A program made the position numbers and the translations under genes. Of a DNA stretch of 43,841 bases, positions 1 to 43,841 are shown in pieces. Numbering within the stretch: position 1 is the stretch's first letter; each line of letters starts with the position of its first letter. The notes beneath the pieces are model-generated. The model ran no database searches. It saw only the letters and a program-made list of their open reading frames with translations, and was not told where the DNA came from. The stretch comes from Oscillochloris sp. (GTDB taxonomy: Bacteria; Chloroflexota; Chloroflexia; Chloroflexales; Chloroflexaceae). The stretch spans positions 1 to 43,841 of the forward strand of contig JAAUQO010000019.1 of assembly GCA_012032775.1 (NCBI GenBank). The letters are read 5' to 3'.

Positions 1-279
1 AGGCGTATCGACCGGCGGCGCAGTCGCCGCCGGCGCATTGGCAACGGCGGTCGCGGTAGCCGCAAGTGCCGCCAGCGTCGCAGCAGGAGCAGGGTCATTG
101 CCGGAGACCGGCGCATTCGGATCGGGGGTTGCCGTAACAATCACTACCACCGGTTGGTTAGTCGGCTGTTGATCGATCGGCAAACCGGAGCAAGCGGAAA
201 GAACCAGAGCGGACAGCGCCGCAATGACGGCGGCAAGGGTTGCACGCCTTGGGGCGCGCTCAGAGGCTGGATGCGACAT
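1..279 (-). CDS. Lipoprotein, N-terminal part (runs off the window)
   Basis: The first 93 codons of a minus-strand gene are present; the rest lies beyond position 1. It begins with ATG at 279, preceded by GGAGA about 8 bases upstream. The protein has a basic N-terminus (SERAPRRAT), a hydrophobic stretch and a lipobox LSAC at about residue 31, so it should be a lipid-anchored exported protein. After the cysteine comes a Pro/Thr/Ala-rich linker with the phrase VVVIVTATPDPN, a style often seen in exported Chloroflexota lipoproteins (established only as a general impression). No functional domain is inside the window, so the role cannot be told. Confidence 0.7.
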   Translation of the reverse strand, partial: MSHPASERAPRRATLAAVIAALSALVLSACSGLPIDQQPTNQPVVVIVTATPDPNAPVSGNDPAPAATLAALAATATAVANAPAATAPPVDTP

Positions 280-743
280 GCAGCGTTCTCCTCAAACATC
301 AATCATCACCCGGCGGTTGGATTCGGCACCATGACATTATGTAGCACCATGGTACCGGCAGCGCATAGAATATGGTTACATCTTATGCTGTATCACAGGC
401 ACATGATATGTTAATCCGGCGTAAATAAAACCCCTATAAAAGAGGCAACGGCCGTCTTACGACGGCCGCGAGGAATAAGAGGCATATGGGGGCGGCATGC
501 GGATTGCCGAGGCCGGAGCTTCGGCGCGTGATAGCCGCCGCAACTACCACGCAGGTGTGCTCTTACCATAGCAATTCATGTGCCGAGTAGCGCACCTAAC
601 CCCGGCCTATCCAATTAGATCGCCATCCATGCCTCAGGATATCGCCGACATGAGTATCTGCAATCAGCCGGCGGATCGGGTATACTTTATTGGACAAGTC
701 CAAAAAAAGCATCCGCCGGTTGAGTGCGTCCGAAGGAGTGACG
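280..743. other. Divergent intergenic region (no gene)
   Basis: About 460 bases between the lipoprotein (minus) and the M20 hydrolase (plus). It holds an 8-bp GC-rich hairpin at 449-468 (CGGCCGTC, loop TTAC, GACGGCCG) without a T-run, and a possible promoter/operator at 681-703. Small open frames here show no coding character. Confidence 0.5.
681..703 (+). promoter_or_regulatory. Possible -10 box and overlapping operator of the M20 gene
   Basis: TATACT at 681-686 is a good -10 box, though no convincing -35 stands 17 bases upstream. It is followed at 690-703 by the inverted repeat TTGGAC-AA-GTCCAA, placed where a repressor would cover the transcription start. The hydrolase starts 41 bases further on. 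The regulator is unknown. Confidence 0.35.
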
Positions 744-1940
744 ATGACTTCCCCTTTCCTGAATGAAGCCGAGAGCATGTACGATGAGTTGGTAGCAATC
801 CGCCGCGATCTGCATATGCACCCCGAACTTGGGTTTCAGGAGGTGCGTACCGCCAAAATCGTCGCCGAAAAACTCGGCGGCCTTGGCTATGAAGTGCAAA
901 CCGGCGTCGGCAAAACCGGTGTGGTTGGGCTGCTTCAAGGAGGGCAACCGGGCGATAAAGTGGTGTTGCTGCGCTTTGATATGGATGCTCTGCCGATCGA
1001 AGAGGCCAACGATGTACCCTATCGCTCACAAACGCCCGGCGTGATGCATGCCTGCGGCCACGATGCCCATGTCGCCGTCGGCATCGGCGTCGCGACGGTG
1101 CTGGCCAAACACCGTGATCAAATCCCGGGGACGATTAAGCTGATGTTCCAGCCGGCCGAGGAAGGGCTCGGCGGCGCCATGGCCATGATCAACGACGGCC
1201 TGCTTAACGGCCCCGATGTCGATTACGCCCTCGGACTCCATGTTTCATCCTGGCACCCACTCGGCACGGCTGTGGTGCGTAGCGGTGCCCTGCTCGCCGC
1301 CTCCGACAAGCTCGAGATCACCGTCCATGGCCACGGCGGCCATGGTGCGCAACCCCAACAGACGGTTGATGCCGTCCTTGTCGCCGCCCAGATCATCGTC
1401 GCCTTGCAAACGGTTGTCTCACGCAACATCAATCCCGACGAGCCGGCAGTCGTCACCATTGGCGCGATCCACGCCGGCCAGGCCGGGAATGTGATCGCCG
1501 AAACCGCCGAGCTTAAAGGGACGATTCGCTGCTTCAGCCAGGAGGTTCGGCAGGTGCTCCACCGGCGCATCCGCGAGGTGGCCGAGGGCGTTGCCGCCGG
1601 CCTGGGCGCAAAGGTTGACGTTACTATTATTATCGGCGTCGATCCAACTATCAGTGCTCCCGCGCCTACTGCGGTGGTTTACAAGGCGGCGCTGGAAGTG
1701 TTCAGCGAAGAGAAGATCAATACTACATTCCGCACTACCGGCGGCGAGGATTTCTCAGCCGTGCTTGAGCGCGTACCGGGTAATTTCTTTATGCTCGGCG
1801 CCCGCAACGAGGAACGCGGCCTCACGTATCCGCATCACAACCCGCGTTTCGACATCGATGAAAGTTGTTTACCCAAGGGTGTGGCCATTCTTTGCGATGC
1901 AGCCGTCCGCTGCCTCGCCGGCGAAACTGATTCGGCCTGA
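744..1940 (+). CDS. M20D-family amidohydrolase/peptidase
   Basis: Cytoplasmic metal-dependent amidohydrolase of the M20D group (N-acyl-amino-acid amidohydrolase, hippurate hydrolase and IAA-conjugate hydrolase relatives), which cleaves acyl or aminoacyl groups from amino acids or short peptides. The 398-residue length is typical. Visible motifs are RRDLHMHPELGFQE near the N-terminus, the metal-binding HACGHDAH, the PAEEG motif with the catalytic glutamate pair, and GGEDFS near the C-terminus with a later HH in YPHHNPRF. ATG 744 was chosen because AAGGAG lies at 733-738; a TTG at 690 would add 18 residues but falls inside a likely operator. It stands alone, followed by a hairpin. The substrate cannot be read from sequence. 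Confidence 0.88.
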   Translation: MTSPFLNEAESMYDELVAIRRDLHMHPELGFQEVRTAKIVAEKLGGLGYEVQTGVGKTGVVGLLQGGQPGDKVVLLRFDMDALPIEEANDVPYRSQTPGVMHACGHDAHVAVGIGVATVLAKHRDQIPGTIKLMFQPAEEGLGGAMAMINDGLLNGPDVDYALGLHVSSWHPLGTAVVRSGALLAASDKLEITVHGHGGHGAQPQQTVDAVLVAAQIIVALQTVVSRNINPDEPAVVTIGAIHAGQAGNVIAETAELKGTIRCFSQEVRQVLHRRIREVAEGVAAGLGAKVDVTIIIGVDPTISAPAPTAVVYKAALEVFSEEKINTTFRTTGGEDFSAVLERVPGNFFMLGARNEERGLTYPHHNPRFDIDESCLPKGVAILCDAAVRCLAGETDSA

Positions 1941-1961
1941 TTTCTGCGGATGTTTCATCTG

Positions 1962-1991
1962 CTTCCGGGCGCATCAGTATGCGCTCGGAAG
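1962..1991 (+). terminator. Hairpin after the M20 gene
   Basis: Stem of 13 pairs with one G-T pair, arms 1962-1974 and 1979-1991 (CTTCCGGGCGCAT / ATGCGCTCGGAAG), loop CAGT. There is no T-run, so it may be a weak terminator or an mRNA 3' stabiliser. Confidence 0.45.
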
Positions 1992-2016
1992 CGCTATCAG
2001 TATCACAAACAACTCA

Positions 2017-2045
2017 TTGACAGCGCCCGCGTGGACAGGTATAGT
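2017..2045 (+). promoter_or_regulatory. Sigma-70-type promoter of the VanW gene
   Basis: TTGACA at 2017-2022, 17-base spacer, TATAGT at 2040-2045. Transcription should start near 2052, giving a leader of about 50 bases before the GTG at 2102. Confidence 0.75.
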
Positions 2046-2101
2046 TGACGCGGCAACTAACACGCATTGTGTATAGATTCCCCTTCCGCAGGAGGTCCTG
2101 G

Positions 2102-4188
2102 GTGTCGGTCGATCAAACACAACCCTACGGCGTGCCGGGTGATCCCGGCCATGACCATTTTCCGTCCGTCACTGCCGGTGAGGTACTGAGCCACGAACCG
2201 CGTGTCCGATCACGGCGGCGAGCCGGCGGCCCACGCTTTCGCTGGGTCTCGATGCTTTTCACCGCGCTCACACTGGCCATCCTGGTGGGAATCGGTGGAA
2301 CCTTGTTCTATATCGATCGCAGTTTCGCCGGTCGGATCTATCCCAATGTCGCCATTCGCGGCGTGTCCGTCGGACAGCTATCGCCCGAAGAGGCCCGGCG
2401 CACGTTGGAAGAACGCTTCGCTTCCTTCCTGGCGCAACCTGTAACCTTGAACTATGGCGATCGGAGTTGGACACCAACCCTCGCCGAGTTGGGGGTTCAG
2501 TTGGAGATCGATGCGGCTATCGACGAGGCGTATCGCGCCGGCCGCGATAATGGCTTGATCGAAAACATTCGTCAGGTTGCCGCAGTATGGCAGCACGGGC
2601 TGGAATTGCCGCTGCGTATGACGATCGATCAAGAAGCGATGCAGGCCTACCTGCTGCAACAGGTTCAACTGGTCGATCAACCGGCGGTCGATGCCCGGCT
2701 TGAGCTCGACGGCACGCTGATCAGCATTCAACCCGGCAGCCCCGGCCAGCAAGTGCTGGTTGGCGAAACCCTGCAAGAGATCACCGCTTCGGTTCAGGAA
2801 CTCTCTCCGCAGACGGTGCTGCTCCGCACCCGTGAGTTGCAACCGCGCTTGAATGACTCCGCCGCCACGGCGGCTCAAGCTGAGATCGGTCGCATCCTGG
2901 TTGGCCCGATCACACTGAATGTCGGCGCTGAACAGTTTATCTGGCCGCTCGATGATCTCGCTCGACTGATCCGCGTCGAACGTACATCCGAGAACGGCAA
3001 CGATCGGCTGCTGGTGAGTGTTGATCAAGAACTGGTCAAGGCGAAGATCAACGCCCTCGCCGATGCCACCGAAGTGCGCGGCGCATTGCCGCGTTTGGCC
3101 TGGAACGGCGGGGATCTGCGGATCACACAACCCGGCACGCCCGGCGAACGTATTAACGAGAACATCACCCTGGATCAAGTCTTCGGCGCGCTGAATGCGC
3201 CGGCCGCTCTTCGCACCCTCGATCTTTCGTTCCGTGAAATTCCGCCACCGGTAACCGAAGCCAACCTGGCCCAACTTGGCATCGACGACCTGATCGGGGT
3301 TGGCCGGAGTGACTTCAGCGGCTCGGCGGCCTACCGCATTACCAATATTAATGCCGGGATGCGCCAGCTCGACGGAATCTTGATCCCGCCCGGCGAGGAG
3401 TTCTCTTTCAATAAAACCGTCGGCGCAATCGATTCATCCAATGGTTTTGTTGAAGGCTATGCGATCGTTCAGAATCGTACGCAGCTTGAATGGGGCGGTG
3501 GGATCTGCCAGGATAGTACAACCGTTTTCCGGGCCGCATTTTGGGCCGGCTTGCCGATCACCGAGCGCTGGGGGCATTCGTTCTATATCAGTTGGTACGA
3601 TCGCTATGGCTTTGGTGCGTATGGCGATGGCCCCGGTATGGATGCGACGATCTATTCACCGAATGGCCCCGACCTGAAGTTCCTTAATGATACTGGCCAC
3701 TGGATCCTGATGGCGCCGGCGCCAGCGGAACAACAGCCGAGATTCGGCTTTACGGCAGCGATGATGGACGCGAAGTAACCCTTGTTAACCGCGAGACGGT
3801 TGATCGCGTGCCTGCGCCAACCGAGCCGGTCTATGTCGCCGAGCCCAGCCGCCCACGCGGTAGCCCGCGCCAGAGTGATACTGCCCGCGGCGGCATGACG
3901 ATCAATTTCACCCGTGTCGTCGAACGGGGTGGGCAGGTGATTGAACAACGCACCTTTCAAACTAAGTTCCGCCCGTGGCCCGATATCTTCGAGGTCAATC
4001 CGGCCGATCTTGGCCCCAACGGAAAGCCCTTGCCCCAACCAACCGCAACACCCGAGGTGGCGCCGGAAGTGACGCCTGAAGCGCAACCAGAACCACAGCC
4101 TGAGCCGCAACCAGAGCCACAGCCTGAGCCGCAGCCTGAGCCGGGCGCACCGATACTGCCACCCTCGTTGCCGCCAAGCGACGGATAG
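2102..4188 (+). CDS. VanW-family membrane-anchored envelope protein with G5-like tail (one frameshift)
   Basis: Cell-envelope protein with one N-terminal membrane segment (about residues 43-65, FRWVSMLFTALTLAILVGIG), two peptidoglycan-binding-type repeats (about 85-380) and a VanW domain (about 400-540, with FSFNKTVG and GGICQDSTT). GTG 2102 was chosen because AGGAGG at 2090-2095 is ideally spaced. The frame beginning at 2102 stops at 3778, but from about 3722 the next frame reads AEIRLYGSDDGREVTLVNRE and continues as a G5-like segment (TINFTRVVERGGQVIEQRTF) and a PEPQ-repeat tail to 4188. One base is missing around 3705-3722, inside a GC-rich GGCGCCGGCGCC run. The joined product is about 695 residues. 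In Gram-positives VanW proteins accompany cell-wall functions, but their reaction is unknown. A tandem PEPQ repeat at about 4080-4145 gives a rigid Pro/Glu tail. Confidence 0.82.
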
Positions 4189-4220
4189 ACACCGTTCCTT
4201 CTGCTCTCTCGGAAGCGTAA

Positions 4221-4260
4221 TGAAGATCTGCGAAAAGTATTCGCAGATCTTCACCTTTTT
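4221..4260 (+). terminator. Rho-independent terminator after the VanW gene
   Basis: Perfect 14-bp stem (4221-4234 with 4240-4253, TGAAGATCTGCGAA / TTCGCAGATCTTCA), loop AAGTA, then CCTTTTT. Confidence 0.85.
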
Positions 4261-4359
4261 CATGGCTATCAGGGCGCATTTGTGAACCGTCTTGGATTGA
4301 TAATAGAGAGTGAGCAGAACTGAACACCGGAACAACACCCAACCAGCGGGAGCATGACA

Positions 4360-4815
4360 ATGGAATTCAGCCTACCGGATCGCATCCCTCAAACCATCGC
4401 CCACATGCTTGATCAAGGCGTCCATGCCATGAGCAACGGCAACTACCCATTTGCGCTGATTCATTTCGAAACAGCGCGCCAGGCTGCAACTACCGCCGAG
4501 AATCAATCCGCGTTGCTTGCAGTCCATCAGTTGCTGGGCGTCCTTGCATTTCAACGCGGCGATTATGTAGCTGCATTACGCAACCAGCAGCAAGTCCTGC
4601 AACACAGCAACGCCCTGGGTTTTACGTTGGGTATTGCCTCGGCATTACACAACCTCGGACTTATTGCGGCACAAAACGGGGATTTTGAAGAGGCAGGCAC
4701 ATTGATCGATCGCGCCATTGGGCATTATACGGCGATCGGCAAGCTTGAAGCCGCCGATAAAGCCCGTGTCAACCGGCAAAACATAACCCGGCGCTGGCGC
4801 CGCTTGAACCGGTGA
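4360..4815 (+). CDS. Small tetratricopeptide-repeat protein
   Basis: A 151-residue cytoplasmic protein built of about three TPR helix pairs. Examples are MSNGNYPFALIHFETARQAA, LAFQRGDYVAALRNQQQVLQ and IAAQNGDFEEAGTLIDRAIG, each with the G-x-Y/F-x-x-A pattern. No catalytic domain is present; TPR arrays bind partner proteins. ATG 4360 is preferred because GGGAG at 4348-4352 is 7 bases away, whereas the in-frame ATG 4354 is too close to it. It is a single gene between the VanW terminator and a convergent minus-strand terminator. The partner is unknown. Confidence 0.75.
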   Translation: MEFSLPDRIPQTIAHMLDQGVHAMSNGNYPFALIHFETARQAATTAENQSALLAVHQLLGVLAFQRGDYVAALRNQQQVLQHSNALGFTLGIASALHNLGLIAAQNGDFEEAGTLIDRAIGHYTAIGKLEAADKARVNRQNITRRWRRLNR

Positions 4816-4851
4816 TCAGCCGGCAACGCGGCAATTAGTTGAGTCAGACAC

Positions 4852-4902
4852 AAAAATGGGTTGTTTCGTTTCGGCAAATTCACGCCGAAACGAAACAACC
4901 CA
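4852..4902 (-). terminator. Terminator of the AP2-like gene (19-bp perfect stem)
   Basis: Arms 4857-4875 and 4884-4902 are exact reverse complements over 19 bases, with an 8-base loop. Read on the minus strand the stem is followed by TTTTTG (AAAAA at 4852-4856 on plus), so it ends the minus-strand gene; it may also block read-through from the TPR gene. Confidence 0.85.
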
Positions 4903-4969
4903 GCATCCGTCACGCTCCCGGCAGCGAGATGTCCGTCGCACGAACATCACAATGCCGCGCCCACTCCTG

Positions 4970-6280
4970 TCACTCTTCGGCCACGATATCGGACGCAGTT
5001 GCAACAAGCCGCTGCTCCTCGGCGGCAGAACGTGCTTTGATCGCCGCCCGTAGCGCACGACTCTCACCAAGTAACCTGATATTGAACACCCGTCGCCGCT
5101 GTCGGCCACCTTCATACCAGGTAACTTGAAATACCGGATCGCCACGCTTCGTTGTACGTGTGACACCCACAATCCCGGTGTTGCTGGATGCACGACCAAC
5201 CACTAAGCCTTCGCTCCGCGGTTTGCCAAGCTCGCGTTCCATCTCATCGCGCCAGGCAATTGCAGCCTCAAGTGCTTCCTGGCTATCGACATAGGCCCGA
5301 TCCGAGAAGAACTTCTGGCGCGTCTCACCGCGCCACATCAACCGCACCAGATAGCCATACATATCTTTGTCGGCCCGATCCAGGCGGGTGATGTTTTTGT
5401 GCTTGGTGGTGCGTGGGCCGCGGTTCGTTCGGGTCTTCGCACTGATCTCCGCCGCATCTGAAGCAATCGCTGCCTGTACTTCCGCTTCCGCCGCTGCCTC
5501 TCCTGGTGCCCGAACTTCCGCTTCCGCCGCTGCCTCTACCGCTTCACGCAGCTGCGGTTCCTGTGCTTCGTGCTCCGATGTGAACCGACGCTTATCACGG
5601 TCGCCGCGCCGCTTCGGCACATGCCGGGCCTGGGCTGGAGCTGAACCCTGCCCGATCGGCTTGCCGGTTGATCGCGACTCAGACGTTTTAGCCCATGATG
5701 CACGCTGCTCAGCAGATTCACCATTTGCCGGTTGCACTGTATTGAAAGCAGGTCGCACCTCAGAGGCCTGCGAACGACGATCCGGGCGTTCGTAGTTCGC
5801 GCGATCATTCTGCGTACGATCGGAGGAGCGGCGGGGTTGACCACCGGATTGCGGGCGGCGATCACGACCGCGATCGGCCGGTGCATCACCACGTCCACCA
5901 CTATTCCGGGCCTGTCGCCCTTGCGATTGTGATGTCTTCTGATTCCAACGACCGGAACCTGCTCGATCGGAAGATTGCGGCGACCGATCACCACGTTGTT
6001 GGTTGCGGTTCGTATGTGGAGGGGGCGGGGCCGAAGCGGCGGAAACCGATCGGCCTGTCGCCTCGGAGGTGGGCAATGGCTGCGGCTTCGGCCGCCAGAA
6101 CACATATGCCGGCCCAGTCCCACTTAATGTCCCATCCGGCTCACGCCACGGAATACCCAGCATTTCCCACTGCACATAGCCAGTTGGCCAACGCTCGTAG
6201 AGCGGTTGCAGCTCCTGCTGGTTGTCGGCGTAGGCCTCGGCCACGTAGACCGCGCCGTTACGCCTGCGCTCGAACTGCAT
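4970..6280 (-). CDS. Putative tandem AP2-like DNA-binding protein with long disordered Arg-rich linker
   Basis: 436 residues. Residues 1-70 form a compact, aromatic-rich segment (QPLYERWPTGYVQWEMLGIP). Residues about 75-290 are low-complexity, rich in R, G, S, Q and P, ending in an EAAAEAEV repeat. The C-terminal 140 residues hold two related units, about 295-350 (YGYLVRLMWRGETRQKFF, then EALEAAIAWRDE) and about 367-425 (NTGIVGVTRT, FQVTWYEGGRQRRRVF, RALRAAIKARS). The three-strand pattern followed by an Ala-rich helix matches the AP2/ERF DNA-binding fold found in bacteria and phages. This assignment is by pattern only. A nuclease or recombinase domain is absent, so a DNA-binding or nucleoid role is inference. 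ATG 6280 follows a weak GAGAG. It is a single gene with its own strong terminator. Confidence 0.6.
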   Translation of the reverse strand: MQFERRRNGAVYVAEAYADNQQELQPLYERWPTGYVQWEMLGIPWREPDGTLSGTGPAYVFWRPKPQPLPTSEATGRSVSAASAPPPPHTNRNQQRGDRSPQSSDRAGSGRWNQKTSQSQGRQARNSGGRGDAPADRGRDRRPQSGGQPRRSSDRTQNDRANYERPDRRSQASEVRPAFNTVQPANGESAEQRASWAKTSESRSTGKPIGQGSAPAQARHVPKRRGDRDKRRFTSEHEAQEPQLREAVEAAAEAEVRAPGEAAAEAEVQAAIASDAAEISAKTRTNRGPRTTKHKNITRLDRADKDMYGYLVRLMWRGETRQKFFSDRAYVDSQEALEAAIAWRDEMERELGKPRSEGLVVGRASSNTGIVGVTRTTKRGDPVFQVTWYEGGRQRRRVFNIRLLGESRALRAAIKARSAAEEQRLVATASDIVAEE

Positions 6281-6642
6281 CAGAAATCTCTCTTTCTACT
6301 ACCATACTCTTGTGTATCATACCGCAAATCACCCATCACGATCACAACTGATCGGGAATATATGTCGAGCATTCGCCACACCATTGCAGCCCGGCATCAG
6401 CGGATGTTACCGGCTACATCGCGCTGTGGTGCAATACGCGTGCAACCATCAGCCGAAGGCAGTACGACAACGTGCATCAGGCTGTCGTTCGGTGAAGCGC
6501 CGGGTTTAGGGAAAAGACAGCAGTAGTCGTAGTTACGACGCGGCGCAACAACGCACCAGCATCTTCTTTGCCGCACTATCTCGCGATTGCGGCCGGCAAC
6601 AAGCGTAAATCTACCTGGCGCTGGTTAGCGCGACAACGCCGG
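6281..6642. other. Intergenic region (no gene)
   Basis: About 360 bases between the AP2-like gene and the 3' end of the patatin-like gene, both on the minus strand. A TATGAT sequence read on the minus strand near 6314-6319 could be a -10 box for the AP2-like gene, but no good -35 is spaced with it. No stable hairpin with a T-run is seen. Confidence 0.4.
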
Positions 6643-7854
6643 TTACCGCTCAAAGCGGGTCAGCAAGCGATCCAACTCGGCCAGTGTATGCGCCAGGCCA
6701 ACCGGTGCATAGTGCAACGCCCCATCAGTAGCCAACGCTGCACGTACCATATAGGGATCATCACCGGCGGTTGCCAGATTGCCCAGATCTTGTTCAATCC
6801 GCTGATTGTCAATCAGAACCCCATGCGATGCCAGCATAGCGCGATAATGATTATACGAGGCATTCAAGTGATGTGCCACCGATTCAAACGCATGGCGGGC
6901 AATCGTCATGCGCGTCTTATAGCGCATCGTGTTATCGCTGAACATCACATGATCGTGGCGCGAAGGCTCGATCAAAATGATATCCACTTCCGGATGGCGG
7001 CGGCGCACCTGTTTAATATGATAGTGCAACCCGGCGTGAACAAACGTACGAAACACCTGATTACCAATCCGGCTTAAACCCTCATCACCGATGCCGTAAC
7101 CGGGTAGGTGATGGCGATTATCAAAGGGCACCATCGGATTGACACAGACAATCAGCCGGGCGCCGCGCTCAATCGCCAGATCCAGGCTGGCAGTACCGCG
7201 GATGCCGCCGTCGATAAAATCCCGCTCGCCGATTCGTACCGGGCGATAGAAAAGCGGAATCGCCGCCGAAGCACATACCGCCCGTGAAATCGATACATCG
7301 TGCAATGGCGGTTCGCCGAAGATCGCTCGTTCCCCGCTATCGAGATCCGTGGCGATAATCGCCAATTCATGCGGCAAATCGGTGAAGTGGTTACTCCGCC
7401 CCGGCAACGACAGCGAGTCGCGCAGATAGCGTTCCAGTCCGTCGGTATCATACAACCCGGTCGGCAGACTTACCGCCAGCGTCTCAGCCAGATCGAGCAA
7501 CGAGGTGCCGTAACCCTCGGCGATCAAGCGCCGGGTGGCCTGAACCAGGGCTCCGGGCAAGCGGCGGAGGCGGCTGAGCATTTCGCCGGGATTCAACGAG
7601 AACAGATGGTGCGGTTCGAGTTGATCGATTCCCAGCAGGCTACTATCGAGCACCGAGAGTAAGGTGCGGGGCGAGATATTATTGGCCAGGCAAGCGGAGA
7701 TCAACGCACCGGCGCTGGTACCGACATAGATATCGAATTCGTTCACCGACGTATCTTCAAGGATCTGGTCAAGCGCACAGAGCGCGCCGATCTCATACGC
7801 CGCACCGGCAACACCGCCACCGGCAAGGACAAGTGCCGTCCTGCTCCGTTGCAT
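6643..7854 (-). CDS. Patatin-like phospholipase/esterase
   Basis: Serine hydrolase of the patatin family, about 403 residues, probably cytoplasmic because no signal peptide is seen. The oxyanion loop LAGGGVAGAAYEIG is at the N-terminus, the nucleophile elbow GTSAG at about residue 46, and the catalytic Asp in DGGIRG near residue 214, giving the Ser-Asp dyad. Family members hydrolyse acyl esters of lipids. ATG 7854 is preferred over GTG 7866 because GTGAGG then sits 6 bases upstream. It lies 33 bases behind the PhaR-type gene on the same strand and is probably cotranscribed with it. That context suggests a job at PHA granules (coat lipids or polymer esters), which is inference. Confidence 0.85.
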   Translation of the reverse strand: MQRSRTALVLAGGGVAGAAYEIGALCALDQILEDTSVNEFDIYVGTSAGALISACLANNISPRTLLSVLDSSLLGIDQLEPHHLFSLNPGEMLSRLRRLPGALVQATRRLIAEGYGTSLLDLAETLAVSLPTGLYDTDGLERYLRDSLSLPGRSNHFTDLPHELAIIATDLDSGERAIFGEPPLHDVSISRAVCASAAIPLFYRPVRIGERDFIDGGIRGTASLDLAIERGARLIVCVNPMVPFDNRHHLPGYGIGDEGLSRIGNQVFRTFVHAGLHYHIKQVRRRHPEVDIILIEPSRHDHVMFSDNTMRYKTRMTIARHAFESVAHHLNASYNHYRAMLASHGVLIDNQRIEQDLGNLATAGDDPYMVRAALATDGALHYAPVGLAHTLAELDRLLTRFER

Positions 7855-7887
7855 GGGAAGCCTCACTGGATTTACTGTGGGCGCTCC

Positions 7888-8430
7888 TTACCGGGTCTCG
7901 TCACGTTGGTGCAACAACTGTTCCACAATCGCAGCCAACGCATCAACTTGCGAGTATAAGCGCACCACATCATTGCGACTGGGCACCTCGGCAGCCTTTT
8001 CAGCGAGGCCATTCGTCGCTTCGGAAGCGAAAGTATCGGCAATCAGTAGGTGCCGCCAGCGTTCGGCTTCCGGCGCAGTTATATCGCCTCGTTCGATCAA
8101 TGCATCAATCCGGCGGCCGATCTCCAACTCGATCAAATCGGAGCCGCCAAGCGACGCAAAAAGTGTCTTGCGCAGCGAATTGATCGTATCGCCGCTAACC
8201 TGTATTAAACCGGTGAGTAAATGGGTTGGGAGTTGCACGGTACTTCGCCCCCGCGCCTGCAAAACTACCTGCGCCAGAATACTCGCTGTTATATCCTCGC
8301 CCGTCTCATTATCGAGTATCTGAACCGCTTCGCCATCTTGCACCAGGCGCGCGATGCCATCAAGGGTGATGTACTGCTTTTTATTCGTATGATATAATTT
8401 ACGGTTTGCGTATTTTTTGATCGTCTGCAT
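7888..8430 (-). CDS. phaR: PhaR-type polyhydroxyalkanoate synthesis regulator
   Basis: The N-terminus IKKYANRKLYHTNKKQYITL and the following TGEDIT are hallmarks of the PHB/PHA accumulation regulator DNA-binding domain. Known PhaR proteins bind both DNA and PHA polymer: they repress phasin genes and their own gene, and are titrated off DNA when granules form. ATG 8430 gives 180 residues; no strong ribosome site is visible, and upstream in-frame TTG codons exist. Residues about 70-180 are helical with a C-terminal coiled-coil-like part (VDALAAIVEQLLHQ). Its own upstream region carries a palindromic operator over a -10 box, matching the sites upstream of the phasin gene, so autoregulation is likely. 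The patatin-like gene follows at 33 bases. Confidence 0.85.
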   Translation of the reverse strand: MQTIKKYANRKLYHTNKKQYITLDGIARLVQDGEAVQILDNETGEDITASILAQVVLQARGRSTVQLPTHLLTGLIQVSGDTINSLRKTLFASLGGSDLIELEIGRRIDALIERGDITAPEAERWRHLLIADTFASEATNGLAEKAAEVPSRNDVVRLYSQVDALAAIVEQLLHQRDETR

Positions 8431-8472
8431 GAGCAAAGCCAATTGGCGGCAGGCAAGGTGCTACCTACGAGC

Positions 8473-8492
8473 AGTATAACACACTGTGTCAC
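8473..8492 (-). promoter_or_regulatory. Promoter -10 box with palindromic operator, copy 1 (phaR)
   Basis: On the minus strand TATACT (plus 8473-8478) overlaps the palindromic site ATAACACACTGTGTCAC (plus 8476-8492). The centre is C8484, with ACACA and TGTGT arms. The offset between -10 box and operator is the same as in copy 3 before the phasin gene. No clear -35 is present, so this promoter may be weak or activated. Confidence 0.65.
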
Positions 8493-8557
8493 AACCTGTG
8501 GCTGTCTTGCAGGCGAACCGCATCATTGCTTCGTTGCACGCATATGCGCAGATCAGC

Positions 8558-8590
8558 AAAAACCGGGGCAGAGCATTGGCCCCACCCCGG
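8558..8590 (-). terminator. Terminator of the phasin gene
   Basis: Read on the minus strand, CCGGGG (8585-8590) pairs with CCCCGG (8563-8568) across a 16-base loop that can extend the pairing (GGGGCC/GCCCC), then TTTTTGC. It separates phasin from phaR, so the latter depends on its own promoter. Confidence 0.7.
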
Positions 8591-8612
8591 CTGTATGTAT
8601 CTCAGACCCGGA

Positions 8613-9098
8613 TTACTTTCCTGTGCTCTCGTCCTTGGCCTCGGTGGGCTTGGTGCTGCGGCGAGCGGTTGGGGCGTCGCTGTTGCGGCGCAACTCTTCA
8701 ACCCGCGTTGCCAACTGAGCGATCTTGGCGCTCAACTCGTCGATGTCGCGCTTCGAAGGAATATTCAACCGATTCAAGAACTGCTCCAGGTTGTTCTCCA
8801 TCTGCACGCCGAGGTTGTTGACATTGCTCTGCAGCGGATTGACCTGTGGCTGCGCATTCTGGCGCACGCGCTCCATCGTCTCGTCGATCAGCTTCTGAGC
8901 ATCCTTCTGGGCCAATTCGCCGCGCTCAACCAGACGCTCCAGGAACTGCTCGGCCTCTTCACGGCTCAGGGCTAAGGCACCGACGCCGGCCAACATCATC
9001 TTCCGCACTACCTCGAATACCTGCACCGTCGGGTTGATCGGCATGGTCGTTTCGTCGATCTGACGGACATTGACCTCAATCTCTTCTGCGCTTGTCAT
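8613..9098 (-). CDS. Phasin-family PHA granule-associated protein
   Basis: A 161-residue amphipathic, mostly helical protein. VVRKMMLAGVGALALSREEAEQFLERLVERGE is the phasin-type (PF05597-like) segment; a coiled-coil region with heptads follows (NNLEQFLNRLNIPSKRDIDE, then LAQLATRVEELRR-like), and a charged, Lys/Ser-rich tail ends it. Phasins coat PHA granules and control their size and number. ATG 9098 has AGGAGG seven to eight bases upstream. The promoter is a consensus one and carries two copies of the operator shared with phaR. It has its own terminator. The same fold also occurs in non-PHA proteins, but the PhaR neighbour supports the granule role. Confidence 0.82.
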   Translation of the reverse strand: MTSAEEIEVNVRQIDETTMPINPTVQVFEVVRKMMLAGVGALALSREEAEQFLERLVERGELAQKDAQKLIDETMERVRQNAQPQVNPLQSNVNNLGVQMENNLEQFLNRLNIPSKRDIDELSAKIAQLATRVEELRRNSDAPTARRSTKPTEAKDESTGK

Positions 9099-9185
9099 GA
9101 TCTATTCCTCCTATCCGTTCCGCTCTTTATCAGAAGAGCCAGGGGCATTGCAATATAATACCATACTCGCTACAGCCCAGGCTCC

Positions 9186-9202
9186 ATAACGCACTGCGTC
9201 AT
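9186..9202 (-). promoter_or_regulatory. Palindromic operator, copy 2 (phasin)
   Basis: ATAACGCACTGCGTCAT, centre C9194, arms ACGCA/TGCGT plus outer AT/AT with one mismatch. It covers the expected transcription start of the phasin promoter and lies 26 bp from copy 3 centre to centre. Confidence 0.7.
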
Positions 9203-9208
9203 AAGGTC

Positions 9209-9237
9209 AGTATAACACGCTGCGTTATCACTGTCAA
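9209..9237 (-). promoter_or_regulatory. Consensus promoter of the phasin gene with operator copy 3 inside
   Basis: On the minus strand TTGACA (plus 9232-9237), 17-base spacer, TATACT (plus 9209-9214). Operator copy 3, ATAACACGCTGCGTTAT (plus 9212-9228), fills the spacer and overlaps the -10 box. A bound repressor would exclude RNA polymerase. Confidence 0.82.
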
Positions 9238-9312
9238 GAGCCGCTCCGTGGTACAATTCCGCCTATCCGCGTGATACCGGCCAGGTCGCCGATTTTGTTA
9301 ACAAGGTGTTAT

Positions 9313-9971
9313 ATGCAATTGCTCGATCTCAGCCAGACTATCGCAGTCGATATGCCGCGCTTTAATCCGACGTGGCCGACACCAACAATTACGCCTTTTC
9401 TGAGCCACACCCAATCGGCATTTAGCGGGCAGTACAGTGGTGTGACAGTTGAAATCAGCTTTGCGCAGTTTGTTACGAGTGTTGGGACATACCTCGACAG
9501 CCCGTTTCATTTTCATCCCGACGGGGCCAGTATCGAGCGGCTGGATTTAAGCAAACTTGTCTTGCCCGGCGTTGTGGTGCATCTTGCCGGTCTCACCGCG
9601 CAGGCACCGATCGGCCCCGACGTGCTGGAAGGGGTCGAGATCGCAGGCCGGGCGGTACTCTTCGATACCGGTTGGAGCAATTACTGGGGGTTGGACGAGT
9701 ATTTTACCCATCCGTTTCTCACCGAAGCGCTCGCGGTTGCGCTACGCGACGGCGGCGCACAATTGGTGGGGATCGACACCCTGATCGCCGACGACCCGCA
9801 CAATCCGCGCCGGCCGTTCATGCGACGCTTCTGCACGCCGATGTGTTGATCGTCGAGAATCTGGCCCACTTAAGTACGATCCCGGATCAGCCGTTTATGT
9901 TCCACGCAGTACCGGCGAAGGTTGCTCACGCCGCCGCGTTTCCGGTACGGGCCTATGCGGTGGTGGCGTAA
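9313..9971 (+). CDS. Cyclase-family (kynurenine formamidase-like) metal hydrolase (one frameshift)
   Basis: About 219 residues when joined. The fold signature is DLSQTIAVDMPRF at the start, GTYLDSPFHFHPDG as the metal-binding segment (family form H-x-G-T-H-x-D-x-P-x-H), VLFDTGWSNYW in the middle, and ADVLIVENLAHLSTIP at the end. Family members are Mn/Zn-dependent amide or ester hydrolases, such as arylformamidase. The frame starting at ATG 9313 (AAGGTG upstream) runs out at 9849; from about 9820 the next frame reads VHATLLHADVLIVENL and ends at 9971, so one G is probably missing near 9817-9821. In the metal motif the second His is Tyr (GTYLD), so activity should not be assumed. TACAAT at 9252-9257 may be its -10 box. 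Confidence 0.75.
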
Positions 9972-10002
9972 CGCCGGTAGAGGCCGTACATGCACGGCCT
10001 CT

Positions 10003-11324
10003 CTAGCGGAATTCGTGCGCGCCGATATCCTCACGGTACATACGGCCGGGGAAACGGATCCGCTCGGCCGCGATCAAGGCTTTGCCGCAGGCGCCGTTCA
10101 ATGTGGCGCCCAGCGCAACCACCGTAGCCACATGCCCGCCGGTGACACTCATCCCGCCGGGCATGCTTCCCAGGCCGAACAATCCGGCCGAAGCGCTGCG
10201 CCCGGCCGGTTGATGGCGCAAGCCGTTCGGATTGTTGGTCTGATCGTGAAAACCAGGATGCCGGGATCAAGATCGCTTAATCCTTCCACCAATCCACCGA
10301 TCGGGTAATGGTGGGGATAGCCTTGCGGCACCACGGCAATCCCGACGCTCGACTCATCACGCCATTGCGGCGCCGCAACCTGCGCCAGACGCCGCATCTG
10401 AGCCGCTTCCACCAGCGGCAGCAGATCGCTCTCCAGCCGCGGCAAAACCACCTGCGCCTCCATATCGCGCAGCCCGCAGCGCAATGTCGTCACATATGGC
10501 CCGCGATCGGTGATCACACAATCGACGCCGATGAAACCCCAGTAGGGCAGGTTCTCTTTCGCCAACGCAGCCACAATCGGCACAATCAAATGCTGATGCA
10601 AATGCGCGCCCAGTTTTCGGCTATAGGTCGAGTTACTACAGATCGCGCCCATCCCCGGCGCTTCAGGGCTGCCCGGTTCGGGGCCAAGCCGGTCGTAGAT
10701 GCGGCTCGGCAAAAACGGCAGCGCCGTGGTGCCGTCGGTCAGGGCCGAGAAACTCACCAGGATGCCGGGCAGATGCTGCTCGATCACAACGCCGTTGCTG
10801 CTGCCCTCGATCGGACGGTTCACAAACAGTTCGCGCAACGCTTCCAATGCGGCATAGCGATCATGGTAGACGCCGCCGCCGCCGGCTGGATGATCGGCCC
10901 GCAGCAAGACCGGCAGCGGTTGGGCGGCCAGGTATTTCTCGGCGTTGCCCAGGCTGGTAAACGCCCGACCGGGAGGATTCGGCAGATTGTACTTTTGCAG
11001 AAACTCCTTGGCGTAGCAGTGGCTCCACTCCAGGCGGGTACTGCGCTGCGACGCGCCGCACACCCCGATCTGCATGCTGACGACTTCGTCAACCAATCCC
11101 GACCAGAGCAAGGTACTCTCGGCCGGCACAATCAAGTCGATGCCGGTGCTAAAGGCCCAGCGGCCCACCGCAACCACGTCGCTCGGATCGAGATCGACAC
11201 TGGGCGCCAACTGGTTGGTGCCGCCGTTACCCGGTGCACAAAGAATATCGGCACTGGGGCTATTGAAAAGCTTCCAGACAAAGGCATGGGCGCGGCCATC
11301 GTCGCCAAGTACCAGAATCTTCAT
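10003..11324 (-). CDS. Divergent PurD-like (GAR synthetase-like) ATP-grasp protein (one frameshift)
   Basis: Full length is about 440 residues, close to PurD (phosphoribosylamine-glycine ligase). Order of similarity: MKILVLGDDGRAHAFVWKL, CAPGNGGT, PAES, CGASQRSTRLEW, PVLLRADHPAGGGGV, PGMGAICSNS, EAQVVLPRLESDLLPL, GGHVATVVALGATLNGA. Key PurD motifs are altered: GGREHA is DGRAHA, KADGLAAGKGV is RADHPAGGGGV, and the metal/substrate loop NxRFGDPE is TLRCGLRDME. It is therefore a paralogue that may not make GAR. The frame breaks near 10246-10250 (TTTT where five T are expected on the coding strand), after ILVF; the tail HDQTNNPNG onward lies in the next frame. ATG 11324 has no clear ribosome site. 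Two palindromes stand just upstream. Confidence 0.7.
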
Positions 11325-11333
11325 AATGATGTG

Positions 11334-11369
11334 CTGGAAATGTTTCCAGATTTCATGGAAACCTTTCCA
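11334..11369 (-). promoter_or_regulatory. Two tandem TGGAAA-N2-TTTCCA palindromes before the PurD-like gene
   Basis: CTGGAAA-TG-TTTCCAG at 11334-11349 and TGGAAA-CC-TTTCCA at 11356-11369. Their centres are 21 bp apart, two helical turns, so a dimer pair could bind on one face. The half-site resembles LacI-family operators, though the centre is not CG. They lie 10-45 bases before the start codon, in the folD/purD-like gap. Confidence 0.55.
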
Positions 11370-11395
11370 CTCAGGTAATGGATTGAAGCAGGCGG

Positions 11396-12249
11396 CTAAC
11401 GGTGTTGATTCCGGGTTATCGTGATCAGGTTGCGCAACAGCATCGCATTCGTTACCGGGCCGGTGCCGCCGGGCACCGGCGTGATCGCCGCTGCAACCTC
11501 GGCTACCGGCGCGAAATCGACATCGCCGACCAACGCACCGTCGGCGGTAACATTGGTACCGAAATCGATCACCACGGCGCCGGGTCGAATCATCTCCGCA
11601 GTAAGCAGTCCCGGCTGTCCGGCGGCGACACAAACGATCGCACACTCACGCAGAGTCGCCGCGAGATCGGTGGTGCGTGAATGACATACCGTAACCGTGG
11701 CGTCGGCTTGAACCAGCAAAAGCGCCATCGGCCGTCCGACGATCGCACTTCGCCCAACAACCGCAGCACGCTTCCCACGCAAGGGAATCTGATAATGCTG
11801 TAAAAGCGCCATCCCCCCGGCGGGCGTATTCGGGATCAGTGCCGCCCGGCCCTGAGCGAGTAGACCGGCATTGATCGGATGCACGCCATCGACATCTTTG
11901 CGATAGTCGATCGCCATAATCGCCGCCGCAGCGTCAAGAGCGGCCGGTAGCGGCAACTGCAACAGAATGCCATCCACAGTGGCATCGTTGTTATGCGCGG
12001 CGATAACCATCTGCAGATCGGCATTGCTTGCCTCGGCGGCAAGAGATCGAGCCGAAAACCGGCGCCGGCGCCGGCACAAAGCTTCTCGATACTCCGAACA
12101 TAGCGAGTCGAGGCCGGATCGCCGGCCACCTGAATCACCGCCAACGTAGGCGGCCGGCCAATTTCAGCCGTCAGATCGGCGATCTCTTGCCGGGCCGCAG
12201 CACGTACCTCCTGGGCCAATGCCTTGCCATCCAGTAATATCGCGGGCAT
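11396..12249 (-). CDS. folD: FolD, methylene-THF dehydrogenase (cyclohydrolase lysine missing; one frameshift)
   Basis: Joined length is 284 residues, the usual FolD size. FolD oxidises 5,10-methylene-THF with NADP and normally also hydrolyses methenyl-THF. Seen motifs: [12 protein letters not shown] start, [74 protein letters not shown]. In the YVxxK motif the catalytic lysine (E. coli Lys54 position, Tyr+4) is Ile (codon at 12088-12090), while the Gln of QLPLP and the Asp of DVDG are kept. The frame breaks near 12035-12042: the N-terminal frame ends in LDLLPPR, and the next frame gives [22 protein letters not shown] 12249 follows fchA by 74 bases on the same strand, so the two are likely cotranscribed. 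Confidence 0.85.
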
Positions 12250-12273
12250 GAAACTTCCTGATATAGTCAAAGC

Positions 12274-12309
12274 AAAAGGCAAAAAGCAACCGTGTGCCCT
12301 TTGCCTTTT
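12274..12309 (-). terminator. Inverted repeat between fchA and folD
   Basis: AAAAGGCAAA (12274-12283) pairs with TTTGCCTTTT (12300-12309) over a 16-base loop. It is AT-rich with T-runs, so it may act as a partial terminator between the two genes. Confidence 0.35.
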
Positions 12310-12323
12310 ACCTTTGTACAGCA

Positions 12324-12968
12324 TTACCCATTGATGCGATCGCGCACCAACGCAATCACCCCGTCGGTCTCTTCATTCAACCCGATCAAGAGATCGGCGA
12401 TCTGAGCGCGTGTTTCGCGCACATAGATCTGATCTTCAAGACCGGCGAGGTTGATCTCGATATTCATCACCGCACTCTGCACCGTTGCCCGGGACAACAC
12501 CGCCGCCACCCCAACGTCGCTGACAATCAGCCGGGCGCAGCGACTGGCGAGGGCGGTACAGAGCGGCAAGAGTGCAGCCGCAGCCTGGGCAACCCGCAAT
12601 GGTACATCGGAGGCCTGACGCGTTACCTGTTGAATGGCCGACTGGCGCGAAGCCGCATCGGCATCGGTGGTACGCGGCAATTTGTAGGCGGCCGCAAGGC
12701 GCCCGAATACGGCGATATCATCTTCGGCCAACCGTTGCAACTCGGCCCGCAGCGCTTCGGAACGCTCCATAATACTACGGATCTCGTCCTCATACTCGGC
12801 GAACTGCTTCTTCCCGATCGTCAAATTACAAACCATACTCAACAGGCCTGCGGCCATCGCCCCGCTGAGGGCGGCAACACTACCGCCGCCGGGAGTAGGC
12901 GCGCGTGAGGCCAGCGCATCAAGAAATGCTCCGACCGACTGATCCTTCACGCTTTCGCTCTCAGCCAT
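12324..12968 (-). CDS. fchA: FchA-type methenyl-THF cyclohydrolase / cyclodeaminase family
   Basis: 214 residues matching the C-terminal cyclodeaminase domain of formiminotransferase-cyclodeaminase, which in many bacteria occurs alone as FchA and hydrolyses 5,10-methenyl-THF to 10-formyl-THF. Seen: LASRAPTPGGGSVAALSGAM (the GGGS glycine loop), the long helical bundle with RSEALRAELQRLAEDD, and NIEINLAGLEDQ near the end. ATG 12968 is chosen over ATG 12986 because GAGG lies 6 bases before it. It is the first gene of the minus-strand block fchA-folD-purD-like and can supply the cyclohydrolase step that the neighbouring FolD seems to lack. A cyclodeaminase role is less likely because no formiminotransferase is nearby. 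Confidence 0.83.
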   Translation of the reverse strand: MAESESVKDQSVGAFLDALASRAPTPGGGSVAALSGAMAAGLLSMVCNLTIGKKQFAEYEDEIRSIMERSEALRAELQRLAEDDIAVFGRLAAAYKLPRTTDADAASRQSAIQQVTRQASDVPLRVAQAAAALLPLCTALASRCARLIVSDVGVAAVLSRATVQSAVMNIEINLAGLEDQIYVRETRAQIADLLIGLNEETDGVIALVRDRING

Positions 12969-13164
12969 CCCGTACCTCACTTCCATTATGTTAATCCACT
13001 ATCAGCCTTACGGTGTCACTGAGTGATCATTATAGCAGCGATAAGAAACCGACTGCGGCGAAAAAACACCGTTCAGCGCGATGCCGGCGCGAACGAAATT
13101 GCCTGCGAGCGGATCCGAAAAACCAGCCGAAGCATGGTGCCATAAAGCGTGATACACTCACCAT

Positions 13165-14306
13165 ATGGATACGCTGATCTTCACCGGCGCCGCCGGAACT
13201 TCGGCCCGCGCCGCCGCTGCTACCGCCGCCACCGCCGCCGCTCGCGGCGTCAGGACATTGTTGGCAAGTTTCGGCCCAGAACATGCAATCGGTGTGCTTG
13301 CCGGCGCCGCGCCGACAGGTGAACCAGGCCAACTGACGCCGAATCTCACCCTCTGGAGCCTCGATCCGCTCCGCGATCTCACGGCGTTGTACGAACCCTT
13401 GCGCAACCTGGCGAATCTCAATGCAACCCTGGCCGGCATCACAGGGGAAGAGTTGCCGCTTATTCCCGGCGCCGATCTGTTTCTCGGCGTTGCCGGATTA
13501 CGCCGCCACGCCGCCGATCACCAACTGATCTGTATTGATGCCGGCTCGGCTGCCGGTTTGATCCGCGCAATGGCCGTCCCCGACACCTTCCGCTGGTCGC
13601 TGCGCCTGTTAGTCGGCCTCGACCGCGATCCCGGTCGCTCGCCGAGTTCTCTGCAACGGGCGCTGATCCCAACCAGCCTGATTCCCTTTCCAATGGAATG
13701 GCTCGGCCAGATACAACAGGCCCGCGTCGAACTGGATCGGCTGCGCCACGAAGCGGTTGATCCGCAACAAACCAGGGTGCGCTACGTCTTGCCTGCCGAT
13801 CGAGCCGGGTTAGCCGATACCCGCATCGGATTGCCGGCGTTGCAATTGTACGGACTGGCCGTCGATAGCCTGATCGCCGGCCCGGTTTTGCCGCCGGGAG
13901 CCGCACGCCTGGCGCTGGAAGCTCTGGCCGCCGAGCAAGATGCCGTAACCGCCGAAGCAGCGACACTCTGGGCACCGCGCCCACTGATGCGACTGCCGGC
14001 CGGTGCCACTCCCGGCGATATCACCGCCCTGGCCGAGCTGGGCCACGAATTGTACGCCGGCGCATCACCGCTCGATCTGCCGGAACCTGAGCCGCCGTTG
14101 CGCATCGGCGCCCCGAGGCGCCTAGTTTGCAGATTACCATGCCGGGATTACAGCGCGAAGATCTTGGACTGACGATCAGCGGCGACGAATTGATCGTGCG
14201 TGTCGGCCCATATCGCCGCCATGTGCTGTTGCCGGAAAGTTTACGCGGCATACCGGTGCGCGCCGCCCGCCAGGGTGATGCGCTCGTGATTAAACCCCGC
14301 GAGTAA
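13165..14306 (+). CDS. ArsA-like protein without a Walker A motif, HSP20-like C-terminus (one frameshift)
   Basis: About 380 residues when joined. The start MDTLIFTGAAGTSARAAAA aligns with the ArsA/Get3 N-terminus, but the P-loop GKGGVGKTT is GAAGTSARA, so ATP cannot bind in the usual way. The middle keeps ArsA-like shape (LFLGVAGLRR, ICIDAG, LLVGLDRDP, RYVLPADRAGLADT). The frame opened at ATG 13165 stops at 14172; from about 14111 the next frame reads EAPSLQITMPGLQREDLGLT and on to GDALVIKPRE, ending at 14306. That is the small HSP20-like beta domain that ends many bacterial ArsA homologues. One C is probably missing from CCCC at 14111-14114. No ribosome site is obvious, so it may be leaderless. 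The N-terminus is extremely Ala-rich. Confidence 0.7.
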
Positions 14307-14408
14307 GCGGTGCGCGCCGCTTGACGCGATCTTGTCGCTCGCCTACAATCGCCCGCGATAGCATCGCTATACAATCCCCTTTCTTTTCTTTGTCCAGAGG
14401 GTAGAGCC

Positions 14409-15218
14409 GTGGCGCAGCAGAAAGTTTCGTTACGGGGCCAGGTGGCAGTGATCACCGGCAGCACGCGCGGGATCGGACGGGCGATCGCCGAAGCCTACGG
14501 GCACGCCGGAGCACAGGTGGTGATCTCATCATCACGGGCGCCGGCGGTCGAGCAGGCGATCGCCGCATTACGGGCAGCAGGGATCGATTGCATCGGCGCA
14601 GCATGCAATGTCGCCGATCGCCGGCAGGTCGCCGGTTTACTGCAAACCGCCCTGGAAGCCTTCGGTAAAGTCGATATCTGGGTGAACAACGCCGGGATCT
14701 CCGGCCCCTTCGGCCCGACCCTCGATATCTCGCCTGAGGATTGGGAGCAGGTGATTCAGGTCAATCTGCTGGGCTGCTATCACGGCTCGACGGTGGTACT
14801 GCCGCAGATGATTCGCCAGCGCTGCGGCAAGCTGATCAACCTTTCCGGCGGCGGCGCCAACCGCCCGCAGCGCTACTTGAGCGCATACAGCACATCGAAG
14901 GCAGCGATCGTCGCGCTCACCCGCGGCCTGGCCCGCGACTATGCCGAGCACCGCTTTCTTGCAATCAATGTCCTGACGCCGGGGATTGTCCCGACCGACA
15001 TGATCAATCAGTTCGAGACGATCGGCAAAGGCACCGAGGCGATCAAGCAACTGCCGCGAATCATGCGAATTTTCGGCACAACTGCGCAAGAGACGGCCGA
15101 ACTTGCATTACACATGGCTTCCAGCGCCACCAACGGCGTGAGTGGGCGCGTGTACGAAGTCATGCCGCGCCGGCGCTCGCTCTGGCGGCTGGCAATGACG
15201 GCACTGGGCAGGCGCTAG
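14409..15218 (+). CDS. Short-chain dehydrogenase/reductase
   Basis: A 269-residue classical SDR oxidoreductase. Nucleotide-binding TGSTRGIG, NNAG, catalytic Ser in NLSGGG, and YSTSK with Tyr and Lys are all present, followed by the usual PGIVPTDM loop. The RAPA after the second strand (SSSRAP) suggests preference for NADP, which is inference. GTG 14409 is the start, with GAGGG about ten bases upstream. The C-terminus is basic (PRRRSLWRLAMTALGRR) and may touch membrane lipid. The substrate is unknown. It stands alone about 100 bases after the ArsA-like gene on the same strand. Confidence 0.88.
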   Translation: MAQQKVSLRGQVAVITGSTRGIGRAIAEAYGHAGAQVVISSSRAPAVEQAIAALRAAGIDCIGAACNVADRRQVAGLLQTALEAFGKVDIWVNNAGISGPFGPTLDISPEDWEQVIQVNLLGCYHGSTVVLPQMIRQRCGKLINLSGGGANRPQRYLSAYSTSKAAIVALTRGLARDYAEHRFLAINVLTPGIVPTDMINQFETIGKGTEAIKQLPRIMRIFGTTAQETAELALHMASSATNGVSGRVYEVMPRRRSLWRLAMTALGRR

Positions 15219-15234
15219 GAACACTGCACTATGT

Positions 15235-15259
15235 AACATCGCAATAGACAACATCGCAA
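15235..15259. repeat. Short direct repeat before the XRE gene
   Basis: AACATCGCAA occurs at 15235-15244 and again at 15250-15259, a 15-base period. It could be a binding site for the downstream regulator, but two short copies can be chance. Confidence 0.3.
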
Positions 15260-15333
15260 GCAGCTAAGTCTCGGGGACGAAGCGTCAAGTATCAACCATC
15301 GGGATCGTTCGGATAACCAGGAGGAACCCATTC

Positions 15334-15699
15334 ATGGCAACGCTGAACGAGCGGATCGGTGAGGCGATCAAGCGCAAGCGGCAACGGGATCGCTTGACCC
15401 AGAGCGAACTCGGCAACCGGATCGGGGTGAGCGGATCGTACATTTCCAGTGTTGAGTCGGGCAGCACCGGCGTACGGATCACCGAACTGGAAGGTTTGGC
15501 GACGGCACTACGAACAACGGCGATCGAGCTGATCAACGAGGCCGCCGGCCGCGAAGAGTATAAATTCACCAGTGCCAATCGCGAGCGCGAAGCCTTTCTG
15601 TCGCTCTACGACAGCCTGAGCGATGAGTACCGCAATCAGGCCCGCACCTACCTGATGTTCCTGCGCGAACTGCAAAATCGGCCCGAGGAGACGCAATAA
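15334..15699 (+). CDS. XRE-family helix-turn-helix regulator
   Basis: 121 residues. The N-terminal HTH_3 domain (about 6-65) shows LTQSELGNRIGVSGSYISSVE, with the recognition helix around SGSYISSVESG. The C-terminal half (FTSANREREAFLSLYDSLSD) is helical and may dimerise or sense. AGGAGG stands about ten bases before ATG 15334. The targets are unknown; the nearby direct repeat is a candidate. It ends in a strong shared terminator. Confidence 0.85.
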   Translation: MATLNERIGEAIKRKRQRDRLTQSELGNRIGVSGSYISSVESGSTGVRITELEGLATALRTTAIELINEAAGREEYKFTSANREREAFLSLYDSLSDEYRNQARTYLMFLRELQNRPEETQ

Positions 15700-15747
15700 A
15701 CGGATGCGGCGAGTTGGCCCGAAGTTACCAACTCGCCGCATCCGTTT
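15698..15747. terminator. Bidirectional terminator between XRE and M23 genes
   Basis: A perfect 20-bp stem: 15698-15717 pairs with 15728-15747, with a 10-base loop. The arms begin AAACGG and end CCGTTT, so both directions have a short T-run. It overlaps the XRE stop codon and serves the convergent genes. Confidence 0.85.
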
Positions 15748-15763
15748 CTGTTTGCCTGCCGAT

Positions 15764-16920
15764 CTACTCGACGACAATCGTGCCGACGGTAACCCAATCG
15801 CTGCTGTTACCAGTCTGATCGAGGGCCTGGAGCCGCACCAGATAACGGCCCGCCTCGAGCGGCGGTGTCTTGACGAACGGTTCGGCGCTGAACCAATCGG
15901 ACTTGCCGTTCACATCGGCGCCGACGTAGATCCGATAGCCGGCGATGCCGGAATGGGCATCGCTGCTCGGCTGCCAATTCAGTACCGCCTGCGAACCTGG
16001 GCCGACTATCATCTCGTTGATCGGCAGCGGCGCACTCGGCGCAGTGCTGTCAAACCCGATCGCCCATAGGTCGTCAGAGTCTGCTTGCCGTCCGGCCCCC
16101 AGGCCCGCACATACAGCGTATGCATGCCGTCACCGGCATCGCGCAGCGGGGCGTAACCATCGATCACAGCGGGGAACATCGGCGCATCGCCGGCCGGCTC
16201 CTCGTTCCAGCGCTGGCTCATGCCGCCACCGCCCCAGGTAATATCAAAGACAATCCGCTCGTCGCCGCGATACCATTGCGCGGGCTGCGGGCCGCTGAAA
16301 TTGATCTGCGGCGGCTGAAGCGACATCGCCGTCATGACGGTGCCGCCATGCTGGTTACATCCACCGATCTCCGGCAACTCGTAACCTTCGGCGAAACTGA
16401 GCGGCAACGACTGCTTCCCGCTCCAGCCATCACGATTGGCGGTATACAGCGTAAAATGCAAATGGGGAACACCCGGCGAACCACGATCACCGGCGTATCC
16501 GAGGGTCTCTCCAACCTCGAAAATCCGGCCGCGCGTCGTATCGACGGCGCCCTGCATATGGGTATACATCGTGAAAAAACCGCCGTGGTTCAGGATGAGG
16601 GTGCCGCTGCGCGACTCCCAATGCCAGACTTCACCGCCGGCAGCGGCGCGAACCGGCGCTCCGTATGTCGGGCCGTCTACCTGAACCAGATCGAGTGAGT
16701 AACGATCCCAGGCGTTGTGTGTACCACAGCCGTAGCCCTGGATAATCCGCCAGGCTTCGCCGGGCGGTGTGGGCAGGATGATCTGTGGCGCAGCGGACAG
16801 GGTGTTCGGTATGAATACGCTGGTCAGGGCGCTACATACGAACAGCAGCCAACCGAGGAGTACGATGAGTGAGTATCGTCGGTTTCGGCCGCTCGGCAGA
16901 GTCAGTCGGGGACTCTTCAA
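15764..16920 (-). CDS. Secreted M23 (LytM-like) peptidase with Fn3-like C-terminus (one frameshift)
   Basis: About 385 residues when joined. A TTG start at 16920 is chosen because AGGAGG lies six bases upstream; it gives a basic N-terminus and a membrane/signal segment (YSLIVLLGWLLFVCSALTSVF). The M23 domain spans about 65-190: CGTHNAWDRYSLDL, GAPVRAAAGGEVW, GTLILNHGGFFTMYTHM and the zinc-binding GVPHLHF. Members cut peptidoglycan cross-bridges. The C-terminal part is beta-sandwich/Fn3-like (GSQAVLNWQPSSDAHSGIAG). The first frame runs off at 16009; from about 16090 the next frame reads ADSDDLWAIGFDSTAPSAPLP and ends at 15764, so one base (G in AAGGCA) is probably missing near 16085-16092. A structured leader precedes it. 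Confidence 0.82.
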
Positions 16921-16929
16921 GCAGAACCT

Positions 16930-17060
16930 CCTGAATGGCGGGGCGTCACCAACCCCTAAACTGGGATGTGCGAGGGGCCTGAGCAGACAGGGCGCAGGCC
17001 ACAAGGATACGTTGAGCCGACAAGGCTCCGCTCCGGTCAGTCAAAGACCGGCGCCAGGTG
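16930..17060 (-). other. Structured leader region before the M23 gene (unassigned RNA fold)
   Basis: Four adjacent inverted repeats lie between the M23 ribosome site and 17060: CCGGTC/GACCGG (about 17033-17051), GAGCC/GGCTC (about 17014-17028), GGCCTG/CAGGCC (about 16976-17000) and GGGG/CCCC next to the AGGAGG. Stacked like this they look like a 5' UTR regulator. M23 peptidases are often under ydaO-type c-di-AMP leaders, but the ydaO consensus blocks were not found. The region 17061-17398 beyond it shows no gene and no clear signal. Confidence 0.4.
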
Positions 17061-17398
17061 ACATGGCAGAGATGCGTCTTGAATGCGTGTCGTGATCTCC
17101 GTGGATCAAACTATCTAGCTTACGTCATTCGGTGCGCAGAAGATAGCATAGCTTGTGAAATTGGTCAAATCGATGTTAAGAAAGCTGGAGGTAGGCAAAA
17201 TACGAAAGGCACCAGCCGAGCAATCCCTCACAAGCCGATTTGGTGCAGGTAGTGCTATCATAGGGTGGGCAACGAAATTCGAGCATACTGTTCTACGTCG
17301 GCGTTGTAAACCTGGGCAACCATAACAGGTCTGCATATCCAATCCGATACCCGATCCCTGTAGGCTGTAGCCGCTAACCTCTATCCTGTAGCTTCACT

Positions 17399-18250
17399 AT
17401 GCCGCATATTTTAGTCGTCGGCGCCGCCGACACCGGCCGTGCTCCCATCACCGCTGCGCTCCTCCGCCGCATGCTCGCCGCCGATCATCCGGACTGGCAT
17501 GTCGATTCGGTGGGGGTTGTCGGCCACGACGGCGATCCGGCTGAGCCGGAGGCCCGCAACGCAATGGCTGTCCTCGGCATCGATCTGGACGATCATGTGG
17601 CGCGCACCATCAGCGATACACTGGCCGCCAACGCTGATCTATTGTTGGCGATGGATTCGGGCATTGTGCGCGTACTTCAGGCCCGAAACACAACGGCGCC
17701 GCTGCTTACCCTCGGCGCCCTGGCCGGGAAACAGCGCGATATCCCCGACCCATTTCGCATGCAGGTGGGGGCATGGCTGACGTATTCGCGGGAGATTGAG
17801 TCGCTGTTGCGGGCGGGGTTGCCACGCCTGTACGAACTACTCGCCGCAGCGCCGGCGTCTGGCCCGATCGTTATTCCCGCAACTGCGGCAGAGCCGGCAC
17901 CGGAGCCGCCGCCTGTTACCGCGCCGATCGCCGCCTTACGCAGCGAGGCAGTGCAGCGGGTGTTGCGCCTGTTCGATGTGATCGCCGATTTCCCGGCCGC
18001 CGTCGATTGGAACGGCGCCTGCAACCAACTCACCACGGCATTACAAACGATTGCCGCCGCAAGCACCACCGACCTGGGCAAGGCGTATGTTGCAATGCTC
18101 CAGGCGCTGCTTGGCCTGAGCGCCGGAACCCCGAACCAGGCCCAACTTGCGCTGCTGCGGGGCGCATTTGCCCGCCTGCTCAGGCCAATCGGTCAGCCCG
18201 AGATCGATACGCTCAGCGCGGAATTACCACTGTACGCCACCCTACAGTAA
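17399..18250 (+). CDS. Low-molecular-weight phosphatase-like protein lacking the catalytic cysteine
   Basis: 283 residues. Residues 1-150 have the LMW protein-tyrosine-phosphatase/arsenate-reductase layout: N-terminal P-loop, EARNAMAVLGIDLDDHVART, and DIPDPF carrying the general-acid Asp. The P-loop C-x5-R-S/T reads G-AADTG-R-A (VVGAADTGRAPITAALL), so the nucleophilic Cys is Gly and the Ser is Ala. A phosphoenzyme cannot form; a binding or sensing role is possible. Residues about 155-283 are a Pro/Ala linker plus a helical domain unlike any family I can name. ATG 17399 has no strong ribosome site. The gene ends in a terminator. Confidence 0.7.
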   Translation: MPHILVVGAADTGRAPITAALLRRMLAADHPDWHVDSVGVVGHDGDPAEPEARNAMAVLGIDLDDHVARTISDTLAANADLLLAMDSGIVRVLQARNTTAPLLTLGALAGKQRDIPDPFRMQVGAWLTYSREIESLLRAGLPRLYELLAAAPASGPIVIPATAAEPAPEPPPVTAPIAALRSEAVQRVLRLFDVIADFPAAVDWNGACNQLTTALQTIAAASTTDLGKAYVAMLQALLGLSAGTPNQAQLALLRGAFARLLRPIGQPEIDTLSAELPLYATLQ

Positions 18251-18268
18251 AGATCCAACAAATAATGA

Positions 18269-18308
18269 AAGCCGCTGCATTCGTTGCGCGAATGCAGCGG
18301 CTTCTTTA
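18269..18308 (+). terminator. Terminator after the phosphatase-like gene
   Basis: A 15-bp stem, 18269-18283 with 18289-18303 (AAGCCGCTGCATTCG / CGAATGCAGCGGCTT), loop TTGCG, followed by CTTTATC. It sits between convergent genes and probably works in both directions. Confidence 0.8.
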
Positions 18309-18329
18309 TCCGGTCGCCTGTCGCCTACA

Positions 18330-19747
18330 TCAGCACTTCGCCAGGAACGGCAGGTAGAGCTTATTCGGCAACTCATCGGCTTGATCGAGCCGGAGGTTGC
18401 CTTCGTCGTTCCAGTTGATCGCGCCGGGCGCAGTGCCGTTAAGGATTCCCAACCCACCGCCGTACTCGCCGGCCGTAAAGCCGGGGAAGATCGTGCCAAG
18501 CTCGGTATTGCCCAGGCGTTTCAGCAAGATCTCGCTCATCACCGTGCGGAAGTCGGTGGTGATCATCAGATCCTGATTCTTGTCCAGTTGCGCCAATCCA
18601 GGCCACTGACCATACACCGTCCCGCCGTTCACATTCCCGCCGAGCAACAACATCACACCGCCATGGCCATGATCCGTGCCGCGACTGGCGTTCGTTCCCA
18701 GGCGCGCCCGAACTCGCTGAGCACCATCACCGTCAACCGACCGTGGAAATCGACCATGTCGTTGTAGAAGGCGTACAATGCCTGCGAGATCTGGCCGAGC
18801 CGGTCGGGCAAATATCCGGTGCCGTCGCGATTGGCCTGGGCATCGTGGGTGTCCCAACCGCCAAAGTCCACCGTCGCGATCCGCAGGGCCATATCCGGCA
18901 GCTTGGCAGTCTGGGCGACGGTTTTGAGCGCATTTGCCAGCGAGTTGTTCGGGTAGGTCACTCCGCCGCGCGGCGTGTAATTCCCCACATCGGCCCGCTG
19001 CACCGCCTCGATCGTCTCGATCGTGCGCTTGCCGGCCTGATCCATCATATTCAGACCTTCGCCGGGGTACATCGCCTTGATCGTCTGGAACATCGGGTTG
19101 TTCTCTTGGGATCGGGTATAACGCCAGACCCCATCGATCCCGAAGTCACGCAGATTTCCGACCGCCACGGCGTTGCCGTAGTTCAACAGCGAAGCCGGCA
19201 CCGACGATCCGGACGACATCACCGGCAAGAACCCGCCCGGCGCGCTGCTTGTCTGCAAGTGCCGCGTGATCCAGCCGCTGCTGGTCGTCTTCTCGCCGGG
19301 CGTGCCGCGCTCGATATAGTCCATTGCATCGAAGTGCGAACGGGTGTCGTCGGTCTTCAAGCCACAGGCATGCACCATCGCCAGATGACCCGCCTGGTAC
19401 AACTCCCTGATCTCAGGCATCTTGTAATTGAGACCGAAGGCGGTGCCGGCATAGCTGGGGTTGTTTGGAATATCGATCCGCAAGGCGCCGTTGTTGATGA
19501 TAGTCGGGTCGGGGTTATACACCGGCACCGCCAGATCGCCGCGCGGATTGCGGTAAAGCAGATCGTCGTAGGGTGCCAGCATAGTCAAGCCGTCGCAACC
19601 ACCGCGCAAAAAGACAACCACCAGGATCTCGTCGGTTGCGGCGGCCTGGGCCGGATCAGCGAATACCATCTGTCCCACCCGTGCGCCCGACATCGCGGCG
19701 ATCGCCGCGCTACAACCCATAAGAAATTCTCGGCGTGTAAACGACAC
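18330..19747 (-). CDS. DUF1501 secreted protein, TAT signal (one frameshift)
   Basis: About 472 residues when joined. MSFTRREFLMGCSAA carries a twin-arginine motif and the signal runs to about residue 37. The body matches DUF1501 (sulfatase-like fold): VVFLRGGCDGLTMLAPYDD, HFDAMDYIERG, ATVDFGGWDTHDAQ and later DHGHGGVMLLLGGNVNGG. The first frame stops in ERTPVAARIM; from about 18700 the next frame reads RLGTNASRGTDHGHGG and ends at 18330, so one base is missing in the GGGCGCGCC run. It follows the DUF1800 gene by 15 bases on the same strand; the two families commonly occur as a pair in bacteria with secreted proteins. The reaction is unknown. Confidence 0.82.
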
Positions 19748-19762
19748 GTCGTAGCTCCTTTG

Positions 19763-21522
19763 TTAACGTAGGTTGAATTCCGGTGTTGCGGCAATCAGTT
19801 GCACCAACGCCTGAATACGATCGTTGATCGCAGCCGGATCGTTCCAATCGGGTGATTTGGGCAACGGCTGCGGCGCCAGATTCGGGTCAAATCCCTGAGC
19901 CAGGAAATTCGCCAGCGCCACCCGCACCGTCGATGTCACCCCAAAGCCAACCAACCGATCGAGCCAGTAATCGACGATCTGATAACAACTGCCGGCAGGT
20001 GTCTGGCTAACCGGGTCGATCCCGACATTACCGCCCCAACTCTGCGAGGCGGTATAGGGCAGATTCCAACGCTTCAGAACGCCATTGGTATTCGCCCAAT
20101 ACTCGGCTTTGTCGGGGTGGCCGGTCGGCGTGTCCCAGCCGAACAACGCATGGCCGCTGCTATCCACGTTATAGAACAGGCTGTCCCAGTAGCCGCCTTT
20201 GCTCCCATCACCGTCAACCGCCGTCACATCGCTCGGCAAGTTCGCATCCGTGGCCCGCAAGAACGCCCAGATCGCTTCCAACGGACGCTTCACTTTCTGG
20301 CCGAATGTACCCTTGCAGGCATCGGAAAGCAAAATCACTTCCAGCACCCGCCGGATCTGGTCGCCGGCATCGCGGTTCGCCATCCAGACATCCACCGCCT
20401 GATCGACCAGATCGGCCGGCGGTTCATCCGACACAAAGCGCCGCACCAGTTTCGTACACAGGCTACGGGCGGTGCCGGGATGGTTACACACCCGCCGGAT
20501 CACCTCGTCGCCCTCCGCCTGCGGATTGCCCTTGTTTTCAATGATCTCGTTGAACGAATTGGTCAGCACGCGCTTACCGCCGGCCTGGTGCCAACTCGGA
20601 TTGAACTCGAAATTCCCGGTCGTGGTGTTGATCGTCCAGCCGGTAAGCGCATACGAAGCCTCGTACACGTCGTCGTCAACATAGCCGGCCAGGAATGTCT
20701 CGTTGCCGTAGGTCAGCGTTTCGATCTGGGTGCGATCATCATAGAACTTGAAGTAATTGTCCGAGCCGAGGGTATGCAACTCGAACAGTTCACGGGCGAA
20801 GTTTTCATTACCGCCTTCGCCGCCGCTGACTTTGTTCGAGACATTGTCGAGGTAGTACATCATCGCCACACTCTGAGCCATCGCCGTCACAAATTGGCGG
20901 AAATTGCCCAGGGCATGGGTACGCATAATCCGGTCGTAGATCGGCCAGGTGCCCGAGATCTTCGTGTCGGATGTGGCCTTGACGTTGAAGTGGTTGTGCC
21001 AGAAATCGACCAGCACCTCAAACAGTTGGCGCTTGCTGTAGACCGCCCGTAGCCAGGTGGCGACACGTACCTGATTGTACGGATGCCGCCGCTCGGCGAA
21101 ATTCATGTCGTTCGCATTGCCGTAGGTGGTCCACAGGCTCTGGTTAGTCACCGTCGCTTTGATCAACTCAAGGGTACGGGCTTCGTTCACAGCGTCGTAG
21201 CGCACCTTCAAGCGCGTCGTCGCCAGGCGCTGATCACATGCACTGTCGTCGATCGCCGTCGGGTTAAGTTGCTGAAGCACCCAGCCCGGTAACGCGCATT
21301 GTCATCGGCCCCTAACGCCCGGTACTCTGTAACCGCACTCGGCGATGGCCCGTAGGAAAGACGATGCATCACCACCGTTTCGGGCGTAAATGCATAGTTG
21401 GTGGTGCAGGCAGCAGGCGGTTGTGCCGCCGCCGCTACATCCGGCCGCCACATCGATGCCGCTGCGGCACTTGCGGCCAGCGCAGCGCTACCGCCAAAAA
21501 GTCGCCGTCGGGTTAACGTCAT
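19763..21522 (-). CDS. DUF1800 secreted protein, TAT signal (one frameshift)
   Basis: About 586 residues when joined. MTLTRRRLFGGSAALAAS is a TAT-type signal; ATG 21522 has AAGGAG 9 bases upstream. The mature protein shows the DUF1800 pattern: MHRLSYGPSPSAVTEYRALG, a helix-rich middle (VDFWHNHFNV, GGNENFARELFELHTLG, VYEASYALTGWTI), VLTNSFNEI and the late SWGGNVGI. The short N-terminal frame (ending YRAGCFSNL) and the main frame (PGWVLQQLNPTAIDD) join near 21285-21292, where one C seems missing (TACCGGGC for TACCCGGGC). It is the first gene of a two-gene unit with DUF1501, driven by a promoter at 21583-21612. Confidence 0.82.
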
Positions 21523-21582
21523 ACGAGATGACTCCTTACACTCCGGTTGCAATGGTTAAATCTTAGTTAACAAGACACAACT

Positions 21583-21612
21583 AGTATAGATGTACGCACG
21601 TTCATCACTCAA
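21583..21612 (-). promoter_or_regulatory. Promoter of the DUF1800-DUF1501 pair
   Basis: On the minus strand TTGAGT (plus 21607-21612), 18-base spacer, TATACT (plus 21583-21588). The leader would be about 55 bases. Confidence 0.6.
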
Positions 21613-21890
21613 TGGTTACTTAGTCCTGTAGCCGTTTTCAATTGCGTAGACCGGTCGTACGATGGTGCTCGTGTCAATTCAACCACCAACATGCGAAAAT
21701 CGTCACCATCTCGGAATCGATACCGGGCGCTCTTGGCGGCCCTTCCTTCCCTCCGTACCCTTGTAGAACCGCAACGTCTTGCGTTGCTAGCGATACACTG
21801 CGCCGCACGCCCAACATCGCGCATCCAATTTCTATAACCACTAGTATCTATGGCCTACCTGCTACCAACCATAAGTCCTTGTCTGGCTTA
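21613..21890. other. Divergent intergenic stretch (no gene)
   Basis: About 280 bases between two back-to-back promoters. Nothing convincing is seen: base use is AT-richer than the genes, short open frames lack coding character, and no stable hairpin stands out. Confidence 0.4.
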
Positions 21891-21919
21891 TTGACGCTCC
21901 CCGATGCATCTTGTACAAT
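21891..21919 (+). promoter_or_regulatory. Promoter of the signalling operon
   Basis: TTGACG at 21891-21896, 17-base spacer, TACAAT at 21914-21919. Start of transcription near 21926 leaves a leader of about 145 bases before ATG 22072. Confidence 0.65.
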
Positions 21920-22071
21920 TAATGAAGCGGATCCTCAAAGTGCTCCGTTCTCGTGTAATTCACCTGTAATCTCCTCGCCTTGTGTAGCCCTTGCTCTACA
22001 ACATATCGTAATAGGAAAGGATGGGCGTCACCTGGTTATGTGGCGATCGCCGGTTCGAGAAAGGGGTCTTC

Positions 22072-23604
22072 ATGGAACGCATTATTCTTCGAGAAACAAC
22101 ACGAGTCGCCCCCTTTGCCGAGTTCGCGCGCGATCTACGAGTGTTGAACAAGCCACTCTGGCTGCTTCAGCGTGACTTGCTGAAGAGTTATTGCAAGGGC
22201 AGCACTGAGGTAGATTCGATCGATGAAATTGCCGAGCTACCGTCGGCTCAGGGCAAAGAGTTACTCGTTTTCCGCGATAATTTGTTCTTCAATGCCGAAT
22301 TGATCGAGGCATTTCTTACCGCAGTACGAGCGGCGGGGCGGCCCTGCCGGATCGCCTTTCGGCGCCACGATCCAAGTATCGAACGCCACGCAACTCAGCT
22401 TAGTCGCGGGATCCAACTCCACACCAACACCGAATATCTGATCGACGGCGAACTACAGACCGGCTCGGTCTTCGTTGCCGATATGTTTTACTTCCCACCC
22501 AACCGGCGCGAGGAACCGGTTCCGATCGTGATCGACACCATGAGCATGGAGCTGGGCTATTATCACATCCCCAGCTATATGGCCAACAAAGGCGATCTGA
22601 CCTACCAGATCCCGATTCGGGCCTTCTTGTCGATCGAGAGCTGGATGCACATTTTCATGGCCAACATCCTGATGGGCGTCTTTTCGTGGGCTGCCTCGCA
22701 AGATACGCGCATGGCCAAGGCCCGGTTGCGCAATATTGGCAACTGGACGCAAGAGGACTGGAGTCTGTTCCCCGGCAAGTTGAAATTTTCGCTCTCAGCA
22801 TTCTGGGAGCGCATTAATCCATTTGAAGAACCGTGGCGCAACCATTTCCTCGCCTCGCGGGCACTGGTGAAGGTCGGCCAGAATTGCTCGATCGACCCAT
22901 CGGCAGTCATCCACGGCCCAACCGTGATCGGCGACAATTGCTACATCGGCCCCGGAGTGGTGATTGCCAACAGTTTGATCGGCAGCAATGTGAATATTAT
23001 GCAGGGCTCGCAAGTAATGCTCAGCGTCGTCAGCGATCGCTGTTTCCTGCCGTTCAATGCCGGCCTGTTCATGACCTCGCTGATGGAAAACACCATGGTC
23101 GCCCAGAACTCGTGCCTGCAACTCTGTGTGCTGGGGCGAAATACGTTTATCGGCGCCAACACGGTGTTTACGGATTTCAACCTGCAAGGCGAGCCGATCA
23201 AAGTGATCCATAATGGACAGCCGATCGAAGTCAATCTGCCGGTACTCGGTTCGGCCGTCGGCCATAATTGCAAAGTCGGCAGCGGTTTCGTGGTATATCC
23301 AGGCCGCATGATCGAGTCAAATGCTGTTATAATCTTCGACAATGATAAGAATCTGATCCGGAAGACCGTGCCGGGTCACGATCTGGAGGCATTCGACAAC
23401 GACGCCGGCGAACCGCAGCGGATCGTCTATCACTGGCCGAAAGTCTTCTATGATCCGGCTGCTGAGAGCGAAATCGCAGAACCGGATCCACCTTCAGGAT
23501 CGACGAGTGCGCCGAGTGTAACCGGCAACGGGAACGGCCATAGCGCCGCCCGGATTGAACATACAAGTGAGCCTGTCCGCGTTACCGCAGCGCGAGGAGG
23601 ATAG
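22072..23604 (+). CDS. Left-handed beta-helix (hexapeptide-repeat) protein, GlmU-like C-terminus
   Basis: 510 residues. The N-terminal 260 residues are unassigned, with ELLVFRDNLFFNAELIEAFL resembling part of a sugar-nucleotidyltransferase-like fold. From about residue 260 a left-handed beta-helix follows: IDPSAVIHGPTVIGDNCYIG, NSLIGSNVNI, RNTFIGANTVF, VGHNCKVGSGFVVYPG. Such helices usually form trimeric acyltransferases or sugar-nucleotide enzymes. The C-terminal 60 residues are a disordered tail (GNGNGHSAA). ATG 22072 (with AAAGGGG upstream) is preferred over the in-frame ATG 22021. Its stop and the next gene's GTG are one base apart, so it belongs to the operon with the response regulator and kinase. 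No nucleotide-binding motif of GlmU is intact, so the substrate is open. Confidence 0.65.
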   Translation: MERIILRETTRVAPFAEFARDLRVLNKPLWLLQRDLLKSYCKGSTEVDSIDEIAELPSAQGKELLVFRDNLFFNAELIEAFLTAVRAAGRPCRIAFRRHDPSIERHATQLSRGIQLHTNTEYLIDGELQTGSVFVADMFYFPPNRREEPVPIVIDTMSMELGYYHIPSYMANKGDLTYQIPIRAFLSIESWMHIFMANILMGVFSWAASQDTRMAKARLRNIGNWTQEDWSLFPGKLKFSLSAFWERINPFEEPWRNHFLASRALVKVGQNCSIDPSAVIHGPTVIGDNCYIGPGVVIANSLIGSNVNIMQGSQVMLSVVSDRCFLPFNAGLFMTSLMENTMVAQNSCLQLCVLGRNTFIGANTVFTDFNLQGEPIKVIHNGQPIEVNLPVLGSAVGHNCKVGSGFVVYPGRMIESNAVIIFDNDKNLIRKTVPGHDLEAFDNDAGEPQRIVYHWPKVFYDPAAESEIAEPDPPSGSTSAPSVTGNGNGHSAARIEHTSEPVRVTAARGG

Positions 23605-23605
23605 G

Positions 23606-24553
23606 GTGAGTAAAGAGCGTATTCTGGTCGTCGAAGATCAACCCGACATCTCAAGCCTACTCAAGATCTATTTCACTTCGCAGGGCTACGAGGTTTTCAC
23701 CGCAATGCGCGGCCAGCAGGCGCTTGAGATTTGCAGTAAAACACCGCCGAATCTCGCCCTGCTCGACGTAAACCTGCCCGACATGGAGGGCTATGATATC
23801 GGGAAAGCGCTCCGCGCCAGCCCGCGAACCCGCCATATTCCGATCATTTTCCTGACCGCTCGTGGTGAACGCCGCGACCGGCTGATCGGCCTCGGCGAAG
23901 TACAGGCCCAATACTATATCGTCAAGCCCTTTGATATCGAAGAGGTGCATACGATCGTCAAGAATCAGCTTGACGAGGCCCGCCGCAAGAACCAACTCCA
24001 TCCGGTCACTAATCTGCCCACGGCCGAGCTTATTAACGAGCAGTTGCGTCAACTCCTCTCGGCCCAAGGATGGTCGATGGCGCTTGTACATATCAATGGC
24101 TTCGAGACATTTACCCAGGTCTATGGTTCGGTGGTCGGCGAGGATGTGCTGAAGTTCACCGCCCTGTTGCTCAACGAAGTGGTTAATGATCTCGGCGCAC
24201 CTGAAGATTTCGTCGGCCATATGGTGGTCGGCCCGGACTTTGTGATCACGTCGGGGCCGGAACGGATCAAGGCTATTGCGGATCGGTTGACGGTACGCTT
24301 CGACGAAGAGATCGGCTTGCACTACAATTACAAGCATCGGAAGCAGGGCTTCATCGAAGTTGCCGATGAGACAGGTGGGATGCGGCAGGTACCGTTGATG
24401 TCGATTTCGATCGGTGTGTTGGCCAGCCAGGACGGGCCGTTCTACGATATCCGTGAGCTCAGCGAGACGGCCGAAGAGTCTCGCCAACGGGCAATTCAGT
24501 ACGCCCGCGAGCAGGGTAAACGCAGTGCGGTATCCTTTGGTCGGGTGCGCTAA
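23606..24553 (+). CDS. Response regulator with degenerate GGDEF-like output domain
   Basis: 315 residues. REC domain at 1-120: ILVVEDQPD acidic pair, phospho-acceptor Asp in LALLDVNLPDMEG, FLTARG Thr and YYIVKPF Lys are all intact. Residues about 135-305 have the layout of a diguanylate-cyclase domain (TNLPTAELINEQLRQLL, ALVHINGFETFTQVYGSVVG, MSISIGVL), but the active-site GGDEF is replaced by VGPDF (GHMVVGPDFVI). It probably does not make c-di-GMP and may bind it or a partner protein. GTG 23606 is supported by GAGGAGG five bases upstream and by tight coupling to the previous gene. The kinase 309 bases downstream is the likely phosphodonor. Confidence 0.78.
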   Translation: MSKERILVVEDQPDISSLLKIYFTSQGYEVFTAMRGQQALEICSKTPPNLALLDVNLPDMEGYDIGKALRASPRTRHIPIIFLTARGERRDRLIGLGEVQAQYYIVKPFDIEEVHTIVKNQLDEARRKNQLHPVTNLPTAELINEQLRQLLSAQGWSMALVHINGFETFTQVYGSVVGEDVLKFTALLLNEVVNDLGAPEDFVGHMVVGPDFVITSGPERIKAIADRLTVRFDEEIGLHYNYKHRKQGFIEVADETGGMRQVPLMSISIGVLASQDGPFYDIRELSETAEESRQRAIQYAREQGKRSAVSFGRVR

Positions 24554-24582
24554 CGGCGGTCGCAGGGGTTTGTCCGAAACAC

Positions 24583-24601
24583 GGGGAGCACAAGGCTCCC
24601 C
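24583..24601 (+). terminator. Hairpin after the response regulator
   Basis: GGGGAGC (24583-24589) pairs with GCTCCCC (24595-24601), loop ACAAG, followed by only ATTTG. It may be a leaky terminator, allowing some read-through to the kinase. Confidence 0.45.
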
Positions 24602-24861
24602 ATTTGCGTCTGGTGGAGATGCTGCAACGGCGCAAGAAACCTGCCCTAACCGCGTTTATACACTTGGAGCCGCGCACCGCCCGCGCTCATCGGTTGTGTC
24701 ACGTGTTGACATCCCCAAGCCCTAGTACGCTCAAGCGTACGTACGTCTATGGCGCACATCGCACGGTGACGGCCTCAAGGCCGTTAAAAGCCCTCGACGG
24801 ACGTAGGCCGACCTGTACTAGACTACTACCCGGCGGATGAGCAAGGAATTGCGGATACCTC
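24602..24861. other. Intergenic region with two further hairpins before the kinase
   Basis: No gene is seen. It contains the palindromes GTACGCT-CA-AGCGTAC (24725-24740) and ACGGCC-TCAA-GGCCGT (24769-24784), and a TTGACA at 24706-24711 with no matching -10. The hairpins could be regulatory RNA structure ahead of the kinase start. Confidence 0.35.
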
Positions 24862-27800
24862 ATGGATGCGATGATCGCCTCCACGCCAACATCAGGTTGG
24901 GAATTATTGGCCGAGTTGGCCCGATGTGGTCAGCGCGGCCCGGAAACCGACCTGGCGAGTTGCGCCGGTACGCTGGCGCAACTGATTGCGCGTCATCTTT
25001 CTAGTCATGGCGGCCGGCTTGCGGTGCGCGACGGCGATGATCCGATCGCCGACGTGGCCTGGGGTACGGCCGATCTTGACAACGGCGCACCACTGGTGCT
25101 TCAGGTTGACGGCGCAGAGATCGGCCAACTGTTTTTACCGCCGCCCGGCGCCCAGGCGCTCGAGTCAGGCTTTGCCGCAGCATTGTCGGCACAGTTGGCG
25201 CTGATCCTGCACACATGCCGTCAGGCTGAAGAGCGCCGTATCATCGCCGAGATCCATAATCAGATCAGCGCTAATCTCGATATGGTCGGTGTGCTTGATG
25301 TGCCGACACTCACCGACGCTGCACTGAACCGGATTCTGCCATTGCTCGGGTTCGCCGGCGTGCGGTCTATGCCAGCGCCGATCTCGGCGAGCCGCTATCG
25401 CTGCTTGGCCAACAAAGCCACAACGGCGCAACCTTTCCGGTCAGCTTGCCCTCCGATGACGGTAATCCCGCCGCTCGTGCGATTACGAATCGTACGCCTG
25501 TACGCGGCTCAATCACGCCGTCCGGCAATCGCCGCGCCCATACCCACCCGGTTATTGCACTGCCGCTGCTCACCCAGGAAGATGTCGTCGGTGCATTGGT
25601 GCTGGCCGAACACGGGATCCCGGTCAATCAGCGCCGTATTCGCTTCGCCGCCGCCGGCGCCGAGCAACTCAGTCTGCTGGTACGCAATGCGCGCCTCTTC
25701 AGCCAGCAACAGCAACGCGCCCGCGAGCTGTTTGTGCTGTACGAGAATAGCCAGGAGATCAATACCACCAGTCAGATCGAGAATATGTTGGCCCGGCACC
25801 GAGAATATCGCACTGGCACTTCAGGCCGACTACTGTGCCGTTCTGTTGCTCGACCGCGGAACTGCGGATGTGTTGCAACCGGCAGCGGTGTATGGCGAGT
25901 CGGCCAGTGCGATCGCCACCGGCCCGCTTTCCGGCGCACAGCGGATTCTGACTCAACTCGGGCGCAACGAGGCACTGACACTCGGTTCCAATCCGGCCAC
26001 GGATCGTCCGAAGCCGTTAGCAGAGTTGATCGGCGAGGTTGGGTGTCGCCTGGGCTTGGGCGTACCGCTACGCGACAAAGATCAGAACTTCGGGGTGTTG
26101 ATCGTCGGGTATGCGACAGCCCAGCATCAGATCAGTCAGGCTGAGCGTAATCTGGCCCAGGTGCTGGCCAATCAGGTCTCGACGGCGGTTGCGAATCGGC
26201 GCCGCTACGAGGCCGAACAACAGCGGGCCGAAGAACTCTCGCGATTGCAACGGATCAGCGAACAACTGAGCGCCGATCTGTCGCTCGATGAGACTCTGGA
26301 TGCCATTCTAGAGGGCGCACAATTGCTGACACGCTTTAGCGGCGCGCGAATTCTGCGCTACGACCGCCGCTCTCGTGCCAGTGAGATCGTCGCGAATCTG
26401 GGGTTGCAAGTGCAGGAATCCGGTCAGGCGTTCAGCAATTGGTTGGTGCGCCACCAGCGCCCACTGCGGATCGCTGATATGCAGAAGTTGCCGGCCGCAC
26501 TTGTTTCGCTGGGTGAGCAGGCGCCACTGCTGCTTGCCAACGGCAGCCCGGCACGGGCCTACCTCGGCTTACCGCTGCGGTTGGGCGACGACTTGATCGG
26601 AACGCTGGAATTGGTGCATGCCGAAGCCGGCACCTTCAGTGCCGACGACGAGCGATTGCTGACGATTATCGCCGGGCCGTCGGCCCAGGCAATTGCGAAC
26701 GCAACTCGCTTCGAAGCCGCCGACAGTAGCTTACGCTCGCGGTTGGAACAGTTGCGCGCGCTGCAACGGGTTTCCAGCCAGTTGGCCAGCACGCTCTCGC
26801 AAACCGAGATCCTGGCCTATGTGCTGGAGCAGGCGTTACGGGCCACCGGCGCGACCCACGGCTTGATCGCCCTGCGTGGAAACCAGGATGAGAGCGATGG
26901 TCAGATGTTGCTCGGCGCACTCGGCGGGCAACATGCGCCGGAAGTGTATCGCCGTTCGCTCGCCGACATCAGTATGGAGCAGATCGGCGCCAATTATCAG
27001 GTCATCGAGGCGGTCGGCTATCCCGAGCCGGCCCGCTCAAAACTGATCGGCAGCCTTCTCAGCCCGCAGGCTCGCACCGCGCAACTGGCGCTCGAACAGC
27101 GCGAGGCGGAATTGAGCGACCACCTGGAACCGGATGAACGCCTGGCGTTGTTCAATGATCAGGCAACATCGGCGTTGGCCGCACCGATCTTCTATCAAGC
27201 CGGTGTATATGGTGTTTTGCTGCTGCTGAGTCCCGAGTCGAATGGATTCGACTACGATGCGGTCGAATTTTTGCGGGCACTCACCCATCAGGCGGCAGTC
27301 GGGATCGGGAATGCGCAACGCTACAGTGAGCTTGAGAATTTGTCGCGCACATTGCAGCGACGGGCCGCGATCTTGAACGACGTGCTTGAGATCGGTCAGG
27401 CGCTGCGCGTCGATCGCAATCTCGATAATCTGTTGGAGCAGGTTGGGTATTCGGCGATGGAATCGGCGAATTTCCGTACCATTCTGTTTGTCCTGGCCGA
27501 CCCGGATCGGCCGCGGATCTTCGTCCCGACAACCGCCGCCGGTATTCCGCTGAATGAGTTGCAGCGTATGGCCGAGCGGCCGTTGCCGCTGGCGCTGGCA
27601 ACACGTTATCTGGAACCACGCTACCGGATCGGGCGCAGCTATTTTATCCCCGCCGAAGAAGCCGTTGAGCTTGAGCGTGATTTCGATACGGCGATTTTCA
27701 GTTACTCGCCGTTCGACGATCCGCGCGAGCCCGATGAGTGGCAGCACGATGACCGGCTTTGTGTGCCGCTGTATTCTACTGAAGGCGCGATGCTGGGCTT

Positions 27801-30800
27801 GATGTTCGCCGGCGATCCGCACGATCGTCAGCGCCCAACCGAGCGCGTCGTGGAGCCGCTGGAGATTTTCGCCGATCAGGCGGCGATCGCAATCGAAAAC
27901 CACTTGCTGCTGCGCGATGCCCGTGCCCGCGCCGAGCAGATGACCGCCCTCTTCCAGGTCGGCAGCGCCGCCGCTTCGACAATCGATATCGACACCCTGC
28001 TTGAGCGCGTTTATCAGGAGATTGTCGCTTACCTCGAAACACCGAGCTTTTTCTACATCGCGACCTACCACGCCGAGCGGAATGAAGTGCGCTTCGAACT
28101 GTTCATGCGTGAGGGCGAGATATTGGAGAGCAGCCATAAGGCGGTGATCGAGAAGGGCGGTCTTACCGGCAAGGTGATCGATAGCGGCAAACCACTCCTG
28201 ATCGATGATCTGTTACACGAACCCGAACACCGCCAGATCGCAGTGCAACGGGCCAATAGCGCCGGCAGAGTGCGTTCGTGGCTTGGTGTACCACTGATCG
28301 CCCAGGGCCAGGTGAACGGCCTTCTGAGCGTGCAGGATTTTGAGCCGAACGCCTTCTCGGAGCGCGATCTCCAGTTCCTCTCAACCCTGGCCAATCAGTT
28401 GGCGATTACGCTTGAGAATGCACGGCTGTTCCAGGAGCGCGAGCGCCGCCTGGCCGAACTCGATGTAATCTATCGGATCAGCCAGATCACGAGTGCCACG
28501 CTGGATCTGCCACAGATGTTGCGCAGCGTTCATGGACAATTAGCGACATTCCTGGCGCTGGATTCGGCGTTTGTCTTTGTCTACGATGCGCAGGAACAAC
28601 TGATCACCCTGTCGTACGAGATGGACGACGGATTTGAAGAACTCGATCAGAGCCTGCGCAAGCCCGCCGATGACAGCCTGACGGCGACGATTATTCGGAC
28701 TCGCCAGCCGCTGCAGTTCAACAATCTCGCCAGCGAATACCAACCTTCGGGCTACAAACCGATTATGTTCGGCAGCGAACGTCAATCGGCGGCATGGCTC
28801 GGTGTGCCGTTGTTGATCGGCGATGGGCACGTCGTCGGTGTGATGGCGGTGATGAGCTACACGCCGGGGTTGTATGGCGATCGCGAGCGCTCGTTCCTGA
28901 GCACGGTAGCCAGTCAGTTGGCATTGGGTGTGCAGAATGCCCGCCTGCTGGCTCAGGCCCACGCACAGGTGGAGCAACTCGATCTCCTGAATCGGGTCTC
29001 GGTGTTGGCGAATGCCGCCACTGATGTGCAGGCGATCTACCAGATTATTGTCGACTCGATGGCTCAGGCGACCGGCGTCGATCAGGCTCGCCTGGTGATC
29101 TACAATCGCCAGAATGCCTGGGCACCGGCAGTTGCCGAGTATCGCAAAAGCGGGATCCTTGATCAGATTCGCGTTCCGCTCGCCGATAACCCTTCGGTCG
29201 AGTGGCTCGACACGCATCAACGGCCCCTGGTAGCACTCGATGTGCAGGTCGATTCGCGCCTGATCCGATCGCAGGAGACATTCCGCGAGTTGGATATTCG
29301 CAGTATTGCGCTGGTGCCGTTGGTAAAAGACGGCACGGTGATCGGCGCCGTCGGGCTGGACTTTGTGGGACGAACGCAGGCATTCAGCAGCGGTGCGATC
29401 GACCTGTGCCAGACGATTGCAAACCAAACCGTCAGCGCGATCGCCCGCGCCGAAGCGCTGGCCTCGGCACAGGCGAGTGCAGCGGCACTGGGGCAGAAGG
29501 TCAGTGAACAGACGACCTTGCTTGATGCGGCGCGCATTCTGTCGTCGTTACTGCGCCCGCAGGAAGTGCTCGACAAGTTGATGGAACTTGTCAGTCGGCA
29601 ATTGCATGTCACGACGGTGGCATTGTGGACAATCGGCGAAGATCATGTGCTGAGCCCGGCGGCGCTCGATGGTATTCCGAGTGAACAGGGCAGTTTGATG
29701 CGTGTGCCGGTAGGCCAGGGATTGACCGGCCAGGTAGCAGCAACCGGGACACCGTTGGTCATCGATGACACGAATACCAGTGGCGGATCGTTGTATCCGA
29801 GTTACCAACGCGACAACAACCTGGTTTCGTTCATGGGTGTGCCGGTGGTGTATCGCGAGCGCATTATCGGTGTGCTGAGCGTGATGACCAGCTATCATCG
29901 GCAGTTCAGCGACGACGAAATGCTGCTGCTGGTTGGTCTTGCCGATCAGGCTGCTACAGCGCTGGAGAATGCGCGCCTGTTCGAAGAGCGCGAGCGGCGG
30001 ATCGACGAGCTTTCGACGATCAACGCGATCAGCGAAGCGGTGAACGCCTCGCTCAATATCGACGATCTGATCGAGCATTTGCACAGTGGTATCGGCAAAA
30101 TCATCGACACCAGTACTTCGGGCATTGTGCTCTACGACGAACAGAGCGATACGATTTCGTATCCGATCGCCTATGATCGCGGAAAGCGGCTCGATCTTGC
30201 GCCCATTCAGTTGGGCTACGGCACGAACGGCTGGGTGATCCGCAATCGCCAACCGCTGCTTCTGCATACGCTGGAGCAGGGGAAAGCCATGGACCTCGAT
30301 CTGACCAATGGGCATGCCGGCGACGACGATAGCCAAGAGCAATCGTTTCTGGTGGCGCCGATTATCTACAGCAACCAGGTGCTTGGCGTTATCAACATTC
30401 AAAGCTACGAGCAGTATGCGTTTGATGAGAATAATCTACGCTTCCTAACAACCGTTGCCAACCAGGCCGCCGTAGCCTTGAATAATGCGCGCCTGTTCAG
30501 CGAGACCCGTCAGAACGCAGTTGAGATGACGACGCTTTTCGAGGTAACACAGAATCTCTCCGGCACTCTCGATCCCGATGAGACGCAGTTGTTGGTGGCC
30601 GACGCGGCCCTGCGCCTGATCGGAGCTGAGATGTGTGCTGTACTGCGCCTCGACGGCAATCGCAAGGTGGAACGGCAAGTCTTTGCGGATCTCAATGGTG
30701 TGCGCGATGATGTCGAGATCATCTTTCGCAACAATGGCCTGACGGCTCAATTGTTGGCAAGCGATCAACCACTTGTGATCACCGATCTGAAGCAATGGGC

Positions 30801-33246
30801 GGACGTGAATCCGACGATCGAAGCCTATCAGGTCGGTAGTGTGATGGGATTGGCGATTGGGCCGCATGATGATCGACTGGGTGTGATCTGGGTTGGCGCC
30901 CGCCATGCGCACGAATGGAGTGAACATCAGCGATCGCTGCTTTCCATCCTGGTGCATCAGGCCGGTCAGGCCTTAAAGAGCGCGCAACTTTATCGGCTGG
31001 AGCAACAGCGGCGCCGGTTGGCCGATACCCTGCGTGATGTAGCGCAGTCGTTCACGAGTACGTTGGCACTGCGCGAGATCCAGACACTGATTCTCGATCA
31101 GTTGGCGCGGGTGGTGAACTATGAAAGCGCGGCGGTATTGCTGCGCGATGAGGGCTATGGTCACCTCCAGATCACTGAAGCCCGCGGACTCAAGGCTGAA
31201 ACGCTGCTCAGTGCCGATTTCGAGGTCGATGATAACCCGCTCTTCCAACTGATGGCGTTTGAACGCCGGCCGCTGGCGATCGCCGACACCTTGCTCGACC
31301 CGCGCTTCGCACCGCTGATGCGGCTCGGTTGGGCGGCACGCTCGTGGATCGGCGCACCACTGCTGGTTGATAACGAACTGGTCGGTATTTTGACCATCGG
31401 GGCCGCAGAACCGGATGTGTACAACTCCGAGGATGTCGAGGTCACTTTTGCGCTGGCCAGTCAGGCCAGTCAGGCGATTCAGAATGCGCGGTTGTTCGAT
31501 CAGATCTCGAATCTGGCGGCCGACCTGGAGCGGCGGGTGAGCGAGCGAACTGCGGAGTTGGAGCGCGCCACCAGGCAGCTTTCGGAAGAGAAGGATCGCC
31601 TGGAGGCAGTCCATGCGATCACCCTGGAACTGACGACACAGCTTGATCTGAATGCGATCATTCTGCAGGCGTTGGAGCTGATCTCGAAAAACATTGGCGT
31701 GGCCCGCGGCAGTATTATGCTGCGCGATACTGATAGCGGCAATCTGGTTTGTCGCGCGGTTCTGTATAATCGCGGCGACGTGCGGCCGGCGAATATTCCG
31801 TTAAGCTTTGCCGGCGGTGAGGGATTGGCCGGCTGGGTGATGCAACACCAGGAACCGGTGAACATCCCCGATGTCCTGCACGATGGACGTTGGGTACAGG
31901 AGACGGGCCGCGCCGAAGATGTGCGCTCGGCGGCGGCGGTTCCGCTCAAGACGAGCAATACGGCGGTGGGTGTATTGGTGCTCTCCAGCCCCAAGGTGAA
32001 CTTCTTCAGCGACTCGCAAATGAACTTGCTCGGCACGATCGCCAGTGTGGTGGCGGCGGCGGTGAATAACGGCCAGTTGTACAACTACATCACCGATCTG
32101 GCGACAAACAATGCGACCCTGTTGCAGGAGCAGCGCGAAGAGGCCGCGAAGAGCGCAGCGGTATTCCGATCGGTGACGGAAGGCGTTATTGTGCTGGACC
32201 CACAACAGCAGATTACGCTCTTCAACCCGGCAGCCGAACAGGTACTTGAGATCGCCGCCGGTGACGTGTTGAGCCGGCCGCTCAGCACCCTCCTGGATCA
32301 CGGTTCGCATGAGATTGAGCACAAGCGTGCACAGGCGATCTATCATGGTTTGATGAATGGATTACGCCAGATCGAGCAGAACCAGGCGAGTTATATCACC
32401 TCGTTGGATCTTACCGACCCACAGCAGGTGATTGCGTTGAACATAGCGCCGGTGGTAGGACCGGGCGGGCAGCGTTATGGCGATGTTGCGGTGTTGCGCG
32501 ACATCACCCGTGAGATCGAAGCCGACCAGGCCAAGCGCCAATTTATCTCCGATGTGAGCCACGAATTGCGCACGCCGCTCACGGCGATTAAGGGCTACGT
32601 CGATGTGCTGCTGCTGGCAGGCACCTCGACCCTGAGTGAAGATCAGGCCAGTTATCTGACGATCATCAAGAACAATACAAACCGGCTCAAATCGTTGATC
32701 GATGATATCCTGGAATTCTCGCGCCCGGACTCGAAGCGGAAACTCACCTTTACCCATGTTGAGGTTCCGGCGATTATCAATGAGGTGGTACAATCACTAA
32801 AGTTGGAAGCCGACAAAAAGCAGATGGTCTTGCATATTGATGTGCCGGAGCATCTGCCGACGGTGGTCGCGGATCAGAAGCGTATCACGCAAGTAGTTTT
32901 CAACTTGTTCTCAAACGCGGTAAAATACACCTATGCCGGTGGAAGAATCTTTGTACGGGCCTCGCTTAATCGCGCCAATATGATGCAGATTGAGGTTGAG
33001 GACACCGGCGTCGGTATGTCGCCCGATCAGGTGAAGAAACTCTTCCGTCCATTCTATCGAGCCGATAATCCGTTGCGCGACGTCGCAGGCGGCACCGGGC
33101 TCGGCCTATCGATCGCCAAATCGTTTGTAGAAATGCATGGCGGCGAGATGTGGGTGACGAGTGAGCTTGGTAAGGGTAGTACGTTCAGTTTCATCGTTCC
33201 ACTTCAACAAGCCGATCTCGGCGACAGCGATGAGGATCTCGAGTGA
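24862..33246 (+). CDS. Giant multi-GAF sensor histidine kinase
   Basis: About 2,794 residues. It consists of some 14 tandem GAF-type sensor units of about 165-200 residues (roughly residues 30-2430), separated by Glu/Gln-rich coiled linkers (such as ENARLFEERERR). A PAS domain follows (about 2433-2550, AVFRSVTEGVIVLDPQQQI), then HisKA with His about 2567 in SHELRTPL, then HATPase with N-box NLFSNAVKY, G1 DTGVGMS and G2 GGTGLGLSIAK. No transmembrane segment is seen, so it is probably cytoplasmic. GAF domains bind small molecules, chromophores or cyclic nucleotides; no chromophore Cys was recognised. Residues about 169-312 read in a wrong frame: one base is missing near 25366, and a compensating change occurs near 25796. 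The neighbouring REC protein is the likely target. The 3' end overlaps the hydrolase start. Confidence 0.88.
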   Translation: MDAMIASTPTSGWELLAELARCGQRGPETDLASCAGTLAQLIARHLSSHGGRLAVRDGDDPIADVAWGTADLDNGAPLVLQVDGAEIGQLFLPPPGAQALESGFAAALSAQLALILHTCRQAEERRIIAEIHNQISANLDMVGVLDVPTLTDAALNRILPLLGFAGVRSMPAPISASRYRCLANKATTAQPFRSACPPMTVIPPLVRLRIVRLYAAQSRRPAIAAPIPTRLLHCRCSPRKMSSVHWCWPNTGSRSISAVFASPPPAPSNSVCWYAMRASSASNSNAPASCLCCTRIARRSIPPVRSRICWPGTENIALALQADYCAVLLLDRGTADVLQPAAVYGESASAIATGPLSGAQRILTQLGRNEALTLGSNPATDRPKPLAELIGEVGCRLGLGVPLRDKDQNFGVLIVGYATAQHQISQAERNLAQVLANQVSTAVANRRRYEAEQQRAEELSRLQRISEQLSADLSLDETLDAILEGAQLLTRFSGARILRYDRRSRASEIVANLGLQVQESGQAFSNWLVRHQRPLRIADMQKLPAALVSLGEQAPLLLANGSPARAYLGLPLRLGDDLIGTLELVHAEAGTFSADDERLLTIIAGPSAQAIANATRFEAADSSLRSRLEQLRALQRVSSQLASTLSQTEILAYVLEQALRATGATHGLIALRGNQDESDGQMLLGALGGQHAPEVYRRSLADISMEQIGANYQVIEAVGYPEPARSKLIGSLLSPQARTAQLALEQREAELSDHLEPDERLALFNDQATSALAAPIFYQAGVYGVLLLLSPESNGFDYDAVEFLRALTHQAAVGIGNAQRYSELENLSRTLQRRAAILNDVLEIGQALRVDRNLDNLLEQVGYSAMESANFRTILFVLADPDRPRIFVPTTAAGIPLNELQRMAERPLPLALATRYLEPRYRIGRSYFIPAEEAVELERDFDTAIFSYSPFDDPREPDEWQHDDRLCVPLYSTEGAMLGLMFAGDPHDRQRPTERVVEPLEIFADQAAIAIENHLLLRDARARAEQMTALFQVGSAAASTIDIDTLLERVYQEIVAYLETPSFFYIATYHAERNEVRFELFMREGEILESSHKAVIEKGGLTGKVIDSGKPLLIDDLLHEPEHRQIAVQRANSAGRVRSWLGVPLIAQGQVNGLLSVQDFEPNAFSERDLQFLSTLANQLAITLENARLFQERERRLAELDVIYRISQITSATLDLPQMLRSVHGQLATFLALDSAFVFVYDAQEQLITLSYEMDDGFEELDQSLRKPADDSLTATIIRTRQPLQFNNLASEYQPSGYKPIMFGSERQSAAWLGVPLLIGDGHVVGVMAVMSYTPGLYGDRERSFLSTVASQLALGVQNARLLAQAHAQVEQLDLLNRVSVLANAATDVQAIYQIIVDSMAQATGVDQARLVIYNRQNAWAPAVAEYRKSGILDQIRVPLADNPSVEWLDTHQRPLVALDVQVDSRLIRSQETFRELDIRSIALVPLVKDGTVIGAVGLDFVGRTQAFSSGAIDLCQTIANQTVSAIARAEALASAQASAAALGQKVSEQTTLLDAARILSSLLRPQEVLDKLMELVSRQLHVTTVALWTIGEDHVLSPAALDGIPSEQGSLMRVPVGQGLTGQVAATGTPLVIDDTNTSGGSLYPSYQRDNNLVSFMGVPVVYRERIIGVLSVMTSYHRQFSDDEMLLLVGLADQAATALENARLFEERERRIDELSTINAISEAVNASLNIDDLIEHLHSGIGKIIDTSTSGIVLYDEQSDTISYPIAYDRGKRLDLAPIQLGYGTNGWVIRNRQPLLLHTLEQGKAMDLDLTNGHAGDDDSQEQSFLVAPIIYSNQVLGVINIQSYEQYAFDENNLRFLTTVANQAAVALNNARLFSETRQNAVEMTTLFEVTQNLSGTLDPDETQLLVADAALRLIGAEMCAVLRLDGNRKVERQVFADLNGVRDDVEIIFRNNGLTAQLLASDQPLVITDLKQWADVNPTIEAYQVGSVMGLAIGPHDDRLGVIWVGARHAHEWSEHQRSLLSILVHQAGQALKSAQLYRLEQQRRRLADTLRDVAQSFTSTLALREIQTLILDQLARVVNYESAAVLLRDEGYGHLQITEARGLKAETLLSADFEVDDNPLFQLMAFERRPLAIADTLLDPRFAPLMRLGWAARSWIGAPLLVDNELVGILTIGAAEPDVYNSEDVEVTFALASQASQAIQNARLFDQISNLAADLERRVSERTAELERATRQLSEEKDRLEAVHAITLELTTQLDLNAIILQALELISKNIGVARGSIMLRDTDSGNLVCRAVLYNRGDVRPANIPLSFAGGEGLAGWVMQHQEPVNIPDVLHDGRWVQETGRAEDVRSAAAVPLKTSNTAVGVLVLSSPKVNFFSDSQMNLLGTIASVVAAAVNNGQLYNYITDLATNNATLLQEQREEAAKSAAVFRSVTEGVIVLDPQQQITLFNPAAEQVLEIAAGDVLSRPLSTLLDHGSHEIEHKRAQAIYHGLMNGLRQIEQNQASYITSLDLTDPQQVIALNIAPVVGPGGQRYGDVAVLRDITREIEADQAKRQFISDVSHELRTPLTAIKGYVDVLLLAGTSTLSEDQASYLTIIKNNTNRLKSLIDDILEFSRPDSKRKLTFTHVEVPAIINEVVQSLKLEADKKQMVLHIDVPEHLPTVVADQKRITQVVFNLFSNAVKYTYAGGRIFVRASLNRANMMQIEVEDTGVGMSPDQVKKLFRPFYRADNPLRDVAGGTGLGLSIAKSFVEMHGGEMWVTSELGKGSTFSFIVPLQQADLGDSDEDLE

Positions 33247-34078
33247 GCGCGATTCATCTTGACAATCGGCTGGTACACTACGAGGTTTTCGGTCGCGGCC
33301 AGCCGATCATCTTTTGCACAGTTGGGTAGGTTCCTGGCGCTATTGGGTGCCGACAATGGAATTGGCGTCGGAGCGCTATCGGGCCTATGCGCTTGATTTC
33401 TGGGGTTTCGGCGAGAGCGACCGGCGCGGCACGCAATTCAATATCACCAGTTACGTCGATATGGTGTGCCAATTTATGGAGAAGATGGGCATTCCACAGG
33501 CGAATCTGGTAGGCCATGGCATGGGTGGCGTGGTGGCGATCCGTACCGCACGTGAACGCCCGGAAAAAGTGATCAAGGTGATGACGGTGGCAACGCCGAT
33601 GCACGGCAGTGTTCTGGGCGGCCATGTCAAGCCCGGTACCTTCTCGAAGTTACTTGGTCTCTCCAATCCGGCCAATGTCTGGTCGAAGTTAATTCGTCAG
33701 ATCCCGATCGCCGATCCCGAAGTACAATCGGAGATCTACGAGGATACCGATAGCTTGAGCGAAGTAGTGGTTGCGGGGGTGCAGGAGTCGTTGCTCGACA
33801 CCAATTTGCACGCTGATTTGGCGACGTTGCAGTCGCCGTTGTTGGCAGTGTACGGCGGCAAAGACCCGATCGTCTCAGCCGATCATGCCGCCTTTATCAG
33901 TGATCTTGCCGATCAGCCGCTGCAAATGCTGGTGCTGCCGAAGTCCAGCCACTTCCCATTTCTGGAGCAGTCGAACACATTCGGACGACTGTTGACGGAT
34001 TTCCTGGTTTCGCAGGGGACGCCGGTTGAGATCAAAGAGGAGTGGCGGCGCCGCGTGACTCAGCGCGAGTATTTGTAA
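33243..34078 (+). CDS. Alpha/beta-hydrolase-fold protein lacking the nucleophile serine (one frameshift)
   Basis: About 278 residues when joined. GTG 33243 overlaps the kinase stop by three bases, so it is translationally coupled. The first frame ends at TTTTGCACAGTTGGGTAG; from 33314 the next frame continues HSWVGSWRYWVP, so one T is probably missing near 33311-33315. The fold markers are HSWVGSW (oxyanion loop), YALDFWGFGESDRR, the elbow NLVGHGMGGVVA, GGKDPIVS with Asp, and SSHFPFLEQ with His. The elbow is G-H-G-M-G instead of G-x-S-x-G, so the usual Ser is Gly; it is either a non-catalytic hydrolase-like protein or uses another mechanism. GHG elbows do occur in named hydrolase groups, so this needs family comparison. 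The kinase neighbour suggests a signalling-related job. Confidence 0.75.
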
Positions 34079-34106
34079 GCCGGTTCGCCTCATCGCTTGA
34101 TGAAGA

Positions 34107-34160
34107 TGTGGATGTGGGTTTTGCGGCGAAGCTGCAAACCCACATCCACACTTTTATTTT
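34107..34160 (+). terminator. Terminator after the signalling operon
   Basis: Stem of 17 pairs with one bulged T between 34107-34124 and 34134-34150 (TGTGGATGTGGGTTT / AAACCCACATCCACA), followed by CTTTTATTTT. Confidence 0.85.
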
Positions 34161-34167
34161 GTGGGGT

Positions 34168-34196
34168 TTGACGCTACCTTGTATTGCTGTTATGAT
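34168..34196 (+). promoter_or_regulatory. Promoter of fni
   Basis: TTGACG at 34168-34173, 17-base spacer, TATGAT at 34191-34196. The start of transcription near 34203 leaves a leader of about 45 bases. Confidence 0.7.
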
Positions 34197-34248
34197 CTGC
34201 ATACTGATGTGCTGATTGCAAAATGTTTTGAATACCCTGGAGCACGCC

Positions 34249-35280
34249 ATGCCCGATTCCGGCCAAACTGAAGGGCGCAAAGTTGATCATATTCGGATTG
34301 TGCTCGGCGAGGACGTGGCGGCGAAAGGGGTCGCGACGGGATTTAGTGCGTACCGCCTACCACATGTAGCGCTTCCGGAACTCGATCTGGCCGAGATCGA
34401 TCTGCGAACGACATTTCTCGGCAAGCCGGTTCAGGCGCCGTTGTTGATCAGTTCGATGACTGGTGGGGCAACAGCGGCTGAGAAGATCAATCTGGCGCTA
34501 GCGGAAGCGGCTGAACATCTGGGCCTGGCGATGGGGGTGGGATCGCAGCGTGCGGCGGTGATCGACCAGCGGCTGATATCGACGTATCAGGTGCGCAAGG
34601 TAGCGCCGCATATACCGCTCATGGCGAACCTCGGTGCGGTGCAATTGAACTACGGTTTCGGGCTCGACCACTGCCGGCGGGCGGTGGAGATGATCGAGGC
34701 CGACGGGTTGATTCTGCATCTGAACCCGTTGCAAGAAGCTGTGCAGCCCGAAGGCGATACGAATTTCAAGGGTTTGCTGGCCAAGATCGAGCAGGTGTGC
34801 CGAGCGCTTGAAGTGCCGGTGATTGTGAAAGAGGTCGGCAATGGTATCGGCGCCGCCGATGCCCGGCGCTTGTATGATTGCGGCGTGCGGGTGATCGATG
34901 TGGCCGGCGCCGGCGGCACAAGTTGGAGTGAGGTTGAACGCTTCCGGCAGCCGAACGATCAGGGACGCCGGGTCGCGGGCGCGTTTGCCGATTGGGGCCG
35001 CCCAACCAGCGAATGCATCCGCGAAGTGCGGGCCGCGCTGCCGGATATGACGATCGTCGGTTCAGGCGGGATTCGCAGTGGCGTCGATATTGCCAAGGCA
35101 ATTGCGCTGGGCGCAGATATGGCCGGCACCGCAAAACCGGCGCTGATCGATGCAATTGATGAGCGCGGCACGGCGGCTGTGGTTGAAGGATTGAAGAGCT
35201 TTCTGCGTGAGTTGCGTGTGGCGATGTTCTGTGCCGGATGCGGTAATTTGCAGGCGTTACGGGCGTTGCACATTGCATGA
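34249..35280 (+). CDS. fni: Type 2 isopentenyl-diphosphate delta-isomerase
   Basis: 343 residues. It interconverts IPP and DMAPP using FMN and NAD(P)H, providing both C5 units for carotenoid, quinone and chlorophyll-tail synthesis. Recognised motifs are [40 protein letters not shown] (substrate Gln and Glu), [19 protein letters not shown] and [23 protein letters not shown] 34249 has TGGAG six bases upstream; an in-frame ATG at 34216 is less likely. The gene has its own promoter and a hairpin after it. Confidence 0.93.
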
Positions 35281-35285
35281 AATTC

Positions 35286-35324
35286 TGTATCGCGGGTTGG
35301 CGGCGAATGCGAACCCGCGATACA
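35286..35324. terminator. Hairpin between fni and recF
   Basis: A perfect 13-bp stem, TGTATCGCGGGTT (35286-35298) with AACCCGCGATACA (35312-35324), loop 13 bases, no T-run. It may terminate or shield the fni transcript just before the recF start region. Confidence 0.45.
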
Positions 35325-35357
35325 CATAGTGATTGCCACGCTGCCGCAGGCAAAATA

Positions 35358-36536
35358 ATGTATGTTGCGAATCTGTCGCTACGCGATTTTCGAAATTATC
35401 CACGCCTGGATCTGCAATTACATCCCGGCACGACCCTGTTCTACGGGCCGAATGCCGCCGGGAAGACGAGTATCCTCGAAGCGTTGTTCTATCTGGCGAC
35501 AACACGCTCGCCGCGTCTGAGTGTTGATCGCGATCTTGTGCGCTGGGATGCAGTCGGCGAGGCCGGGGTGACGCCGTTCGCCCGTGTGCTGGCCGAGGTG
35601 AGCCGGCGGATCGGCCCGGCGCGGTTGGAAGTGATGGTGCAGCGGCGGGCCGATGAAGATGGTCAACTGACGAACGCTTCGCAGAAACTTGTCCGGATCG
35701 ATCGCCGGCCCGCCCGCGCGCTGGATCTGGTTGGGCAACTGCGAGTGGTGCTGTTTACGCCGGCCGATCTGACGCTGGTGGACGGGCCGCCGAGCGAACG
35801 TCGGCGCTACCTCGATATTACGCTCTCGCAAATCAATCCCCATTATGTGCGCACGCTGGCGCAGTATCAAAAGCTGGTTCAGCAGCGGAATAGTTTGCTG
35901 CGGGCATGGCGCGAACGACGCCGGCCACTGCGAGCGGTCGATGACGAACTGGCCTACTGGGATCAGGAACTCGCAGCAGCGGGCGGCTATATTCTGGCCG
36001 AACGGTTGCAGGCGGTGGAGGAATTGGATACGATCGCCGGGCAATTATTTATGTCAATCAGCGGTGGAGAGCACCCGCTGAGCGTGAGTTATCAGCCGAG
36101 CACGGAGCTTGGGGCCGGGCGGGATGCAGGGAGCCTGGTGAATCAACTGGCGGCGGGATTGCGTGCATTGCGGCGCGATGAATTGGCGCGCGGCCAGACC
36201 TTGATCGGCCCGCATCGCGATGATCTTGTCTTCAGTGTGAACGGGATCAACCTGGGGCGCTATGGATCACGGGGGCAGCAACGTAGTGTGACGCTGGCGC
36301 TGAAACTCGGCGAGGCGGAATTGATGCGGGCGCGCAGCGGTGATGCGCCGGTGCTGCTGCTTGATGATATGTTGAGCGAATTGGATGCCGAGCGCCGGAT
36401 GCATTTGTTGGCGGTGATCCGCCGGCCCGAGCAGCAAACCCTGCTGACGGCGACGGATCTGAGTGATTTCGGGGCCGATTTCCTGGGCGAGATCACGCGG
36501 ATGCGGGTCGAGGCAGGACAGGTTTATCCGGGGTGA
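35358..36536 (+). CDS. recF: RecF DNA replication/repair ATPase
   Basis: 392 residues. SMC-like ABC ATPase that loads RecA at gaps with RecO and RecR. Recognised: [20 protein letters not shown] start, Walker [10 protein letters not shown], the QIN and QRN stretch of the coiled part, the ABC signature GSRGQQRSV, and Walker [20 protein letters not shown] 35358 is used because the conserved N-terminus starts here; an ATG at 35277 would prepend 27 unlikely residues. Weak CAGG upstream. It follows fni and converges on malQ. Confidence 0.92.
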
Positions 36537-36571
36537 GTGGGTAGGATTCAGGATACAAGGGGACGGGGAGA

Positions 36572-36601
36572 GCGAAGCACCTCCCTGGGCAGGTACTTCG
36601 C
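36572..36601. terminator. Hairpin between convergent recF and malQ
   Basis: GCGAAG (36572-36577) with CTTCGC (36596-36601), with inner ACCT/AGGT pairs in imperfect register. No T-run. Weak. Confidence 0.35.
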
Positions 36602-36609
36602 CCTTACGA

Positions 36610-38157
36610 TTACGCTGTCTCTTCCTCTTCCTCTTCCTTTTCCTCTTCCTGATAGCGCCCGTAGGTAAGGGCCAGCAGCCGCAAGCCGCCGGCGAGGCCG
36701 TGGTTAAGGGCTTCGGCGCGGAAACGCCAGGCCCAGTTGGCCTGAGCGCTGCCGGGCGTATTCATGCGAGCGTCGGCGCCGAGGCGCAACACATCTTGCA
36801 ACGGCACAATCGCAATATCGGCGACCGACATCAGCGCGAGCCGCATGAGTTCCCATGCGATATCGGAGCCGTCGCGGCCAAGGTAGGTCTGAACCTTTCG
36901 GCACTCGGCTTTAGCGATATCGTGAAACCATCCGATCGTGGTGTTATTGTCGTGGGTGCCGGTATAAACCACCGTATTCGGCTCGTAGTTGTGCGGCAGG
37001 TAGATATTCGTGGCATCATCGCCGAATGCGAAGTGCAGCACGCGCATGCCGGGCAACTCGAATTGCACCCGCAGCGCATCGACTTCCGGCGTAATCAGCC
37101 CGAGATCCTCGGCGATCAGCGGCAACTCGCCGAGGGTTTCACGAAGTTTCGCGAACAGATCGGAGCCGGGACCGGGCACCCATTGTCCCTTGATCGCCGT
37201 CGCCTCGCTGGCGGGCACTTCCCAATATGCCTCGAAGCCGCGGAAATGATCGAGGCGCAGAATATCGACCTGAGTAAGTGTCTGGCGGAGACGAGCGACC
37301 CACCAGGCATAACCACGCTGGGCCATACGATCCCAGCGGTAAAGCGGGTTGCCCCAGAGCTGGCCGGTGACACTGAAGTAGTCCGGCGGGACACCGGCAA
37401 CCACGGTCGGGTTACCGATTTCGTCGAGAAAAAACAGGTCGGGATTAGCCCAGACATCGACGCTATCGTAGGCGACAAAGATCGGCGCATCGCCGATGAT
37501 GCTGATACGACGCTCGTTGGCATACTGTTTGAGCGGCATCCACTGATGGAAGAACAGGAACTGAAGATACTGCTCCTCGGCGATCACCTGGGCATAATCG
37601 CGACGGGCTTGATCAAGTGCCGCAGGTTCGCGGGCGCGTAGGGGCGGCTCCCACTGATTCCAGCTCACACCGCCGTGGGCGAACTTGAGGGCCATAAAGA
37701 GCGCATAATCATCGAGCCAGCCGGCCTGCTCGGCACAGAAGCGCTTGAAGGCAGTGGCGTATTCAGGTGCGGCGCCGGATTGCAGGCGAGCATAGCTGCG
37801 GCGCAGCAACGGGAGCTTGTAGTTGATCACCGCGCCGTAATCGATCCGGTCGGGATTGGCAACGGCGCCGGCAACCGGTGCAAGGGCCGCAGATAATTCG
37901 TTTTGCGTGAGCAACCCGACTTCAAGCAAGCGATCGATACTGACCAGCAATGGATTGCCGGCAAAGGCTGAAAAGCATTGATAGGGAGAATCGCCGTAGC
38001 CGGTTGGGCCAAGCGGCAGAATTTGCCAGTAGCGTTGGCCGGCGTCGGCAAGAAAATCAACAAACTGATAGGCCGCAGGGCCAAGATCGCCGATGCCCCA
38101 GGAACCCGGCAGCGAGGTAGGGTGCAGCAAAATGCCACTTGCGCGATAAAACCGCAT
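36610..38157 (-). CDS. malQ: 4-alpha-glucanotransferase (amylomaltase)
   Basis: 515 residues, GH77 family. It moves alpha-1,4-glucan segments between maltodextrins and works in glycogen or maltose metabolism in the cytoplasm. Recognised: SGILLHPTSLPGSWGIGDLG, QCFSAFAGNP, the nucleophile Asp in ILRLDHFRGFEAYWEVP, the acid Glu in IAEDLGLITPEV and the HDNNTT motif. ATG 38157 has GAGAGA at good spacing. The C-terminus carries a low-complexity EEEKEEEEEETA tail, encoded by CTTCCT repeats. Its upstream region is cut short by the insertion sequence at 38242; a TACAAT on the minus strand (plus 38194-38199) may be the -10 box. Confidence 0.93.
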   Translation of the reverse strand: MRFYRASGILLHPTSLPGSWGIGDLGPAAYQFVDFLADAGQRYWQILPLGPTGYGDSPYQCFSAFAGNPLLVSIDRLLEVGLLTQNELSAALAPVAGAVANPDRIDYGAVINYKLPLLRRSYARLQSGAAPEYATAFKRFCAEQAGWLDDYALFMALKFAHGGVSWNQWEPPLRAREPAALDQARRDYAQVIAEEQYLQFLFFHQWMPLKQYANERRISIIGDAPIFVAYDSVDVWANPDLFFLDEIGNPTVVAGVPPDYFSVTGQLWGNPLYRWDRMAQRGYAWWVARLRQTLTQVDILRLDHFRGFEAYWEVPASEATAIKGQWVPGPGSDLFAKLRETLGELPLIAEDLGLITPEVDALRVQFELPGMRVLHFAFGDDATNIYLPHNYEPNTVVYTGTHDNNTTIGWFHDIAKAECRKVQTYLGRDGSDIAWELMRLALMSVADIAIVPLQDVLRLGADARMNTPGSAQANWAWRFRAEALNHGLAGGLRLLALTYGRYQEEEKEEEEEETA

Positions 38158-38220
38158 AATGATCTCTCAATTGCACATACGACAGCGACAGCTATTGTAG
38201 CACATAGAACTACAGGTCAG

Positions 38221-38241
38221 ATCATCGGCCCAGCCGATGAT
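38221..38241. repeat. Perfect hairpin at the left edge of the insertion sequence
   Basis: ATCATCGGC-CCA-GCCGATGAT, 9-bp arms, 3-base loop. It abuts the terminal repeat directly, so it may be the target site or a left-over attachment hairpin. Confidence 0.5.
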
Positions 38242-38260
38242 ACAGGGCTGATGCAAAGTC
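38242..38260 (+). repeat. Left terminal inverted repeat of the IS
   Basis: ACAGGGCTGATGCAAAGTC, identical as reverse complement to 39534-39552. A CAGGGCTG end is typical of ISAs1-family elements. Confidence 0.85.
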
Positions 38261-39449
38261 AGCGCCGGAAGAGGATCCGGTCGATAGCGGCAGCCAATGA
38301 ACGCTGAAGCGCCGCGAGATTATCCATCCCCGCACGCGCGGCGAGGCCGCACACGGCGTTGTTCAAGCAGGCCAGGATATGCGGTGCCTGACCCATCCGT
38401 ACTTGGGAGGCATCTTCGCCTAAGGTGACATCGCGTCGATAATGCAACCCATTCTCAATCTGCCAGTGCCCACGCACGACCGCCAACAGGCGGTTGGCCG
38501 ATGCCGTACTGCGGGGTGCGCTCGTGATGCCATAGCGCTCCTCGCGGCTTATGGTGCGCCCCTGCCAGGTGATCCGCACCACTTCAAAGGCCTGGGCCAG
38601 ATACGGCCAATCACTGTAGCCGGCCAACAAGCTACTGGTCGTCAGCCGACGATACTCCCGTCGCCCGTGGCCTTTGTCGTGCTGCTCCACCACCGTGAAA
38701 TCCAGCGGGATCGGGCTGAACCCTTTCGCGACGGGCAGAACGACCGGACTGAAGAGCAGCTTGAGGTCATCGAGCAAGGTCGGCTGGTTCTCCTTGGCGA
38801 TCCAGCAATAGTCGCCCCCATCCTCAACGACCTGGACACTCAAGCTGCGCTGGGCAAACATCGCATCACCACTCACGATGACGCCGCGCAAATCCAGTCG
38901 CTTGAGCAGTCGTGGCGCCGCCACGATCTCGTTCTCCTTGGTCGTCACCGGCTCGTGGGTGCGCACGACACCGGTAGCAACATCATACGCACTGAGCAGA
39001 TGCACGCCCTGACTCGTCCCCGCCGGGATGGTGCCACGCAGGGTTTTGCCATCGAGCGCGATCTGAGTGCTTGCGCGTGGCGGGATGTCGGCGGATACGG
39101 GCGGCACCAGCAGTGGGGCGAGCGCTGCGTCGAGCGCCTCGGCCGCCACCGCTGAGGCGAGCACGCGGCTCCAGGTGGTCGGATGCGGCATCCGGGCATG
39201 CGCCAGTCCAAAGTGGGCGGCGAGTTCATCTTGGCGTTCACGCGCCCACTCCGCGATGGCGCGCACCTGACTGGCACCCGTCAGCTTGGCCCATAGCGCA
39301 ATCGTGAGCAACACGGCCAAGGGATAGCGCACCCCACGGCGGTGGCGCCGATCCGGCACGTGGCAAAATTGTCCATACACCGTGGCCAAGTCGAGCGTAA
39401 ACGGTTGCGTACTGCCGAACGGCCGTACCGTGACTATGGTAGCATCCAT
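38259..39449 (-). CDS. ISAs1-family transposase
   Basis: About 396 residues. The order typical of this family is visible: an N-terminal DDE_Tnp_1-associated helical part (VYGQFCHVPDRRHRRGVRYP), then the catalytic core with IALDGKTLRGT (first Asp), IVSGDAMFAQRSLS (second Asp) and VVRGHWQIENGLHYRRDV (Glu in HWxIEN, followed by DVTLGEDAS). These are a DDE acid triad. ATG 39449 has AAAGGTG upstream; the frame extends a few codons further without support. The frame is intact, so the element may be active. Confidence 0.9.
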   Translation of the reverse strand: MDATIVTVRPFGSTQPFTLDLATVYGQFCHVPDRRHRRGVRYPLAVLLTIALWAKLTGASQVRAIAEWARERQDELAAHFGLAHARMPHPTTWSRVLASAVAAEALDAALAPLLVPPVSADIPPRASTQIALDGKTLRGTIPAGTSQGVHLLSAYDVATGVVRTHEPVTTKENEIVAAPRLLKRLDLRGVIVSGDAMFAQRSLSVQVVEDGGDYCWIAKENQPTLLDDLKLLFSPVVLPVAKGFSPIPLDFTVVEQHDKGHGRREYRRLTTSSLLAGYSDWPYLAQAFEVVRITWQGRTISREERYGITSAPRSTASANRLLAVVRGHWQIENGLHYRRDVTLGEDASQVRMGQAPHILACLNNAVCGLAARAGMDNLAALQRSLAAAIDRILFRR

Positions 39450-39533
39450 CGTGAACACCTTTCGTTGGTTGATGTCTGGTTGGCACCTGCATCGTACCCG
39501 AAAGGTGTTCATTGTGGTTCAGCCCCGGTTTCC

Positions 39534-39552
39534 GACTTTGCATCAGCCCTGT
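39534..39552 (-). repeat. Right terminal inverted repeat of the IS
   Basis: Reverse complement of the left repeat over 19 bases. Confidence 0.85.
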
Positions 39553-39773
39553 GTCAAGAGGGGATCGTGTATGCACAGGCGCGATTATATGGTAGGATTC
39601 GCGTCAGTTGTGTCGATAACTGGCTGCGCGTGCAGATCGACGGCGAGAGATTGCTTGAAGTGCAGGACACAACCTACCAGCGCAGTTGGGTGGGTTTGTT
39701 GGTGGATAACGAACGCGATCTCCCGGTTGAACTACACTTCGACGACTTCGTGGCGACGGTATTTCACGATTGA
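39553..39773 (+). pseudogene. 3' remnant of a gene cut at the IS border
   Basis: An open frame enters directly from the IS end and reads VYAQARLYGRIRVSC, DNWLRVQIDGERLLEVQDTT, VGLLVDNERDLPVELHFDDF, ending at TGA 39771-39773. It looks like the last strands of a concanavalin/LamG-like beta sandwich (resembling DUF1080-type carbohydrate-binding or hydrolase domains). The 5' portion is absent from the window, so it is a fragment. Its stop codon overlaps the proC promoter. Confidence 0.55.
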
Positions 39774-39798
39774 CAAGCATGCGTGGGCGTGCTATCGT
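39770..39798 (+). promoter_or_regulatory. Promoter of proC
   Basis: TTGACA at 39770-39775, 17-base spacer, TATCGT at 39793-39798. The leader would be about 30 bases. Confidence 0.65.
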
Positions 39799-39833
39799 CG
39801 CCTGCGAATAACCGGTAATTATCCCGAGTACCT

Positions 39834-40655
39834 ATGATTCTGCGAGATTTACAAGTTTCCGTGATCGGGCCCGGCGCGATGGGCGAAGCGATTATCAGCG
39901 GTTTGCTGCGCCATGAGCTGGTGAGCGCCGATCAGATCCTGGTCAGCCACCCCCGTGAGGAGCGTCGCCGCGAGCTGCAATCGCGCTATCGCATCGCGGT
40001 CAGCGCCGATAATGTCGAGGCGGCTCACTGGGGCCGGGTGGTGATTCTGGCCGTCAAACCGCAGACCTTGCCCAGGGTGTTGCCGCCGTTGCGCGGCAGT
40101 CTGCGCGACGATGATCTGTTGATCTCGGTGATCGCCGGCGCGACCCTGCGCGGCTTCGCCGACGCCCTTGATCATCCGGCGGTGGTGCGGAGTATGCCCA
40201 ACACGCCCGCGCAGATCGGCGAGGGCATGACGGTCTGGACTGCTGCGTCCGAGGTTTCGGAGACGCAGCGCGGTTGGGCGCGTACGGTGCTGAGCGCCCT
40301 TGGTCGCGAGCTTGAGGTCGATAACGAGCAGTACCTCGATATGGCGACGGCGTTGAACGGCACCGGTCCGGCCTACTTCTTCCTGATGATGGAGGCCATG
40401 ATCGACGCCGGTGTTCACATGGGTTTGTCGCGCCGTATCGCCGAAGAACTGGTGCTCCAGACAATGCTCGGCAGTGTGCGCTATGCCCAGCAGAGCGGTG
40501 TGCATCCGGCGCAATTGCGTAACGCCGTTACCTCGCCCGGCGGCACAAGTGCTGCTGCAATCTCGGAGTTGGAGCGCGGCGGCATGCGTACCGTGCTCGC
40601 CGACGCAATCTGGGCCGCTTATCGCCGCTCGGTGGAGTTGGGGAAACGATCGTAA
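39834..40655 (+). CDS. proC: Pyrroline-5-carboxylate reductase
   Basis: 273 residues. It catalyses the last step of proline synthesis, NAD(P)H-dependent reduction of P5C. Recognised: Rossmann motif VIGPGAMGEAI (the family GxGxMG), VVILAVKPQT, ISVIAGATL, VRSMPNTPAQIGEGMT, ALNGTGPAYFFLMMEAMIDAG and the C-terminal VTSPGGTSAAAI. ATG 39834 has no strong ribosome site. The gene is intact. Confidence 0.93.
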   Translation: MILRDLQVSVIGPGAMGEAIISGLLRHELVSADQILVSHPREERRRELQSRYRIAVSADNVEAAHWGRVVILAVKPQTLPRVLPPLRGSLRDDDLLISVIAGATLRGFADALDHPAVVRSMPNTPAQIGEGMTVWTAASEVSETQRGWARTVLSALGRELEVDNEQYLDMATALNGTGPAYFFLMMEAMIDAGVHMGLSRRIAEELVLQTMLGSVRYAQQSGVHPAQLRNAVTSPGGTSAAAISELERGGMRTVLADAIWAAYRRSVELGKRS

Positions 40656-40704
40656 ATGCAGAATGCAATGCCGCATCATTCTGTATGCCAAATGCCAAAT
40701 TCCT

Positions 40705-41502
40705 ATGCCTACCTATGGACGTGCGCGCCTGATCACCGCCGACGATAAGCGTTATCGCGCTTATGTTGACGGCTTTACGTTGCAGCGCAAAAATAACAAA
40801 GCTATTCGTCCGCCGCGCCAACGCGATCTCTTCGGTGGTGAAGCCGAAGCCGCGTTGCGTACCTGGCTTGCGCCGCAACTTGAGCTTGATGAGCGGCGCA
40901 TTATCGAGTACGAAGAACGGCGGCGGCGCCAGGCCTTCATCAAATACCGCGAGGTTGATGCGCTCGCCGTCGATGATCGCATGATCTGGGCTTTCGAGTT
41001 CAAAGCCAGCCGTACGGCCTCGGCATTGCGACGGGCGGTCGGCCAACTTCAGGAGACCCGCCAGATCCTCAAGTTGCTGCGCCACACGGTGCATGTCACG
41101 ATTTTGCTTGTCGATACGGGCATCCCCGCCACTGCCGAGGAGATCGACGCCCTGATGGTCTCGGATCGCCCGCCGCCCCGGCGCCCGGAGTTGCTCAGTG
41201 AGGTGCTGGCCGATCTGCCGGCGCTGCGGCTGATCGACGCACTTGACGACCGCAGCACCGACGGCGAAACGATCGATGTCTTGCGCTTCAGGGTCGAAGA
41301 TATTATCGCAATCGCCGGCGCCGAGAACTTGCACCTCGATTGGGATCAGGACGACGAACCCGACGTGGAGCCGGCCGAGCCGCGGCCTGCCAGTTCTTTG
41401 TATGCGTCAAGCGATAGCGACGAACCCGACCCAGCCGACGAATCCGACGACAACGACGACAATCCGATGGCGGCGGCGTTGCGCAAGGCAGGCTTACGCT
41501 AG
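40705..41502 (+). CDS. Putative PD-(D/E)XK-like protein with acidic tail
   Basis: About 265 residues from ATG 40705 (MPTYGRARLITADDKRYRAY). The core REVDALAVDDRMIWAFEFKAS followed by helix LRRAVGQLQETRQILKLL is a D...E-x-K pattern typical of PD-(D/E)XK nuclease folds, but no other signature confirms activity. The C-terminal 60 residues are strongly acidic (DQDDEPDVEPAEP, DEPDPADESDDNDDN). No ribosome site is evident, and an upstream start in the same frame is possible. It lies between proC and murT on the same strand. DNA handling is inference. Confidence 0.5.
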   Translation: MPTYGRARLITADDKRYRAYVDGFTLQRKNNKAIRPPRQRDLFGGEAEAALRTWLAPQLELDERRIIEYEERRRRQAFIKYREVDALAVDDRMIWAFEFKASRTASALRRAVGQLQETRQILKLLRHTVHVTILLVDTGIPATAEEIDALMVSDRPPPRRPELLSEVLADLPALRLIDALDDRSTDGETIDVLRFRVEDIIAIAGAENLHLDWDQDDEPDVEPAEPRPASSLYASSDSDEPDPADESDDNDDNPMAAALRKAGLR

Positions 41503-41528
41503 CTTTGGGAAGCAAGATCCGCAACTCT

Positions 41529-42938
41529 ATGGCTACCATTCGTACATCGTTCGCTGTCGCCCTTGGCAAAGCCGCCGGCCGGTTCTCGCGCAGCGTCGGC
41601 GCAGGTGGCGGCACAACCCTGCCCGGTGCAATCGCCCGCCGCCTCGATCCGCAGGTGCTCCGCTCGCTGAGTGCCGGCTTACCCCATGGCGTGCTGCTCT
41701 GCGCCGGAACGAACGGCAAAACCACCACCACCCGGATGATCGCCGAGATTTTGCGCGCCCACGGCGAACGGGTATTGCACAACCGCGCCGGGGCCAATCT
41801 GATCGCCGGCCTCACCAGCACTGCGCTTGCCGATGCCGACTGGCTGGCGCGCCCGCGTACCACGATCGGCCTGTTCGAGACCGACGAGGCGGCGTTGCCG
41901 CAGGCGATCACTGAGACGCAGCCGCGCCTGGTCTTGATCCATAATCTTTTCCGTGATCAGCTCGACCGCTACGGCGAGATCGACACAATCGCCGGTGCGT
42001 GGCGGGCCGCATTGGCTGTGTTGCCCGCCGATGCCTGGGTGGTGCTGAATGCCGACGACCCGGCGGTGGCCGATCTTGGGCGCGATCTGACGGCACAGGT
42101 GTTGTATTACGGCCTTGATGATGCGAATCAGGCAAGCGGCGCGGCCGCACACATCGCCGACTCGCAATTCTGCCGCCGTTGTGGTCACCGTTTCGCGTAT
42201 GCGCTGGCCTTTTATGCCCACATTGGCCATTACACATGCCCGCAGTGCGGCAATCGTCGCCCTGAGCCGCAGGTGCGTCTGATCCGGCTCGATCTGCAAG
42301 GCACCACCGGCAGCCGGCTCTACCTCAGTTATCCCGGCGGCGCAATCGAGATCGATCTGCCGCTGCCCGGCCTCTACAATGCGCTCAACGGCCTGGCCGC
42401 CTTCAGCATCGCCCATGTGCTCGGCATTCCGCCGGCAACCGCGCGGGCTGCGTTGGAGCGCTTCAGTGCGGCGTTCGGGCGGATCGAACGGCTTACTGCC
42501 GGGCCTGCCGGGGCGCCATTGTTGATCGCTCTGATCAAAAACCCGGTCGGTGCGAGTGAGACAGTGCGGATGCTTACTGCCGGCGTCGCCGCAGAATCCG
42601 CCGAGCTCCACCTGATGATCGCGATCAACGACAAATATGCCGACGGCACCGATGTGAGCTGGCTCTGGGATGCGGATTTTGAGGCATTGGCGGGCCGGGT
42701 TGCCTCGGTTGTTGTTGGCGGCACCCGCGCCGAAGATATGGCCGTGCGCCTGAAGTACGCCGGCCTCGCCGTCGAACATCTGACGGTGATTTCCGAATTG
42801 CCCGGCGCAATTGATCGCGCACTCAAAAGCTTGCCTGCCGGCGCTACACTGTATATCTTGCCTACCTACACTGCCATGCTTGAGTTGCGGGCCGAGTTGG
42901 TGCGCCGCAGTTGGGCCAGGCCATTTTGGGAAGAGTAG
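41529..42938 (+). CDS. murT: MurT-like lipid II isoglutaminyl synthase subunit
   Basis: 469 residues. Mur-ligase family: GTNGKTTTTRMIAEIL (P-loop), ETDEAALPQ, NLFRDQLDRYGE, NADDPAVADL, and a four-Cys zinc ribbon CRRCGHRF...CPQCG typical of MurT. The C-terminal DUF1727-like part has INDKYADGTDVSWLWD. MurT works with the glutaminase GatD to amidate D-Glu of lipid II in Gram-positive and other bacteria. No gatD follows within the window: the next gene starts at 43007 and is unrelated. ATG 41529 is chosen because the conserved region starts here. Confidence 0.85.
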   Translation: MATIRTSFAVALGKAAGRFSRSVGAGGGTTLPGAIARRLDPQVLRSLSAGLPHGVLLCAGTNGKTTTTRMIAEILRAHGERVLHNRAGANLIAGLTSTALADADWLARPRTTIGLFETDEAALPQAITETQPRLVLIHNLFRDQLDRYGEIDTIAGAWRAALAVLPADAWVVLNADDPAVADLGRDLTAQVLYYGLDDANQASGAAAHIADSQFCRRCGHRFAYALAFYAHIGHYTCPQCGNRRPEPQVRLIRLDLQGTTGSRLYLSYPGGAIEIDLPLPGLYNALNGLAAFSIAHVLGIPPATARAALERFSAAFGRIERLTAGPAGAPLLIALIKNPVGASETVRMLTAGVAAESAELHLMIAINDKYADGTDVSWLWDADFEALAGRVASVVVGGTRAEDMAVRLKYAGLAVEHLTVISELPGAIDRALKSLPAGATLYILPTYTAMLELRAELVRRSWARPFWEE

Positions 42939-43006
42939 GGAACCATCGGCACTTCATCGCCGTCATAGGGGCAGATCAACAGACACCCCAACGTCAGGAG
43001 ACAGCG

Positions 43007-43516
43007 ATGATCCTTCGTACCTCTGCATTGCGTACCGCTCTGATCGCCCTGTTTGTGTTGCCGGCTCTGCTCCTCAGCGCCTGTGGTTCGCAGGTATCCC
43101 CGGCCTTCTCCGAAATCAATCAAGGTCTGAGTGAAACCTCGTCGGAAAGCACATCCGGCGCAGACTCAGTTGCGCCGCTGCCGGCTCCAACCGTGCTCGC
43201 GGCAAGTGATCTCGAACGCCCGGCTACGGCAGAGCCGGTGGTGGCCGCAGTCGAAGCCGAGAGCGGCGGCGCCGGTGGCGGCAAGTCAAGCACGCGCCTC
43301 GATGACGCCCGACAGGCCTTGCGGTATATCCTCCATCAGCTCGGGCCTCAGGACCGCTTCAACATCGTCGACTTCTCGATCGAGGCGCGGCGCTTCCGCG
43401 ATGGAGTCAGCCGCATTCATCGGAGGGGATTTGCCTGCGCAGCGCAACCTGATCAGCGGCAACCTGCTACACGGGATCATACTCACCAACAGCAATGGGC
43501 ATGTGATCCAGGGTAA
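43007..43516 (+). pseudogene. Lipoprotein leader fused to a fragment of a VWA domain (chimeric, disrupted)
   Basis: ATG 43007 has AGGAG upstream. Residues 1-25 form a lipoprotein signal with lipobox LSAC, then a Ser/Ala/Pro-rich linker to about residue 92. At about 43283 the text changes to KSSTRLDDARQALRYILHQL and GPQDRFNIVDFSIEARRF, which is the middle of a von Willebrand A domain without its MIDAS start (DxSxS). After about 43410 the frame no longer makes sense and stops at 43516. Abrupt changes suggest joined fragments rather than one gene. Confidence 0.5.
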
Positions 43517-43841
43517 CTCGATTGGTGCATCGGTGACAGGCGGCGAGCCGGTGGCGAACGACGCGACCGGAAAACCCGAAGCGTCCGACAAGCCCGAGAA
43601 GGCCGCCGTCCTGCGGACATTCACCGCCGCGGTGGTGTTCGTCATCGACTCGACCATCTCCATGGGGCCGTACATCGATCGGACCCGCGAAGCCGTCCGC
43701 CGTATCTACGGAAAGGTCGAAAAGGCGGGCCTGCTCGATCAGGTGAAGTTCGGATTGATCGCCTATCGGTCCAACGTGGAGGCTTCGCCGGGACTGGAGT
43801 ACGTGTCGAAGGTTTACGCGGATCCGACCGAGGTCAAGGAC
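43404..43841 (+). pseudogene. Mosaic open frame: beta-helix piece then a different VWA domain (partial)
   Basis: In a different frame from the lipoprotein: first FIGGDLPAQRNLISGNLL and GHVIQGNSIG, typical of right-handed parallel beta-helix repeats, then from about 43540 EPVANDATGKPEASDKPEK and VVFVIDSTISMGPYIDRTRE, a VWA domain with a MIDAS motif DSTIS of the type seen in some kinase-associated (PpkA-like) proteins. It has no start of its own and runs off the window. Confidence 0.45.

Follow-up and report, generated by a model that had tools for sequence, protein, structure and literature searches.

The division of FolD's two reactions between separate proteins is already known from Clostridium. 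C. perfringens reportedly combines a monofunctional FolD dehydrogenase with a separate FchA cyclohydrolase, as Aluri et al. are said to have described in 2016, and the stand-alone FchA of methylotrophs (7VG4), a member of the same family as the FchA studied here, works beside MtdA as the dehydrogenase. The C. perfringens FolD/FchA study is cited in PMC7219735. Yeast MTD1 (1EDZ) is presented, in titles cited in PMC11064299 and PMC6443876, as a monofunctional NAD-dependent methylene-THF dehydrogenase. As for the underlying chemistry, the cyclohydrolase step is described as using Lys54 as general acid/base, while Gln98 positions this lysine and Asp121 binds the pterin (PMC3338484). In Escherichia coli FolD, the K54N substitution renders cyclohydrolase activity undetectable and leaves about 19% of the dehydrogenase, Q98H leaves about 1% and about 8%, respectively, and binding of the FolD inhibitor carolacton requires Lys54 (PMC5688156).

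Here, we describe a folD-fchA gene pair in a 43,841-nucleotide stretch of DNA from Oscillochloris sp. (contig JAAUQO010000019.1), referred to as the window. As in C. perfringens, a dehydrogenase FolD and a separate FchA would replace the bifunctional enzyme. However, C. perfringens belongs to a different phylum and has the formate-THF ligase Fhs, for which no match was found in the genome of the window, a metagenome-assembled genome (MAG) of 6.27 Mb in 374 contigs whose completeness of 93% makes this absence uncertain. Other Clostridia with an FTCD_C domain mostly have FolDs lacking the lysine, like that of the window. E. coli FolD has the same fold and residues, and its K54N mutant likewise loses the cyclohydrolase while keeping some dehydrogenase. 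Yet the wild type carries Lys54 and gave no FTCD_C match in a control search, whereas loss of the lysine in the lineage of the window is natural and conserved. Yeast MTD1, although FolD-related, comes from a eukaryote, is very distant at 52 bits against E. coli FolD, and has no FchA neighbor. The arrangement seen in the window is common to much of Chloroflexota. For the linkage rule at position 54 and the tandem FolD pairs presented below, no report was found in the literature searched, which included few subscription papers.

A FolD without the cyclohydrolase lysine beside a stand-alone FchA

Both genes lie on the minus strand, with fchA (12324..12968, or to 12986 if counted from an in-frame upstream ATG) located upstream of folD (11396..12249). 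An independent FchA beside folD had been claimed in a preliminary description of this DNA, and the protein of 214 to 220 aa indeed matches PF04961 with 210 bits (gathering score, 24.5), placing it in the FTCD_C family. Its 220-aa ORF carries no formiminotransferase fusion, and the genome gave no match to the formiminotransferase domain FTCD_N. We predict this stand-alone protein to be a 5,10-methenyl-THF cyclohydrolase.

The FolD of the window was delimited by domain searches and by tblastn with intact relatives. It matches both PF00763 and PF02882, in two frames across a break that is discussed below; the relatives have single intact ORFs. At the position aligned to E. coli Lys54, the codon on the minus strand (12088..12090, read from 12090 to 12088) is ATC, so that Ile in YVRSI takes the place of the catalytic Lys of YVxxK that marks a bifunctional FolD. 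The alignment thereby confirms the Ile reported earlier at this site, and the accompanying claim that other core residues are retained also holds: Tyr50, Gln98 (LLQLPLP), Asp121 (RKDVDG), GRSAIVGRP, and CHSRT are all present, which includes Tyr50, Asp121, and the GxSxxVGxP cofactor motif expected of a dehydrogenase. The best 25 NCBIfam models for this protein are all named bifunctional.

Position 54 of FolD across Chloroflexota

Family searches turned up a single FolD and a single FTCD_C in the window genome. Across the 60 nearest genomes, position 54 is Ile or Leu in every readable FolD, and an FTCD_C match is present in 60 of 61 genomes once the window genome is included. The genes fchA and folD are adjacent in families f1 (taken as Chloroflexaceae) and f3 and separated in f2 and f4; most members of f4 carry His at FolD position 98 besides the change at position 54. 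The order fchA-folD-purD, with the three genes consecutive, is found in the window and in two Chloroflexaceae genomes (G029 and G001). In the window, purD (GARS; 10012..11324, minus strand) is the next gene downstream of folD and was recognized by TIGR00877 (226 bits) and by GARS_N and GARS_A.

Two further observations were made on FolDs of this sample. Roseiflexaceae-like FolDs (L017, L019, L028, L063, L065, L067, and L076) combine Ile54 with His98, the latter being the substitution of carolacton-resistant E. coli Q98H. Genus g6 (G005, G020, G028, G032, and G035) possesses a second, divergent FolD (L077 to L081) that lacks the lysine, is unlinked to fchA, and perhaps has a different cofactor preference.

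For a wider view, we surveyed 161 Chloroflexota genomes of at least 90% completeness, counting order-level genomes apart and excluding one genome (G166) with an ambiguous FTCD_C frame. Where a genome has an FTCD_C that is not part of a fused FTCD, the lysine is missing from 71 of 75 sampled FolDs (Ile, 34; Leu, 24; Val, 12; Gln, 1), whereas it is kept in 47 of 49 FolDs from genomes that have no FTCD_C or only a fused FTCD of ∼520 aa; Fisher values on such raw counts ignore relatedness and are descriptive only. The two exceptions among the 49 are tandem folD duplicates. The four lysine-keeping FolDs on the other side come from genomes whose FTCD_C matches are weak (81 to 129 bits) and unlinked to folD. 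All 81 fchA-linked FolDs (24 order-level, 57 phylum-level) carry Ile, Leu, or Val instead of Lys.

Proposed division of the two activities

Alignment of 248 FolDs beside the E. coli protein showed Tyr50 to be kept in all but two, and position 121 to be Asp or Glu. Gln98, on the other hand, has departed in 58 of the 137 FolDs without the lysine vs 4 of the remainder. Retention of Tyr50 and Asp121 together with loss of Lys54 and often of Gln98 is the pattern that should be expected of a dehydrogenase without cyclohydrolase activity. We consider it very probable that the bifunctional FolD is here divided between the neighboring folD and fchA genes, with FolD acting as dehydrogenase only and FchA as hydrolase. 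This is the split put forward in the preliminary description, and we infer the two activities from the co-distribution, the kept residues, and the E. coli K54N data.

In such a pathway, FolD with Ile54 would oxidize 5,10-methylene-THF to 5,10-methenyl-THF with NAD(P)+ but would lack the general base that opens the ring. In the next step, FchA would hydrolyze methenyl-THF to 10-formyl-THF, which would feed purine synthesis. With purD adjoining the pair and a genome search revealing no formate-THF ligase, purine synthesis probably draws its 10-formyl-THF mainly from this pair, a direction of flux that we likewise infer.

One might argue that the FolD is still bifunctional, with another residue replacing Lys54 and FchA providing an additional or regulatory cyclohydrolase, as Gln98, Asp121, and Tyr50 are all kept in the window. 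We regard this as very unlikely. K54N abolishes the cyclohydrolase in E. coli (PMC5688156), the replacements in Chloroflexota are nearly always aliphatic (Ile, Leu, or Val, with a single Gln), and Gln98 decays in many of these proteins too. Moreover, tandem copies aside, the lysine is retained in genomes that have no alternative enzyme.

Frame breaks in the contig

While the substitution and the FTCD_C neighbor stand, folD is not one open frame, which the preliminary description had not noticed. Positions 1 to 65 of PF00763 fall in the frame of 12324-11836, while positions 60 to 115 and PF02882 fall in that of 12079-11396, and tblastn with the intact FolDs of two relatives placed the break, one net frameshift, at about 12020-12045. 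The substitution itself is no artifact: its codon precedes the break, and all relatives of the same order in which folD can be read carry Ile or Leu here.

The break does not stand alone. According to tblastn, purD is broken at about 10250, its GARS_C domain being absent from the main frame and recovered in another, and a divergent ArsA-like gene is broken at about 14070-14120. Between 9700 and 14291, at least three neighboring genes (purD, folD, and the ArsA-like gene) are thus frame-broken, and a cyclase at about 9820 probably is as well; these multiple breaks point to indel errors in the contig. In addition, a contig from another Chloroflexaceae MAG (G009:C299) is 99.3% identical to 1.2 kb of the window (11999-13231), with all differences falling within a folD stretch of ∼50 bp that includes the break. 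The domain frames, the contig comparison, and tblastn together delimit a stretch (12020..12090, minus strand) that holds the break and all differences from this contig. The latter is likewise out of frame at the break, which there falls on the extreme end of the contig; hence, neither assembly appears reliable at this palindromic, GC-rich site.

Given that purD and the ArsA-like gene are also broken and that the near-identical contig differs only there, we read the folD frameshift as probably technical, that is, as a sequencing or assembly error. Breaks in several unrelated neighboring genes also led us to reject programmed frameshifting. That the organism's folD is a genuine pseudogene, and its Ile a product of drift, is very unlikely as well. 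Although the sole folD found in the genome does carry a net frameshift, relatives possess intact folD copies, and all readable ones within the order conserve Ile or Leu. The broken neighboring genes and the second contig speak against decay of folD, as does the lack of any Fhs bypass found in the genome.

A side observation concerns the second contig itself. This 3.6-kb piece (L062; G009:C299:1-2437) belongs to a Chloroflexaceae MAG of a different genus that has its own folD-fchA, yet it is 99.3% identical to the window; its presence there is probable binning cross-contamination.

Identity of the FTCD_C protein

Against structures, the best match of the window FchA is the methenyltetrahydrofolate cyclohydrolase 7VG4 (154 bits), ahead of FTCD (98 bits) and the cyclodeaminase 1O5H (72 bits). 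The NCBIfam model NF045657 is matched over positions 2 to 207 of 207 with 214.6 bits, below its equivalog cutoff of 275, so that it is the context and the best match, rather than this model, that carry the functional assignment. The alternative that we hold least likely makes the protein a formimino-THF cyclodeaminase that serves histidine breakdown and has no relation to FolD. PF04961 does span both activities, and the NCBIfam FchA cutoff is missed, but the genome shows no FTCD_N, 7VG4 is the best structural match, linkage to folD is conserved, and genomes with only a fused FTCD keep the FolD lysine.

The window FchA also carries the motif ALASRCARLIVSD, in which the E/Q-K/R-G-N (Gly-Asn) that is near-invariant in FchA is replaced; throughout Chloroflexaceae the replacement is mostly x-[CV]-[ASG]-R. 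This departure, like the score under the NCBIfam cutoff, counts against the proposed split.

Parallel losses in Clostridia and the situation in other phyla

In a sample of 69 clostridial genomes (class of Tissierella), 23 of 25 FolDs from genomes with FTCD_C are without the lysine vs 0 of 43 from genomes without it. Of the two exceptions, one is an additional copy whose genome also carries an fchA-linked FolD lacking the lysine. The preliminary description had named lysine in relatives with the same fchA neighbor as evidence against the split, and all 11 clostridial linked copies are without it, in line with the 81 of Chloroflexota. The comparison of genomes with and without fchA, also suggested there, points the same way: where a stand-alone FTCD_C is lacking, the lysine is kept in 47 of 49 FolDs of Chloroflexota and in all 43 of Clostridia. 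As a mark of a C. perfringens-type split, we required separate genes and lysine loss in the linked copy, a threshold set in this analysis rather than taken from the literature; every linked pair in the two samples shows it.

In a mixture-model tree with position 54 masked, the lysine was lost about five to six times, and the FolDs without it form some six groups. A Chloroflexota clade (support, 99/94) was recovered apart from a clostridial clade (99/83), the latter placed among lysine-bearing clostridial FolDs. A FastTree tree of 249 rows grouped most FolDs without the lysine together, with seven changes of which starred branches force only two. We judge a single, shared ancient origin unlikely, since the mixture-model tree parts Chloroflexota from Clostridia; for the same reason, the losses were parallel, with those in Clostridia independent of those in Chloroflexota, and the independent events few, about five to six. 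An independent-pairs sign test was not significant, informative pairs being too few.

In other phyla, 14 of 18 FolDs from FTCD_C-bearing genomes keep the lysine, with Arg and Ile in two each. An FchA anywhere in the genome is insufficient for loss of the lysine; the better predictor is linkage, or FchA serving as the dedicated partner of FolD. A scan of named genomes for FchA returned mainly methylotrophs with an FchA without linked FolD, and 15 of 34 sampled FTCD_C-bearing genomes, mostly methylotrophs, are without a PF00763 FolD.

Tandem folD pairs

Tandem pairs of folD were found in G104 (L395:6834-8630), in G153 (L396:8782-10596), and, twice, in G319 (L397:1743-3521 and L398:1113-2900); no FTCD_C was found in G104 and G153. 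The first copy of each pair is without Lys54 and has an intact NADP motif (GRSNIVGKP). The second keeps the lysine and Gln98, but its NADP motif has decayed to [NS][VA]DN[LM]VGKP, and CYPxT or CHPxT replaces CHTGT. The change of Ser168 to Asp in the second copy occurs in no other FolD among those aligned. In G104, the NAD(P)-domain score drops from 205 bits for one copy to 168 bits for the other; the catalytic-domain score shows no such drop (127 and 136 bits). The G104 pair is part of a Wood-Ljungdahl cluster, with Fhs/RACo genes on one side and CODH/ACS genes on the other. G153 contains another FolD, apparently intact, where a contig ends.

The sequence features of these pairs suggest reciprocal loss after duplication as another way of arriving at this split. 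On balance, we favor a scheme in which FolD was split repeatedly along two routes. In the more frequent one, FchA took over the cyclohydrolase step, with loss of Lys54 and often of Gln98; in the other, followed by some Chloroflexota without FchA, tandem duplication yielded a dehydrogenase-only copy and a cyclohydrolase-only copy, the second without the NADP-binding Arg/Ser, and the two perhaps form a heterodimer.

Implications

One residue together with gene linkage appears to predict which of the FolDs annotated as bifunctional are dehydrogenases only. The bifunctional label that such proteins still carry in curated models affects how C1 and purine metabolism is modeled for Chloroflexota and Clostridia. 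FolDs without the lysine are predicted to be naturally insensitive to carolacton, and the tandem pairs lend themselves to a clean test of the ways in which an enzyme with two activities in one active site can be divided.

Follow-up and report, generated by a model that had tools for sequence, protein, structure and literature searches.

Architecture of the contig end

The window analysed here, that is, the whole stretch of DNA under study, is the entire contig C152 (43841 bases; G000:C152:1-43841) of a draft genome of 374 contigs (G000; 93.4% completeness, 5.5% contamination), and its tail is the very end of that contig. Positions 43007–43841 resolve into four successive pieces, referred to as segments A to D, with the last ~560 bases joining fragments of different genes. 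These pieces and the gene that precedes them are arranged as follows:

41505–42938, + strand: murT, encoding the lipid II isoglutaminyl synthase subunit MurT; the true upstream neighbour of the lipoprotein gene
43007 to ~43282, + strand: segment A, the authentic 5' part of a lipoprotein gene, with a signal peptide, a lipobox Cys at residue 26 and a low-complexity linker
~43283–43412, + strand: segment B, a central part of a VIT/VWA domain that does not belong to the lipoprotein gene, in frame with segment A
~43413–43526, + strand: segment C, a parallel beta-helix repeat in the next frame, which differs from that of segments A and B
~43527–43841, + strand: segment D, a linker plus the beginning of a VWA domain from a family whose named members are proteobacterial, in frame with segment C

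The frame shared by segments A and B has a stop at 43514–43516, the frame shared by segments C and D is open up to the contig end, and codon usage, profiled with the window as training set, places the switch of coding frame between segments B and C, at ~43410. A preliminary description of this sequence had read its end as a mosaic of unrelated protein pieces that included beta-helix repeats in another frame. Both readings are borne out, the former by profile matches, homology searches and the frame change, and the latter by a match to the model TIGR03804 and by the shift in codon usage. The junctions that it placed near 43283 and 43413 also stand, but the third, given as 43540, lies nearer 43525, since the motif ASVT is already present at 43527. 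The tail encodes no continuous product of the kind required of a functional modular adhesin, in that the C/D frame differs from the A/B frame and segment B lacks the DxSxS strand, beginning past the MIDAS strand and ending mid-domain, after which the frame shifts. A DNA search of the genome with its own tail (E ≤ 0.001) returned the self match only and no second copy, and a search with positions 42900–43841 against 40 relatives returned a single match (28 bases at 93%, G034, E 6e-4), which we read as chance or as a conserved VWA motif. Nothing in the window matched Rfam at gathering scores.

The lipoprotein gene and its missing half

The murT gene matches NF045635 with E 1.1e-85 and 288 bits (the model's own cut-off being 800) and MurT_C with E 3.4e-34. 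Matches to it at E ≤ 0.001 were found in all 41 genomes compared, the window's own included, with the best value in G023 being only 4e-9 and probably representing another Mur ligase. Segment A encodes the leader MILRTSALRTALIALFVLPALLLSAC, followed by the low-complexity linker, and the closest match to this leader in 40 related genomes comes from G022 (E 7.2e-8; blastp E 2e-4). The murT-adjacent lipoprotein of G022 has 481 residues and comprises a leader, a Pro/Ala-rich linker, a region of ~130 residues and a VWA domain. Its contig (G022:C102) encodes MurT residues 366–476 at bases 2–334, upstream of the lipoprotein gene, and this piece overlaps with a second G022 contig (L122), which encodes MurT residues 4–432 and ends there.

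Of the 24 murT loci retrieved from relatives (L106–L129), 5 have the lipoprotein body downstream of murT and on the same strand (L106, L107, L114, L119 and L120), and G022:C102 has it as well. It is absent from the ~1500 bases following murT in 14 of these 24 loci, and the other 5 have less than ~1500 bases of downstream sequence. Six related genomes share the order murT, then VWA lipoprotein, which is not universal among the relatives.

At E ≤ 0.001, the genome under study contains one match to the leader (segment A) and one to the body, the latter on contig C119. Positions 7523–8578 of C119 (minus strand) are the sole own-genome match to the G022 lipoprotein body at this threshold (72% identity, E 2.2e-158) and belong to a terminal open frame of 374 codons (8644 to 7523, minus strand), which is truncated by the contig end. 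This frame shares 71% identity over 365 residues with the intact murT-adjacent VWA lipoprotein of G022 and contains a VWA domain (VWA_4, E 3.5e-13), with no Pfam name assigned to its counterpart of the ~130-residue region. Given the single front match and the single body match in the assembly, together with the gene order in relatives, segment A and the C119 terminal frame most likely make up one split gene, with C152 and C119 as probable neighbours. No word of 10 bases or more is common to positions 43100–43841 and the opening 400 bases of C119 in reversed orientation; as the contigs do not overlap, the link depends on homology, on gene order and on the correct binning of both contigs.

By our count, the distance from the lipobox Cys to the LRAGE motif comprises 66 residues on segment A and 26 on C119, compared with ~117 in G022 and ~90 in L106 (the linker of L107 is longer), so the two contigs may between them contain nearly all of the linker. 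Taken together, segment A and the C119 frame match the murT-adjacent VWA lipoproteins of relatives (G022:C102, L131; G012, L106) in the order of parts, in the domains present and in following murT, but what is a single gene in those relatives is here split over two contigs, and part of the linker may be missing. We conclude that the sequence after segment A in C152 is not the continuation of the lipoprotein gene. The lipoprotein leader and linker, previously counted as the first piece of the mosaic, are indeed present, but as a genuine gene start and not as part of the artefact.

Relatives of segments B, C and D

The protein encoded by segment B begins STRLDDARQALRYILHQLGPQDRFNIVDFS and matches the VIT/VWA model TIGR03788 with E 2e-4 and 19.9 bits, far under the model's cut-off. 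Of 399 other genomes of the phylum, 10 contain relatives at E ≤ 0.001 (best E 6.5e-7, 52% identity). Compared by eye with six relatives, the segment corresponds to the residues following DTSGSM, and one relative scanned whole (L096) contains VIT and VWA domains. The segment had nothing better than E 0.46 in its own genome and 7 weak matches among plasmids (best E 0.02).

Segment C, with the protein sequence FIGGDLPAQRNLISGNLLHGIILTNSNGHVIQGNSIG, reaches 19.5 bits against the parallel beta-helix repeat model TIGR03804 (cut-off 19.45, E 5.8e-4). Its own genome contains several long beta-helix frames, of which the best shares 45% identity (E 1.7e-4), and segment C had no match in 157 other genomes of the class at E ≤ 1e-7. 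A beta-helix search of viral contigs yielded 41 pattern-matching stretches, none of which was confirmed.

Segment D encodes ASVTGGEP...AAVVFVIDSTISMGPYIDRTREAV..., the start of a VWA domain, and a scan with one genome per species recovered 68 related loci, with the best match in Methylococcus capsulatus (77% over 82 residues) and 71% identity in Defluviicoccus. By our grouping of their titles, 67 of these loci are from proteobacteria in the wide sense (3 of delta-type) and one is from a metagenome assembly. Across 399 further genomes of the phylum, segment D had no match at E ≤ 1e-6, and in its own genome the sole other match up to E 10 is the different VWA domain of C119 (22%, E 0.0135). Twelve D-family proteins were inspected and have ~200 residues of their own kind ahead of the domain, where no beta-helix was seen. 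The motif VID was found in 54 of the 68 loci, 47 of which carry [VI][AG]SV[TS] upstream. In the window, ASVT lies 38 residues ahead of VID, within the range of 28 to 56 in the D relatives listed, so segment D would start at or before 43527, unless ASVT is common to segment C by chance. Among plasmids, segment D had protein matches in 124 records (114 of them Klebsiella), and the best-ranked DNA match was ~70% over two thirds of the segment, so these records contain no close source. Against solved structures there was one match only, at chance level (E 0.99). In Azotobacter vinelandii, the D-family VWA gene (L054 2344–4338) has a Virul_Fac (PF10139) gene nearby on its upstream side and an ABC transporter gene on its downstream side.

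The match of segment B to TIGR03788 and that of segment D to Methylococcus confirm the earlier reading of the middle of one VWA domain and, at the end of the tail, the start of a second. Searching each segment separately for its best genome, as had been proposed, identified relatives, but no close one of segment B or C in their own genome and no exact source genome for segment B, C or D.

Origin of the tail

Positions 43283–43841 are very probably a chimeric contig end produced during sequencing or assembly, and not a natural patchwork gene (probability roughly 95%). The preliminary description had favoured chimeric reads, and a chimeric origin is supported by the missing 3' half at the end of C119, by the murT gene order and by segment D, whose family has proteobacterial named relatives and was not found in the 399 other genomes of the phylum. 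The joined sequence occupies a contig end, the continuation of the broken gene is found elsewhere in the assembly (by homology and gene order), and the joined pieces come from unrelated genes, of which at least one is foreign to the lineage.

Low-complexity linkers are places where assemblies often fail. In the natural order, murT would be followed by one lipoprotein gene encoding a signal peptide, a Pro/Ala/Ser/Gly linker, ~130 unnamed residues and a VWA domain. The assembly would have broken inside the low-complexity linker, leaving the remainder of the gene as the C119 terminal frame, and C152 would have been extended past the break through three short scraps of other genes, probably from other community members. 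We infer that either a chimeric read or an assembler path was the cause, with segments A to D joined by reads or graph paths with common short sequences; low-depth reads, or graph paths with common short words, may have added the foreign scraps. Judged without the parent sequences, the A/B join at GGAGGGKS (motif GGGK) resembles the SGSM-G-K start of B-type domains, so that both parents could share the motif, and the C/D join at IGASVTGG (motif ASVTG) would be compatible with a beta-helix turn as well as with the D motif.

That metagenome assemblies contain chimeric contigs is already well described. In the available text, one report treats chimeric sequence contamination (PMC10978663) and another treats shared k-mers (PMC7299287); together they cover the joining of different organisms in one contig and the linking of genomes in the graph through common k-mers or through sequencing errors. 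The present case is like those covered there in joining sequence of different organisms, and differs from them, as far as that text goes, in that three short pieces (~110–315 bases) are chained at one contig end.

Against a chimera stand the lack of overlap between C119 and C152, the murT loci of relatives without the body downstream and the absence of an exact source for segments B, C and D among the search results. A further observation that fits it poorly is that VWA fragments make up two of the three foreign pieces and resemble in this the gene that they interrupt, which is beyond the expectation of random joining. The 6.27 Mb genome contains 29 VWA_2 matches (E ≤ 0.001), and by a rough estimate no more than a few in a thousand random pieces of this size would fall in a VWA domain. 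Homology-guided joining fails to explain the excess, as the junctions fall at non-equivalent positions of the domains, and the double occurrence of VWA among the foreign pieces is left unexplained, as a coincidence or an unnamed bias.

The same VWA content, shared by two of the three inserted pieces and by the lipoprotein's own body, would suit a real and recent patchwork, in which fragments of adhesion-type genes had recombined into the lipoprotein gene in the organism or in part of its population, as would the common frames of A with B and of C with D. We consider such an event very improbable, however, as the end of C119 carries an intact body of this kind and no second leader was found in the assembly, the truncation of segment B at both sides and the ensuing frame shift leave no working product, segment D was not found in the 399 other genomes of the phylum, and the mosaic extends to the very end of the contig. 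Still less credence is given to a variant in which VWA and beta-helix fragments from different lineages reside inside the linker at a real locus in part of the population, with C119 carrying the intact allele. Just as hard to credit as this variant is a single false join, at A/B, beyond which B-C-D would be a true stretch of another organism's genome: segments C and D do share one frame, but segments B and C each hold only part of a domain, differ in frame and meet within ~10 bases, and the 12 D-family proteins inspected have ~200 residues of their own kind ahead of the domain, with no beta-helix seen there.

As an ordinary assembly artefact, which the chimeric reading makes of it, the sequence 43283–43841 is to be trimmed and not annotated. 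Left in place, it could lead a gene caller to predict a beta-helix/VWA fusion of mixed origin, and such a protein might be mistaken for horizontal transfer from proteobacteria.

Other contig ends

As a control, the codon-frame profile was applied to 18 other contig starts, many of which show a single frame to the end and several of which are noisy or change frame. At the opposite end of C152 (window 1–700), codon usage indicates no confident coding frame. Frames with beta-helix repeats lie near several other contig ends of the same genome (G000:C215 73–2391, C107 38–532 and C192 342–479), which is consistent with repeats breaking the assembly.
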